This document shows positions 1 through 64,000 of a stretch of 64,000 nucleotides of DNA, piece by piece. Each line of letters starts with the position of its first letter. Positions within the stretch are counted from its first letter, which is position 1. A program made the translations under genes and the position numbers. The stretch is from Methanomicrobiales archaeon HGW-Methanomicrobiales-3 (GTDB taxonomy: Archaea > Halobacteriota > Methanomicrobia > Methanomicrobiales > Methanospirillaceae): contig PGYK01000008.1 in the NCBI GenBank assembly GCA_002839605.1, positions 62,001 through 126,000 of the forward strand, in the 5' to 3' direction. The notes beneath the pieces were generated by a model. It ran no database searches and was not told the origin of the DNA. It saw nothing but the letters and a program-made list of their open reading frames with translations.

Positions 1-1
1 C

Positions 2-172
2 CAGGTACCGCTCGCTGCGCTCATCCCCTTTGACCGCAACGTTGCCGAAGCCGGTATTTCCGGTGAAGCGGTCAGAAACACGGGTGCCGGCGCACCTGCA
101 TCGATCGCCCTGTTAGCACAAGATCTTGCAGGAACAAACGAGAAAAAATCATTGAGGAGAAGCCCGCAATGA
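2..172 (+). CDS. C-terminal fragment of a CooC/MinD-type P-loop ATPase (5' end outside window)
   Basis: An open frame enters from the left edge and runs 56 residues to a TGA. It includes PLAALIPFDRNVAEAGISG, which resembles the C-terminal end of MinD/CooC/NifH-like ATPases. Its TGA overlaps the ATG of the next gene (ATGA), so the two are probably translationally coupled. The context suggests a second maturation ATPase for the nickel enzyme encoded downstream. The catalytic N-terminus is not in the window, so the family call rests on the tail and the neighbour only. Confidence 0.6.
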   Translation, partial: QVPLAALIPFDRNVAEAGISGEAVRNTGAGAPASIALLAQDLAGTNEKKSLRRSPQ

Positions 173-936
173 AGACGTTCGTGACCATGGGCCGGGGAGG
201 AACCGGCAAGACGAGTTTCGTTGCCCTGATGGCAAAATACCTGATAGCGAAGAACGCAACCCCGATCCTTCTGGTTGATGCAGATCCCGACCAGAACCTT
301 GCGGAGATGGTGGGAATCGACCCCGAATCATCCGGCCAGAAAACCATTGCCGAACTCCTCTCGGAGACCTTCATCGAGCGGGGCGGCACAACCGTTGGCG
401 TTCCCCCCTCGCACCGGATCGAGAACCGGATCTGGGAGCAGGGCCTCTGCGAAGGGGACAACTTCGATCTCCTCTCGGTGGGCACCAAGTGGGTCGAGGG
501 CTGTTACTGCCTGCCAGACGCGGCCCTCAAAAATGCCCTCGCCGCCATTACCCGGCAGTATCGTTACATCCTTATCGATTCGCCCGGAGGTCTCGAGCAC
601 CTCAACCGGAAGATTGCAAGCAGCGTTGACACCATCTTTGACGTGATGGGCCCGTCGAGCAAATCATTCGCCCATGTCAAACGGGCACACCGGGTGATCC
701 AGGAAGTCGGGATCACGTTTGACCAGTTTTACGTGATCGGCGGCTATGCATTCCCACGGGAACTGGATGCCCGGGCTTCTGAAGAGACGGGCCTCCCGTA
801 CCTGGGTAAGATCGCACAGGACCCGCTTGTTGCCGGCCGCGTCCTCTCGGGTGAATCCCTCCTCGATATCCCGTCCACTTCACCGGCATACCAGTCCGTT
901 GCTGCAATGCTCGATACCCTTCTCCTTCCGGATTAA
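169..936 (+). CDS. cooC: CooC-type ATPase, nickel insertion for CODH/ACS
   Basis: This 255-residue SIMIBI-class ATPase has its P-loop at residues 8-15 (GRGGTGKT) and a Cys-x-Cys pair at C112 and C114 (GCYCLPDA), the metal-binding motif of the CooC family. CooC proteins dimerise on ATP and nickel and help load nickel into CODH. It sits directly upstream of the CODH/ACS genes, which fits. One oddity: the first lysine of the deviant Walker A motif (usually GKGGxGKT) is an arginine here, R9. The ATG overlaps the stop of the preceding ATPase. A hairpin and T-tract follow the stop, and cdhA has its own TATA box, so cooC may be on a separate transcript. Confidence 0.9.
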   Translation: MKTFVTMGRGGTGKTSFVALMAKYLIAKNATPILLVDADPDQNLAEMVGIDPESSGQKTIAELLSETFIERGGTTVGVPPSHRIENRIWEQGLCEGDNFDLLSVGTKWVEGCYCLPDAALKNALAAITRQYRYILIDSPGGLEHLNRKIASSVDTIFDVMGPSSKSFAHVKRAHRVIQEVGITFDQFYVIGGYAFPRELDARASEETGLPYLGKIAQDPLVAGRVLSGESLLDIPSTSPAYQSVAAMLDTLLLPD

Positions 937-950
937 AAGAAAAAATCCCT

Positions 951-967
951 CCGGTTTTTTCAACCGG
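951..967 (+). terminator. Inverted repeat with T-tract after cooC
   Basis: CCGGTT and AACCGG are inverted around a TTTTTC core about 15 nt after the cooC stop. The T-run fits an archaeal intrinsic terminator. Termination is inferred. Confidence 0.4.
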
Positions 968-991
968 CTGGTGTCGAAGTCTCTTCAATAC

Positions 992-1000
992 ACTTATATT
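992..1000 (+). promoter_or_regulatory. TATA box for the cdhABCDE operon
   Basis: ACTTATATT lies about 50 nt upstream of the cdhA GTG in an AT-rich stretch between cooC and cdhA. It fits the archaeal TATA consensus and would start transcription near 1020-1025, leaving a short leader with a GGGGG/GGCAAAG region before the GTG. Confidence 0.55.
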
Positions 1001-1044
1001 TGGTATCTTTCAATTACTAACGTATAGCTGTCGGGGGCAAAGAC

Positions 1045-3399
1045 GTGAGCAGGAAAGGGGTCAGTTTCAGGGCAAAAGAGATCAATTCTGACGTGGCACA
1101 GATCCGCGATCTCAGCATCTCCATTGGTGCAATCCATGAAGAGCGATGGGACGAAAGAATGGGCCCGACCCCGTTTCCTTCGCTCTCCACCCTCCGATCC
1201 TGGGATCACCTTCTCCTGAACCGGTACAAGCCCTTCTACCTCCCGTTCTGCGATCTCTGCTGCCTCTGCACGTACGGCAAGTGCGATCTCACGGGAACAA
1301 AACGCGGTGCCTGCGGGATAACGATGCCCGCCCAGCAGTCCCGGATGGTGCTCATCGCTGCCTGTATCGGAGCCGCCACCCACACCAGCCACGCCCGTCA
1401 CCTCCTCACCCATGTCATCGAAGAGTTCGGCCGCGACTGCCTCATCAATGTCGGCGGCACCAGCGTTGAGGTTGAAGCCCCGATCTCCCGGCTTGTCTGC
1501 GGGGTGAAACCCGAGACGCTTGGCGATCTCGAACCGGTCCTCGATTACTGCGAGAACCAGATAACCCAGCTCCTTGCGGTAACCCATACCGGCCAGGAGG
1601 GCAGCAACCTTGACTTTGAGTCCAAGGTCTTCCATGCCGGCATGGTCGATCACGTTGGCATGGAGGTAGCCGATATCGCCCAGATCTCGGCGCTCGGGTT
1701 TCCCAAGGCCGACCCCGTCTCCTCTATGGCCGATCTCGGCCTTGGCACTGTTGACACAACAAAACCGGTCATCCTTGTCATCGGGCACAACGTGCCCCCG
1801 GCAACGAGCATCATCGACTATCTCCGGACAAACGGCATCCTCTCCGAGGTCGAGGTCACCGGCATCTGCTGCACCGCGCTTGACGTGACCCGGTACTCGG
1901 ACCGGGCAAAGATCGTCGGTCCCATCTCGTGGCAGCTCCGGTATATCCGGAGCGGGGTGCCGGACGTGGTTGTCATTGACGAACAGTGCGTCCGTACCGA
2001 CACGATACTGGAAGCTGCGAAGATCAAGGCCCCGCTGATTGCAACCAATGACAAGAACTGCCTCGGCCTGCCCGACCGGACAAACGACCCCATCGATGAG
2101 ATCGTTTCAGACTTTGTCTCGGGCATTGTCCCCGGTGCCCTTATCCTTGACTCCCACAAGGTGGGTGAGATTGCCGTGAGGGTTGCGCTGGGGATTGCCC
2201 CGAAACGCAAAAAGCAGGGGAATCTTCCCGCAAAAGAACAGATCATCGCGTTTGCCAAGAAATGCACCCAGTGCATGCTCTGCCGGCGGGCGTGCCCCAA
2301 CGACCTGCCCGTCCCGCAGGCAATCAAACCCGCAGCCGGCGGGAACCTTGCGCCCTTGAACGAACTCTACGATGACTGCATCGGTTGCGGCCGGTGCGAA
2401 TCGGCCTGCACCCAGAAGATCCCGGTCCACAGCCTGATTGTCGGTGCTGCCGAGAAGCAGACCCGGGAGGAGACCTTCTGTCTCCGTACCGGACGGGGTC
2501 CCATCCAGGATGTCGAGATAAGGAAAGTGGGCGGCCCCCTCGTGCTTGGGGAAATCCCGGGCGTTGTCGCCTTTGTTGGCTGTGCAAATTTCCCGAAAGG
2601 CTCGCGGGAGGTAGCCGAGATGTGCATGGAGTTTGCAAACCGGCGCTACATTGTCTGCACCTCGGGATGCGCCGCCATGTCGGCCGGCATGTACAAGGAT
2701 GAGGACGGTAAGACCGCGTACGAGAAATACTCCGGCGCATTCGAGGCCGGCGGGATCGTGAATGTCGGCTCCTGCGTCTCCAATGCCCATATCTCGGGAG
2801 CGGCCATCAAGATCGCAAGCATCTTTGCCAAACGACCGCTCCGGGGCAACTACGAGGAGATCGCCGATTACGTGTACAACCGGGTCGGTGCCGTTGGCGT
2901 GGCGTGGGGGGCGATGTCCCAGAAGGCAGCCTCCATCGCTGCCGGCTTCTGGCGCCTCGGTATCCCGGTTGTTGTCGGACCTCATGGCACGAAATACCGG
3001 CGGATGTTGCTTGGCCGGGCCGACAAGGACGAGGACTGGATGGTGTACGATGCAAGGAGCGGTGAGAAGGTGTATGGCGGGCCGGTTCCCGAACACCTCT
3101 TCTTTGCTGCCGAGACCAAGGAAGAGGCGATGGTGATGATCGCAAAACTGACCATGCGGCCGAACGATACGAGCAAAGGCCGGGCAAACAAGCTTGCCAA
3201 CTATATCGATCTCCATAAGCGGCACATCGGGGGAATTCCCCCGGACGTGCACCAGCTGGTCCGGGTCGTGGCCGATATCCCGCTCACCATGAAGACCGAG
3301 ATTTTGGAGCACCTGCACGCTCATGACTGGAAGGAGTCGCCCATCCCCGACCCGACGCTGTTGTCCCGCATGGTCCACACCCGGAGGGATGAACGGTAA
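1045..3399 (+). CDS. cdhA: CODH/ACS complex alpha subunit (nickel carbon-monoxide dehydrogenase)
   Basis: This is the 784-residue archaeal CODH catalytic subunit, which interconverts CO2 and CO at a Ni-Fe-S C-cluster inside the acetyl-CoA decarbonylase/synthase complex. Visible features are an N-terminal cysteine cluster at residues 69-80 plus C90 (B/D-cluster region), two ferredoxin-like 4Fe-4S motifs at C407-x2-C410-x2-C413-x3-C417 and C445-x2-C448-x2-C451-x3-C455, which are typical of the archaeal alpha subunit, and conserved Cys/His-rich segments such as GHNVPP and GSCVSNAH. Length matches the family. The start is GTG, chosen because the conserved N-terminus begins soon after and a purine-rich site precedes it. 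The TAA shares a base with the cdhB ATG (TAATG). Confidence 0.95.
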   Translation: MSRKGVSFRAKEINSDVAQIRDLSISIGAIHEERWDERMGPTPFPSLSTLRSWDHLLLNRYKPFYLPFCDLCCLCTYGKCDLTGTKRGACGITMPAQQSRMVLIAACIGAATHTSHARHLLTHVIEEFGRDCLINVGGTSVEVEAPISRLVCGVKPETLGDLEPVLDYCENQITQLLAVTHTGQEGSNLDFESKVFHAGMVDHVGMEVADIAQISALGFPKADPVSSMADLGLGTVDTTKPVILVIGHNVPPATSIIDYLRTNGILSEVEVTGICCTALDVTRYSDRAKIVGPISWQLRYIRSGVPDVVVIDEQCVRTDTILEAAKIKAPLIATNDKNCLGLPDRTNDPIDEIVSDFVSGIVPGALILDSHKVGEIAVRVALGIAPKRKKQGNLPAKEQIIAFAKKCTQCMLCRRACPNDLPVPQAIKPAAGGNLAPLNELYDDCIGCGRCESACTQKIPVHSLIVGAAEKQTREETFCLRTGRGPIQDVEIRKVGGPLVLGEIPGVVAFVGCANFPKGSREVAEMCMEFANRRYIVCTSGCAAMSAGMYKDEDGKTAYEKYSGAFEAGGIVNVGSCVSNAHISGAAIKIASIFAKRPLRGNYEEIADYVYNRVGAVGVAWGAMSQKAASIAAGFWRLGIPVVVGPHGTKYRRMLLGRADKDEDWMVYDARSGEKVYGGPVPEHLFFAAETKEEAMVMIAKLTMRPNDTSKGRANKLANYIDLHKRHIGGIPPDVHQLVRVVADIPLTMKTEILEHLHAHDWKESPIPDPTLLSRMVHTRRDER

Positions 3400-3941
3400 T
3401 GCCACAGTTGAGCGATTCCTGGCAGACCGGCGAGATCCCCGGGCCGAAGAAAGCCTCGCTGATTGTCAAACCCGACATCGCCGATGCGCTGATCCTCCGG
3501 GCACGGCGCCCGATCATGATCGTGGGCCACGGGATCCTTGAGTACGAGGTCGAAGGCTGCAAACTCATCGACTGCCTGATCGAACTTGCAAAGAAAGGGA
3601 AGATCCCGGTCATCGTGACGGCAAGCACCAGCAAGGAGTTCCTTGCCCGCAATTTTGCACCCGCGGCCATCCTGCCGGCGGTCGATATCGCCAACCGGCT
3701 GACCGATCCCAGCTGGAAGGGTCTTGACGGCAAGGATTCGTACGATCTTGCCATCTTTGTCGGGCTCCCGTACTCCATGGAGTGGACCATCCTCTCGGGA
3801 CTCAAGCATTTCGCACCCGGCGTCAAGACCATGACGCTTGATTGCGTGTACCAGCCCAATGCCAGCTGGTCGTTCCCGAACAGCACGATCAAAGAATGGG
3901 CGGCAAGCCTCCGGGCCATTGTCGAGAACCTGGGGGACTGA
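3399..3941 (+). CDS. cdhB: CODH/ACS complex epsilon subunit
   Basis: This 180-residue protein follows cdhA with a one-base stop/start overlap. The epsilon subunit binds the alpha subunit in the archaeal CODH component. It adopts a Rossmann-like (DHS-like) fold and is thought to assist electron transfer with FAD or ferredoxin. The hydrophobic strand IMIVGHGI and the segment FVGLPYSMEW fit that fold. The length and position between cdhA and cdhC match the known archaeal order. No catalytic residues are expected. Confidence 0.93.
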   Translation: MPQLSDSWQTGEIPGPKKASLIVKPDIADALILRARRPIMIVGHGILEYEVEGCKLIDCLIELAKKGKIPVIVTASTSKEFLARNFAPAAILPAVDIANRLTDPSWKGLDGKDSYDLAIFVGLPYSMEWTILSGLKHFAPGVKTMTLDCVYQPNASWSFPNSTIKEWAASLRAIVENLGD

Positions 3942-3948
3942 TTGTTTT

Positions 3949-5337
3949 ATGTTCGAATCAATTCCTGTAGAAGTCGGTCTCGTTCACGAGGGCGAGCGTG
4001 TCAGGAAGCAGGACATGCAGGTGGAGCTGGGGGGACCTTCGGTTTTGGAGAAGTTCGAGATCGTCCGGGTCCGGAAGATGGATGAGATCATCGATGGCAC
4101 CATCGAGATCACCGGGCCGGACATTTCCGAAATGCCGGAAGGCAAAGCAACACCAATCGGGATCCTTGTCGAGATCGCGGGAGAGAAGGTGGAGCCCGAT
4201 CTGGAAGGGGTAGTGGAACGGCGCATCCACGAGTACAGCAACTACATCGAGGGGTTCATGCACCTCAACCAGCGGTACGATATCTGGATCCGGCTCTCGA
4301 AAAAATCCTATAAAAAAGGGCTCAATTCGCTCCGGTACATCGGCCTTGTTATGCTCGATCTCTTCAAGAACGAGCTGCCGATCATAGAAAAGATCCAGAT
4401 CACGTTCATCACGGACCCGCGGGAGATACAACCGCTCTATGCCGAGGCGTTGAAGACGTACGAAGCCCGGGATGCCCGGGCACGCGGCCTCTCGGACGAC
4501 GATGTATCAGAATTTTACGGTTGTGCGCTCTGCCAGTCGTTTGCCCCCACCCATGTCTGCGTCATCACGCCCCAGCGCTATGCCAACTGCGGGGCAATCA
4601 GCTGGTTCGACGGGCGCGCCGCAGCAGGGATCGATCCCAAGGGCCCGATCTATGCCATTCCCAAAGGTGAATGCCTCGATGCGGAGAAAGGCGAATATGC
4701 CGGGGTGAACGAGAGCGCAAAACAGCGGTCCATGGGCGAAGTAAACCGCGTCTGGCTGTACACGGCTTTCGGGTACCCGCACACCTCCTGCGGCTGCTTT
4801 GAGGGGATCGCCTTCTACATTCCGGAGGTGGACGGATTCGGGATCGTGCTTCGGAGTTATCGTGATCTGACGGTCAACGGCCTTGCCTTCTCGACCATGG
4901 CCGACTCCACTGCGGGAGGCCGGCAGATCGATGGTTTCCACGGGATCTCGCTTGAGTACATGCGATCGAAGAAGTTTCTTGATGCCGATGGCGGGTACCG
5001 CCGGGTTGTCTGGATGCCAAAAGAATCAAAAGAGCGGCTGGCGGAGTTCATCCCCGCCGATGTAGTTCCGGCCATTGCAACCGAATCCGATGTGCACAAT
5101 ATCGACGAGCTGAAAAATTTCCTTGCAGAAAAGCACCACCCGGTTACGGAACGGTGGGCTGCCGATGCTGCGGCAGCAGAGGATGCCGCCCCGCAGGTGC
5201 AGGTCTTTTCGGCCGGCGATATTCCCATCACCACGCCCGGGTTCCGGATCATCCTGAAAAATGCGAAGATAACCGCCGAGAAAGTGATCATCCAGCCGAT
5301 CCGGCCGCACACGAAACCGGGAGGTGAGCACAATTGA
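3949..5337 (+). CDS. cdhC: CODH/ACS complex beta subunit (acetyl-CoA synthase)
   Basis: This 462-residue subunit carries the Ni-Ni-4Fe4S A-cluster, where CO, a methyl group and CoA are joined or, in reverse, acetyl-CoA is cleaved. Cysteines C192 and C195 (YGCALCQSF) and the C281-G-C283 motif (TSCGCFEG) have the spacing of A-cluster ligands known from Methanosarcina. The start is the ATG 7 nt after the cdhB stop. An upstream in-frame extension to 3838 would overlap cdhB and is rejected. The C-terminus is the short archaeal form. The TGA overlaps the TTG start of cdhD. Confidence 0.95.
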   Translation: MFESIPVEVGLVHEGERVRKQDMQVELGGPSVLEKFEIVRVRKMDEIIDGTIEITGPDISEMPEGKATPIGILVEIAGEKVEPDLEGVVERRIHEYSNYIEGFMHLNQRYDIWIRLSKKSYKKGLNSLRYIGLVMLDLFKNELPIIEKIQITFITDPREIQPLYAEALKTYEARDARARGLSDDDVSEFYGCALCQSFAPTHVCVITPQRYANCGAISWFDGRAAAGIDPKGPIYAIPKGECLDAEKGEYAGVNESAKQRSMGEVNRVWLYTAFGYPHTSCGCFEGIAFYIPEVDGFGIVLRSYRDLTVNGLAFSTMADSTAGGRQIDGFHGISLEYMRSKKFLDADGGYRRVVWMPKESKERLAEFIPADVVPAIATESDVHNIDELKNFLAEKHHPVTERWAADAAAAEDAAPQVQVFSAGDIPITTPGFRIILKNAKITAEKVIIQPIRPHTKPGGEHN

Positions 5338-6563
5338 CGCAAAAAGATAAGCAGAACGGGCCTGGCAATGAGGGGATCCTCAACCTTGCCCCGCAGATCC
5401 TTGAACTGTTAAAAGGCGTCAACCAGCTCGAACTGGAGAACTTCTCGATGGAGATTGGCGACCTCGACCTCTTCATCCCGTCAGGAGGATTCAGTTCACC
5501 CGCCCCTGCACCGGCCCCGGCCCGGCCCCGGCCGACAACGCTCATCCGCGAGCCTTACACTCCCGTCATGACTGAATATCCGGGTAAGATCCGGGAAGTG
5601 ACGCTCGGCGCCACAAAATCCGGCGGGGGAAGCCGGGGATCCACGGTCACCATCGGGGGAGCAGCCACGCCGGCCTATGCTGACCGGGTCCGCCTTCCCC
5701 CCCACCGGCCGGTCATTTCACTCGATGTCTTTGACATGCCCGTCTCCCTGCCCAAGGTGCTTAAGGAGAATGTTGCTGAGGTGATGGGGCAGCCGGCCGA
5801 ATGGGCAAAGATGAACGTGGAGAAGTTCGGCGCTGATGTTATCACCATCCACCTGATGAGCACGGATCCCCTCCTGAAGGATGCCACACCGGCCGATGCA
5901 GTAAGGACCGTTGAAGAGATCCTGCAGGCAGTCGATGTCCCGATCATTGTCGGCGGCTGCGGGGATCCGAAGAAGGATGCGGCGGTCTTTACTGCGATCT
6001 CCGAGATGGCGGCCGGAGAACGCCTGCTTCTCAACTCCGTGACCCTCGACATGGCGGAGCAGAAGACTCTCGAGAGCGTGGCAATGTCTGCAAAGAAGAA
6101 CGGCCACGTCGTCCTCGCGTTCACCGGCCTTGAGCTGAACAATGCCAAGGAACTCAACCGCCGGCTCTACGAGTACCTCCCGCCCGACCAGATCGTGATG
6201 GACTTAACCACCGTTGCGCTCGGGTACGGCCTTGAGTACTCCTTCACCATCCACGAGCGGGCCCGGTATGCGGCCCTCATGGGCGATACCGAACTTGCCC
6301 ACCCGGTCATCTCCGCTGCCACCAATGCGTGGGCTGCCCGGGAGGCATGGATGAAGATGCCCCCGGTGTACGGCTCCCGTGAACTGCGGGGCCCGATCTG
6401 GGAGACCATCAACGCGATCACCCTCCTGCTCGCGGGTATTGACCTCTTCCTCATGATGCACCCCGCCGCGGTGCTCACCATCAGGGATGTGATCAGCCGT
6501 CTGGAGAATCCAAAGGCTGCACTCCATGAGCCGGTGGCTGACTGGGTGGGGGTGCGGTTATGA
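5334..6563 (+). CDS. cdhD: CODH/ACS complex delta subunit (corrinoid protein small subunit)
   Basis: This 409-residue protein pairs with CdhE to form the corrinoid iron-sulfur protein that moves the methyl group between tetrahydrosarcinapterin/methanopterin and the A-cluster. A Pro/Ala linker (PAPAPAPARPRP) near residue 60 joins a short N-terminal part to a TIM-barrel body with HLMSTDPLL and IIVGGCGDPKKD. The start is TTG, overlapping the cdhC stop (TTGA) with a GGGAGGTG ribosome site 8 nt upstream. No ATG lies near this point in frame. The stop overlaps the cdhE ATG (ATGA). Confidence 0.94.
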   Translation: MTQKDKQNGPGNEGILNLAPQILELLKGVNQLELENFSMEIGDLDLFIPSGGFSSPAPAPAPARPRPTTLIREPYTPVMTEYPGKIREVTLGATKSGGGSRGSTVTIGGAATPAYADRVRLPPHRPVISLDVFDMPVSLPKVLKENVAEVMGQPAEWAKMNVEKFGADVITIHLMSTDPLLKDATPADAVRTVEEILQAVDVPIIVGGCGDPKKDAAVFTAISEMAAGERLLLNSVTLDMAEQKTLESVAMSAKKNGHVVLAFTGLELNNAKELNRRLYEYLPPDQIVMDLTTVALGYGLEYSFTIHERARYAALMGDTELAHPVISAATNAWAAREAWMKMPPVYGSRELRGPIWETINAITLLLAGIDLFLMMHPAAVLTIRDVISRLENPKAALHEPVADWVGVRL

Positions 6564-8002
6564 GCAATGCCGCGTCTCCGGAAACGACCCGGAAGAAGAG
6601 TATCCAGAAGATCAGCCCCATTGACGTGTACAAGCTCCTCCCCAAAACCAACTGCGGGGAGTGCGGGGAGGCCAACTGCATGGCCTTTGCCACCCGGCTT
6701 GTCAACGGCGAGCTGGTGATGAGGGACTGTCCTCCGCTGCACACGCCGGAATACAAAAAGGCCCATGAAGCACTCTCGCTCCTGATGGCACCCCCCGTCC
6801 GGGCGGTCGTCATCGGCACGGGCGATACGGCCATCACGGCTGGCGGAAAGTACGTGCTCTGGCGCCATGAGTTCACCTACCACAACCCGACTCCCATCGC
6901 CATCGATGTCCACGACATGATGTCCAAAAACGAGCTCCGGGAACGGGTAGCCGCGATTGGAGCGTTCTCGTACAATTACATTGGCCGGAAACTCGAACTG
7001 AACGCGGTTGCCATCCGGTCGGTTTCAAAAGATCCGTCAACCTTTGCCGACACCGTAAAAACCGTGGCCGGTGCAACCCCGCTCCCGCTCATCCTCTGCG
7101 CTCTCGACCCGGCGGTGATGGAAGCGGGCCTTTTGGCGGCACCGGACCGGCGACCGCTCATCTACGCGGCAATGGAGGAGAGCTGGAAGGCAATGGCAGA
7201 CCTCGCTCTTGCCCACAACGCCCCCCTAGCCGTCTTTGCACCGGGCGATCTTGCCCTGCTCCGCTCACTTGTCCGGACCCTCCTCGAATATGGCGTTTCT
7301 GATCTGGTCCTCGATCCCGGCACCTGTGCCGATGACGGGCTTGCAGAAACCCTCTCAAACTTTACGAAAATCCGCTCGCTCGCCTGCCGGCAGTTCGATG
7401 AACTCTTCGCATTCCCGCTCCTTGGTGTGCCCATGACGGCCTGGACCGGCGGGGAGATCTCCGAGGATGTGCTCAAATGGAAAGAGGCTACCGTTGCCTC
7501 CATGCTGATGTCCCGGTACGCGGATCTCCTCATCATGCACAGCATGGACGGCTGGGTGCTCCTGCCGCAGCTCATCTGGCGGTTCAACCTGTACACGGAT
7601 CCCCGGAAACCGGTCTCGGTCGAGGCCGGGGTCAAATCCTTCGGCAGGCCGGACAAAAAATCCCCGGTACTCATCACCACCAACTATGCCCTCACGTATT
7701 TCACGGTCGAGTCCGACATCAAGGCGGCAAACCTTGACTGTTACCTCATCGTTGTCGATACCGGGGGCCTCAGTGTCGAGAGTGCCGTGGCCGGCCGGTA
7801 TTTCACTGCCGAATCGATTGCCGGTGCCTTAAAAGAGTACGCGGTCGAAAACCTTGTCGACCATACCACGCTCATCATCCCGGGGCTCTCTGCCCGGCTG
7901 AGCGGCGAAACCGAAGAGGCAAGCGGCTGGAAGATCCTGGTCGGCCCCAAGGATTCTTCAGGGATCCCCCAGTTCCTCCGGGAACGCTGGCACATGGCAT
8001 AA
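6560..8002 (+). CDS. cdhE: CODH/ACS complex gamma subunit (corrinoid Fe-S protein large subunit)
   Basis: This 480-residue large subunit of the corrinoid iron-sulfur protein has an N-terminal 4Fe-4S site with C32-x2-C35-x4-C40-x16-C57 (NCGECGEANC, then RDCPP), used to keep cobalt at Co(I). A TIM barrel and a C-terminal cobalamin-binding region follow, with VVDTGGLSVESAVAGR near residue 395-410. It is coupled to cdhD through a 4-nt overlap. It would accept or donate methyl groups with a tetrahydromethanopterin-type pterin. Confidence 0.94.
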   Translation: MSNAASPETTRKKSIQKISPIDVYKLLPKTNCGECGEANCMAFATRLVNGELVMRDCPPLHTPEYKKAHEALSLLMAPPVRAVVIGTGDTAITAGGKYVLWRHEFTYHNPTPIAIDVHDMMSKNELRERVAAIGAFSYNYIGRKLELNAVAIRSVSKDPSTFADTVKTVAGATPLPLILCALDPAVMEAGLLAAPDRRPLIYAAMEESWKAMADLALAHNAPLAVFAPGDLALLRSLVRTLLEYGVSDLVLDPGTCADDGLAETLSNFTKIRSLACRQFDELFAFPLLGVPMTAWTGGEISEDVLKWKEATVASMLMSRYADLLIMHSMDGWVLLPQLIWRFNLYTDPRKPVSVEAGVKSFGRPDKKSPVLITTNYALTYFTVESDIKAANLDCYLIVVDTGGLSVESAVAGRYFTAESIAGALKEYAVENLVDHTTLIIPGLSARLSGETEEASGWKILVGPKDSSGIPQFLRERWHMA

Positions 8003-8084
8003 GACCACGGTTAAAATCACGGCTGGCGTTCGGCCGACAAAACGATCCGGCCCGACAGGTTGCGCAGGGCACGAAAGTGCGGAG

Positions 8085-9920
8085 ATGGCAATGGAAAAAG
8101 ACCCGGTATCGGTGGTATTTCACCCCATGAGCACGATCGTCACAATCGAACGGGGAGCCACCGTGCTCGAAGCCGTTCGCCGGGCCGGGATCCAGTTCGA
8201 GAGCATCTGCGGCGGCAAAGGCGAGTGCAACAAGTGCAAAGTCATCTATGTCCGGGGCCCGTGCGATATCGGCACTCCCGACAGTATCAAAGGGCTTTCC
8301 GAGGGCGAGATCTCCTTCCATTACTGCCGGGCCTGCCAGACCCATGTCCTTGGCGACTGTGAGTTCACCATCCCCGTCGAGAGCCGGATCGATTCCCCCC
8401 GCATCCTGCACCAGCATGCGATCCCGGCACTCACGTTCTCGCCACCGGTAAAAAAATACCTTCTCCCGCCGTCCCGTGCACCGGCCGGCGCGGTGGGCCA
8501 GCGGTCGGTGAAACTGGAGGGCTACACCGGCACCCGTCCCCACATGACCCGCGGGCAGCACGACCGGCTGCTGGCGGCTGACGGGATGCTCACCGTGACT
8601 GTCTCAACAACGCCGGGATATGCGGAGATCATCGCCATCGAAGAGGGCGACACGACCGCGGACAACTACGGCATTGCCATCGATATCGGCACAACGACCG
8701 TTGTCGGGATCCTCATCGACCTTGTCCGCGGGACTGCCTGTGCTGAAGCCTCGTGCATGAACCGGCAGATCACCCATGGCGAAGAACTGCTCACCCGTAT
8801 CGCGGGTGCAAAAAAACCCGGGGGAAGAGAGCGTCTCCGGAAAGCGGTTGTTGAGAGCATCAACGACGTCATCGCACAGCTCACCAAATCCAGCGGGATC
8901 CCTGTCACCTCCATTCACGATGCCTGTATTGCCGGCAACACCGTGATGCACTCGCTCTTCCTCGGCCGCGACCCTTCGGTTCTTGAGCTGGTGAACGTGG
9001 AGGTCTCCCGCGAACCGGTCATCGTCCGGGCAGAGGCCGCCGGCCTGAACATCAACCCGCAAGCTTCGGTCTGGTGCCTGCCGAACGTGAGCCGGTTCAT
9101 CGGCGGCGATGCGGTGGGGGACGTGGTGGCCAGCGGCCTCCACCGGTCCGGTGAATTGTCGCTCCTTGTTGACCTCGGCACCAACGGCGAGGTCATCATC
9201 GGCTGCCGCGACTGGCTGGCCTCGGTCTCCTGCGCTTCCGGCCCGGCCTTTGAAGGCGCGGGGATCACCTGCGGGATGCGTGCCATGCGGGGCGCCATCG
9301 ATCATGTCACGATCGATCCGGCCACCGGTGAGGTCTCGTACACCACGATCGAAAACGATCCCCCGCGGGGCATCTGCGGGTCTGGCATCATCGACGCGGC
9401 AGCAGCGATGGCAAAAGCCGGGATCCTCGATTTCTCCGGAAGGTTTGTTGAAGGAAAGTCGGGCGTACGTTTGGGTTCCGACGGCCCTGAATACGTGATG
9501 GTCACAAAAGAGAGAACCGCAACCGGCCGGGACATCATCATCACAAAGCAGGACCTTCTCTACCTGATGGACTCAAAAGCCGCAGCCTGCGGGGCGGTCG
9601 GGGTGCTCTTAAAGAAGTACCGGCTCACCATTCACGATATCCGCCATGTTTATCTTGCCGGGGGATTCGGGGAGTACGCGGACCGCAGGAAACTTGTCAC
9701 GTTCGGCATCATCCCGGCGTTTCCGCATGTAGAGTTCCATGCCATCGGAAACGGTTCCGTTGCCGGAGCCTGCGCAGCGCTCCTCTCCACAGAAAAGCGC
9801 AACGAACTCGTGCAGGTGGCAAAAATGATGGTCTACATCGACCTGCTCGTGGACGCGGATTTCATCGAGGAGTACACGGCCGCGCTGTATATTCCCGGAA
9901 AGAAGGAATTTTTTCCCTGA
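8085..9920 (+). CDS. RACo-type reductive activator of the corrinoid protein (2Fe-2S plus ASKHA ATPase, DUF4445)
   Basis: This 611-residue protein has an N-terminal 2Fe-2S ferredoxin-type domain with C42-x5-C48-x2-C51 and C81/C84, a linker, then an actin-like ATPase half starting near residue 199 (AIDIGTTTVVG) with a second phosphate-binding stretch (LLVDLGTNGEVI). That is the build of RACo/AcsV, which spends ATP to reduce inactive Co(II) corrinoid protein back to Co(I). RamA of methylotrophic methanogens instead carries C-terminal 4Fe-4S clusters, and none is seen here. It lies 82 nt after cdhE, so CdhDE is the likely client. ATG at 8085 is used; 8091 is an alternative. Confidence 0.87.
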   Translation: MAMEKDPVSVVFHPMSTIVTIERGATVLEAVRRAGIQFESICGGKGECNKCKVIYVRGPCDIGTPDSIKGLSEGEISFHYCRACQTHVLGDCEFTIPVESRIDSPRILHQHAIPALTFSPPVKKYLLPPSRAPAGAVGQRSVKLEGYTGTRPHMTRGQHDRLLAADGMLTVTVSTTPGYAEIIAIEEGDTTADNYGIAIDIGTTTVVGILIDLVRGTACAEASCMNRQITHGEELLTRIAGAKKPGGRERLRKAVVESINDVIAQLTKSSGIPVTSIHDACIAGNTVMHSLFLGRDPSVLELVNVEVSREPVIVRAEAAGLNINPQASVWCLPNVSRFIGGDAVGDVVASGLHRSGELSLLVDLGTNGEVIIGCRDWLASVSCASGPAFEGAGITCGMRAMRGAIDHVTIDPATGEVSYTTIENDPPRGICGSGIIDAAAAMAKAGILDFSGRFVEGKSGVRLGSDGPEYVMVTKERTATGRDIIITKQDLLYLMDSKAAACGAVGVLLKKYRLTIHDIRHVYLAGGFGEYADRRKLVTFGIIPAFPHVEFHAIGNGSVAGACAALLSTEKRNELVQVAKMMVYIDLLVDADFIEEYTAALYIPGKKEFFP

Positions 9921-10137
9921 CGGGCGGGGATGGTGAGGATGACCGTTGGCTGTTTGCGCAGGTTACTCAGATACTTGCGTTGGTTTGGCCTGATCCAGAA
10001 AAACCTCCCGCAATGAACTTCCCCGGTCGTGGCCCATCGAAAATCAACCTATGATTCCTGTTAAATTTCTCCTGAAAAACGCGAAATGAGAGTGCCATTG
10101 GGGTACGCTGCCACAATACCCCCGAATGTGATGAACG

Positions 10138-10317
10138 GCCGCCGCCCCGGAGGGCGCCCCGCGGCGGCTTCAATTACCGGTCTTCCGGACCGGATATTTC
10201 CCCCAAACATTCCCTATGTGGTTCCCAGAATCGGGAAGTGCTCAAAGATATCCCGCGTGCAGCGTTTTTCATCCTTCCTGTGTGAACTCCAGTTCATGTG
10301 CGTTTCCCATGAAATAC
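10138..10317 (-). repeat. Mosaic intergenic element, modules A2-A1 (inverted copy)
   Basis: 10138-10168 is a GC-rich hairpin (module A2, arms beginning GCCGCC and ending GGCGGC). About 110 nt later comes module A1 with GTGTGAACTCCAGTTCATG and GCGTTTC. Read on the minus strand, it matches the A1-spacer-A2 order seen at 36.35-36.53 and 43.36-43.54 kb, including the spacer fragment near CCAGAATCGGG. Confidence 0.7.
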
Positions 10318-10397
10318 CCCGCCGGGTTACTCTGTCCGATTACCCTGCATGCACGCCATATTGGGCACAATCGCTTCCGCAGCCCGACCATTGCGCG

Positions 10398-10516
10398 ACA
10401 TTGGGGGCCTTGCCGCCCCCATAAGGAGTGCAAGGATTCGGGCGAGGACGTTATTTTCAGGCATAATTTTCATGGTTCGGGTGTGAACATCCGTTCATGT
10501 GCGTTCCTCCAGAGCA
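10398..10516 (-). repeat. Mosaic intergenic element, modules A3'-A1 (inverted copy)
   Basis: TTGGGGGCCTTGCCGCCCCC followed by ATAAGGAGTGCAAGG, GGGCGAGGACGTTATTTT, then the A1 core with GTTCATGTGCGTTCCTCCAG. The same arrangement recurs almost base for base at 18.56-18.67 kb. Confidence 0.7.
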
Positions 10517-10622
10517 GAATTTCCCGGAAATTGACGATGAGCCTCAATTGATCCCACGGCCATTCTTACTCATGGCTCCCTACCAACAACCTTTATCCTT
10601 CCGATCCGCATAATACTCCCGT

Positions 10623-11183
10623 ATGACCCCGGAACAGAATGCTGTCACCACGGTTGCAGAACTCATGGCCCTTGCCGCCCGGACCGCCCCCAAGGGAAAA
10701 GGCGAGGACTCGCTTGAGATCCGCGTGCTTACCAAAAAGGATTGCAAAAAACTCTCGGCCCGGCTTGAGAAAATGGGAAAGGATCTTGGGATCGGCTTCT
10801 TTCTCCGGGATGCAAAGAATATTGCCGCAGCCGATGCCTGCGTCATCATCGGTTCAAAGGGGGACATGGTAGCCGGCATCAACTGCGGCGGCTGCGGGTT
10901 TGCCACCTGTGCGGATTTTATCAAGGCCCGAAAGAAGAGCCGCGCTGCCATCACCCCGTTTGAAGGTCCGAACTGCGTGATCCGGATGGCGGATCTCGGC
11001 ATCGCGGTCGGTTCTGCGGTCAAAACTGCCCAGGCTCACAATGCCGACAACCGGATCATGTACTCGGGCGGGGTTGCAGCCCGAAACCTTGGCCTTGTTT
11101 CAAAGGACTGCTCGGTTGTGTACGCAATCCCGCTCTCGGCAACCGGGAAGAACATCTTCTTTGACCGGCCGAGCAGCCGGTAA
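10623..11183 (+). CDS. DUF2148 ferredoxin-domain protein
   Basis: This 186-residue protein resembles the DUF2148 family, small redox-like proteins common in methanogens and anaerobes. It has a cysteine-rich motif INCGGCGFATCADF around residues 89-102 that resembles the Cys-x2-Cys-x4-Cys pattern of the CdhE-type 4Fe-4S site, plus C118 in GPNCVIR. A metal or Fe-S site is likely but unproven. The gene stands alone behind the repeat-filled spacer, and its stop is followed by a T-rich stretch. Its reaction is unknown. Distance from the cdh operon is 0.7 kb, so a link to CODH is only suggestive. Confidence 0.8.
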   Translation: MTPEQNAVTTVAELMALAARTAPKGKGEDSLEIRVLTKKDCKKLSARLEKMGKDLGIGFFLRDAKNIAAADACVIIGSKGDMVAGINCGGCGFATCADFIKARKKSRAAITPFEGPNCVIRMADLGIAVGSAVKTAQAHNADNRIMYSGGVAARNLGLVSKDCSVVYAIPLSATGKNIFFDRPSSR

Positions 11184-11694
11184 TTTTTTCCTGTTCATGG
11201 GGAATCGCTCAACGATACCGGTAACCCCGGGCACACAAAATCTCCTTTTTGGAACATTTCCCGAAAATATTGCTCTGGTGAAATCATTTTTGTTATGGTG
11301 GGGGCAAACTGCTCCCATACCCTGTTTAAGATGCCTGCCGCCACCCCCGCGGGGCGCCCCCGTGGCGGCCTCAATTACAAGTCTTCCGAACCGGAGATTG
11401 CCCCGCCGTACTCCGTGAGGGGGCCAGAATAGGGGGTGCTTAAAAGAAATCTGCAGTGTGGCATTTTCCTTGGTTTTAGGGCGAACTCCCTTTCCTGCCC
11501 GTTTCAACAGAGCACATTTTTGTACCGGGTTCCCTCGTTCGTGATGGATCCCGGTTCCTGTGCTTTTTCATTGAGAGGAAAACGTCTTCCTTTCAGCTTC
11601 TTTGAATTGAACCACACGATTGCATACGGGTGTGACGTGGAAATTCTACGGTCAAGAAAAATTATTGGTAAAAAAATGAGCAGGCCCGGCAGGA
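11184..11694. other. Gene-free spacer between convergent genes
   Basis: The only structure seen is one inverted copy of the mosaic element (11337-11515) and an AT-rich end. No conserved open frame was found. Confidence 0.5.
11337..11515 (-). repeat. Mosaic intergenic element, modules A2-A1 (inverted copy)
   Basis: The A2 hairpin is at 11337-11369 with arms GCCGCCAC and GTGGCGGC. The conserved spacer follows (GAGGGGGCCAGAAT, GTGCTTAAAAGAAATC), then a decayed A1 module (GGGCGAACTCCCTTTCCTG). The spacer matches the 36.4-kb copy on the opposite strand. Confidence 0.7.
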
Positions 11695-12546
11695 TTACGT
11701 CCGCCTGCGTACTGCCATCACAACGAGCAGGAGGGCAATGCCGGCCAGGGCCACTCCCCCGGCAAAACCAGGTGCCTGCGTTGGCGTTGGCTGGATAATA
11801 GCCAAAAAGACCGAGATCTGGATGGTCTGACCCTCTTTTACGGTCACTGCCTTTTCCACGCCTTCATAATTCTCCTTACTGAACCTGAGCGTATGGGTAC
11901 CGGCCGGAATATCGGTAAACGTTGCCGGGGCTGTACCAACAAAGTTCCCGTCAATATCCACCCGGGCGCCTTCGGGAGTGGACACCACCTTTATCGCCCC
12001 ATTCGTTATGGGAACCTGCACAGCGGATGCTGCTTTTGCCTGGTCGATGATGATGTGGGTGAGGGAAGGGAGTGTGTCGGCATCCGTGAACCGGCGATTG
12101 TAGGCATCCGGAAACGTGACGGTGATGACCGCTGGCGAGAAGTCCGCTGACACGACGCTGTTGACCGCGGACTGCTGGAGCGCAATTTCTGCTTTCTTGA
12201 AGTCCATCGAGACGGTCCGGTATTCCGTGCCGGTCGGAACGTCGAAGAGGGACGCGAACTGTTTTAACCGGATCGTGGCGCTCGACCGGTCCATGGTGAT
12301 AAGTTCCGGGGGCTCGGAGCTGGTGCCGAGCCCCTTTAAGAGTTCCTCTTCCAGGATCGACTGGGGTATGGCATTCTCCAGAAATCCCTCAAGCGTAAAC
12401 CGGAAGACCGCGATAGCATCCCCGGTTTCATCGACCGTGATATCGAGCGAGTTTGCCGTAAAGGCAGAGGCCGGGCAAAAAAGGAGAACGGCAATCCCTG
12501 CCATGAGGACAAGAAGGGTGCGTGTGCGTGAAGCGAAGCCAATCAT
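11695..12546 (-). CDS. Secreted PEGA-domain protein with PGF-CTERM-like anchor
   Basis: This 283-residue exported protein has a signal-peptide-like N-terminus (residues 1-30), an unrecognised domain to about 180, one PEGA domain at about 185-248 (STPEGARVDIDGNFVG) and a C-terminal tail of PGF, a hydrophobic helix and RRRT (from residue 259). The tail matches the PGF-CTERM signal cut by archaeosortase ArtA, which would release the protein and attach it to membrane lipid. The likely place is the cell surface. Substrate and partners are unknown. It is divergent from the DedA gene, with 166 nt between the starts. Confidence 0.75.
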   Translation of the reverse strand: MIGFASRTRTLLVLMAGIAVLLFCPASAFTANSLDITVDETGDAIAVFRFTLEGFLENAIPQSILEEELLKGLGTSSEPPELITMDRSSATIRLKQFASLFDVPTGTEYRTVSMDFKKAEIALQQSAVNSVVSADFSPAVITVTFPDAYNRRFTDADTLPSLTHIIIDQAKAASAVQVPITNGAIKVVSTPEGARVDIDGNFVGTAPATFTDIPAGTHTLRFSKENYEGVEKAVTVKEGQTIQISVFLAIIQPTPTQAPGFAGGVALAGIALLLVVMAVRRRT

Positions 12547-12712
12547 CGTGAAAATTTCCGTCCTTCCCGCGTGCGGGACACGAATCTGAATACTATTATT
12601 CCGGTTTCATTCCCCATAATCTTTCAGGCCGGGCCGGCCATTGTGACGTGAATGCCGGCCTTGTACCTGCCACTCCCTTTAATAGAGCCCGGGCATAACT
12701 ATTCCGGTACCT

Positions 12713-13372
12713 ATGCTTGAATCGCTGATCCCGATCCTGCTCCATATTGACCAGAACCTTGCTTCCGTTGTTCACGAATACGGCGCCTGGACCTATCTCA
12801 TCCTCTTCTTCATCATCTTTTTCGAGACCGGCTTTGTGATCATGCCCTTCCTGCCGGGCGACTCCCTTCTGTTTGTTGGCGGGGCAGCAGCAGCGGGCGG
12901 GATCCTTGACCCATATCTGCTCATCATCGTCATCATCCTTGGTGCGGTTATCGGGGACACCGTCAATTACTGGATCGGCAATTACCTGGGCATCCATGTC
13001 TTTTACGAACGCTTCCCCACGCTCGTAAAAAAGGAGTACATCGACCGGACCTATGAGTTCTACGAGAAATACGGGGGCGCCACCATCTTTGTTGCCCGCT
13101 TTGTCCCGCTCGTCCGGACCTTTGCGCCCTTCCTTGCCGGCGTCGGCACCATGCACTATTCCCGCTTCCTCCTCTATAACATTGCCGGGGCAGTCTGCTG
13201 GACGGTCAGTATCGTCCTTGCCGGGTATTTCTTTGGCACGCTCGATGTTGTGCAGGAGAACATGGGCCTCCTCATCATCGCGGTCATCCTCCTGACTTCG
13301 GGGACACTTGTGTATATCCTCTTCACCCTCGTCAAAGCGTGGTGGGACCGGCGCAAAAAACCTGCGGCGTGA
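12713..13372 (+). CDS. DedA-family membrane protein
   Basis: This 219-residue integral membrane protein has the DedA/SNARE-associated (VTT) signature: an acidic/Gly stretch FFETGFVIMPFLPGDSLLF near residues 39-57 and the arginine-rich FVARFVPLVRTFAPF near 126-140. Family members include lipid scramblases/flippases for undecaprenyl phosphate or phosphatidylethanolamine and proteins that affect membrane potential. Length is normal. A TATA-like CTTTAATAG at about 12676 precedes the ATG. The exact archaeal lipid substrate is unknown. Confidence 0.88.
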   Translation: MLESLIPILLHIDQNLASVVHEYGAWTYLILFFIIFFETGFVIMPFLPGDSLLFVGGAAAAGGILDPYLLIIVIILGAVIGDTVNYWIGNYLGIHVFYERFPTLVKKEYIDRTYEFYEKYGGATIFVARFVPLVRTFAPFLAGVGTMHYSRFLLYNIAGAVCWTVSIVLAGYFFGTLDVVQENMGLLIIAVILLTSGTLVYILFTLVKAWWDRRKKPAA

Positions 13373-13562
13373 GACGAGAATATTTACCCGCGGGCCGTTT
13401 TTTCTGGTTACTTTTCCGGTGTGTATGCCCCACGGGGGCGGCGGGTTTTACCTTGCCCGGGGGTATGGGGATCTCTTGCCCCTCCCTTGTAATCAATGAA
13501 AGTTTGGCAAGGCGACGGCTGCCTCACAAAAAATAATGGCACTGAATAAGAGAATAAAAAAA

Positions 13563-14642
13563 TTACCGGGAATGGACGATCTGGATTCCCTGGTTGTCAA
13601 CCTTTGTTGCAATGGCGATCTTCAGGCCCAGCGGTTTTAAGATATTCTCAATGGATTTTTTGTCCTTTTCCGTGACAACCGCAATGGACGGTCCCACTGA
13701 ACTCATGCCCACGAACTCGAGTTTTGCCTCCCGGAGCAGGTTCATGTAATGGTAGATCCCGTAACTGTGGTGCTCCACCTCGGCCCGTTTGGAGCCGCGG
13801 AACTCGATCTCCCAGACGATTTCGCCGGCCTTTTTCACATCATCGCGTTCAAGCGCAGGGATGAGGTCCATCAAAAACAGGTATGCCTTGAGCTCGCGGT
13901 CCCGGTAATCGAGGGTCCGTGCCTTGTTCATCAAAAGATCGAACTCCTGCGTGCCGGCAGACGAGATGTCGGTTGGCGGGATGACGATGTACACATTCCT
14001 GCCTTCCGCGAACGGGTGGTGGTAGGCAAGCGCGAGTTCGTCTCCCATGATGGCCATGCCGCCAAAGGTGCTGACGGCCGGGCCAACGCCCGTCTCGAAC
14101 CCGAACGCGATGTCTCCTTCAGCCGTCTCCTCGCAGTAGTTGTGGCCGATGAGGTGCCGGAGCTGGGTGTTTGAGAGCGGCGAGCCCACCGCCTCGTTCA
14201 TGGCGGTTGCAACCGCGATCATGACCGTGCTGGTTGATCCAAGGCCTACGTGTTTGTACTCGTGATCGGTTACCCGGATGGCAAACCCGCCGGAATAGCC
14301 GACCGCTTTTTTGAAGACGGCAACAAAGTTCTCGATGATGGCGGCCCGGTCATAGTCGATGGAGATCTCCTTTTTTGTGCAGCTCACTTCTGCCGAACAG
14401 TAGCACTGGATGGCAAACCCGATCCCGCCGCCGCCCGGGTGGTCCGGGGCAAACCGGTTCATGTCGAGAACGGTGAGGTGGATCCGGGCCGGGGCCCGCA
14501 CAGAAATTTTGCCCTTCTTTTGTTTGAGCACGAACTTCTTCTTCTCAAGGCCGAGCGTCTTGAGGTTCTTTCCCGGGGGAAATGTCAAAAACTCGTATTC
14601 CACGAGGTCGAGGTCGCCCCCGCGGATCTTCATAATCGCCAT
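13563..14642 (-). CDS. Beta-ribofuranosylaminobenzene 5'-phosphate synthase-like GHMP-fold protein
   Basis: The product resembles beta-RFAP synthase, which condenses p-hydroxybenzoate with PRPP in the first dedicated step of methanopterin synthesis. SVRAPARIHLTVLDMNR (about residues 49-65) followed by a glycine-rich GGGGIGFAI is the family's N-terminal signature, and HVGLGSTSTVMIAVA is the GHMP phosphate loop. The product is 359 residues from the ATG at 14642. An upstream in-frame extension to 14738 looks non-conserved, and 14633 is another possible start. It stands alone. Paralogues of this GHMP group exist in methanogens, so the exact reaction is likely but not certain. Confidence 0.78.
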   Translation of the reverse strand: MAIMKIRGGDLDLVEYEFLTFPPGKNLKTLGLEKKKFVLKQKKGKISVRAPARIHLTVLDMNRFAPDHPGGGGIGFAIQCYCSAEVSCTKKEISIDYDRAAIIENFVAVFKKAVGYSGGFAIRVTDHEYKHVGLGSTSTVMIAVATAMNEAVGSPLSNTQLRHLIGHNYCEETAEGDIAFGFETGVGPAVSTFGGMAIMGDELALAYHHPFAEGRNVYIVIPPTDISSAGTQEFDLLMNKARTLDYRDRELKAYLFLMDLIPALERDDVKKAGEIVWEIEFRGSKRAEVEHHSYGIYHYMNLLREAKLEFVGMSSVGPSIAVVTEKDKKSIENILKPLGLKIAIATKVDNQGIQIVHSR

Positions 14643-15040
14643 AAGTATGAAGTCTTTTGAGGCGTGATGAGAAAAATATTCCCTGCACCATTCTCGAAAA
14701 ACGGGTCTGGTGAAACGGGCAGGAACGTGCAATTGCATCCAGAACAGGATAACCGGGAATTGTTCTGGTGATTGCCAAACGTTCTTCTTGCTCCGTTTTT
14801 GTCAAACAGAAGGGAGCGGGTGTGCCCCCCCTCCCCTCCCGACTGCCGCCACGGGCAGGCAGTCGTGCGGGCGGGGGAGGATGACAGATTGCCGGAGAAA
14901 AAGGATCGGATTGAGATTGTTCCGGTAATTGCAATTGCCCCCGGGGCGGCGCCTCGTCAAGAGCGGTGCACTTTTTTTAACATCTGGGACCCCCTGAATG
15001 CGTGCCCCTCTTTTTTGAATACCCAAAAAAAAAGAACCGG
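14643..15040. other. Gene-free spacer
   Basis: Apart from the GC-rich repeat at 14818-14890, nothing recognisable was found. A run of A residues at 15022-15032 lies downstream of the minus-strand PEGA gene and could end its transcript. Confidence 0.4.
14818..14890 (+). repeat. GC-rich inverted repeat D, copy 1
   Basis: CTCCCGACTGCCGCC, then GGGCAGGCAGTCGTGCGGGC and GGGGGAGG. The same order occurs on the opposite strand at 22348-22412. GACTGCCGCC and GGCAGGCAGTC can pair. Confidence 0.6.
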
Positions 15041-16354
15041 TTACCGGAATTTCCGGCTGGCCATGAAGATCGCAAACCCGAGCGCAGCAAATACCGGCAC
15101 GAGAGGAAGCGGGGACTTCTGGGTGGGTGCGGTTGCCGGTACCAGGGCGGCGGAGACCGTGCTCGTTACCCCGGCATTCACGGGCGTTGTTGTCATGTAG
15201 TCGGTATACCCGGCCATCTGGATGGTCACCGTGTGGGTGCCGGTTGCGACAGCATAGAGGTTGAGAGGCGTGATGCCCATGAACTGGTTGTCAATGAGAA
15301 CGTTTGCGCCTGCGGGAGTGGAGGTGACATCAAGTGCCCCGGTGCCTGACACCGGTGCGCCGGGCTGGAGGATGGCGCTCACTTCCGAGACGGTATTGGG
15401 TGAGACGCTGGTCCGTGCGGAGTACGGGGAGTACCCGGCAAGCGAGAGACCGACCGTGTGTTCGCCGGCCGCGACATTGTTGAGTTTGAGCGAGCCGGTG
15501 TTGGGGGTCTGGCCGACTGCGTTGCCGTCAAGGGTCACGGATGCCCCGCCGGGACTTGATGAGACATAGATCCAGCCAACGGTGCTTGAGGGCATCGGGT
15601 TGAGCGTAGCCGAGATGGTCCGGGTTCCCCCGGCGGGAACATCCACGGTGGATTTCCAGTCATAGTAGCCGGCCGTGTCAACCTCAAGGATGTGCGTGCC
15701 GGACGCAATGTTCGAGATCGTCATGGGGGTGTGGCCCTTGTACACAGTGTCAAGGTAGATGTTGGCATTTGACGGGGTGGAGGTGACGTAGAGCGAACCG
15801 GGGGTGTCCATTGGTGAGAGGGGGCAGAAGACATTCGACTGCATGCCGGACGAGACCGTGGTCGTGGTTGTGTAACTGTGGTACCCGCTCATCTCGGCCC
15901 GGATCGTGTAGCTCCCGGGCCAGACGCTGTTGATGGTCAGCGGGGCAAGTCCCCGGTAGTTGCCGTTAAAGTAGATCTGGGCCCCGGTCGGCTGGGAGTC
16001 AACCGAGATCCACCCGTACTGTACCTGGGTCGGAGTGGGCTGGGTCGGGATCGGGTTTAAGGTGGCGTAGGTCGTTGTCGTCTCACCTGCTGCCGGCATC
16101 GTGAGCGATCCCGTATAGGTGGTATACCCGGCTTTCTCGACCGTGACACTGGTGTACGGGCTGCCGGTTGTGTACACCGGAACAGTGAGCATGCCGCCGG
16201 CAGTCACTCCCTTGTATTCGCCATTGAACATGACGCTTGCTCCATCAACATTACAACGCACCTCGATCCATCCCTCGTCGCCGCCGACAGCGGCTGCTGC
16301 GGAGATGAAGAGCAGGAGTGTGCATACGCTTACCAGAACTGGAATACACTTCAT
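15041..16354 (-). CDS. Surface protein with five PEGA repeats
   Basis: This 437-residue exported protein has a signal peptide (residues 1-22), five consecutive PEGA-type beta repeats and a C-terminal anchor of Pro-rich spacer, hydrophobic helix and RKFR. The repeats are recognisable by their Gly-Tyr ends: AGYTTYTG, SGYHSYTT, AGYYDWKS, AGYSPYSA, AGYTDYMT. PEGA domains occur in archaeal surface-layer-associated proteins and are probably structural or adhesive. The C-terminal tail is a tripartite sorting-like signal, but its motif (PLPLVP) is not PGF. The gene lies 61 nt downstream of the methyltransferase start region and reads the same way. A ligand cannot be assigned. Confidence 0.78.
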   Translation of the reverse strand: MKCIPVLVSVCTLLLFISAAAAVGGDEGWIEVRCNVDGASVMFNGEYKGVTAGGMLTVPVYTTGSPYTSVTVEKAGYTTYTGSLTMPAAGETTTTYATLNPIPTQPTPTQVQYGWISVDSQPTGAQIYFNGNYRGLAPLTINSVWPGSYTIRAEMSGYHSYTTTTTVSSGMQSNVFCPLSPMDTPGSLYVTSTPSNANIYLDTVYKGHTPMTISNIASGTHILEVDTAGYYDWKSTVDVPAGGTRTISATLNPMPSSTVGWIYVSSSPGGASVTLDGNAVGQTPNTGSLKLNNVAAGEHTVGLSLAGYSPYSARTSVSPNTVSEVSAILQPGAPVSGTGALDVTSTPAGANVLIDNQFMGITPLNLYAVATGTHTVTIQMAGYTDYMTTTPVNAGVTSTVSAALVPATAPTQKSPLPLVPVFAALGFAIFMASRKFR

Positions 16355-16415
16355 ACAGGCTTACCTCGTTTCCGGAAGATGGGTGGTCACGGAATAAAAA
16401 GGAACGGGTTGCCGG

Positions 16416-17045
16416 TTATGGTGCCGGGCGGCAGAAGATGGCGTGGATCTCGGCCCGCCCGTAGGTCCTGCCCCGAACCCGCAGATCCCATGTATGGCCC
16501 GTAACGGACTGGCAGGTGAGGGGTCTGAAGAGTTCCGTCACTTCATTATCGGAGAAATAATGCGTGCTGATACCGTCTCCGCGAAGGAAGGTATCCTCTT
16601 CCACGCACGTGCCCTGCCCGAAGCGGAAATCCTCGCGGGAGAAGGCGGCAAAGTGAAGGGTCCCTCCCGCCCTGAGTACCCTTACGATCTCTTCTGCTAT
16701 TGCTTCGCGGCCGGCGCGGGGCATGTGACCGATGATATGCCGGGCTGTCACGGCATCAAATGATCCTGAGCGGAACGGGAGGTGACGGGCATCCGCAAGC
16801 ACGGCATGGCCTTTGCCGGTTGCCGGAAGGCCGGCCCGGGCTGCGCTGACTGCAACCCGGGAAAAGTCAAGCGCCACCACTTCATATCCCTGTACGAGGA
16901 GCGGGAGCGTGTTCTTCCCGTTGCCGCACCCGAGTTCCAGGACCCGTGCGCCCGGCTGCATTTCTGGAATGCCGGGTGCAACTCCGCCGTAGATCTGCCT
17001 GCGGCGCTGGTATGCACCATCCCAGATTGTGCGGTCGTCGGTCAT
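16416..17045 (-). CDS. Class I SAM-dependent methyltransferase
   Basis: This 209-residue product has the SAM-binding motif I VLELGCGNGKNTLPL near residue 36-50, the acidic motif II ALDFS and the post-II VLADARHLPF. The substrate is unknown, and the type (Methyltransf_11/25) is used on small molecules or proteins. The ATG at 17045 (MTDDRTIWDG) is chosen because the in-frame sequence upstream is an imperfect tandem repeat rather than protein-like. Confidence 0.82.
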   Translation of the reverse strand: MTDDRTIWDGAYQRRRQIYGGVAPGIPEMQPGARVLELGCGNGKNTLPLLVQGYEVVALDFSRVAVSAARAGLPATGKGHAVLADARHLPFRSGSFDAVTARHIIGHMPRAGREAIAEEIVRVLRAGGTLHFAAFSREDFRFGQGTCVEEDTFLRGDGISTHYFSDNEVTELFRPLTCQSVTGHTWDLRVRGRTYGRAEIHAIFCRPAP

Positions 17046-17084
17046 GAGGGACCCGGTTTTTTCTACTACCGGATATGCCCGGGT

Positions 17085-17255
17085 ACCAGATACACGTTGT
17101 CCTGCGGCCGGTGGGTCCCACCCCGGGCTCTTGAGGATCGATTTGCCGGAGATACCAGTAGCGTTCCCCGGCAACCGGTGAATCGTAACCCCGGACCTTC
17201 AGGATCGATTTACCTGCGGTGCCAGATACTCGTTCCCTTGCACCGGTATACCGGC
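17085..17255. repeat. Imperfect tandem repeat upstream of the methyltransferase
   Basis: About 2.5 units of 66-68 bp, each with a TACCAGATAC/TACCAGTAGC-like start, an ACCGGTG segment, CCCCGG and GAGGATCGATTT or CAGGATCGATTT. The units lie in the promoter-side region of the minus-strand methyltransferase gene. Confidence 0.6.
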
Positions 17256-17418
17256 CATTTTTCTGAACCACCGTTGCGGTGAGAGAACCAACCAAAGCAC
17301 TCATATAACTGGCGGGGTAAACTTATTGACAGGCTCAAATTGTCGGACCACCAGAATACGATCGATTTCCTGACGGGGAAGGCACGCATGGATCCCTGGC
17401 TGCCCGGGAGGTAGCATC

Positions 17419-18213
17419 ATGACCGAAGTGATCTATCACGAGTATCAGAGATCGGGCAAGAACTATATCGATCATTCCTACCTGGTGGATGTGGGCGACG
17501 AGATCGAGATCCAGCAGGTCATGGAATACAAGTGGAAGGTCTTTGACAGCGTTGTCCTAAAACCCCCCCACCCCAAGACCCGGTACTTCGAGCTCTATAT
17601 CCGGGAATACCGCGATACTGCCGGGTCCTTAATCGATGACCTCCATGTATACCCGGTGCAGGCCCATAAAACGCCTGACCTCGCGATCCTCGGGTTCCGG
17701 CTCCGGCGCGGGGCCTGGTATATCACCGAGCGGATCTACAAGAAAGCCAATACCACCGAGATCCAGTGGATCTATACTGACGATTTCCACCTTTTTGCCA
17801 TCACGCATGCGCAGGACAACCTGGAGTCGATGGTGGACCAGATTGTTGCAAAGATCGATGAGATAGCAACTTCCATCAGGTCCGGTTATCGCATCTACTC
17901 GCACATGGAGAACCAGCGGATGCGCCGGGAAGCGTTCGATGCCGCGATGGAGAGCCAGAGCGGGGTGACCATCAACAAGACGGCGATTCTCAAGCACCCC
18001 GAGTTCCAGCTGATCGCGGAACTGGGCGAGGGCGACCGGAAGCGGATGCAGGACGAGATCCTCCATGATCTTGTTGCGCTCGGTGCAACGCTCGACACCT
18101 TTGGCGGCTCCAACAAGATCGTGGCCAAGATCGAGATCCCAAAGTCTGCTGATATCACGAGCCAGATCTCGCATATCGAGGAGCTTGAAGATCTCGGGTG
18201 GCTGTTCGAGTAG
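17419..18213 (+). CDS. Conserved-looking cytosolic protein of unknown function
   Basis: This 264-residue protein was not recognised. It has no signal peptide and no membrane segment. The N-terminal half looks beta-rich, followed by a helical stretch (residues 140-180: NLESMVDQIVAKIDEIATSI) and a charged C-terminus (EGDRKRMQDEILHDL). It starts with ATG after a strong GGGAGG site. A short TTG-initiated frame (17340-17414, 24 residues) ends just before it and could be a leader peptide, though I do not list it as a gene. No operon partner is seen. Confidence 0.6.
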   Translation: MTEVIYHEYQRSGKNYIDHSYLVDVGDEIEIQQVMEYKWKVFDSVVLKPPHPKTRYFELYIREYRDTAGSLIDDLHVYPVQAHKTPDLAILGFRLRRGAWYITERIYKKANTTEIQWIYTDDFHLFAITHAQDNLESMVDQIVAKIDEIATSIRSGYRIYSHMENQRMRREAFDAAMESQSGVTINKTAILKHPEFQLIAELGEGDRKRMQDEILHDLVALGATLDTFGGSNKIVAKIEIPKSADITSQISHIEELEDLGWLFE

Positions 18214-18315
18214 GTATTTTTGGCTCTTTGCTGATCTGTTCGGGTTATACCGAATCCCGGGTAACACGTTGATGGGGGCAGTCTCTCCTAAAAAAACACC
18301 CATGACGATGGACTC

Positions 18316-18670
18316 CGCCACCCCGGCACAGGGCGTCCCCTCTGGCGGCTCATCCTCCGCGACGGGATAATGAATTGATCGTCTATCAGATATACTGGAA
18401 AGAGCGGGGAACCGTTTTCTGCTCTGGAGAAATTCTATCCGCCCTTCCGGATTTGATTAAGATGGAGCCACGGACGCTCGGGGTCTCGTCGACCCTCGCC
18501 CCGTGGAGCAGGCCGTTAACGGGCACCTGGAAAAAGGATGATTGAAACCGGGGGTTTTGGGGACTTGCCGCCCCCATAAGGAGCGCAAGGATGCGGGCGA
18601 GGACGTTATTTTTTTAGGATTTTTCATGCTCCCGGGTGTGAACTCCCGTTCATGTGCGTTTCTCCAGATC
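18316..18670. repeat. Mosaic intergenic element, A2-like, A4, A3' and A1 modules
   Basis: The 473-nt spacer 18214-18686 has no gene. It contains an A2-like hairpin (CCGCCA with TGGCGG, 18318-18351), a full A4 hairpin at 18464-18513 (GCCACGGACGCTCGGGGTC, then CGTGGAGCA), a 3' block matching 10398-10516 and an A1 core GTGTGAACTCCCGTTCATG in minus orientation. Confidence 0.7.
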
Positions 18671-18686
18671 TTTTTTCATCCTCTCA

Positions 18687-19091
18687 CTACTCTGGCTTGA
18701 GGATAATACTCTCGCTCCAGTGCAGCACGTCTCCGGCAAGTCTGACTGCTTCCTGATACTCGTTCTCATTAACCGGAGTGAGGATATGGGGATACCGGGT
18801 TGCAACGGCAAAGCGAGTCAGCCGTGCCGACACCTTAATCCTATCGGGAACAATGATATCATTTTTTATCAGGATGGTTATGAGTGCTGCAAGGTCGTGG
18901 ACCAGGGGAAACGAGATGCGGTGATACATAAAGACCGCCTTTATTGCTTTTTCTGCTGCCTGTTGTGCATAATAGCAGAGATCTTCGTAATAGATTCCGG
19001 CTGTATCAGTGTTTTTTGCGAGCTTGGAGATTTGATCGTGCCCTGTTTTTGCCATTCCTGTGGATCTTTTAGGTGGATACCGGTCCGGCAT
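18687..19091 (-). CDS. HEPN-domain protein (toxin-like partner of MNT)
   Basis: This 134-residue all-helical HEPN-domain protein carries YYEDLCYYAQQAAEKAIKAV (residues about 35-54), the family hallmark. HEPN proteins paired with minimal nucleotidyltransferases form toxin-antitoxin or nucleotide-dependent stress modules. It lacks the RxxxxHxY RNase motif seen in the neighbour at 19605-20042, so RNase activity is doubtful. The start MPDRYPPKRS overlaps the upstream MNT gene by 23 nt. It is the last of four overlapping minus-strand genes. Confidence 0.75.
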   Translation of the reverse strand: MPDRYPPKRSTGMAKTGHDQISKLAKNTDTAGIYYEDLCYYAQQAAEKAIKAVFMYHRISFPLVHDLAALITILIKNDIIVPDRIKVSARLTRFAVATRYPHILTPVNENEYQEAVRLAGDVLHWSESIILKPE

Positions 19092-19470
19092 GGTACACTT
19101 CCTTCCCGTGCTGTAATGCCGGGTAGATGATGAGATACGGTGAATTGCCATACTGTGCTACATCGGATGCAGAGACGACGATAATATCAACTGCCTGCCC
19201 GATGCCGATGAGATTTCGGTAGATCTCCCCGGTTAACTGTCCTGCATCAAACGTTCCGTTCTTTATCACCAGGAGGTCGAGGTCACTGTCAGGGCCCATT
19301 GCTCCCTGTGCCCCGGAGCCAAAAAGAATGATCTTTTCCGGATCGGCACAGGAAACAATGCGGCGGATTATCTCTGTTAATACCTGCGGGTCCACGGTTC
19401 CGGTTTTTGTGGATGCACTCACGTGTTGTTCTCCGTTTATGCGATCGGCATTTGTGATATTTATCATCAT
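19069..19470 (-). CDS. Minimal nucleotidyltransferase (MNT) paired with HEPN
   Basis: This has the nucleotidyltransferase fold motif ILFGSGAQGAMGPDSDLDLL, a G-S-x10-D-x-D signature, with a third acidic residue in VDIIVVS. Enzymes of this kind can AMPylate the paired HEPN protein. The ATG at 19470 is chosen because it gives a normal lead-in. The frame is open back to a GTG at 19608 that overlaps the stop of the preceding HepT gene (GTGA), so a longer coupled product is possible. Confidence 0.72.
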   Translation of the reverse strand: MMINITNADRINGEQHVSASTKTGTVDPQVLTEIIRRIVSCADPEKIILFGSGAQGAMGPDSDLDLLVIKNGTFDAGQLTGEIYRNLIGIGQAVDIIVVSASDVAQYGNSPYLIIYPALQHGKEVYHAGPVST

Positions 19471-19604
19471 TGCCTCTGCCGGGGATGATGCCTTTGTCAG
19501 CATATCCGATTGTTTTTCATGATGGGGAAAGAACTGTGCTGATGCCGGGCAAATTAAAAAGCAGTGGATGGAACGAGGCGGTGCAAAAAGGTCCCAACTT
19601 CCAA

Positions 19605-20042
19605 TCACCGGTGCTTTTTCAGGATGCCTTCCACTTCATCAAGGAATTCTGTAAAGTCCCCGATATTCTCTGTCAGCAGCCGGAATGCAAGAGCATCGTC
19701 AATGGTGCCGTACCGGTGGACAACGATGTTCCGGAACCCTTTCATGCCCTGGATCTTCCGGTACAGTGCTTTACTGATGATGTCGTTATTTACCAGGTGT
19801 TCGAGGATATCGTCATCTTCAATGGGCATGCCCAGCACAAGGTCGGAGTTGATGATCGCACAGATATCAAATACGTCTTCAACGGCAAATTCAATCCGCT
19901 TGTAGATGCCATCCCTGACAAGGCCGAGATTCCCAAACTCCTGAGCTGTTTTTGGCAGGTGTTCCCGGACAAGTGAGACGCCCTCGGCAATCTCACGCAT
20001 TTTGATATGGATGGCATCTTCCCGCAGTTTTTTTTGTTTCAT
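19605..20042 (-). CDS. HepT-like HEPN RNase toxin (DUF86)
   Basis: This 145-residue helical protein carries the RNase signature R-x4-H-x-Y as RNIVVHRYG (near residue 103-111), the active site of HepT/DUF86 toxins. In characterised HepT-MntA systems the toxin acts as an RNase and is silenced by AMP added to the tyrosine of this motif. It overlaps the upstream mntA-like gene by 4 nt (ATGA) and ends in a GTGA overlap with the next MNT frame. Confidence 0.85.
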   Translation of the reverse strand: MKQKKLREDAIHIKMREIAEGVSLVREHLPKTAQEFGNLGLVRDGIYKRIEFAVEDVFDICAIINSDLVLGMPIEDDDILEHLVNNDIISKALYRKIQGMKGFRNIVVHRYGTIDDALAFRLLTENIGDFTEFLDEVEGILKKHR

Positions 20043-20515
20043 GAAATCGCAGCCTGTCCGGTATAATCATAGAGCCGGTGTTTGAAATCATCGAATTCAC
20101 GGAGCGTCCGGTAAGCGATCTCATACAAAAACGGGAGGTCGCGTACGAAAACCGGGGTTCCTTTCAGTACTTCGATTCGGATGTAGAGGGGAAGTTGCTG
20201 AAAGATTTTCACATCGTACCGGATTCCCGGAAGCCGGGAAAGAACCGCATGCCGGAATTTTCCCGCATCGGTGCGGTCCCCGTCATAATACATGCAGAGA
20301 TCAATATCTGATTCAGGGGTCATCTGCCGCTTTTCAGAAGAACCATAAAAAATGATAAACCGGACGTGTTCAAATCCCGGGACCTGGTGTATCTGTTGTA
20401 CAGCGTCATTGACCATTTTTTGGATTTTCAGATTACCTGCTAATGGATCCTGATGAGCCGGCATACGATTTCTCTGGATGAATGATAGATCCCGGATTCC
20501 ATTTAATCTTTCCAT
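20039..20515 (-). CDS. MntA-like nucleotidyltransferase antitoxin
   Basis: This 158-residue nucleotidyltransferase has FYGSSEKRQMTPESDIDL, the G-S-x10-D-x-D active site, near residues 56-73. In the HepT/MntA family the enzyme inactivates the toxin by adding AMP units to its active-site tyrosine. It is the first gene of the four-gene cassette. Position 20515 is the longest start; internal ATG M18 is possible. Confidence 0.83.
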   Translation of the reverse strand: MERLNGIRDLSFIQRNRMPAHQDPLAGNLKIQKMVNDAVQQIHQVPGFEHVRFIIFYGSSEKRQMTPESDIDLCMYYDGDRTDAGKFRHAVLSRLPGIRYDVKIFQQLPLYIRIEVLKGTPVFVRDLPFLYEIAYRTLREFDDFKHRLYDYTGQAAIS

Positions 20516-20688
20516 TGAACGGATCCTGTCCGGGTAATTTTTTCATCGATGACTGGATCCCCGTGCGATGCTGTGCCGGAATATAACTGCAACTATACTC
20601 ACTCTGATCCTGCTAAATTTTTTTAATTGTCGTGCACGGGAAAAAAAACAATCAACGTCCAATTGATCCGGAATTGTTTTCCCGGTTT

Positions 20689-20702
20689 GCGATCATGATC
20701 GC
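20689..20702. repeat. Perfect 14-bp palindrome, copy 1
   Basis: GCGATCATGATCGC. The palindrome plus flanks (24 bp in all) recurs in inverted orientation at 22088-22109, on the other side of the RelE module. Confidence 0.7.
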
Positions 20703-20804
20703 GGTTGAATTATTTTTAAGCGCGATCCGGAAAACATTTTTATTGGATCTTCCGGAATCCGGCTCGTTAATTATCCGGGGCCGGGAAATGACTGATCGAT
20801 AAGC

Positions 20805-20890
20805 TCCATCCCGGACCAACCGCCATCCCGGACCAACCCCCGTCCCCGACCGGTCCCCATCCCTGACCAACCCCTGCCCCTGAACCGCCC
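20805..20890 (+). repeat. Short tandem repeat, about 17-bp units
   Basis: About five imperfect units with cores ATCCCGGACCAACC, ATCCCGGACCAACC, TCCCCGACCGGT, ATCCCTGACCAACC, TGCCCCTGAAC. No protein-like translation in either strand. Confidence 0.6.
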
Positions 20891-21500
20891 TCACCCCCGA
20901 CACTCCCCTGGCATTGCCCCCTGCCCGGAACGTCCCTCCCCAGGGATCGATTCTCCGACGGAGGGGTTCCGGGCAGGTGCCGGGCAAAAAATTCGGCATG
21001 GGAAACGGTGTCCACGCCCATGGAAAATTCTCTGATAAACGTGATTTTAGGAAAACGGAGCATTTTAATGAGGATTTCAACCTGCAAACTGGCGGCCCGG
21101 TAAAAAGCGCAAAAACCGGGCCACCTGCACTCCGTTTCAAAAATTTACCGCTGCCAGAAGCCCGCCATGAGCGAAATTTTTACCCAGATCATGGGGGGTC
21201 AAAAACCGGAGGATCGCGTTTTGGAGAAATTTGTGAGTTTTGCCCCCCGGAAGGCGATATGGGGGGTGGAAAGGTGTCCCGGGCGGCAGGATGTGATCTC
21301 CCAAACGGAAGATTCCCCGTCGGAGAGGGGGTTATGGGGCGGGGACTGGGACGGGGTGGGGGAATGCCTGGCCACAGCGGGACCAAGTGAAAATGTGCGG
21401 AGGGCCGATGGATATCTTCCGTTGGCGGGAGGGTGTTCAACGGTGAATTTTTTTCGTTTCGGAAGATCCGGAAACAGTGAGGGTGACGTGAAATCAGGAA

Positions 21501-21761
21501 TTATCTTTTGTATACCCGGGATCGTTTGTCAATGGTTACTATCAGGATTGTCTGGTTATTATTTTCAAGTGAGTAAAGGATTCGGAACTCCCCGACACGA
21601 ATCCTGAATACCCCTTCCTCGCCAACAATTTTTTTTGCATTGCGTGGATGGGGTTTGTGAGCCAATTCCCCGATTTTCCGGGTTAATCGATCATAACTCT
21701 GCTGATCAACTCCCAGCAAAAAACGGTCTGCTTTTGGGCCGATACTGATATCAGGCACCAT
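21501..21761 (-). CDS. RelE/ParE-superfamily toxin
   Basis: This 86-residue protein resembles RelE. It has an N-terminal helix pair (QQSYDRLTRKIGELAHKP), then FRIRVGEFRILYSLEN and the C-terminal IVTIDKRSRVYKR, giving the beta-sheet with basic residues used to cut mRNA on the ribosome. It overlaps its upstream antitoxin gene by 11 nt. This copy is intact, unlike the related module at 26.7 kb. Confidence 0.86.
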   Translation of the reverse strand: MVPDISIGPKADRFLLGVDQQSYDRLTRKIGELAHKPHPRNAKKIVGEEGVFRIRVGEFRILYSLENNNQTILIVTIDKRSRVYKR

Positions 21762-21942
21762 TCCGGGCCCTCATCACATCATCGAGCGACCGCGTTTTCC
21801 CTGCACGAAGATCCTGACGGCTTTTTTCAAGAAGCGTCTTCTCTTCCGAAGAGAGTATCATGTCCTGGTCGACCATGTGAGCCCGTATGTATTTGAGATC
21901 CTGCCGGATTAACCGCAGCTCTTTGAGAACTTCATTTTCCAT
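21751..21942 (-). CDS. Antitoxin of the RelE module
   Basis: This 63-residue charged helical protein directly precedes and overlaps the RelE-like toxin. It has a long helix (LKELRLIRQDLKYIRAHM) and a basic C-terminus. No clear DNA-binding motif is visible. The antitoxin role is inferred from the gene arrangement and size. Confidence 0.7.
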   Translation of the reverse strand: MENEVLKELRLIRQDLKYIRAHMVDQDMILSSEEKTLLEKSRQDLRAGKTRSLDDVMRARNGA

Positions 21943-22092
21943 CTGAATCCCCTGTGATATGTACTCATGTCCCGGAATATATGTATTCCAGTGGTCTGAC
22001 TATTCTCTGTTCTGTCAGGAAATCCTTTTCAATCAAAGCCCTGGTGAAAAATGAAAAACACCGTCCGGTTGATCCGGATCCGGTTTTCAACC

Positions 22093-22106
22093 GCGATCAT
22101 GATCGC
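22093..22106. repeat. Perfect 14-bp palindrome, copy 2
   Basis: GCGATCATGATCGC again, here flanked by TTCAACC on the left and AAA on the right, the reverse complement of the arrangement at 20689-20702. Confidence 0.7.
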
Positions 22107-22347
22107 AAAAAAAATTTCTCCACCGGGATCCGGTAGCACAGGTGTTTCCCGCTCCTGGAAAAATCTGCACAACGCGATCCGGTTCACACCCAAACCAGGA
22201 AAACCGGTAACTGATCCTTGCAACCGTTTGACCCGCCGCGGGAGCGTCCTGGCAGGCAGCCTCAGCAGCGGGAAAAATCCCAACCAGGAAAAATCCCCAT
22301 CAAACAAAATCCCCATCCGGCAAAAAATCCCACCCGTACCCTTCACC

Positions 22348-22412
22348 GTCCTCCCCCGCCCGTATGACTGCCTGCCTGTGGCGGCAGTCGGGAGGGGAGG
22401 GGGAAGGGGGGC
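22348..22412 (-). repeat. GC-rich inverted repeat D, copy 2
   Basis: The reverse complement matches 14818-14890: CTCCCCTCCCGACTGCCGCC, then the CAGGCAGTCATACGGGC segment and GGGGGAGGA. Confidence 0.6.
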
Positions 22413-22579
22413 AACCGCTCCGTTCCTGATGTATGAAACATTTTTTTTAACGGATAACTGATTTTTCCCAAAAAACCCGGAGAGAGAAATCCCGGATTCT
22501 TTACTAATCATAACCGGAATTCCCGCCCAACTTCGTCACCATTCTACTATGGGCCCGACTCTTTGTGCAACCCCGGTGA

Positions 22580-22626
22580 TACACAAGAGCGCGTTGTGTA
22601 CCAGATTTTAATTTTACGATACACAA
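22580..22626 (+). promoter_or_regulatory. Three TACACAA boxes upstream of a pilin gene
   Basis: TACACAA at 22580-22586, TTGTGTA (inverted) at 22594-22600, TACACAA at 22620-22626. The first two form an inverted repeat with a 7-nt spacer, which looks like an operator. No regulator is identified, and the pilin start is 330 nt away. Confidence 0.3.
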
Positions 22627-22880
22627 GAAATTCAACGCAGAGCACCACTCTCATCGTTCCTGCCCCCCACTGCACCAACCCCGGCCCGGGACCTGGGCAC
22701 CGGCCCATGCACCATCCCGGACACCGGCCCCAATCCCCCGCGCAGAAATCCTGCGCGAAATCCCCGCCGGTCCTCCGGGACAACCATTTCTCCCGGCCAC
22801 GGAAAATGGTGAAAAAACCCCAATATTCACCCTGCTTTCAGGATCCCGTGCGCAATGCTCGGGAAAACCACATGGATATT

Positions 22881-22890
22881 CTTATATACA
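22881..22890 (+). promoter_or_regulatory. TATA box of the first pilin gene
   Basis: CTTATATACA is a strong archaeal TATA box 69-78 nt upstream of the pilin ATG. Confidence 0.6.
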
Positions 22891-22958
22891 AAGACGAGAA
22901 ACAATGTCTTCATACATTGTCATGTCCAACGTGGGCATTCATAAAGGTGTTAGAAACT

Positions 22959-23408
22959 ATGGCATTTACCAAGAAGAATGAAGAAGCAGTATCACCGGTC
23001 ATTGGTGTGATCCTCATGGTCGCAATCACGGTGATTCTCGCGGCAGTCATCGCCGCGTTCGTGTTCGGTATGGCAGGAAACATCAGCAAGACCAAGGTCG
23101 TTGCCGTTACTGCGCAGAAGATCGATTCAACGCATATAACTGTCATGAATCAGGGTGGGCAGGACCAGTCAGCATTAGTGGCTCTTAATGCAACCGCTAC
23201 GAATGGCGCTGCGGTTGCAGGAACTTGTACAAGTTCAGGTACTGTAATTGATGCAGCTCCAATCTGCGGAAACAGCAATCCTACCGTTGGATCAACAATT
23301 ACATTGGAAACCACTACAGCAAATGGATACACTGGAAGAACCCAGGTTGTTGTTACGGGTGATTTCAATGATGGAACCACTCAGGTTTTATTAGATACAA
23401 ACATCTAA
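22959..23408 (+). CDS. Archaeal type IV pilin
   Basis: This 149-residue protein has a class III signal: a short charged leader (MAFTKKNEEAVSPVIG) followed by a hydrophobic helix VILMVAITVILAAVIAAFVF. The EAVSPVIGV motif is the standard signature of the archaeal pilin N-terminal domain (DUF1628/DUF1628-like), cut before the helix by a PibD-type peptidase. The remainder is a Thr/Asn-rich beta domain with two cysteines (GTCTSSG and APICGNS), perhaps a disulfide. It would assemble into adhesion pili on the cell surface. A T8 tract follows the stop. Confidence 0.85.
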   Translation: MAFTKKNEEAVSPVIGVILMVAITVILAAVIAAFVFGMAGNISKTKVVAVTAQKIDSTHITVMNQGGQDQSALVALNATATNGAAVAGTCTSSGTVIDAAPICGNSNPTVGSTITLETTTANGYTGRTQVVVTGDFNDGTTQVLLDTNI

Positions 23409-23409
23409 A

Positions 23410-23418
23410 CCTTTTTTT
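23410..23418 (+). terminator. T-tract terminator after the pilin
   Basis: CCTTTTTTTTG begins 2 nt after the pilin stop. Runs of T at this place end transcription in archaea. Confidence 0.5.
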
Positions 23419-23545
23419 TGCGTTCCGGGAATTTTCTCTTGGTTGTTTTCGGTACTACATAATTTATACCGGTATCCTTGACTGGTTCATTTCTTTACGT
23501 CCAGCAACCTCCTTGTTTTAAAAATTGAAAACGCGAGAATTATGA

Positions 23546-23554
23546 TTTATATGG
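23546..23554 (+). promoter_or_regulatory. TATA box giving a near-leaderless transcript
   Basis: TTTATATGG is centred about 27 nt before the ATG at 23576, which would put the transcription start at or beside the start codon. Confidence 0.5.
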
Positions 23555-23575
23555 TCAAAAACTAACCATTACGCA

Positions 23576-24124
23576 ATGTTAAAAAACAAAATATACCTGA
23601 TTCTCCAGTCCCTGATCTTCCTCATTCCGATCAATCTCTACATTATTGGAGACTGGCTTGGCAGCGGCATACAGACACTGTTTTTCCGGTATCATGAAAC
23701 CACACTTGGCAATAGTTTGATCTTTCTCAACCGGGAGATGGCCTTTGTTCTCAACGGCACGTTATCCGGAAAAAGTGCCTATGCATCGATAATCTGGTGT
23801 TTTGGAGTGATACTCATATGCATTGCAACACTTGTGATACTATTTGCATATTTCAAAGAAGAAAACCGTTTTATAAATTACGGTGTTTTCCTTAACCTTG
23901 GGGGAGCACTCCTTTTTACCATTGCAATCATCATCCAGTATGGCATCACATTCCATGGCCCGGCAGGAATCGCCATCCCCCTCGGTATCCCGGTCATCCT
24001 TGGTGTTGCATATTTCCAGTACCGGTCAGCGATGAATGAAATCGCTGACGATCAGGAAGATGAAGAGGTTGGTGAGAATACTCTCCCAGATGATTCAGTC
24101 AATGCCGAGGCGGAAAACTCCTGA
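23576..24124 (+). CDS. Four-helix membrane protein, unknown
   Basis: This 182-residue protein has about four membrane helices (residues ~5-27, 73-93, 103-122, 128-147) and an acidic soluble C-terminus rich in Asp/Glu (DDQEDEEVGENTLPDD). Not recognised. It lies between two pilin genes and its codon use is more AT-rich than the core genes. It could have a role in pilus assembly or the membrane, but only position suggests that. Confidence 0.6.
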   Translation: MLKNKIYLILQSLIFLIPINLYIIGDWLGSGIQTLFFRYHETTLGNSLIFLNREMAFVLNGTLSGKSAYASIIWCFGVILICIATLVILFAYFKEENRFINYGVFLNLGGALLFTIAIIIQYGITFHGPAGIAIPLGIPVILGVAYFQYRSAMNEIADDQEDEEVGENTLPDDSVNAEAENS

Positions 24125-24312
24125 TGATTATTCATACCTGAAACATGAAAATCACCGTCTCCTCTCCTTTTTTTCAATATACTTCCCGAAATTTCCTTTC
24201 TTGCGTAAATACGAAAATATTCCTGCTCTGGGTGGGGGGAACACTTATTAATGACCCGGGGCAACTACAGAATATACAGTGTGATTCAGAAATTTTTTTT
24301 GGATGTGATAAA

Positions 24313-24717
24313 ATGATTGGATCCCAAAACGAATCTGCTGTATCTGAGACAATTGCCATAACCCTGATCGTTGCTCTAACTGTGGTTCTGGCAGCTATTG
24401 TTGCCGTATATGCCCTTGGCATGGCCACCACTATTCCTACTTCACGCAATATTGCTCTTTCCGTTGGCCAGGTGGATGCTGATACAGTAACCCTGGTCTA
24501 CCATGGTGGACCTGATGCGGACAGTCTTGTTACCCTGAACATAACCTGGCCTTCCGGTACACCCCAGACTGTGAACGGGCCCAAAATCGGGGATACATTC
24601 AGTGCAATCAATCCCCCGGCTGGTGTTGCTAACATAACAAGCGGCAGAGATCGGATTATTATCGTGGGATATTTTACGAATAATGTGCAACAGGTTGTCC
24701 TGGATACGTTTGTCTAA
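24313..24717 (+). CDS. Archaeal type IV pilin, second type
   Basis: This 134-residue pilin-like protein has the N-terminal leader and helix SQNESAVSETIAITLIVALT (starting residue 3) instead of the usual AVSPVIG. The hydrophobic stretch runs to about residue 42. The body contains VDADTVTLVYHGGPDADSL and ends in NNVQQVVLDTFV. The ATG at 24313 follows a TATA-like ACTTATTAAT at 24243-24252. A truncated paralogue lies at 25.45-25.78 kb. Surface pilus subunit is the likely role. Confidence 0.75.
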   Translation: MIGSQNESAVSETIAITLIVALTVVLAAIVAVYALGMATTIPTSRNIALSVGQVDADTVTLVYHGGPDADSLVTLNITWPSGTPQTVNGPKIGDTFSAINPPAGVANITSGRDRIIIVGYFTNNVQQVVLDTFV

Positions 24718-25274
24718 TTGGTCTTCAGTGAGAAATCCTGACAATAAATTGATACGGGGGCCTGTAGTAATCGGATAGCCCCCGAACTTCTCTAAATTTT
24801 CCTCCATGAATCCAGAGTAGTCATAATCAAAAACAACGACGACTGATAAACCAATACTTCAAAGAACCTCCATAAAAGGAACCATGTTACGTTTTTGAAC
24901 GCATCCATCCCTGAATGAAGAGGCAAAAGAGATCGAACAGGAACAAATCCTCACCAATCGTTCCTGGTGCTCGTTGAACCCTTGAAACGATTTTCCATCG
25001 AATCGACACCGAGTTATTCCTGAGCAGAAACAAGATAATAGTCAGCAGGTACCTGCCCTCCCAAAAAAGTGCATCACCCTTGAAATTTTTTCATCAGATG
25101 GATGTATATCAATGACCACGAATCTATTCCTGATTGATGCACACATTCGCGTAGACACATTTGATGCAAATAGCGGTCGTAAGCATCCCTTAAAGATGGA
25201 CCTAATCGGTTGGAATTGGGGAAGAGGTACTATGTGATTATGTCAGATGATCACCTAAACTTCTGTAACAGATC
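24718..25274. other. Gene-free spacer
   Basis: No gene. Fragments such as EEAKEIEQEQILTNRSW (about 24915-24965) look protein-like but stop quickly and could be the wreck of an old gene; the family is not recognisable. Confidence 0.35.
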
Positions 25275-25433
25275 ATGTCACGGAAAAAAAGCCGGGGAAA
25301 ATTCCCGAAGCCGGAAATAAATGGCACGGATCAATCCGATACGAAATTGATAATCGTTCTGGTCTCTGCGTTAATTCTGGCTATCCTGATGATTTTTGCT
25401 ATCGTGATGACATCTTATAATCTGTTTTCTTAA
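25275..25433 (+). CDS. Small single-pass membrane protein
   Basis: The 52 codons encode a basic N-terminus (MSRKKSRGKFPKPE) and one hydrophobic helix (LIIVLVSALILAILMIFAIV). It ends 39 nt before the pilin fragment frame. No family is recognised. The clean basic-plus-hydrophobic design supports a real gene, while a fragment of a longer protein cannot be excluded. Confidence 0.45.
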   Translation: MSRKKSRGKFPKPEINGTDQSDTKLIIVLVSALILAILMIFAIVMTSYNLFS

Positions 25434-25450
25434 AATTTTCCTAATCGATA

Positions 25451-25781
25451 TGATACACATGTTGCCGCGTACATGTTCGGCATGATCCCAAGCCTCCCCA
25501 CATCGCATACGGTGGCCCTCACCGTGAGCCAGGTGGACCCGGACAACATTGTCGTTGTCTATCACGGCGGCCCCGATCAGCGGAGCCTGACCGGGCTGAA
25601 CATCACGTGGCCGAAAGGACATCATGAAATCCACACGAACCCGGAAGTCGGGACCGTGTACCGGCTGGCCAACAGACCTCCCGGCACTGATACCAATGTC
25701 ACGGCCGGAAAAGACCACATCGTTATCACCGGGATCTTTAGCGGAAACATCCAGCAGGTCGTCCTGGATACGTTTGTATAA
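25451..25781 (+). pseudogene. N-terminally truncated type IV pilin paralogue
   Basis: The frame from 25473 (102 residues) aligns with the intact pilin at 24313-24717 along its body: VALTVSQVDPDNIVVVYHGG against the VGQVDADTVTLVYHGG region, and QQVVLDTFV identical at the end. Similarity starts near GTTGCCGCGTAC (about 25457); upstream of that the class III signal and helix are absent, replaced by unrelated sequence. Without the helix it cannot be processed or assembled as a pilin. It may be a silent donor for recombination. Confidence 0.65.
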
Positions 25782-26009
25782 CATCAACATCTCCTCCTCA
25801 TTTTCTCACACCCGGTATCCAACAGGATAAACGAGTATGTCCCGGTTCCTGTTTCCAGAAAATCGCATCAGCTATTTTTGGGTAGTGCCACATTTCCTTC
25901 CTTCGTATCCGGCACCTTTACTACCCTGCGGCTTCCGAAGAAACCACTCCCCCGGGAACCTGCCCCTCCGATAATAAGGAGATGCCCCCCCTCCCCCCTC
26001 CCCCCCTCA

Positions 26010-26200
26010 CGCGCCGCCCCGCACCCGCGAGCACCAACCCGGCCGACGGCAACGTGATCTTTCGGACCGCTTCCGGCACCCCCCCTCCCCTCCTCCGGAC
26101 GTTTGGACCATGGGGGGGTGGGTCCCCTCCGGAAAATAATGGGAGGGGGGGCAGGGGTACCCCCTCGCACCAACGCCCGGGGGGTCACCCCCTTCCGGAA
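26010..26200 (+). repeat. Repeat family B, copy 1
   Basis: Contains CACCCGCGAGCACCAACCCG, GACGGCAACGT, GACCGCTTCCGGCACCCCCC and CTCCGGACGTTTGGACCATG, then GGGTCCCCTCCGGAAAATAA and a G-tract. Two closely similar copies lie at 28018-28170 and 33585-33725. Confidence 0.75.
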
Positions 26201-26283
26201 AATTCATGATGGGGGGTCGGTCCGAATTTGGGAAAATGGGAGGCTGTCCCCCCGCACCCCCGGCCCCGGAATTTTCCATTCAT

Positions 26284-26412
26284 CTCCCGCCGTGAACTGC
26301 AAGACCCGCAGCCTTCCCGCAGATGAGTACAGGGGCCCCCGGGACGCGAAGGGGGGTGGGGGTCCGGCGCTGACCCCCCATGGGGGAGAGGGGGGGTTGC
26401 AGCGGATTTGAA
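26284..26412 (+). repeat. Repeat family C, copy 1
   Basis: CTCCCGCCGTGAAC, GACCCGCAGCCTTCCCGC, CCCCGGGACGCGAAGGGGGG, GACCCCCCATG, GGATTTGAAAAT in the same order as at 31811-31962. Confidence 0.75.
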
Positions 26413-26537
26413 AATTTTCGATGGGGGGTTTACCGGGTGACTCCCTGCGCAATTTCTTTTAAGGCTGCTTAATAGCATATTGCACACAAAAAGCGATTAT
26501 ATCATCAGGTGAATACAACATAGTATCAGGAATTCCC

Positions 26538-26711
26538 ATGACTGCTGCCGGACAGTACGTAATCGATGAGAAAGGCAACAAGGTTGCCGTCCTCCTCCCG
26601 CTTGCGGAATACGAGCACCTCAAGGAAGATCTCCATGATCTTGCCATGGTTGCCGAGCGGCGGGATGAAGGCACGATTAGCCTTGCCGAGCTGAAGAAAC
26701 GCGTACTGTGA
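26538..26711 (+). CDS. Antitoxin of a RelE-type module (Phd/YefM-like)
   Basis: This 57-residue protein resembles small prevent-host-death or RelB-type antitoxins. QYVIDEKGNKVAVLLPLAEY (residues 6-25) is the N-terminal DNA-binding strand-helix pattern, followed by a helix, LKEDLHDLAMVAERRDE. It lies 9 nt upstream of a RelE toxin that is frameshifted, so the module is probably no longer toxic and the antitoxin may be relic or act on other toxins. Confidence 0.7.
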   Translation: MTAAGQYVIDEKGNKVAVLLPLAEYEHLKEDLHDLAMVAERRDEGTISLAELKKRVL

Positions 26712-26720
26712 GCCGGGTGG

Positions 26721-26988
26721 ATGGATCCGTATTCCGTTGCGGTTAAAAAGAGCGCTGATAAGGACCTCCGGAAAATCCCCCTGCGAAATTATTCCGCACA
26801 TTTTTGAGCATATTGAAAACCTGGCTAGTGATCCCGTTCCCCACCATGCCCATAAAATTACCGGCACAGAAAACCTGTACCGGATCCGCGTTGGAGATTA
26901 TCGCGTAATCTACCAGGTCCTGCATGAATGTCATCAAGTGACTGTAATATATATCCGGCACCGGAGTGTTGTATATCGCGGATTGTAA
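26721..26988 (+). pseudogene. RelE-family toxin with a frameshift
   Basis: The N-terminus MDPYSVAVKKSADKDLRKIP starts at 26721 in one frame, then the remainder, EIIPHIFEHIENLASDP through VTVIYIRHRSVVYRGL, continues in the +1 frame. The switch falls at a C5 tract (26777-26781), where one extra C would explain it. Together the two parts make a normal 88-residue RelE with the C-terminal RIRVGDYRVIYQV core. Loss by slippage in the C-run, a reversible phase change or an assembly error are all possible. Confidence 0.75.
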
Positions 26989-27247
26989 TCGACTGTGGTA
27001 ATTTTCATGTATCGTTGTGATGTTCCTCCAGGGTTTCGTTCCGGTATTTTCCAAAAAACAAACTCGCCGCAAAGGCCCCCTCCGGCCTGGCGGTCGTCCA
27101 TCGCATATCCCCAAGGTCCCAAAAAATTGTCACTTCAAGAGGGAGCCCACCCCTCCACCATCGCGGCGACCCCCCTGCCCCCTCGTACCCTCCGCCCCGC
27201 AAATTCCCTATCCGTTTTTGCCATCCCGAGAGAGCGCACAGGACAAG

Positions 27248-27256
27248 GTTTTATGG
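27248..27256 (+). promoter_or_regulatory. Likely TATA box of hicAB
   Basis: GTTTTATGG lies about 36 nt before the hicA ATG. Confidence 0.35.
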
Positions 27257-27287
27257 GTAGAGTGACATAGTACGATTCGTAGATACG

Positions 27288-27494
27288 ATGCGCACCATCA
27301 AGATTCGTAAGTTGATCAAACTGATCGAATCTGACGGGTGGTTTTTGCATCGCGAGAAAGGAAGTCACCGACAGTACCGGCATCCTGTCAAATCCGGCTT
27401 GGTAACTGTCCCTGGTCACATGGATGATGACGTGAATCCTGCAACGTTACAGAGTATATTGAAACAGGCTGGTTTGAAAACAGAGGGAACGTAA
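27288..27494 (+). CDS. hicA: HicA toxin
   Basis: This 68-residue double-stranded RNA-binding-fold mRNA interferase of the HicA family carries the catalytic histidine in EKGSHRQYRHP (residues ~24-34), and the fold hallmarks LIKLIESDGWFLHRE and LKQAGL. HicA cleaves mRNA; HicB neutralises it. The stop is directly followed by the HicB ATG. Confidence 0.9.
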   Translation: MRTIKIRKLIKLIESDGWFLHREKGSHRQYRHPVKSGLVTVPGHMDDDVNPATLQSILKQAGLKTEGT

Positions 27495-27758
27495 ATGGTA
27501 TCGTTTACCATAATCATCGAAGCGGGGAAAAGAAATTTCTCTGCATACTGCCCGGATCTTCCCGGATGTATCAGTACCGGCAAGACCGAAGAAGAGACAA
27601 TCAAAAATATGAAAGAGGCAATTGAATTTCACCTTGAGGGATTACGGGAAACAGATGGACCCCTTCCATGCCCTGTTTCAAAAGCAAGAAAAGTTCAAAT
27701 CTCCAAAAAATTCGAAACCACGAAAAAATCTGAAAGAAAACACTGTGCAGCAGCATAA
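27495..27758 (+). CDS. hicB: HicB antitoxin
   Basis: This 87-residue HicB has the partial RNase H-like fold: FTIIIEAGKRNFSAYCPDLP with GCISTGKTEEETIKNMKEAI. The AYCPDLPGC motif is standard. The start abuts hicA. The C-terminal tail is basic and lacks an obvious HTH or ribbon-helix-helix, so DNA binding for autoregulation is uncertain. Confidence 0.88.
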   Translation: MVSFTIIIEAGKRNFSAYCPDLPGCISTGKTEEETIKNMKEAIEFHLEGLRETDGPLPCPVSKARKVQISKKFETTKKSERKHCAAA

Positions 27759-27866
27759 TGTGTTGGCACCATTTTTTTTTAATTCACCAGGAAGCAGCAG
27801 GCCCATTTTGACACGTTCATTGGTGACAATCGATCCGCAGCGGGGCGCACTACTGGGAATCGTTTG

Positions 27867-27890
27867 TCACATCAGCGAGGTCTGATGTGA
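27867..27890. repeat. Perfect 9-bp hairpin
   Basis: TCACATCAG and CTGATGTGA are perfectly complementary around a 6-nt loop, about 110 nt after hicB. No T-tract follows, so a terminator is less likely than an operator or RNA structure. Confidence 0.55.
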
Positions 27891-28017
27891 GAAGAAACCC
27901 CGGGTTCTTCGAACTGGTGGCCGTGCATCGCAATTTCCTTCCTGCTCCCAGCCCACCACACATCCCGGCCGTCCGGCCGGACCCATGAGGGCCCCCTCCC
28001 TCCCCCTGCCCCCCCTC

Positions 28018-28170
28018 ACGCACCGCCCCGCACCCGCGAGCACCAACCCGCCCGACGGCAACGTACTCTGTCAGACCGCTTCCGGCACCCCCCCTCCCCC
28101 CCTCCGGACATCTGGACCGTGGGGGGGTGGGTCCCCTCCGGAAAATAATGGGTGGGGGGGAGGTACCCCC
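28018..28170 (+). repeat. Repeat family B, copy 2
   Basis: Near-identical to copy 1: CACCCGCGAGCACCAACCCG, GACGGCAACGT, GACCGCTTCCGGCACCCCCC, GTGGGGGGGTGGGTCC, CTCCGGAAAATAATGG. The spacer 27759-28446 has no gene. Confidence 0.75.
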
Positions 28171-28345
28171 ACCCCCCCTACCCGATTATGATAACGATGC
28201 GGGAATTCACCGCGGATCCCCCGGCCACTTCCCGGGCGATTCCGCCGGTGCCAGGGTTTTTTGGTGCTACTCAAAAATGGGATAATGGGTGGCCCGGGTC
28301 CCGCAAGAAGGGGGGGAGGTCCCCCCCTCTCCCCCCCTATGAGGC

Positions 28346-28440
28346 AGGGGGGGTGGGCCCCCTCCGGAAAAATAACGGGAGGGGGGGTAGGGGTACCCCC
28401 CCGCACCAACGCTCCCGGCCGGACGGGTCAGGAATCTCCT
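28346..28440 (+). repeat. Partial copy of the 3' part of repeat family B
   Basis: GGGGGTGGGCCCCCTCCGG, AAAATAACGGGAGGGGGGG, TACCCCCCCGCACCAACGC matches the second half of the 26.1-kb copy (CCGGAAAATAATGGGAGG, GTACCCCCTCGCACCAACGC). Confidence 0.6.
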
Positions 28441-28446
28441 CACCGT

Positions 28447-28632
28447 TCAATACGGAATCCTGAACCCGCGCCGGTCCCGTTGTTCCATATGGATACAATA
28501 CGGGTATTGTTCCCGGTACCGTTCGCAGGCTTCTTTCCTGCAGGGGACCGGCGCCGCTGCTGTCTGCTTTTTTCCCGGTTCTTTTGCATAGCACCACAGG
28601 CTGATCGGATTTGAGTACTTCTTGTCGTCCAT
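28447..28632 (-). CDS. Small cysteine-containing protein, unknown
   Basis: A 61-residue frame from the ATG at 28632 has four cysteines (LWCYAKEP, PCRKEACERY, YCIHMEQ) and a mixed charged composition that looks protein-like. The Cys pattern could bind metal. No family is recognised. It lies downstream of the YgiT-type gene on the same strand. Confidence 0.4.
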   Translation of the reverse strand: MDDKKYSNPISLWCYAKEPGKKQTAAAPVPCRKEACERYREQYPYCIHMEQRDRRGFRIPY

Positions 28633-28797
28633 GAGTACTCGTTGCAGAATACGGGTATGAAGGAAAGGATGGCAGCGGGTGAAAGTGGTATGCAATAATT
28701 TCTTCCTCCGCCCCGGCAGTGGCCGGGGGGTTGGTACGGTTTTGAAAAAAAAAGTGGAGGGGGGGTAGGGCGGGAATCCCCCGTATATCGGAAAAAT

Positions 28798-29043
28798 TTA
28801 CCCCTTCAGCGAAACTTCTCCGGCAGGAAGCGGCCGCATGCACAGTTTTTTCTCATGAGCGTCCCGCATAACCTCATCAATTTTCCGGGAAGTCCCTGTA
28901 GTCTAATACGCTTCCCCGCACTGCTCGCAGATATACGCCGGTACATCCTTGATAATGATGACCTCTCCGGCAACATGTGCCATAAATTCCGTTTTCCCTT
29001 CACGGAGTTTTCCCCTGCAGAAGCTGCAACGATCCGGAATCAT
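28798..29043 (-). pseudogene. YgiT-type zinc-finger protein with an in-frame UAG
   Basis: The frame from ATG 29043 reads DRCSFCRGKLREGKTEFM, VAGEVIIIKDVPAYIC, EQCGEAY, then TAG at 28905-28903 (codon 47), and continues in frame with TSRKIDEVMRDAHEKKL to a TAA at 28800-28798. The two CxxC pairs and the following helix are the build of YgiT/MqsA-type antitoxins. A Tyr codon (TAC) in family members commonly sits where TAG is, so a nonsense mutation is the simplest view. Only a 46-residue zinc-finger half would be made. UAG readthrough would give a full 81-residue protein. Confidence 0.65.
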
Positions 29044-29060
29044 GATATGATCCTCTATTC

Positions 29061-29453
29061 TTAAGTCCGTGATCGAAACGGATTTACTATCCTGAGCCCG
29101 GGTACATGGGCAAAATCCTTCTCATTCCGGGTAACAAGCGTCGCGTCCAGGGATAATGCCGAGGCCGCGATAACAGCATCGGGGAGAGTAATGTTTATGT
29201 TTGTCCTCAGCTCGATAACGTTTTCCGCGAGCGTATCGGTGAGGGGAATGCACCGTGCACAGTCTAGAAGCCTGCGTGCCTGGTCCATCCCGTCCGGAGT
29301 GTGCCCTTTCCAGCCAAGAAGTTCGATCCTCGTAATGATTGAGATATTGAACGATTCCTGTAAAATTGAATCAACTGATAATTTTTCCGAGGGATCAAAA
29401 GCGCCGGCAAGGTAATAGATCAGGATATTCGTGTCCACCAGGTAGGTTGTCAT
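29061..29453 (-). CDS. vapC: VapC-type PIN-domain toxin
   Basis: This 130-residue PIN RNase has acidic active-site residues visible in YLVDTNILIYY (D near residue 6), TRIELLGW (E), and LPDAVIAASAL (D), plus TRNEKDFAHV near the end. VapC toxins cut tRNA or rRNA. The start MTTYLVDTN at 29453 overlaps the antitoxin stop by 4 nt (ATGA). The next gene downstream, 17 nt on, is the broken YgiT-type gene. Confidence 0.88.
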   Translation of the reverse strand: MTTYLVDTNILIYYLAGAFDPSEKLSVDSILQESFNISIITRIELLGWKGHTPDGMDQARRLLDCARCIPLTDTLAENVIELRTNINITLPDAVIAASALSLDATLVTRNEKDFAHVPGLRIVNPFRSRT

Positions 29454-29656
29454 ACCCGGTCCCACTCTTTCCGGAGGGATTCGGCCACTCCTTTTGGATC
29501 TTTGATGAGATCCCGGTATACCCCGTAGTAATCCTGCGGGTTGCAGGGCTCATGTCGGGAGTTCCGGAGCTGGAGCGTCTTCTCCCAGAGTTCTATAGGA
29601 ACGATGACACTCTTTTTGTTGCCTCCAGCATCGTACACGTACTGGATCTCATTCAT
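29450..29656 (-). CDS. VapB-type antitoxin
   Basis: This 68-residue protein is MNEIQYVYDAGGNKKSVIVP then IELWEKTLQLRN, with a C-terminus that would wrap a PIN toxin (VAESLRKEWDRV). It resembles a group of small antitoxins preceding PIN genes. The frame is open upstream to 29932, but that extension covers a KilA-N remnant in another frame and is not used. Coupled to vapC by overlap. Confidence 0.75.
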   Translation of the reverse strand: MNEIQYVYDAGGNKKSVIVPIELWEKTLQLRNSRHEPCNPQDYYGVYRDLIKDPKGVAESLRKEWDRV

Positions 29657-30164
29657 TACATCTTCATTGTTCCTGTGAAAGAATATAGTTTTTCTCACAT
29701 CCCGTGCGAGCCCCGCTCCACAATCCCCCGGGCGTTGGTCTTTTCGATCCACTAGCGTGCAATCAGAATAAAAATTTCTCAGGCCCGTCTGTTCTAATCC
29801 CATCGAATTCGACGGGATTAAAATCCGGGTTGTTGAGCTGGTCCCATACGTCAGGGAATTCAATAGCATCTCCCCCTGCGCAACACCATCCCACCAACAA
29901 CATATTATCCAAAAATATCTTTCCTTAGACAATCAAATGCACCGCACCCCTCAGTATCACAATGAAAGGGGGAGCGGACCAGTCCGTACCGACCGCAGAA
30001 CAAAAACCATTCCGACACAACGGAGATGAAAGTATAGTCACAACCATCCGCAAAAAAAACCAGCCGGCCCGGCAATTCCGCCATGCGCCGGATGCAGTAC
30101 AGCAATCGTTGACAACATTACCCGCCTACAAACCGGGCAGAAAAATATCCCGGGGGCCCGGCCC
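29657..30164. other. Spacer with a decayed gene fragment
   Basis: The only structure seen is the KilA-N-like remnant (29763-29870) and AT-rich sequence around 29930-30060. Confidence 0.4.
29763..29870 (-). pseudogene. Remnant of a KilA-N-type protein
   Basis: A 35-residue stretch DAIEFPDVWDQLNNPDFNPV and EFDGIRTDGPEKFLF ends in a TGA. The pattern W-x-Q-[L]-x-NP-x-F-x-x-x-EFDG matches the linker after KilA-N domains, found in phage and defence-type proteins. No complete domain is upstream in any frame. It appears to be the left-over of an accessory gene. Confidence 0.5.
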
Positions 30165-30590
30165 ATGAGCCGCGGAGCCCGCCCGCACAAGGCGCTCGAT
30201 GAGGCGATCCCCATCGCAAAAGCACGCGGCCTCATCCAGATGGCGCTGGGCGGGCCGGAGCGGATCTTCGACATCGCGATCGTCTCGAAGATACCGGTTA
30301 CGTTCGTAGGAATAATGTTCGCGCCAAAAATTCTCGCGGCGATTCCGGAGCTCGCGGAGTATTACCGGAAAGATCTCGCACGGCTCCGGCTCATCGCCCG
30401 CGACGCTGCGGTGACAATCGAGCTCTGGATCCGGTCCCGGCACGGCACGTGGAGATTTTTCCAGGTCACGCCGTCAACGCTCGTGGAGATCGATCGCGAG
30501 GGGAAGCGGCTGGAGTCGGGGCAGACGATCGCGTACCTGGCCGGGGTCGCTCTCCGGGAGCAGGGCGGGGCAACCACTGCACCGTCGTAA
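30165..30590 (+). CDS. Unknown protein
   Basis: This 141-residue protein was not recognised. It starts with basic residues (MSRGARPHKALDEAIPIAKA), has a mixed hydrophobic core (FDIAIVSKIPVTFVGIMFAP) and ends in a helix. It contains scattered conserved-looking aromatic and charged positions (IELWIRSRHGTWRFFQV) that recall nuclease-like folds, but no catalytic motif can be named. GC content and codon use look genuine. It has a single-gene setting between toxin-antitoxin modules. Confidence 0.5.
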   Translation: MSRGARPHKALDEAIPIAKARGLIQMALGGPERIFDIAIVSKIPVTFVGIMFAPKILAAIPELAEYYRKDLARLRLIARDAAVTIELWIRSRHGTWRFFQVTPSTLVEIDREGKRLESGQTIAYLAGVALREQGGATTAPS

Positions 30591-31070
30591 AACCCCTTTT
30601 CCCCCCTCCCTCCCGGGGGAGAAAATCGGAGCCCGTATTAAGCCCGGTTTCATGAGTTTTGCCTCACCCCCCATTCTGGCAGAGGCAATGTTACCCAAAA
30701 ACGCGGTAATTTGTCCGGAAAAGATCGTGGTTTTACGACGGGAATTGGTGAGGCAGTATGGAGCAACGTTACAGCGGCGGGCGGCGGTGAGATCCCGGGA
30801 AGAGCAAAGGGATCTGCCCGAGAGGGGGTTTTCCGGCATTGCGCCGGGACCCCCCACCCCCATGCCAGGGGGGTCTGACCAATTTTTAAAAAATCATGGG
30901 GGGGTCCCCTGCATGCCAGGGATCATCCGTGAGATCCCGCGAGTCCCGCACGGTGTCACCTGCACCGCAGCACCCCGGCAACGACTCACCTTCGCCCCGC
31001 GTGGTTCCGGATTTATCACCTCCCGGTGTCTCAACTTGTTGAAAGATCCAGAAAAACCGGGGAACTCCAG
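30591..31070. other. Gene-free spacer with G-rich segment
   Basis: No conserved gene. 30846-30908 holds ACCCCCCACCCCCATG, CCAGGGGGGTCTGACC and AAATCATGGGGGGGTCC, a degenerate relative of the C and G blocks of repeat families B/C. The frame open from 30652 translates into the repeat and is not used. Confidence 0.4.
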
Positions 31071-31511
31071 ATGAAAATCTACATGGATGTCTGCTGCCTG
31101 TGCCGGCCGTTCGATGCGAGAAGACACCCGCGTACACATCTGGAGATGGAAGCAATCGTCGCGATACTGGACCGGTGCCGGTCCGGCTGGGATCTGGTTT
31201 CCAGCGATGTTATCTCATATGAGATTCTCCAGATACGCGACCAAAGAAGGCTGATAAATATCAGGAAAATCCTCGCCCTGGCAAAAGAAACGGTTGTAAT
31301 AGATGATCGGTTAGAAGGAAGGGCAGCAGAGTTTGCGGACGCCGGTATCGACGCAATGGACGCACTTCACATTGCAAGCGCTGAACAGGCCGGGGCACTT
31401 TTCCTCACAACTGATGATGCAGTTATAAAAACTATCAAGACAACAGGCATCAATATCAGTGTACGCGTCTGCAATCCGGTCGAATGGTACCTGGAGGTGA
31501 AAGATTCTTGA
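31071..31511 (+). CDS. PIN-domain protein (VapC-like)
   Basis: This 146-residue PIN protein of the type starting MKIYMDVCCLCRPFD has active-site acids in MDVCC (D), SYEILQIRDQ (E), DAMDALHIASA (D) and LTTDDAVIKT (D). This subgroup is often paired with a small downstream gene in archaea and cyanobacteria. The start is the ATG at 31071; the frame is open from 31026. The TGA overlaps the TTG of the partner (TTGA). Confidence 0.82.
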   Translation: MKIYMDVCCLCRPFDARRHPRTHLEMEAIVAILDRCRSGWDLVSSDVISYEILQIRDQRRLINIRKILALAKETVVIDDRLEGRAAEFADAGIDAMDALHIASAEQAGALFLTTDDAVIKTIKTTGINISVRVCNPVEWYLEVKDS

Positions 31512-31714
31512 AAGCGAAAACACTCAATGAAGTTCATGCGGAAGGAATGGATGCGCTTTTAAAAGTACTCGGGCCTGTGGACACGATTCGCTTTCTCCGG
31601 ATGTTCGATGAAGGAGAAGGAGACTATACAAAAGAGCGGAAGGCCTGGCTTAAGGAGGATGTTCACGAAATATCCCGCGAGATCCGGGAAATGAAAAAGA
31701 AGCAGGTCATCTGA
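31508..31714 (+). CDS. Partner of the PIN toxin, probable antitoxin
   Basis: This 68-residue protein starts with TTG overlapping the PIN stop: KAKTLNEVHAEGMDALLKVL then GPVDTIRFLRMFDEGEGDYT and a charged C-terminal helix. Similar proteins occur next to PIN genes of the same subgroup. No DNA-binding motif is clear. A start at 31484 would lie inside the PIN gene and is not supported by a ribosome site. Confidence 0.65.
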   Translation: MKAKTLNEVHAEGMDALLKVLGPVDTIRFLRMFDEGEGDYTKERKAWLKEDVHEISREIREMKKKQVI

Positions 31715-31810
31715 TTTTTTTCCTGGAATAATCACCGGTAACTGCAGACATTCTATTCATTTTTCACCTTTCATCTTCCGCGAGCCACCCGCCCGGCATC
31801 CCGCGTGCAC

Positions 31811-31962
31811 CTCCCGCCGTGAACGCACAAACCCGCAGCCTTCCCGCGAATAAGGGGGGTGGGTCCCCGGGACGCGAAGGGGGGAGGGGGTCAGCCGCGG
31901 ACCCCCCATGGTATGGGTGGGGGGTTGGTCCGGATTTGAAAATAACGGGAGGGGGGATTAGC
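31811..31962 (+). repeat. Repeat family C, copy 2
   Basis: CTCCCGCCGTGAAC, AACCCGCAGCCTTCCCGC, CCCCGGGACGCGAAGGGGGG, GGACCCCCCATGG and GGATTTGAAAAT, parallel to 26284-26412. The spacer 31715-32023 has no gene. Confidence 0.7.
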
Positions 31963-32023
31963 GGGTGACCCCCCCATGCCCCGGCCTCAAAATTCCCACA
32001 CCGCGGATTGTCCGGCGCAATTT

Positions 32024-32647
32024 TTACCTTGGGAGTCGCTCGATACAGGCACAGGTTGCTGGTACGGGAGGGGCGACCTGGCTTCGGAATTCCACCGTCT
32101 GGATTTCTTTAATGCGCCATCCTCTTTCAACCGTAAACTGTTTTTGTAATTCTTCCGGTGAAATGTTCCTTGGTACATTTGGTATGGGAAATTCAATGGC
32201 AAACTCATGGAGATAATAACAGCCATGCGGTTTCAGGATTGATGCAACTTCATCAATCAATTGCTCGCACTGGCCGGGATTGAATAAATGATAGAAGCCC
32301 GAATCAAAAACAGCTCCAAACTTTTCCCGGAGTAAGGAGGGCCTGAGTGCGTCAGCGACGTGAAAACGTAACGGTAGAGCAGTCCCATGGGGAAGGGCAG
32401 CAACCTTATCCTGGGCGTTCTTAATAGCGGATTCAACAAAATCAATCCCAAGAACCTGATACCCCAACGTTGCTAAATAAATCGCAAGATCGCCAGAGCC
32501 GCAACCGAGATCCAAAACCGGATTTTTTGGCGGAAATTTTTCAATAAGTACAGCCATCGCAGGCTGTGGTGCTCCAATATCCCAGGGAGCACTATTCTGG
32601 TACACGGTAGTGAAAAAACTCAGCGGGTCAGAACCAAATCTACTCAT
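32024..32647 (-). CDS. SAM-dependent methyltransferase
   Basis: This 207-residue class I methyltransferase has VLDLGCGSGDLAIYLATLGY near residues 39-58, GIDFVESAI and FHVADALRP. It begins 2 nt after a small membrane-protein frame with a GGAG site. The overall form is like thiopurine/tellurite-type methyltransferases (PF13649/PF05724), so the substrate cannot be named. Confidence 0.8.
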   Translation of the reverse strand: MSRFGSDPLSFFTTVYQNSAPWDIGAPQPAMAVLIEKFPPKNPVLDLGCGSGDLAIYLATLGYQVLGIDFVESAIKNAQDKVAALPHGTALPLRFHVADALRPSLLREKFGAVFDSGFYHLFNPGQCEQLIDEVASILKPHGCYYLHEFAIEFPIPNVPRNISPEELQKQFTVERGWRIKEIQTVEFRSQVAPPVPATCACIERLPR

Positions 32648-32649
32648 GA

Positions 32650-32829
32650 TTATTCTCCAAAAAGTGTTCTGTGATATGAGCGCCTGGCAAAACGTTCAGT
32701 TGTTTTTGCATTCGTAGCTCGTCTATTCTTTGGATCCTGACAATTCAGGCCGGTCCTTCGCCCACAACTTTGGCAACGCCATTGCCATAGAATAAGTGCG
32801 GACAACCCCACCCCCATGCAACTGAGCAT
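32650..32829 (-). CDS. Possible small membrane protein with a Cys pair
   Basis: A 59-residue frame has a hydrophobic helix (MLSCMGVGLSALILWQW) followed by RCQSCGRRTGLNCQD, a zinc-ribbon-like CxxC. It fits tightly between the lipoprotein gene (20 nt after it) and the methyltransferase. It is weakly supported; the translation could be chance. Confidence 0.35.
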   Translation of the reverse strand: MLSCMGVGLSALILWQWRCQSCGRRTGLNCQDPKNRRATNAKTTERFARRSYHRTLFGE

Positions 32830-32848
32830 TTCACCAGAGATGAAAAAA

Positions 32849-33478
32849 TTACCTGATTTTTGCCTCTGCAACGCCTGCCAGGTTTTTGAGCGTTGCATAA
32901 TCGGCAGCGGTCCCGTTCGTGTACAATTCCATGTACACATCCTGTTTTGAGAAGACGATTACGTACTCGGGTGGTTCATCATTTTTATCGGAAAGTTTCA
33001 TGCCCCTGCTGAAATCCCCGATGGATGGCAGGGACGGATCATCTTCAACGGACCTGTTGGCCCGGTCTTCGTCAGCCCAGTTTTTTACTAGTTGCAGGGT
33101 ATCCGGGACAATGAGGGTGATATTTTCCGCAGGATAGACCGAGAGTGCCTGGTCGATAATAATACCGGACGATGCAGTCCCGTCCTGTTTCTGGTAGGCA
33201 GCAAAATACCCGCCTTTCCAGCCGTGTTCGAGCGACCAGGAACGCATCTCAGATATATTCCTGTCACCTTTCTCCAGCAGGACAAAACCCGCCGGGAGAT
33301 CGGATGGCTGTAACGCCATCTCCGCGGGTGCGACCGTTGAGAGTTTCTGGGCCGGGGCAGGTGATGCAGCCGGGACCTGGGTTGCAGGGCCTGACGATGT
33401 GCACCCCGCGATTCCTGCAGTGAGAAGAAGGAGAACGGTCATGACCGTCATCACTCGGGATTTGAATTCGCTTGTCAT
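32849..33478 (-). CDS. Lipoprotein of unknown function
   Basis: This 209-residue lipoprotein has an N-terminal helix and lipobox LLTAGIAGCTSS (Cys at about residue 26), a low-complexity Pro/Ala linker, then a globular domain including QPSDLPAGFVLLEKGDRN. Similar small lipoproteins with a LPxGF motif are common in Methanomicrobiales and uncharacterised. It sits on the extracytoplasmic face. Confidence 0.7.
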   Translation of the reverse strand: MTSEFKSRVMTVMTVLLLLTAGIAGCTSSGPATQVPAASPAPAQKLSTVAPAEMALQPSDLPAGFVLLEKGDRNISEMRSWSLEHGWKGGYFAAYQKQDGTASSGIIIDQALSVYPAENITLIVPDTLQLVKNWADEDRANRSVEDDPSLPSIGDFSRGMKLSDKNDEPPEYVIVFSKQDVYMELYTNGTAADYATLKNLAGVAEAKIR

Positions 33479-33584
33479 GTCTTATGCATATCCCCCACTT
33501 ACGGATGAAGGTATGCCCGGTCCGCGTTGGTACATCCCCCACTCTCCCTCCTGGGGCAACGCCCCTTCCCCCTACCCACTTCAC

Positions 33585-33725
33585 CCAATCGCCCCCCTCC
33601 CGTGAGCACCAATCCGGCCGACGGCAACGTGCTCTGTCGGACCGCTTCCGGCACCCCCCTCCCCCCTCCGGACATCTGGACCGTGGGGGGGGTCGCCCCC
33701 TTCCGGAAAAATTCATGGGGGGTTG
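33585..33725 (+). repeat. Repeat family B, copy 3
   Basis: CCCGTGAGCACCAATCCGGC, GACGGCAACGT, GACCGCTTCCGGCACCCCC, CCGGACATCTGGACCGTGGG, CTTCCGGAAAAATTCATGG. The surrounding spacer 33479-33886 has no gene. Confidence 0.75.
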
Positions 33726-33886
33726 ATGTGGTTTTGAAAAAAATAAGGGCGATCAAAAACCCTCCCAAAAAACCGCTTACCGTTTTTCATTGCAAAATCG
33801 ATCAGCGATTTCTCCCAAAAAAACACACCCCGCGGTTATTTTACAAAAACCAGATCACGATCGAACCAGCCGAAAAAAGAATAAGA

Positions 33887-34714
33887 TCAGATCTCCACAA
33901 TCTCCCCGGTTGTCCCGTTGACAAAACAGTTGTACGCGACAGCGTTCATCGTGAGCCGGGGACGGGAGCGGACCGTCCCGTCAGTACTCCACGATGAGAT
34001 CACGGCCGAGGTCTCAAGGAACCTGCGCCCCTCAGGGGAGCCGGGAAGAACCGGGTTTTCGCTGGCGCTCAACCCGCCATAGTTGTCGATGAGCAGGAAT
34101 CTTTGTTCCCGTTCTCCGGTCCGGGCATTGAGGAAGTACCCCAGTTTGTCATTGTAGAGGTACACAATGCCACCGTCGATTGTCGCAATGATGGTATTGT
34201 CCGCAAAATCCATGTGCCGGAGAGACTGGTTGTCACTTCTGTTCACGATATGGACGGTGCTTGGGTATGGTGCTTTGGAGTAATCGATCATTGCGATCAC
34301 AGCGGTCTGTTCACTGCCAGCAACCATTACACCTGTCCCAATGCCTAAAAGATCGTAGGCAAGCGCGGGATTTGGATGCATGGTGCCGGAGAAACCATTA
34401 CAGGTCTCCGGCAGATGTACGCTCGTACGATCGAAATGAGGCAGGATTGCATAGGCGATGAAGAACAAAACGAGCGCTGCAACGAATACAGCACAAGCGG
34501 AAATGAGAAAGGCCCGGTATTTGTTTGCGAAAGAGAGGTGGGCACTGGTCGTTCCGGCAATAAGCGGGCCCCCGAAGAAAACCATGGCAGCGAACGGGTA
34601 AAACAACGGGTCCGGTTCATGGAGCAGGAAAATGTACCCCATGCCGGCAATAACACTGAACAGGGTACCATAAATGATTCCTGTTGACAGCGGAGTCCAT
34701 CGCATTATTCTCAT
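33887..34714 (-). CDS. Membrane-anchored protein with a PQQ/beta-propeller-like tail
   Basis: This 275-residue protein has about three membrane helices in residues 10-100, then an outer domain with beta-strand-like repeats such as GIVYLYNDKLGYFLN and a final TGEIVEI (Gly-Glu-Ile ending as in PQQ/propeller repeats). Not recognised as a named family. Function unknown; probably membrane with an extracytoplasmic domain. Confidence 0.6.
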   Translation of the reverse strand: MRIMRWTPLSTGIIYGTLFSVIAGMGYIFLLHEPDPLFYPFAAMVFFGGPLIAGTTSAHLSFANKYRAFLISACAVFVAALVLFFIAYAILPHFDRTSVHLPETCNGFSGTMHPNPALAYDLLGIGTGVMVAGSEQTAVIAMIDYSKAPYPSTVHIVNRSDNQSLRHMDFADNTIIATIDGGIVYLYNDKLGYFLNARTGEREQRFLLIDNYGGLSASENPVLPGSPEGRRFLETSAVISSWSTDGTVRSRPRLTMNAVAYNCFVNGTTGEIVEI

Positions 34715-34805
34715 TATGCCTGTTTATTATAAACCATTCGCGACAGGAATTTGGGCGGATAGGGGCAGGTTTCCCCCTGGTCGTCAGGTCATGGCAAAGG
34801 AAAAA

Positions 34806-35015
34806 TTATTCCTTTGGCGCATGCGGCGGCAGGTTCTGCTGCGCGAGCGGGATGCCGCCCGTGCCGATGGCGTCCAGCGGGTACTCGCGGACATACACAA
34901 AGAATGCCTGCGGCGGGAGTTTTGTGATCTCCGACGCGGTTTTGGTCAGTTTGTCGATCAGTTCGGCTTTCGTTTCAGTGCTTACTTTCCAGAGATCAAT
35001 TGTAATAACCGGCAT
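34806..35015 (-). CDS. 4-oxalocrotonate tautomerase-family protein
   Basis: This 69-residue tautomerase has the catalytic Pro1 after Met removal (MPVITIDLWKV). The fold is a beta-alpha-beta unit with LIDKLTKTASEITKLPPQAF. The family works on small keto acids or isomers. It lies 16 nt downstream of the aldo/keto reductase, which suggests co-transcription. Confidence 0.85.
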   Translation of the reverse strand: MPVITIDLWKVSTETKAELIDKLTKTASEITKLPPQAFFVYVREYPLDAIGTGGIPLAQQNLPPHAPKE

Positions 35016-35031
35016 GGTGTTTCCTCAAAAA

Positions 35032-36189
35032 TTATCGTCCGAAATATTCACTCACGTCCCTCATGTGTTCACGGATGGGAAGATGCTGCGGGCACTTCTC
35101 TTCGCACTCCCCGCACTCAAGGCAGCAGGAGGCATACCCCGGAATCCCGTCAGTGAACGCACCGCTGAGGGCCCAGGTGTACACCCCCGCCGCTTTCTCC
35201 TTTGCCTCGAAGGTGTATGCCTGGTTGTAGTACATGAAGCACGAAGGGATGTCCACCGCGTTCGGGCACGGCATGCAGTAACGGCAGCCGGTGCAGGGGA
35301 TCTTCACGCGGGAGGCAAACGCGTCCCGCATCTTCTCAACAACGGCAAGCTCAGCGGGCGGAAGAGAATTCGCCACGCCCTGCTCAGCAATCGTAAGGTT
35401 CTCCTCAACCTGCTCCATTGCCGACATCCCGGAGAGCACGACCGTAACTTCGGGATGGTTCCAGACCCAGCGGAGCCCCCATTCCGAGGGTGTTCGCCGG
35501 ACCGGGGCATCGATGAGATGCTGGTGGATTGCGGGAACGTCTCCTGAGAGGAGACCGCCCCGGAGCGGTTCCATGACAACAATACCAAGCCCCCGCTCCG
35601 CCGCGTACTTCAGCCCCTGCGTGCCGGCCTGGTTCTCTTCGTCCATGTAGTTGTACTGGATCTGGGCAAAGGTCCACGGGTACGCATCCACGATCTCTTT
35701 GAAGACGGAAAACTGGTCGTGGAAGGAGAACGCCGCGTACCTGATCCGTCCATCAGCGCGGGCGCTGTCGAGGAACTCCAGCACGCCCAGCTTTTTCAGG
35801 TTCTCCCACGTCTCGGCACCGAGCCCGTGGAGGAGGTAGAAATCGATGTGGTCCGTTCCGAGTTTTTCAAGCTGCTCATTAAGGTACCGGTCCATGTCCT
35901 CCCGGCTGGCAACGAGCCAGCTCGGGAGCTTGGTGGCGAGGAAGACCCGGTCGCGGTACCCATCGCCAAGCGCTTTGCCGACAACAACCTCGCTCTCCCC
36001 GTTGTGGTACGGGTACGCGGTATCGATGTAATTGACCCCGGCATCGATTGCGGTCCGGATCATCTCAATTGCTCTGGGTTCATCGATCTTTCCCCCGGCC
36101 TGCTCGCCCTCTGCGGGCGGCAGCCGCATGCACCCGAAACCGAGGATCGAGAGATCGTGCGGGCATTGCGGGAATTTCCTGTACAACAT
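35032..36189 (-). CDS. Aldo/keto reductase with C-terminal 4Fe-4S ferredoxin domain
   Basis: This 385-residue protein has an AKR barrel with its catalytic set visible: D and Y in YIDTAYPYHNGESE, K in LATKLPSW, H in FYLLHGLG. The C-terminus has two Fe-S motifs: CTGCRYCMPCPNAVDIP (residues ~299-315) and CLECGECEEKCPQ (residues ~358-370). This is the COG1453-type family widespread in anaerobes; it may reduce small aldehydes or ketones using reduced ferredoxin. The substrate is unknown. Confidence 0.9.
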   Translation of the reverse strand: MLYRKFPQCPHDLSILGFGCMRLPPAEGEQAGGKIDEPRAIEMIRTAIDAGVNYIDTAYPYHNGESEVVVGKALGDGYRDRVFLATKLPSWLVASREDMDRYLNEQLEKLGTDHIDFYLLHGLGAETWENLKKLGVLEFLDSARADGRIRYAAFSFHDQFSVFKEIVDAYPWTFAQIQYNYMDEENQAGTQGLKYAAERGLGIVVMEPLRGGLLSGDVPAIHQHLIDAPVRRTPSEWGLRWVWNHPEVTVVLSGMSAMEQVEENLTIAEQGVANSLPPAELAVVEKMRDAFASRVKIPCTGCRYCMPCPNAVDIPSCFMYYNQAYTFEAKEKAAGVYTWALSGAFTDGIPGYASCCLECGECEEKCPQHLPIREHMRDVSEYFGR

Positions 36190-36268
36190 CGTTTCACCGT
36201 TCTCCTGGTTTAAAAAAGATCCCGCGGGGATAAAAAGGGAACAGGGACAAAAATGTCAGGAAGAGGGG

Positions 36269-36317
36269 GATGGAGCCACGGGCGCCCGGGGTCTTATCGG
36301 GGCTCGCCTTTGTGGAG
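36269..36317 (+). repeat. Mosaic element, solo A4 module (variant)
   Basis: GATGGAGCCACGGGCGCCCG, then TTATCGGGGCTCGCC and TTTGTGGAGCA. The CCAC/GTGG stem is kept; GGG pairs with TTT as wobble. Confidence 0.6.
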
Positions 36318-36351
36318 CACGACATTAGGAGAGTCCATGAAAATTTATGTT

Positions 36352-36800
36352 CTGGAGAAACGCACATGAACCGATCGGGTTCGCACCCGAACGATGAAAA
36401 ACACTAAACGGGGGATTTCTTTTAAGCATCCCCGATTCTGGCCCCCTCGCGGAGTACCGCGGGCAGTCTCTGGTTCGTGAAACCGGTAATGAAAGCCGCC
36501 GCGGGGCGCCCTTCGGGGCGGCGGCAGTAATCCCCACGGGGGTATGGGGGCATCAGCCCCCATAATCTATTCTTCTGGAAATCCGTTTTTCATTGAGAAA
36601 ACCTGCCAGAAATCATCGATTAATCTACGATGGAGCCACGGGCTCTCTCCGCCTCGTCAGGGCATGCCTTTGTGGAGCAAGCCGCTACCGGGAATTGCGT
36701 TTGAAAACCTGGGTCAACTGAGAGGGTCAAGGGGGCTTTCCCCCGCAGGCTGCCTCCCCCTTTGGGGGAAAGAGGGGGGGGTCACACTCAGAAATTCCAC
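36352..36800 (+). repeat. Mosaic intergenic element, full A1-A2-A3-A4-A5 copy
   Basis: Modules in order: A1 at 36352-36398 (CTGGAGAAACGCACATGAAC), spacer, A2 hairpin 36495-36525, A3 hairpin 36543-36564 (arms TATGGGGGC / GCCCCCATA, perfect 9 bp, loop ATCA), A4 variant 36631-36680, A5 from about 36730 (GGGTCAAGGGGGCTTTCCCC, then GGGGGGGTCAC). The spacer 36190-36888 has no gene. Confidence 0.75.
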
Positions 36801-36888
36801 TCGTACGCATCACGAATCATTTAACGAATCCGGGAAACAAAGGAAAAAACCGTACGCCTGACCGGCAAAAGAACCGGTCCAGGCAAGG

Positions 36889-37224
36889 TCAGTGACTTTC
36901 GTTGATCTGGTCCTGTAATTCCTCATCAGCCCAGTCTTTCAGGGACGCGAGGATCGGGACGACGGTCTGCCCGCGCTCTGTCAGGGCATACTCGACACGG
37001 GGTGGCATCGTGGGGTATTCCGTGCGGGAGATTAAGCGATCGGCCTCAAGGGCCCGGAGCTGCCGGGTGAGCATCTTCTGGGAGATGGCCGGCAGTTTTT
37101 CCTGGATTGCCATAAAACGGAGCGGGGCGTCCTTGATCTTCCAGAGAATGTGTGGTTTCCATTTTCCGCCGATCACATCCATTGCCGCCTCAAGCGAACA
37201 GACGTACATCCGTTTTTTCTGCAT
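36889..37224 (-). CDS. HxlR-family transcription regulator
   Basis: This 111-residue winged-helix regulator has the signature VCSLEAAMDVIGGKWKPHIL (residues 8-27) and LPAISQKMLTRQLRALEAD as DNA-reading helix. The conserved N-terminal cysteine (C9) is often a redox or aldehyde sensor in this family. It may control the divergent lipoprotein gene at 37429 with which it shares the 204-nt spacer, or the aldo/keto reductase nearby. Both are inferences from position. Confidence 0.88.
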   Translation of the reverse strand: MQKKRMYVCSLEAAMDVIGGKWKPHILWKIKDAPLRFMAIQEKLPAISQKMLTRQLRALEADRLISRTEYPTMPPRVEYALTERGQTVVPILASLKDWADEELQDQINESH

Positions 37225-37428
37225 ATCCGGATATCCGGGCGCCGGACCATTAACGGTTGCGTTTTGGTTTTCCCCCCATTCCCGGTTTTTTTACTAACGA
37301 TTATGGAAGCGGTTTTGGGAACGAATATGGCAGGCAGTCATTCAGGCGCCTTGCAGAAGACCGGAATATCCTGGATCCAAATCATCAGGTTTATCGCCCG
37401 GAAAAAATAAAATCCGGCTGTTTCCAGT

Positions 37429-39000
37429 ATGTCGTTTCAGTCTACCCTCCTTATCATCGTCCTGGTGTGTGCAGTCGTTCTTGCGTCCGGGTGCACCCAG
37501 CAGACTTCCGTGCCACAACCGGCAGCGGCAACCCCAGGTACCCCTGCCTCTGCAGGAACTCCCGCAGCAGCGGATGCAACAACCCTCGTCCCGCAGTTCG
37601 ATGCCTACACAGAGATGTTGTTTGAGGAGAGCGGCGTTCCGGGAATGGCGGTAGCCATTGTCAAAGACGACAAGGTCATCTACCTCCGCACATTCGGTGT
37701 GCGGAATGTTACAACAAAAGAACCGGTCACCCCGGACACAAAGTTCCAGCTCGCGTCCATCTCCAAGGCCGTGACCGGGACCCTGATCGCGTCGATGGTG
37801 GGCAACGGCGAACTCTCGTGGGACGACACCATCGTCTCGGTGGACCCGGACTTCAGGCTCTCCGACCCGTACGTCACGCAGCATGTCACGTTCCGCGACC
37901 TCATGGCGCACCGGTCCGGCCTGCCGGAGTACGGCACCGACGAGCTCCAGTACGATTTCGGGTACTCGCGGCAGGAGATCCTGGACCGGCTCCGGTATCT
38001 CGGCCTGCCCGGCGCCTTCCGCTCCTCATACGCGTACTCCAACATCGGGATCACCATTGCGGGAATTACTGCAGCAAAGAAGGCCAAAAAACCGTTCGAG
38101 GACCTGGTAACAGAACGGATCTTCATCCCGGCCGGCATGCACAACACGAGCGCACGTTTTGCTGATTTTGCAAGCTCGGCAGACCGCGTTGATGTGTTCC
38201 CGATGCAGGCCGGGACAACGTTTGCCGGGCCGCTCAACAACGATGACGTCAACAGCCCCGCCGGCGGGGTGAGCTCCACGCTCAATGACATGGTCCGGTA
38301 TGCCCGCATGCAGGCAAACGGGGGATCACTCGACGGCCGGCAGATTGTCAATGCCAGTGCCCTGCGTGAAACCCATACGCCATCGTATATCCGGTCATAT
38401 TCCGGCACCGGGATGACCGGTTCCGGGCTTGGCTGGAACACCTACCTGGAAAACGGACGCACCCGTGTCGAGAAGGACGGCCTCTTCTCCCATGGCATTG
38501 CAACGCTGATAACGGTCTGGCCGGAGGAGAAGATGGCACTTGTGGTCATGACCAACCGGTTCCCGGAAGGGAACCTCGTTACCGGCAGCGTCAGCAACGG
38601 CTGGAACGAATTGTACTCTACCGGCAGGATCGAAAAGGACTGGTATGGCGATGCAGAGAAGCACCTCCAGGCAGCGTTCGATGCCATGGCGCCACAACCG
38701 GTTGAAAAGCCGGCCAACCCGAAGCCCGCCCGGGACCTTGCGTATTACTGTGGCACGTACACGCAGGACTATTATGGTACGGTCCGGGTGGTTGAAGAAT
38801 CAGGAAAACTCCTGGTGTATCCGGGGCACAGCACAACGCCCTTTGCCCTTGTGCCGTATGACGGCGACACGCTCATCGAAACGAGCGGAGAGGGCATCGT
38901 GACGTTCAGCACCGGTTCCGGTGCAAATGCCCCTTCCGCATGGTTCTCGCGGTACGAGAAAACCTGGCGCAACGGCATGTTTGTGCGGGCCGGCCCGTAA
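37429..39000 (+). CDS. Serine beta-lactamase-fold hydrolase (lipoprotein)
   Basis: This 523-residue surface lipoprotein has lipobox VLASGCTQQ near residue 23, then a class C-type serine hydrolase domain. SxxK is in FQLASISKAVTG (residues ~106-117), Tyr-x-Asn in YAYSNIGI, and a His-Gly motif in DGLFSHGIAT. A C-terminal beta-barrel domain (residues ~440-523, CGTYTQDYYGT) matches DUF3471. Such proteins are esterases, D-aminopeptidases or pseudopeptidases. In archaea without peptidoglycan a true beta-lactam role is not expected. Confidence 0.87.
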   Translation: MSFQSTLLIIVLVCAVVLASGCTQQTSVPQPAAATPGTPASAGTPAAADATTLVPQFDAYTEMLFEESGVPGMAVAIVKDDKVIYLRTFGVRNVTTKEPVTPDTKFQLASISKAVTGTLIASMVGNGELSWDDTIVSVDPDFRLSDPYVTQHVTFRDLMAHRSGLPEYGTDELQYDFGYSRQEILDRLRYLGLPGAFRSSYAYSNIGITIAGITAAKKAKKPFEDLVTERIFIPAGMHNTSARFADFASSADRVDVFPMQAGTTFAGPLNNDDVNSPAGGVSSTLNDMVRYARMQANGGSLDGRQIVNASALRETHTPSYIRSYSGTGMTGSGLGWNTYLENGRTRVEKDGLFSHGIATLITVWPEEKMALVVMTNRFPEGNLVTGSVSNGWNELYSTGRIEKDWYGDAEKHLQAAFDAMAPQPVEKPANPKPARDLAYYCGTYTQDYYGTVRVVEESGKLLVYPGHSTTPFALVPYDGDTLIETSGEGIVTFSTGSGANAPSAWFSRYEKTWRNGMFVRAGP

Positions 39001-39143
39001 CTATATTTTGTTGTTCTGTGCGGGGGTTTTTCCAGGCTCCTTCCGAATTATCTTTCCAATCCGGTTATGCCGGGTATCTGCTCATTGACCCGGTCCTCCG
39101 CATAATAACCTGTTTAACCCTGCCGGTACACCAATAATGGTAC

Positions 39144-39650
39144 ATGCTCGCCCGGAAAGTAACCCCGGAAATGGTGAAGGAATGGAAGGAGACTGCCGCC
39201 ACGTTTCGTCCCCGGCTGCGCCCCGGCCGGAAAACCGGCGCTGAAATCGTCGCGTACCTGGCCGGGAAATATCCTGTGCGGGAGATTCCCGCCGAATCCA
39301 TCGCGGAGGTTATCGGGGACAATGTGCTCCTCAACGAATGCAATGCCATGAAACTGCCCGCGGGGAAAATGCCTGATGCTGTCGGGTTCATCATAGAGAA
39401 TGCAGGGGCAGGAGAGCAGATCTATGAAACCCAGGACGAAATTTTCCGGGGAATGCCTGTTATCGTTGGCGTGGATCTCACCACCGGCTACTTCATTGTC
39501 GAGGGGAGCAGCCTCTTATGGGACGATCTCTTCGCGTTCCGCGGGCTGGACGCGGAAGACCTGGAGAATTATTACCTGGTGGCGGAATATGTTGCATGCC
39601 TCCGGCGCTTCGGCCTGTTGGATGACATAATCTCCCGCACGGACGCGTAA
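39144..39650 (+). CDS. Uncharacterised cytosolic protein
   Basis: This 168-residue protein was not recognised. It has helices (EMVKEWKETAATFRPRL), a beta-rich middle (FIIENAG, YETQDEIFRG, VIVGVDLTTGYFIVEG) and an acidic C-terminal helix (DAEDLENYYLVAEYVACLRR). No signal, no membrane segment, no metal motif. It begins after the AT-poor end of the previous gene and has good codon use. Confidence 0.6.
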   Translation: MLARKVTPEMVKEWKETAATFRPRLRPGRKTGAEIVAYLAGKYPVREIPAESIAEVIGDNVLLNECNAMKLPAGKMPDAVGFIIENAGAGEQIYETQDEIFRGMPVIVGVDLTTGYFIVEGSSLLWDDLFAFRGLDAEDLENYYLVAEYVACLRRFGLLDDIISRTDA

Positions 39651-39886
39651 CGCATCACCACCTCCACAACCATCAGGCAGGAACCGTTGCTGCCAACAAC
39701 GGCCGCCGGCGATGCACCCTGGCAGTCCCTGTCCCCCGAAGGCGAATTTCAAAAAGCCAGTTGCGGCTTCCGGGATGATCTGACTTTCCGGTAATCCCGG
39801 TTTGGCGAAGGCATTTTTAAAACGAAGTTTTCCATAACCAAAAAAATTTGGCAAGGAATATCATATCCCGCTCCCAACACCGGATC

Positions 39887-41305
39887 ATGCCCGTCCTCCC
39901 GCCCCGGCAGAGCGAAACGATGGTCCTTGCGGTTATCTGCCTTGCCGTCTTCATGGCAGATCTCGATTCATCGATCGTCAACATCTCGCTCCCGACCATT
40001 GCCGATGCCTTCCACGTGGACCTGGGCGTGGTCTCCTGGGTCGTGATGGCCTACCTTCTCGTGGTCACCGGCCTGATGCTCGCGTTCGGGAGGCTCGGGG
40101 ACATGCTGGGGCTCTGCCGGGTATTCACCGGGGGGCTCATCCTGTTTACAGCAGGATCCTTCTTCTGCGCTCTCTCGGGATCCATCGGGGTCCTCATCGC
40201 CTCCCGCGTGGTACAGGGAATCGGGGGAGCAGCCATCCTTGCCATTGCCCCGGCCCTCCTCGCTGCCAGCCTTCCTGCGGAGCGGCGCGGCCGGGCGCTG
40301 GGCATCATGATGACGGTTGTCTCGTTCGCGATCGCGGCCGGGCCGATCCTCGGGGGGTTCCTGACTGAGTATGCCGGCTGGCCATGGATCTTCATCATCA
40401 ACGTCCCGGTCGGGATTGCGGCAGCGATCCTCTCCTTCCGAATCGCGGGTGGCGATCCGGTCCCGCATCAGGCGGGGCAGTTCGATACGGCCGGTGCGGC
40501 ACTCATCCTCCTTGCCTTAACAACGCTCCTCTACCCGGTCAGCCAGGGGCTGTATCTTGGCTGGACATCCCCGGTTGTTGCCGGGTGCCTGCTGGTATCG
40601 CTCCCCGCGTTCGTTCTCTTCTGGGTCCATGAGCGCCGATGCAGGAACCCGCTTGTCGACCTGCGCCTCTTTTCGTCGCCTGCCTACCTTCGCGGCAACA
40701 TTGCCGGCATGCTCATCCTCCTCGCGTTTGCCGGTGCCATCTTTCTTCTGCCGTTCTATTTCGAGCTGGTCCGTCTCACCCCCACGGACATCGTGGGCCT
40801 CTTCCTCGGGATCCCGGCCGTTGCTCTCATCGTCTGCGGTCCGGTTGCCGGCCGCTGGTCCGACCGGTACGGGTCCCGGGGGCTCATGGCCGGTTCAGCT
40901 GCGCTCTCCGCTGCGGCCATGTACCTCTGTTCACGCCTCGATGCATCGTCCGATATTTTCTTCCTGGTCACAGTCCTCGTCCTGCTCGGGGTCGGCATCG
41001 GGCTTTTTGTCCCGCCCAACATGCGGCTCATCCTTGGTTCCGGCGGGGCGGAGAGCGGGGGTGTTGCCTCTGCCGTGATGATGACCATCCGCACGGCCGG
41101 CGCCCTGTTCGGTGTCGCGGTCTCTGGCACGATCGCGGTGCAGGCGGTTGCCGGTCCTGCGGCAGGACCGGCGCTGGCCGCGTCCTCCGGCCAGATCCTC
41201 CCGGGAATCCAGGCCGCGTTCCTTCTCGGCGCAGTCATCTGCCTTGCGGGTGTCCTCATCTCCCTTGCAACGCCGGAACCGGCACCAGCGCCGGCTTCAG
41301 CGTAG
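39887..41305 (+). CDS. MFS drug:H+ antiporter, DHA2 (EmrB/QacA) type
   Basis: This 472-residue protein has about 14 membrane helices. The opening motif ADLDSSIVNISLPTIADAF is characteristic of DHA2 transporters, with the family's motif C-like GPILGGFLTEYAGWPWIFII near residue 155. It would export small drugs or metabolites. An upstream TTG at 39848 could extend it by 13 residues; the ATG is preferred since the extra residues are not hydrophobic or conserved. Confidence 0.9.
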   Translation: MPVLPPRQSETMVLAVICLAVFMADLDSSIVNISLPTIADAFHVDLGVVSWVVMAYLLVVTGLMLAFGRLGDMLGLCRVFTGGLILFTAGSFFCALSGSIGVLIASRVVQGIGGAAILAIAPALLAASLPAERRGRALGIMMTVVSFAIAAGPILGGFLTEYAGWPWIFIINVPVGIAAAILSFRIAGGDPVPHQAGQFDTAGAALILLALTTLLYPVSQGLYLGWTSPVVAGCLLVSLPAFVLFWVHERRCRNPLVDLRLFSSPAYLRGNIAGMLILLAFAGAIFLLPFYFELVRLTPTDIVGLFLGIPAVALIVCGPVAGRWSDRYGSRGLMAGSAALSAAAMYLCSRLDASSDIFFLVTVLVLLGVGIGLFVPPNMRLILGSGGAESGGVASAVMMTIRTAGALFGVAVSGTIAVQAVAGPAAGPALAASSGQILPGIQAAFLLGAVICLAGVLISLATPEPAPAPASA

Positions 41306-41637
41306 GGGAATGTGGCGGACACCCGGGGGCCTGATCCGTTGTCCGCATCGTCCCTGGTCCGGCCAGGTTCCGGCAAAGGAGATGGCATGCCACGAAACAC
41401 TAATCTTCCATGTCCGGATGATCGCGCGTCCTTGTTTTTTATTCGGCCATGAAGCGATCACGAAGTGGAGCAGGTCACATTTTACGGGCCAGCCTTTTTG
41501 CGGGTTACCGTTCCGCGTGAACCCCTCTGCCCGGATACACTAACCAATATTTACTAAATAACCAATAGTTATAATATAACCGAGAGTTACAATACACTAT
41601 GACAAACCCCGGGCAGAATCCCGGATGAGTGAAGGAC
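41306..41637. other. Intergenic, with operator region
   Basis: The only signals are the AT-rich operator-like block at 41541-41580 and a ribosome site (GTGAAGG) before the ATG at 41638. Confidence 0.4.
41541..41580 (+). promoter_or_regulatory. AT-rich promoter with direct repeats and a palindrome
   Basis: TAACCAATA occurs at 41541-41549 and again at 41559-41567 (18-bp step), followed at once by the perfect 13-bp palindrome GTTATAATATAAC (41568-41580), which also contains the best TATA-like sequence here. The block lies 58 nt upstream of the flavodoxin/ferredoxin gene. A regulator binding here would block transcription; the nearby TetR protein is a candidate. Confidence 0.5.
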
Positions 41638-42459
41638 ATGGATATCAGATCAGTAAGACCGGTATTTTTCTCGCCAACGAAAACAACAAAAACCATGGTC
41701 GCCGCCATTGCCCGCGGATGCGGGTGCGACAAGGAAATGCTGGATATCACCCGGCCAGGTGCCCGGACACAACATCTGGCATTATCGGAGCAGGACCTGC
41801 TCATCGTTGGTGTGCCGGTGTATCTCGGGCGGATCCCGGCGCTTGCAGCGGAATGGCTGCGCACGATCGAGGCGCACAATACGCCTGCGGTATGCGTGGT
41901 CGTGTACGGGAACCGGGCGTATGAGGATGCTCTTCTTGAGCTGAGTGATCTCCTGACCGGATGCGGGTGCAGGCCGGTTGCCGGCGCTGCCTGTATCGGT
42001 GAGCACTCCTTTTCAACACCGGGTGCGGTAACCGCAGAGGGCCGCCCGGATACCCGCGACCAAAAACTCGCAGAAGCATTCGGGCGGGATGTCTGTGCAA
42101 AACTCCCCAGCATCCCATCGCCCGACACGATCCCCGTTCTCGCACTTCCCGGGTGCCACCCGTACCGGCAGGAGACCTGTCACCCGTACAAACGGGGTAC
42201 ACCCTTCTGGAATGTTGATTTCATCGCGGTTGGCGATTCCTGTACCCGGTGCGGGATCTGTGCAGAGGGCTGCCCGGTCGGCGCAATCGATCCTGCCGAC
42301 AGCCGGAAGATCGACACGGAGGCCTGCATCACGTGCTGCGCCTGCATCCGCAACTGCCCGGAACATGCAAAGTCAATAAAACCCGGGCTGGTTAAGGATG
42401 CATCGCTGCGGGTTTTTACCCTTAACAAAGAACGAAAGGAGCCGGAATGGTACCTCTGA
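41638..42459 (+). CDS. EFR1-type flavodoxin/ferredoxin redox protein
   Basis: This 273-residue protein has an N-terminal flavodoxin-like domain with FMN loop FFSPTKTTKTM (residues ~10-20), then two 4Fe-4S motifs at the C-terminus: CTRCGICAEGCPVGAID (residues ~203-219) and CITCCACIRNCPEHAK (residues ~230-245). The EFR1 family carries electrons in anaerobes. The ATG at 41638 has the best ribosome site; a GTG 9 nt earlier is possible. It stands next to a TetR gene and may be part of its regulon. Confidence 0.88.
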   Translation: MDIRSVRPVFFSPTKTTKTMVAAIARGCGCDKEMLDITRPGARTQHLALSEQDLLIVGVPVYLGRIPALAAEWLRTIEAHNTPAVCVVVYGNRAYEDALLELSDLLTGCGCRPVAGAACIGEHSFSTPGAVTAEGRPDTRDQKLAEAFGRDVCAKLPSIPSPDTIPVLALPGCHPYRQETCHPYKRGTPFWNVDFIAVGDSCTRCGICAEGCPVGAIDPADSRKIDTEACITCCACIRNCPEHAKSIKPGLVKDASLRVFTLNKERKEPEWYL

Positions 42460-42558
42460 TGCCACGATTGCACATGGAAGATCAGAAACGAAAAATCTCC
42501 TCCTGCACTACCGCAGACCGGACGTTACAACTTCGCATCAGGACCTTGAGAGGAAACC

Positions 42559-43284
42559 ATGGCAATAACTGACCGGAGATTACGGGAAAAAGAACAGCGG
42601 AAGACTGAAATCATCGATGCCGCCGAGCGTCTCTTCTTTTCAGGAAGATATGAAGATGTTTCCATGGATGAGATCGCCCGCACGGTTGAACTGAACAAGG
42701 CCACCCTCTACCTCTACTTTGAGAACAAGGAGGCATTGTTCGCAACCATCGTTCTCCGCGGTGTCCGGATCCTTGAGGAAAAGTTTCGTAAATGCAGCAA
42801 ACGAGAGGCTCCCGGCATTGTCAGGGTTGCCCTGATGGGCCAGGCTTATTACCGGTTCTCGCAGGAATACCCGGAATATCTCCGGCTGATTCATTTTTAC
42901 GGGTCTGAACGATTTTCAGAAGAGAATCCCTATACTGCGGGGATCGGAAAGGGGTATGGCACCTGTCGCAGTCTGCTGCAGGATGCCATACGGGAAGGAA
43001 TTGAAGATAAGACTATCCGAAACGATATTGATCCGTTTCTTGCCTCGATGTACCTCATGATATCATTCATGGGGATCCTGTCCATGGAAAACAAATGGAA
43101 ACTCGTGATCGCGGCAGAGGGATTCAGCAACGAGCAGTTCACGCACGAATTCTTCCGGTTCATCTTACCGGCACTCTCCCCGGCAGAAAATTCTCATAGA
43201 ATGGATATGAAGGATTTTGCCGCATACGGGTTCTCATTCACCGAACCGGTGGCGCCCGCAAAGAAAAAGCGAAAAAGATCCTGA
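42559..43284 (+). CDS. TetR/AcrR-family regulator
   Basis: This 241-residue protein has an N-terminal TetR HTH: TEIIDAAERLFFSGRYEDVS, DEIARTVELNKATLYLYFEN (residues ~15-55), and a helical C-terminal ligand domain (FYGSERFSEENPYTAGI). The basic tail KKKRKRS is unusual. Putative targets are the flavodoxin/ferredoxin gene upstream and the RND exporter downstream (convergent strand). The palindrome at 41568-41580 is a plausible operator. Confidence 0.88.
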   Translation: MAITDRRLREKEQRKTEIIDAAERLFFSGRYEDVSMDEIARTVELNKATLYLYFENKEALFATIVLRGVRILEEKFRKCSKREAPGIVRVALMGQAYYRFSQEYPEYLRLIHFYGSERFSEENPYTAGIGKGYGTCRSLLQDAIREGIEDKTIRNDIDPFLASMYLMISFMGILSMENKWKLVIAAEGFSNEQFTHEFFRFILPALSPAENSHRMDMKDFAAYGFSFTEPVAPAKKKRKRS

Positions 43285-43359
43285 TCTCTCTTTTGTGCCG
43301 GACGGGTGGGTAAAGCTGATTTTCCTCTGCCCGGGAAAAATTTTAATACGGATTTTTGC

Positions 43360-43830
43360 TCTGGTGAAACGCACATGAACGCGAGTTCACACCCGAACTA
43401 TGAAAACTGTAACTCATTTTTTGGGGGAAGATTACCCCGCCTCAAAGTCTCTTGCGAGGCACGGCGGGGCGGATTACCGGGTATGATATGAAACCGAATT
43501 GAGGCCGCCACAGGCGCGCCCCGCGGGGGTGGCGGCAGGAATCGTAATCGGGGGTATGGGGGTTTCAACCCCCATAATCAATTTTCTGATAATCCGTTTT
43601 TCATGAGAAATGTTAACCACCCTTCTGAATTCGATTGCGATGAAGCCACGGGCGCTCGGGGTCTCGTCGACCCTCGCCCCGTGGAGCATGAACGAGGCTG
43701 GGGATTTATGAGTGAAAATTGCAAAATGGGGGTCAAGGGGTATCGCCCCCGCATGCTGTCTCTCTCTCTGGGGGAGTGAGGGGGTCACCTTCACAAATTC
43801 CACTGGGCGTTTCAAAAAGGATTTTGACAG
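43360..43830 (+). repeat. Mosaic intergenic element, full A1-A2-A3-A4-A5 copy
   Basis: A1 at 43360-43404 (GAAACGCACATGAACGCGAG), A2 hairpin 43504-43536 with arms GCCGCCAC/GTGGCGGC, A3 hairpin 43555-43576 with arms TATGGGGGT/ACCCCCATA (loop TTCA), A4 at 43640-43688, A5 at about 43735-43825 ending in GGGCGTTTCAAAAAGGATTT. It fills the spacer 43285-43864. Confidence 0.78.
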
Positions 43831-43864
43831 AGCCGGATTTTTGTATCAGTGATATTCTGACGGA

Positions 43865-46144
43865 TTATTCCGCCTTCCGTGAAGGCACCGGGTTTCCGGC
43901 ATACTGGTACATCAGCGAGATTACTGCCGGCATGATCAGGATTGCCCCGCACAGCGAGAACCCGACCGTTATGACCGTGGTGATCCCGAAGTTCGAGATG
44001 ATATTGAACTCTGACAACATGAGCGCAGCAAACCCGAAGACCGTGGTCAGGCCCGAGACCGTGATCGCGGTGCCGATCTTCTGGACACTCATCTGGATCG
44101 CTGATAAGAGGTCAAGACCCCGTTCGAGTTCTTCATCAACCCGCTCCATGATGAGGACCGTGTACTCGGATGCTACACCGATGGTCATAGACCCGAGCAC
44201 GGCAGTAAGGGGCGTGTACTCAAGGCCCAGCAGATACATAATGGCGCCGTTCCACCCGACAATGGCAACGATGGGGATGAGCGGCGAGATCGCGTGGATC
44301 CTCCGGTACACGATGAGCAGGAAGACGGCAATGAAAACAAACCCGAGAACCGTCATCAGCGTCTTGGAATTGTCGATATCCTCCATTAAGACCGAGAACA
44401 TCTCAAGCGTCCCGGTGATTTGAGCAGAATCACCGGCCGGCTGGTAGTACCACTCCAGGTCCTTTTCGACGGTCGCTATAAGAGACCGGGCCTGCGACAT
44501 CTCAAGGTCGACTGTCGAGAACTCAAGCACCGTCTCCATCTTCCCGTTCAGGTACCGGTCCCGCGTCTCGGCCGGAATACGGTCAATCGTCTCCTGGATC
44601 CCGCGGGGAGTCTCTGGCAGTGTTCCCCCATTATAAGCGGCAATGAGTGTGGCAATACTCGTCACTCCCGTGATGCGATCGTTCCGGTCTACCTCATACT
44701 CCCCGAATTTTTGGATCCATTCAAGGGTCACCGGGTCCATGACGTTCTGTCCCGATATCACGACAGGAATCGTGCTTGTTGCACCCATGGTCCGGGTCAC
44801 CTTGTTCATATCCAGGAGTGCGGGCATTTCAGGAGGGACAAAGGTCTTCTCGTCAGCGCTGATGGGAACCTCGTTGTCGAGCTGGAATCCTACCACTGCC
44901 ACCAGGAAGACCAGCAGGATGATGGGAACCGGGTGTTTTGCGATCATGTACGCGATCTTTCCAAGGGCTGCATCATACTTCTGGATGAACGGGGTTGTGG
45001 AATGGTCTGTCGCTTTGGCGGTATGCTCTGTTCCGCTAGCGCTGGTTCCATCCGCTTCCATTGTCCTGGCACGGTACCTGAAGAGGATTGCAAAGACCGG
45101 GATGATGATGAGGGCGGCAAGGTAGCAGGACATCACCCCTATCGTGCAGGTGATCCCAAAATCGCCCACCATCGGGATGGGCCCGAGCACCATGCTGATG
45201 AACCCCATCGAAGTGGCCAGCATGGCGACCAGTACGGCCGGTCCGGTTTTGGTTACCGTGGTGATGACCGCTTCTTTGAGGGAGGTCTTTTGCACCTCCT
45301 CGTCCAGGCGGGAATGGATCTGGATGGCATAGTCGATTCCGATCCCGATGAGGACCGGAAATGCCCCGATCACCACCATGCTGATGGGAATTCCACTCAG
45401 CCCCATGAACCCGAAGGTCATGATAAGTCCTGAAGCCACGACTACGACCGGCAGGATCTGGTACCGCACATGGGAGAAAAGAGTAAAGACCGCAAGGACC
45501 ATCAGGAGCATGGCAGCCAGGATCAGGATACCCATCGAAGAGCCCATCGCCTCTTCCATCTCCTGGGAGAACGCAGCTTCTCCGGAGATGATGACGTTCA
45601 TTCCCGGTGGCGGACCAGAGAGCGCAACCATGGATCTGACCGAGGTGAGAACCTCCTTTTGCCGGTCATCCGTGAGCCCCGGCTTGAGGGTGATCACGCT
45701 GATGGTCATCATCTTGGAGGGCATGTACCGGGCAACAACTTCCGGAGGCGACCGGTCCAGAATCGCATTCACCTCGGCTGCCGAAGCGGGAAGTGTCCCT
45801 CCGTTGCCGTCCCGGATCATATCGACCACGCCCGAGACGCGTTCAACGGATGGCTCGTTTTTGATATCGTTCTGGAGCCTTTCGATATACTGCAGGTTCG
45901 CCGGAGCCGTAATGTCATCGGTCTCAAAGATGAGCATCATGGCATTGGAGCCGTAGGTGTCAGTGTAATGGGCAAGCATTGCCCCGCGTGAAGAGTCCTT
46001 GTCAAGATAGGTATCGTTACCTGTCTGCATTGCAACCAGCGAAAGACCGAAGATCATGACAAGGAAGAAGAGAGCAAAAACTCCGGCAACCACCAGGGGC
46101 CGGGTGGTAATCTCGCTTGCCAGCCATTCAAAAGGATTTTTCAT
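43865..46144 (-). CDS. RND-superfamily exporter (MMPL/HAE3 type)
   Basis: This 759-residue protein has two repeated halves, each with one helix, a large outer loop and five helices. GIDYAIQIHSRLDEEV (first half) and GVASEYTVLIMERVDEE (second half) are the duplicated TM4-TM5-linked motifs with acid residues for proton flow. Such pumps move lipids, hopanoid-like or other amphiphiles. The start is taken at the ATG 46144 (MKNPFEWLASEI); the frame runs on to 46225. Convergent with the TetR gene. Confidence 0.9.
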   Translation of the reverse strand: MKNPFEWLASEITTRPLVVAGVFALFFLVMIFGLSLVAMQTGNDTYLDKDSSRGAMLAHYTDTYGSNAMMLIFETDDITAPANLQYIERLQNDIKNEPSVERVSGVVDMIRDGNGGTLPASAAEVNAILDRSPPEVVARYMPSKMMTISVITLKPGLTDDRQKEVLTSVRSMVALSGPPPGMNVIISGEAAFSQEMEEAMGSSMGILILAAMLLMVLAVFTLFSHVRYQILPVVVVASGLIMTFGFMGLSGIPISMVVIGAFPVLIGIGIDYAIQIHSRLDEEVQKTSLKEAVITTVTKTGPAVLVAMLATSMGFISMVLGPIPMVGDFGITCTIGVMSCYLAALIIIPVFAILFRYRARTMEADGTSASGTEHTAKATDHSTTPFIQKYDAALGKIAYMIAKHPVPIILLVFLVAVVGFQLDNEVPISADEKTFVPPEMPALLDMNKVTRTMGATSTIPVVISGQNVMDPVTLEWIQKFGEYEVDRNDRITGVTSIATLIAAYNGGTLPETPRGIQETIDRIPAETRDRYLNGKMETVLEFSTVDLEMSQARSLIATVEKDLEWYYQPAGDSAQITGTLEMFSVLMEDIDNSKTLMTVLGFVFIAVFLLIVYRRIHAISPLIPIVAIVGWNGAIMYLLGLEYTPLTAVLGSMTIGVASEYTVLIMERVDEELERGLDLLSAIQMSVQKIGTAITVSGLTTVFGFAALMLSEFNIISNFGITTVITVGFSLCGAILIMPAVISLMYQYAGNPVPSRKAE

Positions 46145-46744
46145 CGGACAGTAATCCCTCGCAGGTTGTTCGTGATTGCTGACAGGGCAGGCAGTGGGGG
46201 TGATGCACGGTTTTGAGTGCGTCACCGCTCTGCCCGGCGGAAAAAATGCTGTCAGGTTTCCTTACTCTTTCTATTCAGGAAGCGTTATTAATCATGTGAT
46301 GGATGGCCTGCCGTGAAATTTTACTCCCATTTTGTCCGCCCTGATGCCCGGTTATGGTTAAAAAGCTGCCGTGGAGCACCAGCGATGAAACACTCGTACA
46401 GAATCGCGTCCGGGATTTTTGCAGGGATGAGTAAAAAGTTCGTGCTGTGGGCGCCCGGAAAAACCGCGGCCGGGCGGGGCTTTTGGCCCGCGAATAGTAA
46501 AAAAAGATACATCCATCGGCTCTGTAGAAATCCTGACCACCCTTCTGGATTCGATTGCGATGGAGCCACGGGCGCTCGGGGTCTCGTCGACCCTCGCCCC
46601 GTGGAGCATGAACGAGGGGGGGTCAAGGGGGATCGCCCCCTTGGGCTGCCTCCCTCCTCTTTAGGTAGAGAGGGGGTCACCTTCACAAATTCCACTGAGC
46701 GTTTCAAAAAAGGATTTCAACAGACCCCATCCATCCACGCTGCT
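46145..46744. other. Gene-free spacer
   Basis: Apart from the repeat at 46540-46735, no gene or signal beyond a possible TATA region near 46285 was found. Confidence 0.4.
46540..46735 (+). repeat. Mosaic intergenic element, A4-A5 copy
   Basis: A4 at 46559-46608 (GCCACGGGCGCTCGGGGTC, then CCCCGTGGAGCATG) followed by A5 (GGGTCAAGGGGGATCGCCCC, GAGGGGGTCACCTTCACAAA, TTCCACTGAGCG). Almost identical to the second half of the 43.4-kb copy, which shows that the A4-A5 block moves or is copied without A1-A3. Confidence 0.75.
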
Positions 46745-47530
46745 TTAAAAAAGGGGGCGGAGGATCTTTTGTACTTCTGGTGAGAGGAACCCGTACAGCG
46801 ACCCGGCCATAACCGGCAGCCACGCGAGGATCTTTTCCCGTGACATTCCCGTTGCACCGCAGTATTTGGCAAGGTGCATCTCGCTTAAGTCTTTCCGGTC
46901 CATCATGAGATAGTCCATGTAGCTCCTTGCAACATCCGCAGCCGGGTCCCCAACGGCCACCTCGGCCCAGTCAATAATCTTGTAGCCCGTCCCGTCATAA
47001 AGGATGTTGCCGCCGTGGAAGTCCCCGTGGAGGATGGCATAGCCGTCAGGAAGTTGTTCGAGCATGGATATGAGTTTTTTTCGTTCGGCATCGTCAAGAC
47101 CGGGGGCTGCCATGATATTTCCCGCAAGGACGAGCTTGATTGGCCGGAAGCTGGTGGTGGAGACCTTGTGCATCGCCACCTGTAGTTCCACTACCTTGTC
47201 GAGACACTCGCTGGTCTTTTCGGGGGACCGGAACATCACATCTGCGAGCGACTCGCCTTTAACCTGGTCCATGATGAGCGTGGTCCGGCCAAGGAACGTC
47301 TCGACACCGTACACTTTCGGAACCGGGATGCCCTGCTCCTCGACAGCGACCAGCGTGAACGCCTCCTGGAAGACCTGCCGGGGGGGTTGGCCGGGCCGGT
47401 ACACTTTTGCTACCTTACCATCGCGGGCGTAGACGACCGCGGACATCCCGCTGCCAACCTGTTCGCCATAACGTTTCCTGAACTCTTCGTCGTTCTCGGG
47501 TGTCGGGGTATTTTGTGTGGTGTCTGCCAT
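46745..47530 (-). CDS. Aminoglycoside phosphotransferase/protein-kinase-fold enzyme
   Basis: This 261-residue protein kinase-like enzyme has the phosphotransferase catalytic loop HGDFHGGNILYDG (residues ~164-176) and the metal-binding IIDWAEVAVGDP (residues ~182-193). GSGMSAVVYARDGKVAKVYR (residues ~26-45) is the glycine loop and ATP-binding lysine. The APH fold acts on small molecules or proteins. Substrate unknown; antibiotic resistance is not implied. Confidence 0.87.
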   Translation of the reverse strand: MADTTQNTPTPENDEEFRKRYGEQVGSGMSAVVYARDGKVAKVYRPGQPPRQVFQEAFTLVAVEEQGIPVPKVYGVETFLGRTTLIMDQVKGESLADVMFRSPEKTSECLDKVVELQVAMHKVSTTSFRPIKLVLAGNIMAAPGLDDAERKKLISMLEQLPDGYAILHGDFHGGNILYDGTGYKIIDWAEVAVGDPAADVARSYMDYLMMDRKDLSEMHLAKYCGATGMSREKILAWLPVMAGSLYGFLSPEVQKILRPLF

Positions 47531-48307
47531 AGGAATGTCCTGCCTTGATTTCGGGAAGGTCCGGTATATCTTTGTAGTATGCAGTGTTCATTCCTAAATT
47601 CTTCGATCGGGTGTGGGGGACTATTGCAGATGTCACGCGAAGGAACAAAAGCAAGAAAGGTTCCGGAGGACCGTGCATGAACAAGTTTTCCGGTGAGAGG
47701 GAAAATATTTGGATGCTTGGCACAGAAGAAAAGCGGACGAAAATTTTCCCCTGCAATGCGATGGGGCCACGGGCGCTCGGGGTCTCATCGACCCTCGCCC
47801 CGAGGAGCATGGCTGTGTTTCGGGCTCTCTTGTGAAAAAACCAAAACGGGGTAGTGATCAAGTGGGGGCGTCCGCACATGTCACCCCCTCCGGGGAAGAG
47901 GGATTCTTCTTCTCTCACTCCTTTGGATGAGTATAATGATGTTCACTCCAGAACCGTATCGAAAAAAGTCACATTAAAGCCGCCGCGGGAGCGCCCCCGC
48001 GGGGGCGGCGGCAGGAATCGCTGTCGGGGGTATGGGGGCATCAGCCCCCATAATTGATTTTTTTGCATGATTTTCATGAGAAAACCTGGTATTTTGGATG
48101 ATTCCTATCTCTTCCCGCCACGTTATCTCCCGCAGGGGGTGGCCGGGTGTGCGATGATTGGACGAAGCCGGTTACCGATACGCCGTCTTTATCGCAAAAG
48201 CCGGGGAAGGCCACGATTGTGCGGGGCGAAGTGGTTACGAAAGTCCCCCAAAGCATCTGAAAAACCACCGGCAATCTTTCCAGAGCCAAAAAAAAGACCT
48301 GCCTCCC
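47531..48307. other. Spacer filled with mosaic repeats
   Basis: No gene. It contains the A4-A5-like and A2-A3 modules listed separately, and a short GC-rich coding-like frame (48158-48300) that is a shadow of the membrane-protein gene downstream. Confidence 0.45.
47757..48075 (+). repeat. Mosaic intergenic element, A4-A5'-A2-A3 copy (reordered)
   Basis: A4 at 47757-47812 (GCCACGGGCGCTCGGGGTC, then CGACCCTCGCCCCGAGGAG), a decayed A5-like block to about 47890, A2 hairpin 47979-48012, A3 hairpin 48031-48052 (arms TATGGGGGC/GCCCCCATA). Here A4 precedes A2-A3, the reverse of the order at 36.4 and 43.4 kb. Confidence 0.75.
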
Positions 48308-49540
48308 TCATTCCGGTATCGGCAGCGAGCCGAGGATGTATGCGAGGAGGAAGAGGAGCAGGCCGTTGAAGAAGAGGATCGTTGCGGTAACCAGACCGGG
48401 GATGAGGCCCGGAAGCAGCATCGAGAGACCAAAGAGGATCCCGATGATGTTGAGCGCTGTCTGGGTGATGAGCAGGTTCCGGACCGGCGCCGGCAGCACG
48501 ACCGGCTCTTGTGGCGCCGTTCTCATGGCCAGCACCATAGGCACGACCCGGCCGGCAAGCAGGACGAGGCTGCCGATCAGGTTTAAGAGCCCGAGCATGA
48601 TCCGGAGCAGGTCGGTGAGGGTCCCCGGGACGATGCAGGAGTACACGCCCATTGCCACGAAGACGAGTCCAATCGTGACAAGGAACCACGAGCGCCTGAA
48701 CGTCCCGAGCGGGGTCTCGCCCATGGCAAGGATCTGGATGGCCATGACAACGAGCAGAAGCCCGAGCTGGCCGTCAGGGGAGAACGGGATCATGCCGAAG
48801 TTCACCGGAACAAGCAGGATGGCGAGCAGCGCGAGGAGTACGCCAAGGAAGATGAGGAGGGCTGTTGTGAGCGGGAGGGGTGCGTTTCGGAAGAGCACAT
48901 TCCGTTCAGATGAGTGTCCTTCCTTGGCGATCCCGGGTTTTTCCGGGTACTGCCTGGTGACCGCCTCGATGCACCACGCAAGGCAGAAGAGAGCTGCTGC
49001 ATCGATGATGAGGAAGACTGCCGTGAGCGTATCGTTTGCAAACGCGGGGACAAGCGTGACAAGGCCGAGCAGGAACGCCATGAGATACACGAGTGCACAG
49101 GCCGCGGTCAGCTGCCGGAGGACACCCGGGACGCCAAGCCAGAGGGCCGCCTTGTCCTTGTGCAGGAAGAGCTGGAAGAGGAGGACTGCCCCGCCAAGAG
49201 TGAGGATACCCCCGACAAGTACCCGGACAATGCCGGAGAGGAAGCCGGGGATGAAGCACGAAAGCATCCCGACAATACCTGCCGCGATCCCGATGATAAT
49301 GACAAGCCACGTCCGCCGGACATCGCCAAGCGGGGTCTTTCCCATCGTGATGACCTGCAGCGCAACGATGACGAGGAAGAGGCCATACGTGCTGTCCGGG
49401 GCATACGGGAGTGCTCCGGCCGTGATTGAGAAGAGGAGCAGCCCGAAGAGGCCCATGAAGATACCAAGGACGAGCAGGATCACGGACTCGAGCGTGAAAT
49501 TAAATTCCCCGGACGGGGCCGGTGCGGTGTCGTTTGTCAT
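48308..49540 (-). CDS. Multi-helix membrane protein with internal duplication
   Basis: This 410-residue integral membrane protein has about ten helices in two related halves. The motif MGKTPLGDVRRTWLVIIIGI with GMLSCFIPG (first half, residue ~66) recurs as MGETPLGTFRRSWFLVTIGL with GVYSCIVPG (second half, residue ~270). No family with a known function was recognised. The architecture is like a duplicated DUF308/HdeD-type unit, but that is only a guess. Confidence 0.7.
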   Translation of the reverse strand: MTNDTAPAPSGEFNFTLESVILLVLGIFMGLFGLLLFSITAGALPYAPDSTYGLFLVIVALQVITMGKTPLGDVRRTWLVIIIGIAAGIVGMLSCFIPGFLSGIVRVLVGGILTLGGAVLLFQLFLHKDKAALWLGVPGVLRQLTAACALVYLMAFLLGLVTLVPAFANDTLTAVFLIIDAAALFCLAWCIEAVTRQYPEKPGIAKEGHSSERNVLFRNAPLPLTTALLIFLGVLLALLAILLVPVNFGMIPFSPDGQLGLLLVVMAIQILAMGETPLGTFRRSWFLVTIGLVFVAMGVYSCIVPGTLTDLLRIMLGLLNLIGSLVLLAGRVVPMVLAMRTAPQEPVVLPAPVRNLLITQTALNIIGILFGLSMLLPGLIPGLVTATILFFNGLLLFLLAYILGSLPIPE

Positions 49541-49930
49541 GGAAGTGCAGTCTCCGGTTTCCGGTGCAGGATGATGGCGGCCGGCTGTCGTCCTGTGTCC
49601 GGATTATGCTTGTGAAATCTTTCACCGATTCTATTTCTCGGTTTTGGATTGATTTTTGGTGATTGTGCACTATTCACCAAACGTCCGGTAACCCAAAAAC
49701 AAATCGCATTGCGGTTCCCGCTGATTCTGAAAAAGCCTCTGTTTCCACTGCCCGGGCAATCATCGGTTGCGATAGTGCCGTATTCGTGTACCCGTGTGAG
49801 GGAGTCGGGGAGTTTCCTCTCCGATTACGTGTTATTAAAAGGCAGATCCTCTTAAGAAAAGTCAAATGTAAATCAAGATATAGGGCGGTAATCAAACGAA
49901 GTCCCAAACAGGTTTTTGGAGACAAGAAGA
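49541..49930. other. Spacer with a promoter-like end
   Basis: The only signals are AT-rich sequence with a TATA-like AAGATATAGG near 49877 and a GGAG site before the ATG at 49931. Otherwise empty. Confidence 0.4.
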
Positions 49931-50737
49931 ATGCGCATCAGCGACAAAGATGACGGGTTGACGCATCGCATGCCTGCCCATTTCCGGCAATGGCCTCCTT
50001 CCGACGGAGGGGTATGCCCCTACGATGACTGCACGACCATTGAGATCCGGTACCTTACCGATGAACAGATACTCCGGCAGTATGTGCCGGAGGAGTTCTC
50101 GATCCCAAAGCCGGTTGTCATGATCATGTACGAGAAGTGCAGCGGCGTACAGTGGATGGGTGGATCGCAGTACTCGCTCATCACCGTCTCGGTGCCGGTA
50201 CAGTACGTGGCAGGGAAGGAGCCAGTCGACGGCGTCTATCATCTTGTTCTCTGGGAGGACAAGGCAGAGCCCATCCTTGGCGGGCGCGAGGAGGCGGGCA
50301 TGCCCAAGATCTTTGCCGACATCCCCGAATACCGCAGAATGGTTGATGGCCTATCGGTGAATGCCAGCCACGAGGGTCGGACGTTTTTTGCAATGGAGCT
50401 TGCGATTGTGCGGGAGTACGCGGCAGAAGAACTCGCGGCAATAAACAAAAATAACGGCAGGATGGTCCAGTTCGGCTGGCGCTACATCCCCAAAGTCGGA
50501 CCGTATCCGGGGCCCGCCCTATCAGAGGCAACGTACTACCCGGTGGACAATGCGTACACGTCTGCATCGGTCTGCACGGGAACCGTTACATGGGCCGTGC
50601 CCACACGGCAGCAGCACCCGACGCAGTATGACATCATCGCTGCGCTTGCCGCCCTCCCTGTACGCGAATACCTTCCGGGATCGCTGCGGAAGGGATCGAG
50701 CACGATGAGAATGGACCTTGCACGGTCTCTCCCGTGA
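49931..50737 (+). CDS. Acetoacetate decarboxylase-family protein
   Basis: This 268-residue protein has the ADC fold with the catalytic lysine probably in EEAGMPKIFADIP (residue ~123). The preceding LWEDKAEPILGGRE is the family's substrate loop. In other bacteria the enzyme decarboxylates acetoacetate; many relatives act on other beta-keto acids. It is followed 9 nt later by two tandem SDRs, so the three probably form an operon for a keto or hydroxy acid pathway. The start is the ATG at 49931. Confidence 0.82.
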   Translation: MRISDKDDGLTHRMPAHFRQWPPSDGGVCPYDDCTTIEIRYLTDEQILRQYVPEEFSIPKPVVMIMYEKCSGVQWMGGSQYSLITVSVPVQYVAGKEPVDGVYHLVLWEDKAEPILGGREEAGMPKIFADIPEYRRMVDGLSVNASHEGRTFFAMELAIVREYAAEELAAINKNNGRMVQFGWRYIPKVGPYPGPALSEATYYPVDNAYTSASVCTGTVTWAVPTRQQHPTQYDIIAALAALPVREYLPGSLRKGSSTMRMDLARSLP

Positions 50738-50746
50738 GGTGAAGAG

Positions 50747-51565
50747 ATGACAGATGTTTTTACAGGAAAGATTGCAGTCGTGACCGGGGGCACCTCCGGA
50801 ATCGGCTACGCGGTAGCAGAAGAGTTGTTAAAACGCGGCGCGACCGTCTGGGTTATCGGCAGCCGGCAGGAGAGTGTTGAGAAGGCGAAAGTGTCCTTTG
50901 CCGCGTATACGAACGCGAGGTTTGCGGCCGTGGACGTTCGTAACAATGCCGCGGTTGAGAAGATGGTACAGGACTGCGTCCAAAAGGATGGCCGGCTCGA
51001 CTACCTCTTCAACAATGCCGGCATCAGCCAGAAGAACCCGTACGAGGAAAGCACCCTTGATGACTGGAAGGAGATGATCGACATCAATCTTTGGGGTGTC
51101 ATCTACGGGATCAACGCGGCGCTCCCGGTGATGCGGGCGCAGAAGTCCGGCCACATCATTAACACCTCCTCGGTTGCCGCGCTCTTTGGTACCCCGTACC
51201 AGTCCCTGTATGTTACGACAAAGAACGCGGTGATCGGTCTGACGGACTGCCTGTATTACGAGTATCTCCCACTAAACATCGTCTTCACAGCGGTCTGCCC
51301 GGGTGATGTTGCAACGCCGATATTCAAGGGGCGGATACCCGAGGGTGCCGTTCCGGTTGAGGTGGCCGCCCGGATCATCCTTGACGGCGTGGCACAAAAG
51401 GAACGCATGGTTGTCTTCCCGGAATTTATGCGCGAGGTGCTGGAGAAGTGCAAGGATCCGGTGTTCCGGGACATGGCACACAAACAGGCCGAGGCGGATA
51501 CCCGCGCAATCTTCGAGTCTCCGGAGTACCGGAAGTTCAAGGCAGCGCAGAAGAATCTGCGGTAA
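50747..51565 (+). CDS. Short-chain dehydrogenase/reductase 1
   Basis: This 272-residue SDR has the cofactor loop VTGGTSGIGYAVAEELL (residues ~11-27), NNAG (~90) and the catalytic Ser/Tyr/Lys set with Tyr-x3-Lys in LYVTTKNAV (residues ~163-170). The reaction is oxidation/reduction of a keto or hydroxy compound; the coenzyme is not certain. The first ~155 nt are nearly identical to those of SDR 2. It is 9 nt after the decarboxylase-like gene. Confidence 0.87.
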   Translation: MTDVFTGKIAVVTGGTSGIGYAVAEELLKRGATVWVIGSRQESVEKAKVSFAAYTNARFAAVDVRNNAAVEKMVQDCVQKDGRLDYLFNNAGISQKNPYEESTLDDWKEMIDINLWGVIYGINAALPVMRAQKSGHIINTSSVAALFGTPYQSLYVTTKNAVIGLTDCLYYEYLPLNIVFTAVCPGDVATPIFKGRIPEGAVPVEVAARIILDGVAQKERMVVFPEFMREVLEKCKDPVFRDMAHKQAEADTRAIFESPEYRKFKAAQKNLR

Positions 51566-51642
51566 CCATACGGAGACCGTAGGCGGGCAACCGGGTGTAT
51601 GCCCGTGGAATGAGTTGTACATGTACTAAAAAGGTGAAATCT

Positions 51643-52473
51643 ATGACAGATGTTTTTGCAGGAAAGATTGCAGTCGTGACCGGGGGCACCTCCGGAATCG
51701 GCTACGCGGTAGCAGAAGAATTGTTAAAACGCGGCGCAACGGTCTGGGTAATCGGCAGCCGTCAGGAGAGCGTTGAGAAGGCGAAAGTGTCCTTTGGCAG
51801 GTATGCGAACGCACGGTTTGCGGCCGTGGATGTAACCGTTGCCGATGAGGTACGGGGGATGATCGAGACCTGCGTGCGGGAGTCCGGTCGTCTCGACTAC
51901 CTCTTCAACAATGCCGGCATCGGCATGACGCACCCGAGCGCGTACCTGACGCTCGACATGTGGAAGAAGGCCGTTGACCTCAACCTCTGGGGGGTCATCT
52001 ACGGGATCCATTTTTCCCTGCCGGTCATGCTTGCGCAGAAGAGCGGGCATATCGTGAACACCTCTTCCCTTGCCGGGATCCTCCCCCTGCCTTCCCAGAC
52101 CGTGTACTGTGCAACCAAGTTTGCCGTCACGGGTATGACCGAGGCGTTGCGCTACGAATATGCAGATTATGGCATCGCGTTTACGAGTGTCTGCCCGGCC
52201 AATGTCGCAACTGCAATCTTTGGCAAAGCCGAGGTCCCAAAAGAGGCAATTCCGGCCGATGAGGCGGCGCGGACGATCCTTGCAGGTGTTGAGAAGAAAG
52301 AGGGGATCATCATCTTACCGGCATTTGCAAAAACCCTGTACGAACGCCTCTCAAAAGACCCGGAACTGAAGGAAAAGTTCATGCTCGAGTATGCGAAGCG
52401 CCGCAACGAAGGATGGGTAAAATGTGTTCCCTACCTGGGTGTCCCGGATGATATCCTGGAAATGAGCCGGTAA
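51643..52473 (+). CDS. Short-chain dehydrogenase/reductase 2
   Basis: This 276-residue SDR has the same N-terminus (MTDVFAGKIAVVTGGTSGIG), NNAGIG and the catalytic TVYCATKFAVTGM. From about residue 50 it differs from SDR 1, with distinct substrate loops and C-terminus, so the pair is not redundant. The ATG at 51643 is chosen over an in-frame 51595 start because it aligns with SDR 1. It lies 78 nt after SDR 1. Confidence 0.87.
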   Translation: MTDVFAGKIAVVTGGTSGIGYAVAEELLKRGATVWVIGSRQESVEKAKVSFGRYANARFAAVDVTVADEVRGMIETCVRESGRLDYLFNNAGIGMTHPSAYLTLDMWKKAVDLNLWGVIYGIHFSLPVMLAQKSGHIVNTSSLAGILPLPSQTVYCATKFAVTGMTEALRYEYADYGIAFTSVCPANVATAIFGKAEVPKEAIPADEAARTILAGVEKKEGIIILPAFAKTLYERLSKDPELKEKFMLEYAKRRNEGWVKCVPYLGVPDDILEMSR

Positions 52474-52807
52474 GATCCATGGTGTAAAAGACCCGGGCAG
52501 AACCCGGGTATGCCTTTTTTTACAACCGGAAATCTCTCCATCCCGGATCCTTTGTGTATTTCTTAATTCCCTCCGGGTTTTCATCATTCCCATTCGTGAT
52601 GCATACCTCATCACCAACACGGTGTTTTAGGGTACTGGCACATTCGTTTCCGGAGGGATAGCAGGGATGGTGATCGCGCGGGTGGGTACGCAGCCTTTGA
52701 GTGGGTAAAAGCGGCAGGTGAGGGTCCTTTTTTCCGGCCGGGCACAGCATCCATCCCGGAAAAAGAACAGCATTTATCCTTTTAAGATACCAACGAACGA
52801 TCGATTT
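52474..52807. other. Intergenic, no gene
   Basis: The only signal is a TATA-like CATTTATCC at about 52769, ahead of the ATG at 52808. Confidence 0.4.
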
Positions 52808-53308
52808 ATGCGAAACATTGTCCTCATCGGTATGCCGGGTTCCGGGAAGAGCACGGTCGGCGTCCTGCTGGCAAAGACCCTGGGCAGGAAGTTCATCGAC
52901 ACGGACATCCGTATCCAGGAGGCCACCGGCCGGCTCCTGCAGGAGATCATTGACCATGACGGGGTCGAGGCTTTCCTCAAAATCGAGGAGGATACGGTTC
53001 TTGCCCTCCACCGGCACCGGGCAGTCATCGCTACGGGCGGCAGCGTGGTTTACAGCCGCAAAGCCATGGAACACCAAAAAGCGCATGGCGTTGTCGTGTA
53101 CCTGCAGGTATCGTTTGATGAGATTGAGCGCCGGCTCAACAACATCACCACGCGGGGAATCGTGCTTCACTCTGGCCAGTCTCTCCGTGACCTGTTCGAT
53201 GAGCGGGTCCCGCTCTACGCGCAGTACGCGGATATCACCATCAACTGCACCGACAATCATTTCGAGGACTGTGTCAGGAAGATTGTCCATGAGCTGAAGA
53301 CGTTTTAG
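52808..53308 (+). CDS. Shikimate kinase-like NMP-kinase-fold protein (bacterial AroK type)
   Basis: This 166-residue protein has a P-loop NIVLIGMPGSGKSTVGVLLA (residues 3-22) and the AroK-type DTDIRIQEATGRLLQEII (residues ~35-52). The RVPLYAQYADITI C-terminal motif keeps the Arg of the lid/base region. Differences from active shikimate kinases: the usual FR-x-x-E is FLKIE (R missing), and the GGG loop is TGGS. Archaea usually use a GHMP-type shikimate kinase, so this may be a related kinase with another substrate. Confidence 0.72.
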   Translation: MRNIVLIGMPGSGKSTVGVLLAKTLGRKFIDTDIRIQEATGRLLQEIIDHDGVEAFLKIEEDTVLALHRHRAVIATGGSVVYSRKAMEHQKAHGVVVYLQVSFDEIERRLNNITTRGIVLHSGQSLRDLFDERVPLYAQYADITINCTDNHFEDCVRKIVHELKTF

Positions 53309-53411
53309 AGAGAGCTCCGGCTGACATTCTGAATCTGAACAATCGGGTTCCACCTCACGGTGTGCGGCACAAAGGATTTACACCCAGAGCACGACCTCAG
53401 CGTGACCAGTT

Positions 53412-54080
53412 ATGACGTATCATCCCGGCCCTGCGGAAATCCTCATCATCCTCATCGTTGCCTCTTCCCTTGCGGGGTGCACTGCAACAACCCCGCCGGC
53501 ACCGGAGACCGGCTCGGTCCAGGTTACGTCATCTCCTTCCGGAGCGGAGGTCTATCTTGATTCCGAGTATCGTGGCACCACGCCGGTCACCATCCCCTCA
53601 GTAGCAGCCGGCAACCATATCGTGGAGGTACGGCTCACTGGTTATGAACGCTGGACTGCACCGGTTACGGTCACGACCGGAAGCACCGCCACGCTTCCGG
53701 CCCTGCTCGTTCCCATCCCTGCAACCCTCCCGGTCACGTTTGCTCCTGCAAAAAGCGTGACTCCCCCGCCCGGGACCCCGCAGATTCATGTGGACGGGTA
53801 CTGGACGTACCCGCCAGGAACTGATACAACGGTCAATCCGGTCCTGCTCATTATTCATACGGAGGCTTTCAATGTTGGCTCGGGCGATGCCCGCGAGGTA
53901 ACGGTCTCGGCCAACCTCTGGTATGAAGGACGCATGGTCTGCTGGAACACGGTGTACCTCGGGACGCTCCTTTCCGGTGGCCATGTTGCACGGGACTCGA
54001 TGGTCTCGTGCACGCTGCCGTCCCCGATAACCAGTGCGGATATCAGTATCCGGTTCGACAACCTTGTCGTCAGCGCGTAG
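53412..54080 (+). CDS. PEGA-domain lipoprotein
   Basis: This 222-residue lipoprotein has a lipobox ASSLAGCTAT (Cys ~22), one PEGA domain (TSSPSGAEVYLDSEYRGTTP, residues ~38-57; through to LTGYERWTAPVTV), and a C-terminal beta domain. It is the third PEGA protein in the window and the only lipid-anchored one. Probable cell-surface structural role. Confidence 0.8.
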   Translation: MTYHPGPAEILIILIVASSLAGCTATTPPAPETGSVQVTSSPSGAEVYLDSEYRGTTPVTIPSVAAGNHIVEVRLTGYERWTAPVTVTTGSTATLPALLVPIPATLPVTFAPAKSVTPPPGTPQIHVDGYWTYPPGTDTTVNPVLLIIHTEAFNVGSGDAREVTVSANLWYEGRMVCWNTVYLGTLLSGGHVARDSMVSCTLPSPITSADISIRFDNLVVSA

Positions 54081-54241
54081 GGCGGGGGATTCTCCGCTCA
54101 CTTTTCCGGATGGGTAAATTTTCGCCCTGATGAAATTATCCATAAGCCCAGCCACTATCAGGGCTTCTTTTTGGTCTCCGACATCTCTTCAGACCAATTC
54201 CCAAAAAAAGTACATCTGCCCACAGGATGTTACCTGCGGGA

Positions 54242-54388
54242 TTATTTGCTGCTGTCGTACCCGCACCGCTTGCAGCGGTAGGAGCCGTCAGGCTTCTCTA
54301 CGATATTGGGATCCTGGCACCGGTCACAGATCGCCCGGTCCTTCTTCACCCGCAGCTTCTGCGGTTGTTTCTCGATTGGTTCATCCAT
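54242..54388 (-). CDS. Mini zinc-ribbon protein (48 residues)
   Basis: A short gene, MDEPIEKQPQKLRVKKDRAI followed by CDRCQDPNIVEKPDGSYRC and KRCGYDSSK, gives a complete Cys-x2-Cys...Cys-x2-Cys zinc ribbon. The regular spacing and basic N-terminus support a real protein that binds nucleic acid or serves as a partner. No family name is claimed. It is convergent with the PEGA lipoprotein and divergent from the GIY-YIG gene. Confidence 0.7.
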   Translation of the reverse strand: MDEPIEKQPQKLRVKKDRAICDRCQDPNIVEKPDGSYRCKRCGYDSSK

Positions 54389-54482
54389 AAGGATTGATTG
54401 GCAGGAAGGCTCGATAAAGATATTCGTCTGGATCCTCTACCCGCACCCTTATGCCCCTCCCCGCCCAATTCCTTACCAATCA

Positions 54483-55472
54483 ATGTCTCCTGATTCCGAA
54501 CCGACCCGGCTCCCCGTGCCGGATACCAATCCCGTTCCCGAATACATCTCAGAAGTCTGGCTCGACCTTGACTGGTCCCCGTGGGTACCGTTCGATGCCC
54601 CGCGGGAATTCTTCTACATCCCAAAAGAACCCGGCGTCTACCGCATACGGCCGGCAGGTGAGGACTTTCTGATGTATATCGGAGAGACCGGCCAGTCCCT
54701 GCACAAGAAACTCGCCGAGTTCCGGCAGGCGCTGCGGCGCGCGGACCTGATGCCCTGGAGTGACCCGCACGAGGCAGCACCGTGCCTGTGGGCATACTGG
54801 GTGGAATGGGCGATTGAGAGATCCCGTGAAACGTCAAAAGATCCAATCCCTGGATCTGATGATGAACCGGACCCGCCAAAGCCGGTGATGTTTGAATTCT
54901 CTGCAGCCCCGCTTGACGCGTCACCGGCCGGTCGCAAGGGGATGGCAGCCTTCATGCTCTACCGGTACCGGCAGGATCATGGCGAATCCCCGGTCTGTAA
55001 CTTCGGGCGGTTCCACCCCCGGTACCGGAGGTCATCCACCCGCAGGGAAGGGCGTCGCGGTGCAAAACTGGAAGATGGGCAGAAGGATAACCCGGCAGGT
55101 TTTTTAAGCATCCCGCCGCTTCCTGTTGAAGGCACCTGCGGAAGCAGCGACTGGATGGGTCTTGAGTGGAGCACGAAAACCGCCCTCACTCCCGAAAACG
55201 TTCACGAGGTTGCTCATGGTGCCGGCCTGTATCTCATAACTGATGCAGTTTCTCAGGAGATCCTGGATATCGGCCAGTCTTCCGATCTCAGGAAGCGCCT
55301 CCTGGATGAGTGTAAAAAGGACCGGGAAGGCCGGGGGCTGGAGTTCTCGTTTCAGATTGTCGGGGAGTCTGTCTTCCCTCACAATCTCAAAGAACTGGAA
55401 TGCGATCTTATCGGGAATTTCTTCGAGCAGAACCGGATGGCGCCGGAGTTGCGGTACCGCAATACCCGGTAA
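54483..55472 (+). CDS. Protein with two GIY-YIG-like domains
   Basis: This 329-residue protein has a first GIY-YIG-like unit, EPGVYRIRPAGEDFLMYIGE then TGQSLHKKLAEF (residues ~42-75), lacking the usual arginine. A second unit near 250-330 has AGLYLITDAVSQEILDIGQS, SDLRKRLLDECKK, and LKELECDLIGNFFEQ with a following Asn-rich end (PELRYRN). The second domain keeps Tyr, Gly, Arg, Glu and Asn positions of an active GIY-YIG nuclease. Use in repair or restriction is not evident from the neighbours. The start at 54483 follows an AT-poor leader. Confidence 0.65.
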   Translation: MSPDSEPTRLPVPDTNPVPEYISEVWLDLDWSPWVPFDAPREFFYIPKEPGVYRIRPAGEDFLMYIGETGQSLHKKLAEFRQALRRADLMPWSDPHEAAPCLWAYWVEWAIERSRETSKDPIPGSDDEPDPPKPVMFEFSAAPLDASPAGRKGMAAFMLYRYRQDHGESPVCNFGRFHPRYRRSSTRREGRRGAKLEDGQKDNPAGFLSIPPLPVEGTCGSSDWMGLEWSTKTALTPENVHEVAHGAGLYLITDAVSQEILDIGQSSDLRKRLLDECKKDREGRGLEFSFQIVGESVFPHNLKELECDLIGNFFEQNRMAPELRYRNTR

Positions 55473-55536
55473 CTGTTTTTTGAATAATCAGGGATGAACC
55501 GGGTGAGCTTGTACCGGGTCCTCCAGAAGTAATTTC

Positions 55537-57111
55537 CTAAAGGATAAGCATCACGCAGAGCATGATGCCGGTGAGAAGGGTGAGGATAAGTGCAACCGGG
55601 GCCACTTTCCTGATAACTTCGCCCTCGATTCCCAGTTTATCGATGACTGCTGCGGCATTAAGGATCTTGGCAATGGCAACACCGGAGGCAATCCCCCCGC
55701 CAACCGCGTGGGCCGCATAGACCGGCATGAAATCAAGGTGCAGAACCTCGGTGGATTTTTGCAGGATCCCGTAGAACATCACGTTCGATGACGTCTCCGA
55801 GCCGGAGATGAAGGAACCGAGTATGCCCAGCGTCGGGCTGACGAGCGGAAAGGCAATCCCGAAGAAGAGGGCGAGGGAGAGGCCGATCACCGCGTTCATG
55901 TTGAGCGCGTCTGTTCCTGGTGTTGCAACAAGCGCCCCGTTTATCACCGACTGGCCCGACCAGTCCATGACGAATGCGATTGCAAAGAAGACCATGGCGG
56001 CAAGGGTTGGGCTCCATGCCCGCTTCATCCAGAGGGAGAGGATCCCATAAGCCTCGTTCCGGCTCCGGATCAGCAGCGGGGCGGAGATGAGTGTGCTGAC
56101 CAGCACCCAGAAGTATGCCTGGTTGAGGAGTTTTAAGTCAACAATTTTCCCTGCTGCAACGGTCACCACCTGGGCCGGGCCAAGGATACTGTACAGGCCG
56201 GCCTGGATGATCGGGATACTGATGATGACGGCAAACAGGACAAGCAGAATCCAGGGGAATGCCGCTTTCCAGAGCGGCATGCTGCCCGGGGGGACCTGTT
56301 GCTGCGGCGCAATGGTAATTTCCGGGGCACGCCGGCAGCGGAGAGTACGCATCAGGAAGAGTGCGGCGATGGTGACGAGACCTGAAAAGACCCCGACAAG
56401 CCCGATCGCCGATGCCGGCAGGAGATGCACGAACAGGATCGCAGAGAACCCGAGCGTGAGGCCGGCAACGATTGCCGTGCCAAACCCTTTCCGTATCCCG
56501 TCAAACCCGTCAGCTACCCAGAGCATGCCCAGCGCAAGACCGGTCGAGATGACCGGCAGGAAGAGGGCAACCGAAGAACCCAGCTCTCTGGCATCAAACC
56601 CGAACGCCGATGCCGGGATGGTAATCGGCACGGCAAGGAGTGAGAATGAGGTGAGCGGATCGTACCCGAGGCAGGGGAGGGCGACTGCCGCAATTGGTGA
56701 GAACCCGAGCGCCATCATGATGGGCGGCAGCATCGTTACCGGGGTTGCACCAATAGAGACCAAGAACGACCCGAACCCGACGTTCAGGATCATGATCTGC
56801 TCGTAGCGTTCGGCAGCAATGGATCTGATATAGGCCGTGATGCGGGTAATTGCACCTGTCAGGTCCATCATCGTCACCTGCAGGATGGTAAAGAGCACCA
56901 TTAACGATATGCCAAACGATGAGAGGATGCCTGCCCACGAAGCGGCAATGGCGACATCGGGTGATGTCTGGAAGAAGATAACTGCCACGACAATGGTAAG
57001 AAGCCAGCCGATGACTGCCATCAGTGTCCCGGATTGATGGAGAAGGACGAGACCAATAAAGATGACAACGATGGGAAGGATTGCGAGAATAAACAGATGA
57101 AGAAGATCCAC
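55537..57111 (-). CDS. L-lactate permease-family (LctP) transporter
   Basis: This 524-residue protein has about 13 membrane helices and the LctP signature GFGSFLVSIGATPVTMLPPI (residues ~110-129). It would import lactate or glycolate by H+ symport. A GTG start at 57111 (VDLLHLFILAILPIVVIF) follows an AAGGATATC ribosome site; the frame is open to 57189. It is divergent from the symporter gene, so the two may share control. Confidence 0.87.
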   Translation of the reverse strand: MDLLHLFILAILPIVVIFIGLVLLHQSGTLMAVIGWLLTIVVAVIFFQTSPDVAIAASWAGILSSFGISLMVLFTILQVTMMDLTGAITRITAYIRSIAAERYEQIMILNVGFGSFLVSIGATPVTMLPPIMMALGFSPIAAVALPCLGYDPLTSFSLLAVPITIPASAFGFDARELGSSVALFLPVISTGLALGMLWVADGFDGIRKGFGTAIVAGLTLGFSAILFVHLLPASAIGLVGVFSGLVTIAALFLMRTLRCRRAPEITIAPQQQVPPGSMPLWKAAFPWILLVLFAVIISIPIIQAGLYSILGPAQVVTVAAGKIVDLKLLNQAYFWVLVSTLISAPLLIRSRNEAYGILSLWMKRAWSPTLAAMVFFAIAFVMDWSGQSVINGALVATPGTDALNMNAVIGLSLALFFGIAFPLVSPTLGILGSFISGSETSSNVMFYGILQKSTEVLHLDFMPVYAAHAVGGGIASGVAIAKILNAAAVIDKLGIEGEVIRKVAPVALILTLLTGIMLCVMLIL

Positions 57112-57251
57112 GATATCCTTACCCCGGCAGTACCTGAACAGAAAATTCTGGTATCTGCGGTGATAACCATTTCGCTTTTGCCGTTGCAAGATACCGGATC
57201 ATTTTACCCGAATCACTCCCCGGTAGCAACACATTCCGAGTGTGTTAAATA

Positions 57252-57263
57252 GTAGCATGCTAC
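57252..57263. promoter_or_regulatory. 12-bp palindrome in the divergent spacer
   Basis: GTAGCATGCTAC, perfect inverted repeat, lies 17 nt before the ATG of the small accessory peptide, near a TTAAATA TATA-like element at 57245. Likely operator for the symporter operon. Confidence 0.5.
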
Positions 57264-57279
57264 ACGCTAACAAGGTACT

Positions 57280-57384
57280 ATGTTCGGATTACCAGATGTT
57301 ACCATCGCTGCTGTTGGCAGCGTCGTTGTCATTGTCATTATTGCCCTGCTGTACTGGGGACTAACATTCCGGGGGCACGACTAA
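57280..57384 (+). CDS. Symporter small accessory peptide (34 residues)
   Basis: One hydrophobic helix with short polar ends, MFGLPDVTIAAVGSVVVIVI then IALLYWGLTFRGHD, lies 1 nt before the symporter ATG. It matches the small accessory protein found in front of SSS-family transporters in methanogens. It probably binds the transporter in the membrane. Confidence 0.75.
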   Translation: MFGLPDVTIAAVGSVVVIVIIALLYWGLTFRGHD

Positions 57385-57385
57385 C

Positions 57386-58909
57386 ATGGCAGATATTGGC
57401 ACCGTCATCATTGTCGCAATCTACTTCCTTGCCATGATCGGCATCGGGGCATGGGCATCGAAGAAGATCAAGAACACGGAAGATTACATTGTTGCCGGGC
57501 GATCGCTTGACTTCTGGGTCTTTGTTCTCCTCATGGTCGGGGCCGTTGCCTCGGGCATGTCGCTTCTCGGGGTCTCGGGTCTTGGGTTCAAGCTCGGGTG
57601 GCCCACCATCTGGGAGCAGATCTTTGTCCCGCTCTCCATCGGGTTCTGTATCATCTTCTTCGGGGTCAAGCTCCACACGATTGCACGGACCTCGGGCTAC
57701 ATGACGGTCCAGGACTACATGGCCCACCGGTACCAGAGCCCGGTCGCACTCCGCACCCTCTCGGCGGTTGCCGGCATCATCGTCTCTTTGATCTACCTCG
57801 TCGGGCAGTACACCGCGATCGCGATTGTCCTCATCGCCATCTTCAATATTCCGCTCTGGCTCGCGCTCGTCATCGCAACACTGGTCGTAACGGTCTACAC
57901 CGCGGTTGGCGGTATGTATGCCGTGGCATGGACCTCGGTTGTCCAGTCGGCAATCCTGCTTGTCGGGGTCTGCATCATGGCCCCGCTCATCATCTGGAAG
58001 GCAGGCGGCTTCACGCAGGTCAATGAGGCGATGGCGGCCGTCAACCCGAACCTTGTGATGCCCTGGAACCCGGCCGGCGCCTTTGCGCTGCCGTACGTGG
58101 TCTCCTTTGCGGTCCTCCTCATGGTCGGGCTTGCCTGCGCCCCCCACGTCATCAATAATATCCTGACCATCCGTGATGTGAAATTCTTCAAGTGGGCCCC
58201 GCTCATCGCCTTCGTTGTCTATGGCGTTGTCATGTTCCTCTTAAAATTCACCGGGTTTGCCGGAGCAGTCCTCGTCAAGGAAGGCACCATCGTGCTCCCC
58301 CAGGTCTCCAATGCCGGCGATTACGTTATCCTGAAAAGCATCGAGGCCGCTGTTCCCATCGAAGCGGTCTGGGCAGTCTTTGCCGTTATCGTGCTCGCAG
58401 CGGTCATGTCAACCACGGACCGGCTGATGCTCACCATCGGCTCGATGTTCTCGTGGGATATCTACAAGAAGATCCTCCGGCCCGATGCCCCTGATTCCCA
58501 GGTCCTCAATGTTTCCAAGATAGTGGTTGTCCTTGCCGCACTCATCTCCATGCTCCTTGCCATCAACCCGCCGGAGATGCTTGCCATCCTCATCTGGATG
58601 GGAATCGGCACCATGCTTGCCACCTTTGCCGTGCCGCTGCTTGCCGGACTCTACTGGCGTGGTGCAACCCGCGAAGGGGCGCTTGCCAGCATGGCCCTTG
58701 GCCTTGTTGCTGCGCTTCTTTTCGGCTTTTTGAACTACTTCAAAGTCGTGGCGCTTGGAATTGACTTTGCAAAGATCCCGCTGCACTTCTCGGCATACGC
58801 GTTCATCATCTCCATCATTGCCATGGTTGTTGTGAGCCTGCTCTCGAAAAAGACTGACGAGAAGATCCTCAACGAGACGCTCACGGGCTGGTATATCTCC
58901 AAAGACTAA
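57386..58909 (+). CDS. Sodium:solute symporter (SSS family)
   Basis: This 507-residue membrane protein has about 13 helices and resembles the acetate/proline/pantothenate branch of SSS. Sites include the N-terminal YIVAGRSLDFWVF and STTDRLMLTIGSMFSWD (residues ~353-369; helix 8/Na2 region). Na+ drives uptake of an organic acid or amino acid. It is cotranscribed with its accessory peptide. The substrate is unknown; lactate- or acetate-like compounds are suggested by the divergent LctP gene. Confidence 0.87.
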   Translation: MADIGTVIIVAIYFLAMIGIGAWASKKIKNTEDYIVAGRSLDFWVFVLLMVGAVASGMSLLGVSGLGFKLGWPTIWEQIFVPLSIGFCIIFFGVKLHTIARTSGYMTVQDYMAHRYQSPVALRTLSAVAGIIVSLIYLVGQYTAIAIVLIAIFNIPLWLALVIATLVVTVYTAVGGMYAVAWTSVVQSAILLVGVCIMAPLIIWKAGGFTQVNEAMAAVNPNLVMPWNPAGAFALPYVVSFAVLLMVGLACAPHVINNILTIRDVKFFKWAPLIAFVVYGVVMFLLKFTGFAGAVLVKEGTIVLPQVSNAGDYVILKSIEAAVPIEAVWAVFAVIVLAAVMSTTDRLMLTIGSMFSWDIYKKILRPDAPDSQVLNVSKIVVVLAALISMLLAINPPEMLAILIWMGIGTMLATFAVPLLAGLYWRGATREGALASMALGLVAALLFGFLNYFKVVALGIDFAKIPLHFSAYAFIISIIAMVVVSLLSKKTDEKILNETLTGWYISKD

Positions 58910-58990
58910 ATTTTTTGCAGGATAGTTATCAAAACCTTTTTTCGCTGTGCCGTAAAAGGTACCAAAAGACTCCCATAAGGTGATCTTCCG

Positions 58991-59680
58991 TTGCAGTTTT
59001 GTCCAAAGTGCGGCAGTGCCGTTGACCCGGATAAGAAGTTCTGTACCAACTGCGGTGCATCCTTAACGCCCGATCTGCCCGTAACAGAATCCCCGGCACC
59101 GGCCGCCCGTACCCCTGCCATCAGCCCGGCAACGGGACTTATTGCGGTTGCGGGTCTTGCTATCGTAATCCTCGCAATCGTCTTTCTCATCTACCCCCTG
59201 CTGACGGGATCCGGCATCCTCTCTTTTAGGGGTGATCCGGCCGCCCTATCACCTGTCCCGGAACCCACGACCGGCTCCTGGGCAGAAGTCATTACCGAAG
59301 AACCAACACCCATCCCCACAACCGAAGAACCGGTCACGACAACTGCGACTCCCACAACAAAACCGATACCGGTCCAGACAACAAAACCGGTTGTCTGCCC
59401 ATCAGACCGGGTCAAGTGCGATAATACCTGTGTTGACATACGGACTGACAGCAATAACTGCGGGCACTGCGGCAATGCCTGCCCCACCGGCCAGTTCTGC
59501 CTGAACGGAAACTGCATGAAGACCTGCTCTGCCGGCCAGACCAGTTGCCCGGACGGCTGTTTTGATCTCCGGAATGATCCCGATCACTGCGGCACCTGCA
59601 ATAACGACTGCCCCGCCGGCCTGCTCTGCAAAGAAGGGGAATGTCGTTCCCCGCTCACTCCCATGCCGGTCCCGGTCTGA
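58991..59680 (+). CDS. Zinc-ribbon membrane protein with Cys-rich outer domain
   Basis: This 229-residue protein starts with TTG: MQFCPKCGSAVDPDKKFCTN plus CGASL is a zinc ribbon. One helix follows (LIAVAGLAIVILAIVFLIYP, residues ~54-73), then a Pro/Thr linker and a C-terminal outer domain of two Cys repeats, with CDNTCVDIRTDSNNCGHCGN and CPDGCFDLRNDPDHCGTCNN-type spacing, resembling Stig1/EGF-like modules. A few ligand- or adhesion-type roles are possible. The TTG is the only start that keeps the first CxxC. Confidence 0.75.
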   Translation: MQFCPKCGSAVDPDKKFCTNCGASLTPDLPVTESPAPAARTPAISPATGLIAVAGLAIVILAIVFLIYPLLTGSGILSFRGDPAALSPVPEPTTGSWAEVITEEPTPIPTTEEPVTTTATPTTKPIPVQTTKPVVCPSDRVKCDNTCVDIRTDSNNCGHCGNACPTGQFCLNGNCMKTCSAGQTSCPDGCFDLRNDPDHCGTCNNDCPAGLLCKEGECRSPLTPMPVPV

Positions 59681-59693
59681 ACCAACCCGCACC

Positions 59694-59702
59694 AATATAA
59701 AT
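59694..59702 (+). promoter_or_regulatory. TATA box giving a leaderless transcript
   Basis: AATATAAAT is centred 27 nt before the GTG at 59725, typical of a leaderless archaeal mRNA. Confidence 0.5.
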
Positions 59703-59724
59703 TTTGCACGCCAACCGGTTGGGC

Positions 59725-61041
59725 GTGAAGATTACCATTCTGGGTGGAGGTCTGGCCGGCCTCACCCTTGCCCGGCTCCTCCATGAACGGGGCAACGAGG
59801 TCACCATTCTTGAAGCGGAACCTGAGTACGGCGGCCTCTGCCGTTCCCGCACGGATGAAGGGTTCACGTTCGATTGCGGTGGTTCCCATATCATCTTCTC
59901 GCGGGACGAAGAAGTCCTCGCGTTCATGCGCCGGATGATTGAGGGAAACGAGCAGCGCAACAACCGCAACACCCGGATCTTTTACAAAAATACGTTTGTC
60001 AAGTACCCGTTCGAGAACGGCCTGTACGATCTCCCCCAGGAAGACCGGTTCGCCTGCCTTAACGGGTTTGTGAGAAACCTTATCGCTGTCGAGAAAGGTG
60101 AAATGAAAAAACCAGAGAATTTCCGGGACTGGATCTATTACACGTTCGGTGCCGGTATCGCCGAATGCTACATGGTTCCCTATAACGAGAAGATCTGGAA
60201 ATACGATACCGCGCAGATGTCGCACCACTGGGTGGATGGCAGGATCCCCCGGCCACCGGTTGAGGATATCCTAAAATCCGCCATCGGGATCGAGACCGAG
60301 GGTTACACCCACCAGTCCGTCTTCTCCTACCCGCTGGATGGCGGGATCGAGGCACTCATCAAAGCCATTGCCCTACCGATCGAACCGTTCATCCGCACCG
60401 GGTTCCGGGTCACGTCAGTCACAAAGGATGGCAAGCGCTGGCGTGTCGGGAATGGCAGGGAGTCGATAGAGTCAGACCAGGTCATCTGCACGATGCCGGT
60501 CCAGCACCTCCTCCCCTGCCTTGAGGGTGTCTCCCCAAATGTGACAGAAGCCAGCCGGGCGCTGGTCTGCAATGCCCTCATCTGCGTGAATGTCGGGGTT
60601 TCCGGAACTCTCCCGCCCCTCTCCTGGATGTATATTCCGGACAAAGCACTCGGAAAGACCAACCGGATCTCGTTCCCGTCCCATTTCAGTAAAAACGCTG
60701 CACCGGCCGGGTGCAGTTCGGTGCTTGCTGAGATCACCCACCAGCCCGGCGATGAGATCTCGTCCATGACTGATGCGGAACTCATTTCAGAAGTGACCGA
60801 AATGCTTGAGCAGATGGGCATCTGCACCCGGGAGCGCATCGTGTACACTTCCGTGCAGCGCCAGCCGTTTGCGTACGTGGTCTACGACCTTGCCTACCAG
60901 AAAAATATTGCAACCATCCGCACATTCTGTTCTTCTGCCGGAATCCCGCTTGTCGGGCGGTTTGCAGAGTTCGAGTACCTGAACATGGATGGCGTGATCC
61001 GGAGCGTTTTTGATTTTGTTGCCCGGAACTATCCGTCCTGA
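59725..61041 (+). CDS. FAD-dependent amine oxidase/UDP-galactopyranose mutase-like oxidoreductase
   Basis: This 438-residue FAD protein has the Rossmann motif ILGGGLAGLTLARLLHE near residues 6-22 and TILEAEPEYGGLCRS, then FDCGGSHIIF. It resembles protoporphyrinogen oxidase/UGM-like proteins found in polysaccharide and lipid loci. The GTG start gives a short N-terminus just before the FAD motif; the TTG at 59704 would lie upstream of the expected transcription start. With the glycosyltransferase next door, sugar or polyprenol chemistry is likely, but the substrate is unknown. Confidence 0.8.
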   Translation: MKITILGGGLAGLTLARLLHERGNEVTILEAEPEYGGLCRSRTDEGFTFDCGGSHIIFSRDEEVLAFMRRMIEGNEQRNNRNTRIFYKNTFVKYPFENGLYDLPQEDRFACLNGFVRNLIAVEKGEMKKPENFRDWIYYTFGAGIAECYMVPYNEKIWKYDTAQMSHHWVDGRIPRPPVEDILKSAIGIETEGYTHQSVFSYPLDGGIEALIKAIALPIEPFIRTGFRVTSVTKDGKRWRVGNGRESIESDQVICTMPVQHLLPCLEGVSPNVTEASRALVCNALICVNVGVSGTLPPLSWMYIPDKALGKTNRISFPSHFSKNAAPAGCSSVLAEITHQPGDEISSMTDAELISEVTEMLEQMGICTRERIVYTSVQRQPFAYVVYDLAYQKNIATIRTFCSSAGIPLVGRFAEFEYLNMDGVIRSVFDFVARNYPS

Positions 61042-61103
61042 TCCTTTTTTACATCACGCTTATCTGGGTGCCGGGCCAACATTTATGCAAAGGAGACCCC
61101 CGC

Positions 61104-61802
61104 ATGATATCGGTCATCATCCCGACCTTTAATGAAGAGGAGAACATTGCCCAGTGCCTTGTATCTTTATCGCACCAGTCCCTGCCCCGGAGCGAGTACG
61201 AGATCATCGTAGTTGACGGCGGATCAAAGGACGCTACCTGCGAGATTGCAAAAAAATATGCCGATTCGGTCTTCACCCAGACAAGCAGAAAAGTCGGCGG
61301 TGCGCGGAACGATGGTGTGATGGCAGCAAAGGGGGATATCATCGCTACCACCGATGCCGACTGCATCCTGCCGCCGAACTGGCTCAGGCTGATTGCGGAA
61401 GATTTCCATGATCCGTCTGTCGTGCAGGTCTACGGCCCGGTCTATCCCATAGAGGAAGGGATCGGCAACCGGTTCTCGCTCTTCCTTGCCAACATGTTCT
61501 CCCGTATCGGGTATTACAGTAAGACGTTCTACTACACGCTGGGGTGCAACACGGCATTCCGGAAGGACGCGTTCATCCGGGCCGGCATGTACCGCTGCAT
61601 CGACGCGGGCGACGATCTCGAGATTGCTATGCGGATGAAGGATAAGGGCAGCATCCTCTTTGACAACCGTCTCAAGGTGGGTTTCTCCATGCGCCGGTAC
61701 GAGAAGTTCGGTGCCGTTCAGTCCATATACGAATGGATCGCGATTGTCTCTGATGGCGGAGAGAGCGGGAAATACTCGTACTCCCGGAAAGACTACAAGT
61801 GA
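61104..61802 (+). CDS. Family 2 glycosyltransferase
   Basis: This 232-residue GT-A enzyme has ISVIIPTFNEEENIAQCLVS at the start, VVDGGSKDAT, and the metal-binding DxD in IATTDADCILPP (residues ~83-94). It probably adds a sugar to a lipid or protein on the cytosolic side. It lies 62 nt after the FAD oxidoreductase and 18 nt before the thioesterase, so co-transcription is likely. Confidence 0.85.
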   Translation: MISVIIPTFNEEENIAQCLVSLSHQSLPRSEYEIIVVDGGSKDATCEIAKKYADSVFTQTSRKVGGARNDGVMAAKGDIIATTDADCILPPNWLRLIAEDFHDPSVVQVYGPVYPIEEGIGNRFSLFLANMFSRIGYYSKTFYYTLGCNTAFRKDAFIRAGMYRCIDAGDDLEIAMRMKDKGSILFDNRLKVGFSMRRYEKFGAVQSIYEWIAIVSDGGESGKYSYSRKDYK

Positions 61803-61820
61803 GAATATTCCCTGTTTTTT

Positions 61821-62228
61821 ATGAACAATCCCTTCCCAGCAATGGATGACGCTGCAATTGCTGAACAGGTGCAGCGGTTCAATGCAAGCGAGTATGCGCA
61901 GCTTCTCGGCATGGTCATCCTCAAAGCCAGCGAGGGATACGCTAAAGTGACCATGGACTGCGCCGGCAAGATGAACCCGGGCGGGGTTGCCCATGGCGGG
62001 GCCATCTTCTCGCTTGCCGACCAGGCATTCGGGATCGCTGCCAACTGCTGCGGCACACACCGCGTTGCAGTCTCGGTGAGCATCCAGTATATCGCTCCGG
62101 CAAAAGGGCTGCTGGTTGCAGAAGCCCGGCGGGTTGCCGACAATGGTTCCTGCGATACCTATCGGGTTCTGGTATACGAAGGAGACCGGACCGTTGCCGA
62201 GTTCACCGGCGTTGCGTTCCGGGTATGA
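61821..62228 (+). CDS. PaaI-type hotdog thioesterase
   Basis: This 135-residue hotdog-fold enzyme has the active-site segment GGVAHGGAIFSLADQAFGIA (residues ~53-72) with the catalytic Asp in LADQ. The PaaI family hydrolyses acyl-CoA thioesters. It follows the glycosyltransferase at 18 nt, but the functional link is unclear. Confidence 0.86.
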   Translation: MNNPFPAMDDAAIAEQVQRFNASEYAQLLGMVILKASEGYAKVTMDCAGKMNPGGVAHGGAIFSLADQAFGIAANCCGTHRVAVSVSIQYIAPAKGLLVAEARRVADNGSCDTYRVLVYEGDRTVAEFTGVAFRV

Positions 62229-62430
62229 GGAGATAAAAAATCCCTATGGCGGTTTTCGTTACCGGATGTTTTGGATCGACCGGGTTGTTACTCCTGACCT
62301 GTTGAGGGTAATAAACGAAGTGTTGCCTGCGAAGTGTCCTGTTGATGCGACAGGACTGTCCCAGAAAAATCACCCATAACCCCACTGGTTTTCCCTGTTA
62401 AATATCGAAGTGCAGAAACCCGGTAAAAAA
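62229..62430. other. Convergent intergenic region, no gene
   Basis: It holds the 3' ends of two convergent genes. Short frames seen here are shadows. Confidence 0.4.
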
Positions 62431-63537
62431 TCAAAACCCGTTCTGCGCCGGATCCAGCAGGATTTCGTTCGGCAGCCCCGCAAGCGCGACTGCGCCCAAA
62501 GCCCCGATAACGCCATTGCCGCCAGAGAGTGAGACCCTGAACCGCTCCGCGGTTGCTTCGGCAACAGTCCGGGCGATCACCTGTTCGCGCACCATCTTCC
62601 CGTACTCCCGCAACCCGGCTGGAATGATGAATCCCGAACGGACTGCAATACCCCACTCTTTGGAGAGTGCTTCATCTGCCACAAATTTCCTGGTCCGGTC
62701 AACAAGGGTATCAAACGTGTCCGGCATCACCGCGACTTCGATGAAACTTGCAGAGTTCCCGGCCGTCTTATTGAACACTGCCGGGTTGAGCATGGCGATG
62801 TGGTGGCTGATGGGGAGGATCCCCTTGATGCTTGCAAGGTGGTTAAGGAGCGCAAGCGCAAGGGCAAATGTTGCCCCGCCGTCTTTTGTATCGGTATCAT
62901 CAATCCCTATCGTCACCTGGGTCAGCGCCCGTGTCCAGACCTTTCCCTTGACCAGATACCCGTCGTGCCGTGGTTCGACCCGGAGCACTCCGTCCGCCCG
63001 TGCCATCATGTCAGACAGCGAATACGCCGGCCCGCCAATGGAATGGATGTGCTGGACGATGGCATCCCCGTCACGCGAGATCCCGGTTACGCCCACAGCC
63101 GGGAGTGGTGAAAGGCCTACTGTGATCTCCTGCATGCCGATACGGGCGGTCTCTTCAAGCAGTGTACCGTCTCGTCGCACGGTAGAGAGTGCCCCTCCCG
63201 CAAGGGCGTGGTGGTGCCCGCAGAAGGCAGCGCAAGCCCCGCTCATGCAGTCATGGTAGATCTTCACGAGATCGCCATCAACGGTTGTGAAGATCCGCTT
63301 GCAGGTGCTCGAAGGCATTGCGCTGATAGCCGCATAGCGTGCCGCACTCCTGCCCCGTTTTTCTTCCCGGACGAGCACGCAGCCTTCGCGGAGGAGCCGG
63401 TTCACCCAGTCCTGAGCGGTGCTCCTCGGGATTGCGGCCGATTTCTGGATGTCGGTGACCGTAAAGTACCCGTTGTCGAGCGTGAACTGCCGCATCAGGC
63501 GCAGGTAATCCCGGCGGTGCTCAAGCACGCTTGTCAT
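62431..63537 (-). CDS. DUF1743/TiaS-like protein with N-terminal HTH (methanogenesis marker 11-like)
   Basis: This 368-residue protein has an N-terminal winged-helix-like unit (FTVTDIQKSAAIPRSTAQDW, residues ~21-40), a Cys/His-rich segment DCMSGACAAFCGHHHALAGG (residues ~91-110), and ITVGLSPLPAVGV followed by TIGIDDTDTKDGGATFALAL (residues ~208-227). The GIDDTDxK motif is the start of the DUF1743 family that includes the archaeal TiaS agmatidine synthase and a methanogen marker protein. The Cys/His segment could bind metal. Exact role unknown; the closest recall is methanogenesis marker protein 11, which I could not confirm. It overlaps the next gene by 17 nt. Confidence 0.55.
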   Translation of the reverse strand: MTSVLEHRRDYLRLMRQFTLDNGYFTVTDIQKSAAIPRSTAQDWVNRLLREGCVLVREEKRGRSAARYAAISAMPSSTCKRIFTTVDGDLVKIYHDCMSGACAAFCGHHHALAGGALSTVRRDGTLLEETARIGMQEITVGLSPLPAVGVTGISRDGDAIVQHIHSIGGPAYSLSDMMARADGVLRVEPRHDGYLVKGKVWTRALTQVTIGIDDTDTKDGGATFALALALLNHLASIKGILPISHHIAMLNPAVFNKTAGNSASFIEVAVMPDTFDTLVDRTRKFVADEALSKEWGIAVRSGFIIPAGLREYGKMVREQVIARTVAEATAERFRVSLSGGNGVIGALGAVALAGLPNEILLDPAQNGF

Positions 63538-64000
63538 AATGGTTCCTGATATACAGCAGGTCCCCGATGATGGCGCTCGCGGTCTCGACCGACCCGGCTC
63601 CCCGCCCGATCAGCGTGATCTCCTTTGCCATGTCGGTTTCGAGCGTGAGTGCATTCAGGGTCCCTTCTACCACCAGCGGGTGGTTCTTCGGGATGATCCG
63701 CGGCGAAACCCGGAGTATATGCTTCCGCGGAATGGCTTCGGCAATCAGGCGGATGGTGCACCCGTCCTCTTCAGCCAGGCGCAGGGCATCCGCAGTCAGG
63801 AGATCGATTCCCGTCCGCTCGACATCATCAAGGGTGGCTCCGTTCCCCCAGATGGTGTTTGCGAGGATAACCAGTTTGATTGCCGCATCGATACCCTGCA
63901 CATCATAGGTAGGGTCGGCCTCCGCGTACCCCAGTTCGCGGGCTTCGAGCAGGGCCTGATCGTAGGTGAGTCCTTCGTCTGCCATCCGCGTCAGGATATA
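63521..64000 (-). CDS. Homoserine dehydrogenase, C-terminal part (5' end outside window)
   Basis: The frame runs off the right edge, leaving about 159 residues. YILTRMADEGLTYDQALLEA and ELGYAEADPTYDVQGIDAAI with KLVILANTIWG are characteristic of homoserine dehydrogenase, which makes homoserine from aspartate semialdehyde for Thr/Met synthesis. The C-terminal ends IRNHYDKRA. The NAD-binding N-terminus is missing. The overlap with the DUF1743-like gene suggests co-transcription. Confidence 0.9.
   Translation of the reverse strand, partial: YILTRMADEGLTYDQALLEARELGYAEADPTYDVQGIDAAIKLVILANTIWGNGATLDDVERTGIDLLTADALRLAEEDGCTIRLIAEAIPRKHILRVSPRIIPKNHPLVVEGTLNALTLETDMAKEITLIGRGAGSVETASAIIGDLLYIRNHYDKRA

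Follow-up and report, generated by a model that had tools for sequence, protein, structure and literature searches.

Paired base changes in the hairpins of a MITE core found across Methanoregula and related genera

How do paired base changes arise in the stems of short intergenic hairpins, and do such changes identify an RNA? The question is raised by two hairpins, A2 and A3, that recur in the window, the whole stretch of 64,000 nucleotides of archaeal DNA that was analysed. The arms of A3 are TATGGGGGC/GCCCCCATA in the copies at 36.5 and 48.0 kb, and TATGGGGGT/ACCCCCATA in the copy at 43.6 kb, the full sites being TATGGGGGCATCAGCCCCCATA at 36543-36564 and 48031-48052 and TATGGGGGTTTCAACCCCCATA at 43555-43576 (forward strand), where the closing pair is the T-A allele. 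The arms of A2 are GCCGCCG/CGGCGGC in the 36.5-kb copy, and GCCGCCAC/GTGGCGGC, the A-T allele, at 43504-43536 (forward strand, arms at 43504-43511 and 43529-43536), and also on the minus strand at 11.3 kb. The preliminary description of this DNA had quoted these arms and pointed to paired stem changes between C-G and T-A in A3 and between G-C and A-T in A2; all the arms are present at the places it gave, and the paired changes are real in the window copies. A further hairpin, H1 (CCCCGCC..GGCGGGG, 43435-43470, forward strand), lies 5' of A2, as it also does in relatives such as G015. The A2 and A3 hairpins are not products of chance, since the A3 pattern has three matches in the window and none in every shuffle, and the folding energies of both hairpins, with RNA as well as DNA models, are well below those of shuffled sequence (z of about -2.3 to -3.8).

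At 43.5 kb the two hairpins sit inside a gene-less, intergenic MITE of about 478 bp, which is an ordinary class of element and which the preliminary description had missed. The full composite element, in which an M2 body is fused to an M1 body, occupies 43357-43834 on the forward strand (478 bp, ends within one base), between the left terminal inverted repeat TGCTCTGGTGAAAC (43357-43370, forward strand) and a degenerate right terminal inverted repeat, TTTTGACAGAGCC (43822-43834, minus strand). It is flanked by the 8-bp target duplication CGGATTTT, at 43349-43356 and 43834-43841, which extends to ten bases, the flanks being alike over CGGATTTTTG. The A2-A3 core cassette covers 43500-43580 (forward strand) and is followed by the M1 body (43600-43834, forward strand), which contains a hairpin at about 43645-43687 and is also found alone as a MITE of about 210-240 bp, as at 46518-46727 (forward strand), where a perfect 8-bp duplication, CATCCATC, surrounds it. 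M2 likewise stands alone as a 244-bp MITE at 11271-11514 (minus strand), with A2, A3 and both ends. The window also holds a second composite M2+M1 copy at 36348-36822 (forward strand, right end poorly defined), a copy of the A2-A3 core at 47963-48084 (forward strand) that adjoins an M1 fragment (47723-47956), and a related element at 18420-18671 (forward strand), in which the left part of M1 is joined to another hairpin module and both terminal repeats are present. An extra hairpin module (GGGGGCCTTGCCGCCCCCATAAGGAG.. GGGCGAGGACGTTATTTT) occurs at 10401-10457 and 18556-18612, with 93% identity, and is used in other mosaic copies.

The terminal inverted repeat TGCTCTGNNGAAAC starts the full-length copies and its inverse ends them, in M1, M2 and composite forms alike, and in one composite (L068) M1 is joined in the opposite orientation. 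Several two-ended copies have 8-bp target duplications (CATCCATC, ATTATCCG, AAAATTTC and others), some other copies have none, and GCAACTGG and CGATTTCA are legible as duplications in the flanks of further copies. The other copies measure about 210-700 bp, and all are too short for a transposase gene. A DNA search of the genome to which the window belongs (2.59 Mb, 18 contigs) with 43430-43850 as query found 59 places, and counts of ends and cores indicate that this genome, which belongs to the methanogen genus Methanoregula, carries about 100 copies of the MITE. The genes on either side of the 43357-43834 element are also neighbours in genome G013, about 130 bp apart and with no element match between them; this is an empty site as judged by the gene pair, since no alignment was obtained at the exact target bases. 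The repeats, the duplications and the filled site are thus read directly from the DNA. Two other features were observed in the window: a family of G-rich repeats (GGGGGGTGGGTCCCCTCCGGAAAATAATGGG), with 3 to 6 copies within 8 kb at 25985-33731, which by eye is unrelated to the MITE, and a tandem duplication at 50747-52473 of neighbouring open reading frames of 272 and 292 aa, spaced by about 0.9 kb, with DNA identities of 93% and 71% in two blocks.

What might move such an element is suggested by its ends. A search with contig ends of the window's own genome revealed, in relatives, elements of about 1.0 kb. One of these, a 998-bp insertion sequence (L082, 349-1346) surrounded by the duplication CCTATTTC, has the ends TGCTCTGTAGAAA and an 8-bp duplication like the MITE; unlike the MITE, it encodes a 317-aa DDE transposase, which matches NF033579 (IS5 family) with 190 bits against a cut-off of 140, and also PF01609, and, so far as seen, its interior shows no relation to the MITE body. 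Because the ends and the duplication length are common to the MITE and the 998-bp insertion sequence, we infer that an IS5-family transposase most likely moves the MITE in trans. Assemblies tend to break inside repeated elements. No intact IS5-family copy was found in the assembly of the window's own genome, in which several contigs break 97-120 bases inside sequence that opens with the MITE terminal repeat, and the ends of contigs C3, C10, C11, C13, C15 and C18 (L060-L064) stop within IS5-family element ends. Since these six breaks all fall within one or other end of the element, the genome probably contains at least three IS5-family copies that the assembly does not resolve. An IS6 (IS240) transposase, suggested as mover by the 8-bp duplication and a similar end, was rejected, as PF13610 is absent from this genome. 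MITEs mobilised in trans by insertion sequences include archaeal examples in Haloquadratum walsbyi (PMC3119063; reviewed in PMC10969869), and the present element resembles them in being short, non-coding, multicopy and intergenic, and in sharing terminal repeats and duplication length with an insertion sequence; it differs in its GC-rich multi-hairpin body, in the composite of M2 and M1 in either orientation, and in having one core under two kinds of ends.

The covariation of the stem partners was analysed by an R-scape-type test, as proposed in the preliminary description. The sample consisted of 206 distinct copies from the same and related genomes, which were aligned by sequence only and placed on a tree, and APC-corrected G-statistics were compared with those of columns evolved independently on that tree, with an R-scape-like script of our own rather than R-scape, under a tree model that ignores recombination, though the copies recombine. 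The A3 closing pair is C-G in 143 copies, T-A in 49, C-A in 7 and T-G in 1, with E=0.0013 over the 15 stem pairs and 0.3 over all column pairs, and the A2 pair is G-C in 187, A-T in 9, A-C in 5 and G-T in 4, with E=0.29. The A3 covariation is therefore real and beyond phylogeny, and the independent variation of stem partners that would have spoken against the preliminary description did not occur there, whereas for A2 covariation beyond phylogeny is not significant. When the partners were slid by 1-3 columns, Watson-Crick cells fell from 96% to 38-63%. Parsimony gives 20 double Watson-Crick changes versus 105 changes to non-Watson-Crick pairs (34 G-U, 29 A-C and 42 other). Two A2 loop column pairs scored above A3 in the scan; these are probably alignment effects of length variants, and were set aside.

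Part of the A3 signal is explained by exchange of whole hairpins among copies, since the A3 alleles carry a linked, unpaired loop base (C-ATCA-G versus T-CTCA-A). Taken to its limit, this would mean that recombination or gene conversion spreads a small number of intact hairpin alleles between elements, from one double change and with no repeated compensation, an explanation that we take seriously while leaning against it. It accords with the association of the alleles with the loop base (column 71 with columns 70 and 75, E=0.6-0.7 in a first run of 162 copies), with inner A2 segments that are discrete variants, and with the visibly mosaic elements. However, loop and pair are separable, as C-ATCA-G, C-TTCA-G, T-ATCA-A, T-TTCA-A and T-CTCA-A are all found; parsimony counts seven C-G to T-A events, a number that recombination can inflate; and the basal A-T pair of A3 has become G-C on both sides in other genera, as well as in some Methanoregula copies (10 copies; E=0.21).

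The core extends well beyond this MITE. A pattern scan gave matches in Methanoregula genomes, and a sequence-only model detects the A2-A3 core in 38 of 39 genomes of that genus, with at least 115 matches in the window's own genome. Sister genera within the family also have the core, at lower copy number, and there it is carried by terminal repeats of another kind. In most genomes other than that of the window, the DNA on either side of the core has no relation to the MITE described above, and in G015, G003, G171, G113 and G134 the core is enclosed by a second type of terminal repeat, GGCTCTTCGCTGTTTTG or a variant of it, the duplications there being of 7-9 bp (8-bp included), for example ACTTTTTT and TTTTTTGG. 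Both kinds of terminal repeats have GCTCT near the tip, and the ends may have been swapped or may have diverged. The core, of about 75 nt, appears to be older than the ends of the MITE in the window, and it is carried by two kinds of ends. ISL3 was rejected as partner of the second terminal repeat, as one is present in G015 and none in G113 or G171, and L252 is without such ends. In G171, a 1,054-bp stretch between second-type terminal repeats (L259, 209-1265) has no recognisable transposase; it could be either an autonomous partner that has decayed or a MITE of compound make-up. It is conceivable, if rather improbable, that A2-A3 is itself the functional unit, perhaps a DNA hairpin that serves as the recognition site of a host protein or a replication protein, and that it persists by means of two kinds of transposon ends, the ends being exchangeable vehicles and the hairpins conserved cargo. 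The family-wide conservation of the core could reflect a function that an RNA-neutral view has missed.

That A2-A3 is instead a structured RNA (a 3' UTR element, a terminator or a small RNA) that travels with the MITE under selection for RNA base pairing seems to us unlikely. The hairpins do fold strongly with RNA parameters, the UUCG loop is frequent in the short form of A2, and the core is kept while its flanks diverge. Gene contexts, which rest on heuristic ORF calling, are convergent for 26 and divergent for 7 of 66 core copies, which would suit such an RNA, but is also expected if insertions near promoters are removed. Against an RNA, a search of the window with Rfam gave no family at the gathering score, and in tandem gene contexts the core shows no preference for either strand (14 versus 19). 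One-sided stem changes have no wobble bias, the inferred G-U and A-C events being about equal (34 and 29), so that neither strand shows the tolerance typical of RNA, the A3 intermediate is C-A (7 copies) and not T-G (1), and variants at the first position of UUCG (ATCG, GTCG) are as common as UNCG variants. Since wobble does not exceed A-C, the A3 intermediate is mainly C-A, the tetraloop varies beyond UNCG, and both orientations occur in tandem contexts, RNA selection on A2-A3 is not supported, and the covariation does not identify an RNA. The preliminary description had read the paired changes as the result of selection on RNA or hairpin-DNA structure; A3 does covary, but that reading was too strong, given the lack of G-U bias, the linked loop base, and the fact that template switching suffices without selection.

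It is highly improbable that the element belongs to the palindromic REP/REPIN or IS200/IS605 types, whose mover would be a Y1 tyrosine transposase with single-strand hairpins as its recognition sites, for although small GC-rich intergenic hairpins in about 100 copies, with compensatory changes as in REPINs (PMC3116915), and the dispersed, extragenic nature of the repeats recall REPINs and BIMEs, Y1_Tnp (PF01797) is absent from the window's own genome and from 34 of the 39 genomes of the genus (present in 5), and terminal inverted repeats as well as 8-bp duplications are present, in contrast to the IS200/IS605-derived PATEs as defined in PMC3119063, which lack terminal inverted repeats and carry palindromes related to IS605 elements near their termini. 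No linked RAYT (Y1) transposase was found in this genome. The ERIC and RU-1 repeat units of enterobacteria fold stably. They too are intergenic and have been likened to MITEs (PMC2759123), and their hosts are an unrelated taxon. Among the papers searched, none dealt with Methanoregula repeats.

We consider it probable, with good confidence, that the hairpins A2 and A3 together form the core of a MITE moved in trans by an IS5-family transposase, and that the symmetry of their arms is kept at the level of DNA. The core, which two kinds of terminal repeats have carried within the family, would predate its present ends, and arm symmetry would be kept by selection on single-stranded DNA hairpins, by homogenisation of the arms through template switching, or by both, which the sequences do not separate. 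Recombination among the roughly 100 copies would then spread each hairpin allele, so that the paired A3 changes would need no RNA. We favour symmetry at the DNA level because no RNA signature is seen, because the arms of inverted repeats are homogenised by template switching even when no selection acts (PMC8604942), and because compensatory changes are common in REPIN hairpins (PMC3116915).

With more than 200 copies from several genera, the A2-A3 core provides a tested instance in which a mobile DNA hairpin shows compensatory change and no RNA signature is seen, and covariation by itself is thus no proof of RNA. If the core is cargo of different transposon ends, it would be a tractable case of MITE bodies that outlive their partner transposase, and one well suited to telling selection on single-stranded DNA hairpins apart from template-switch homogenisation.
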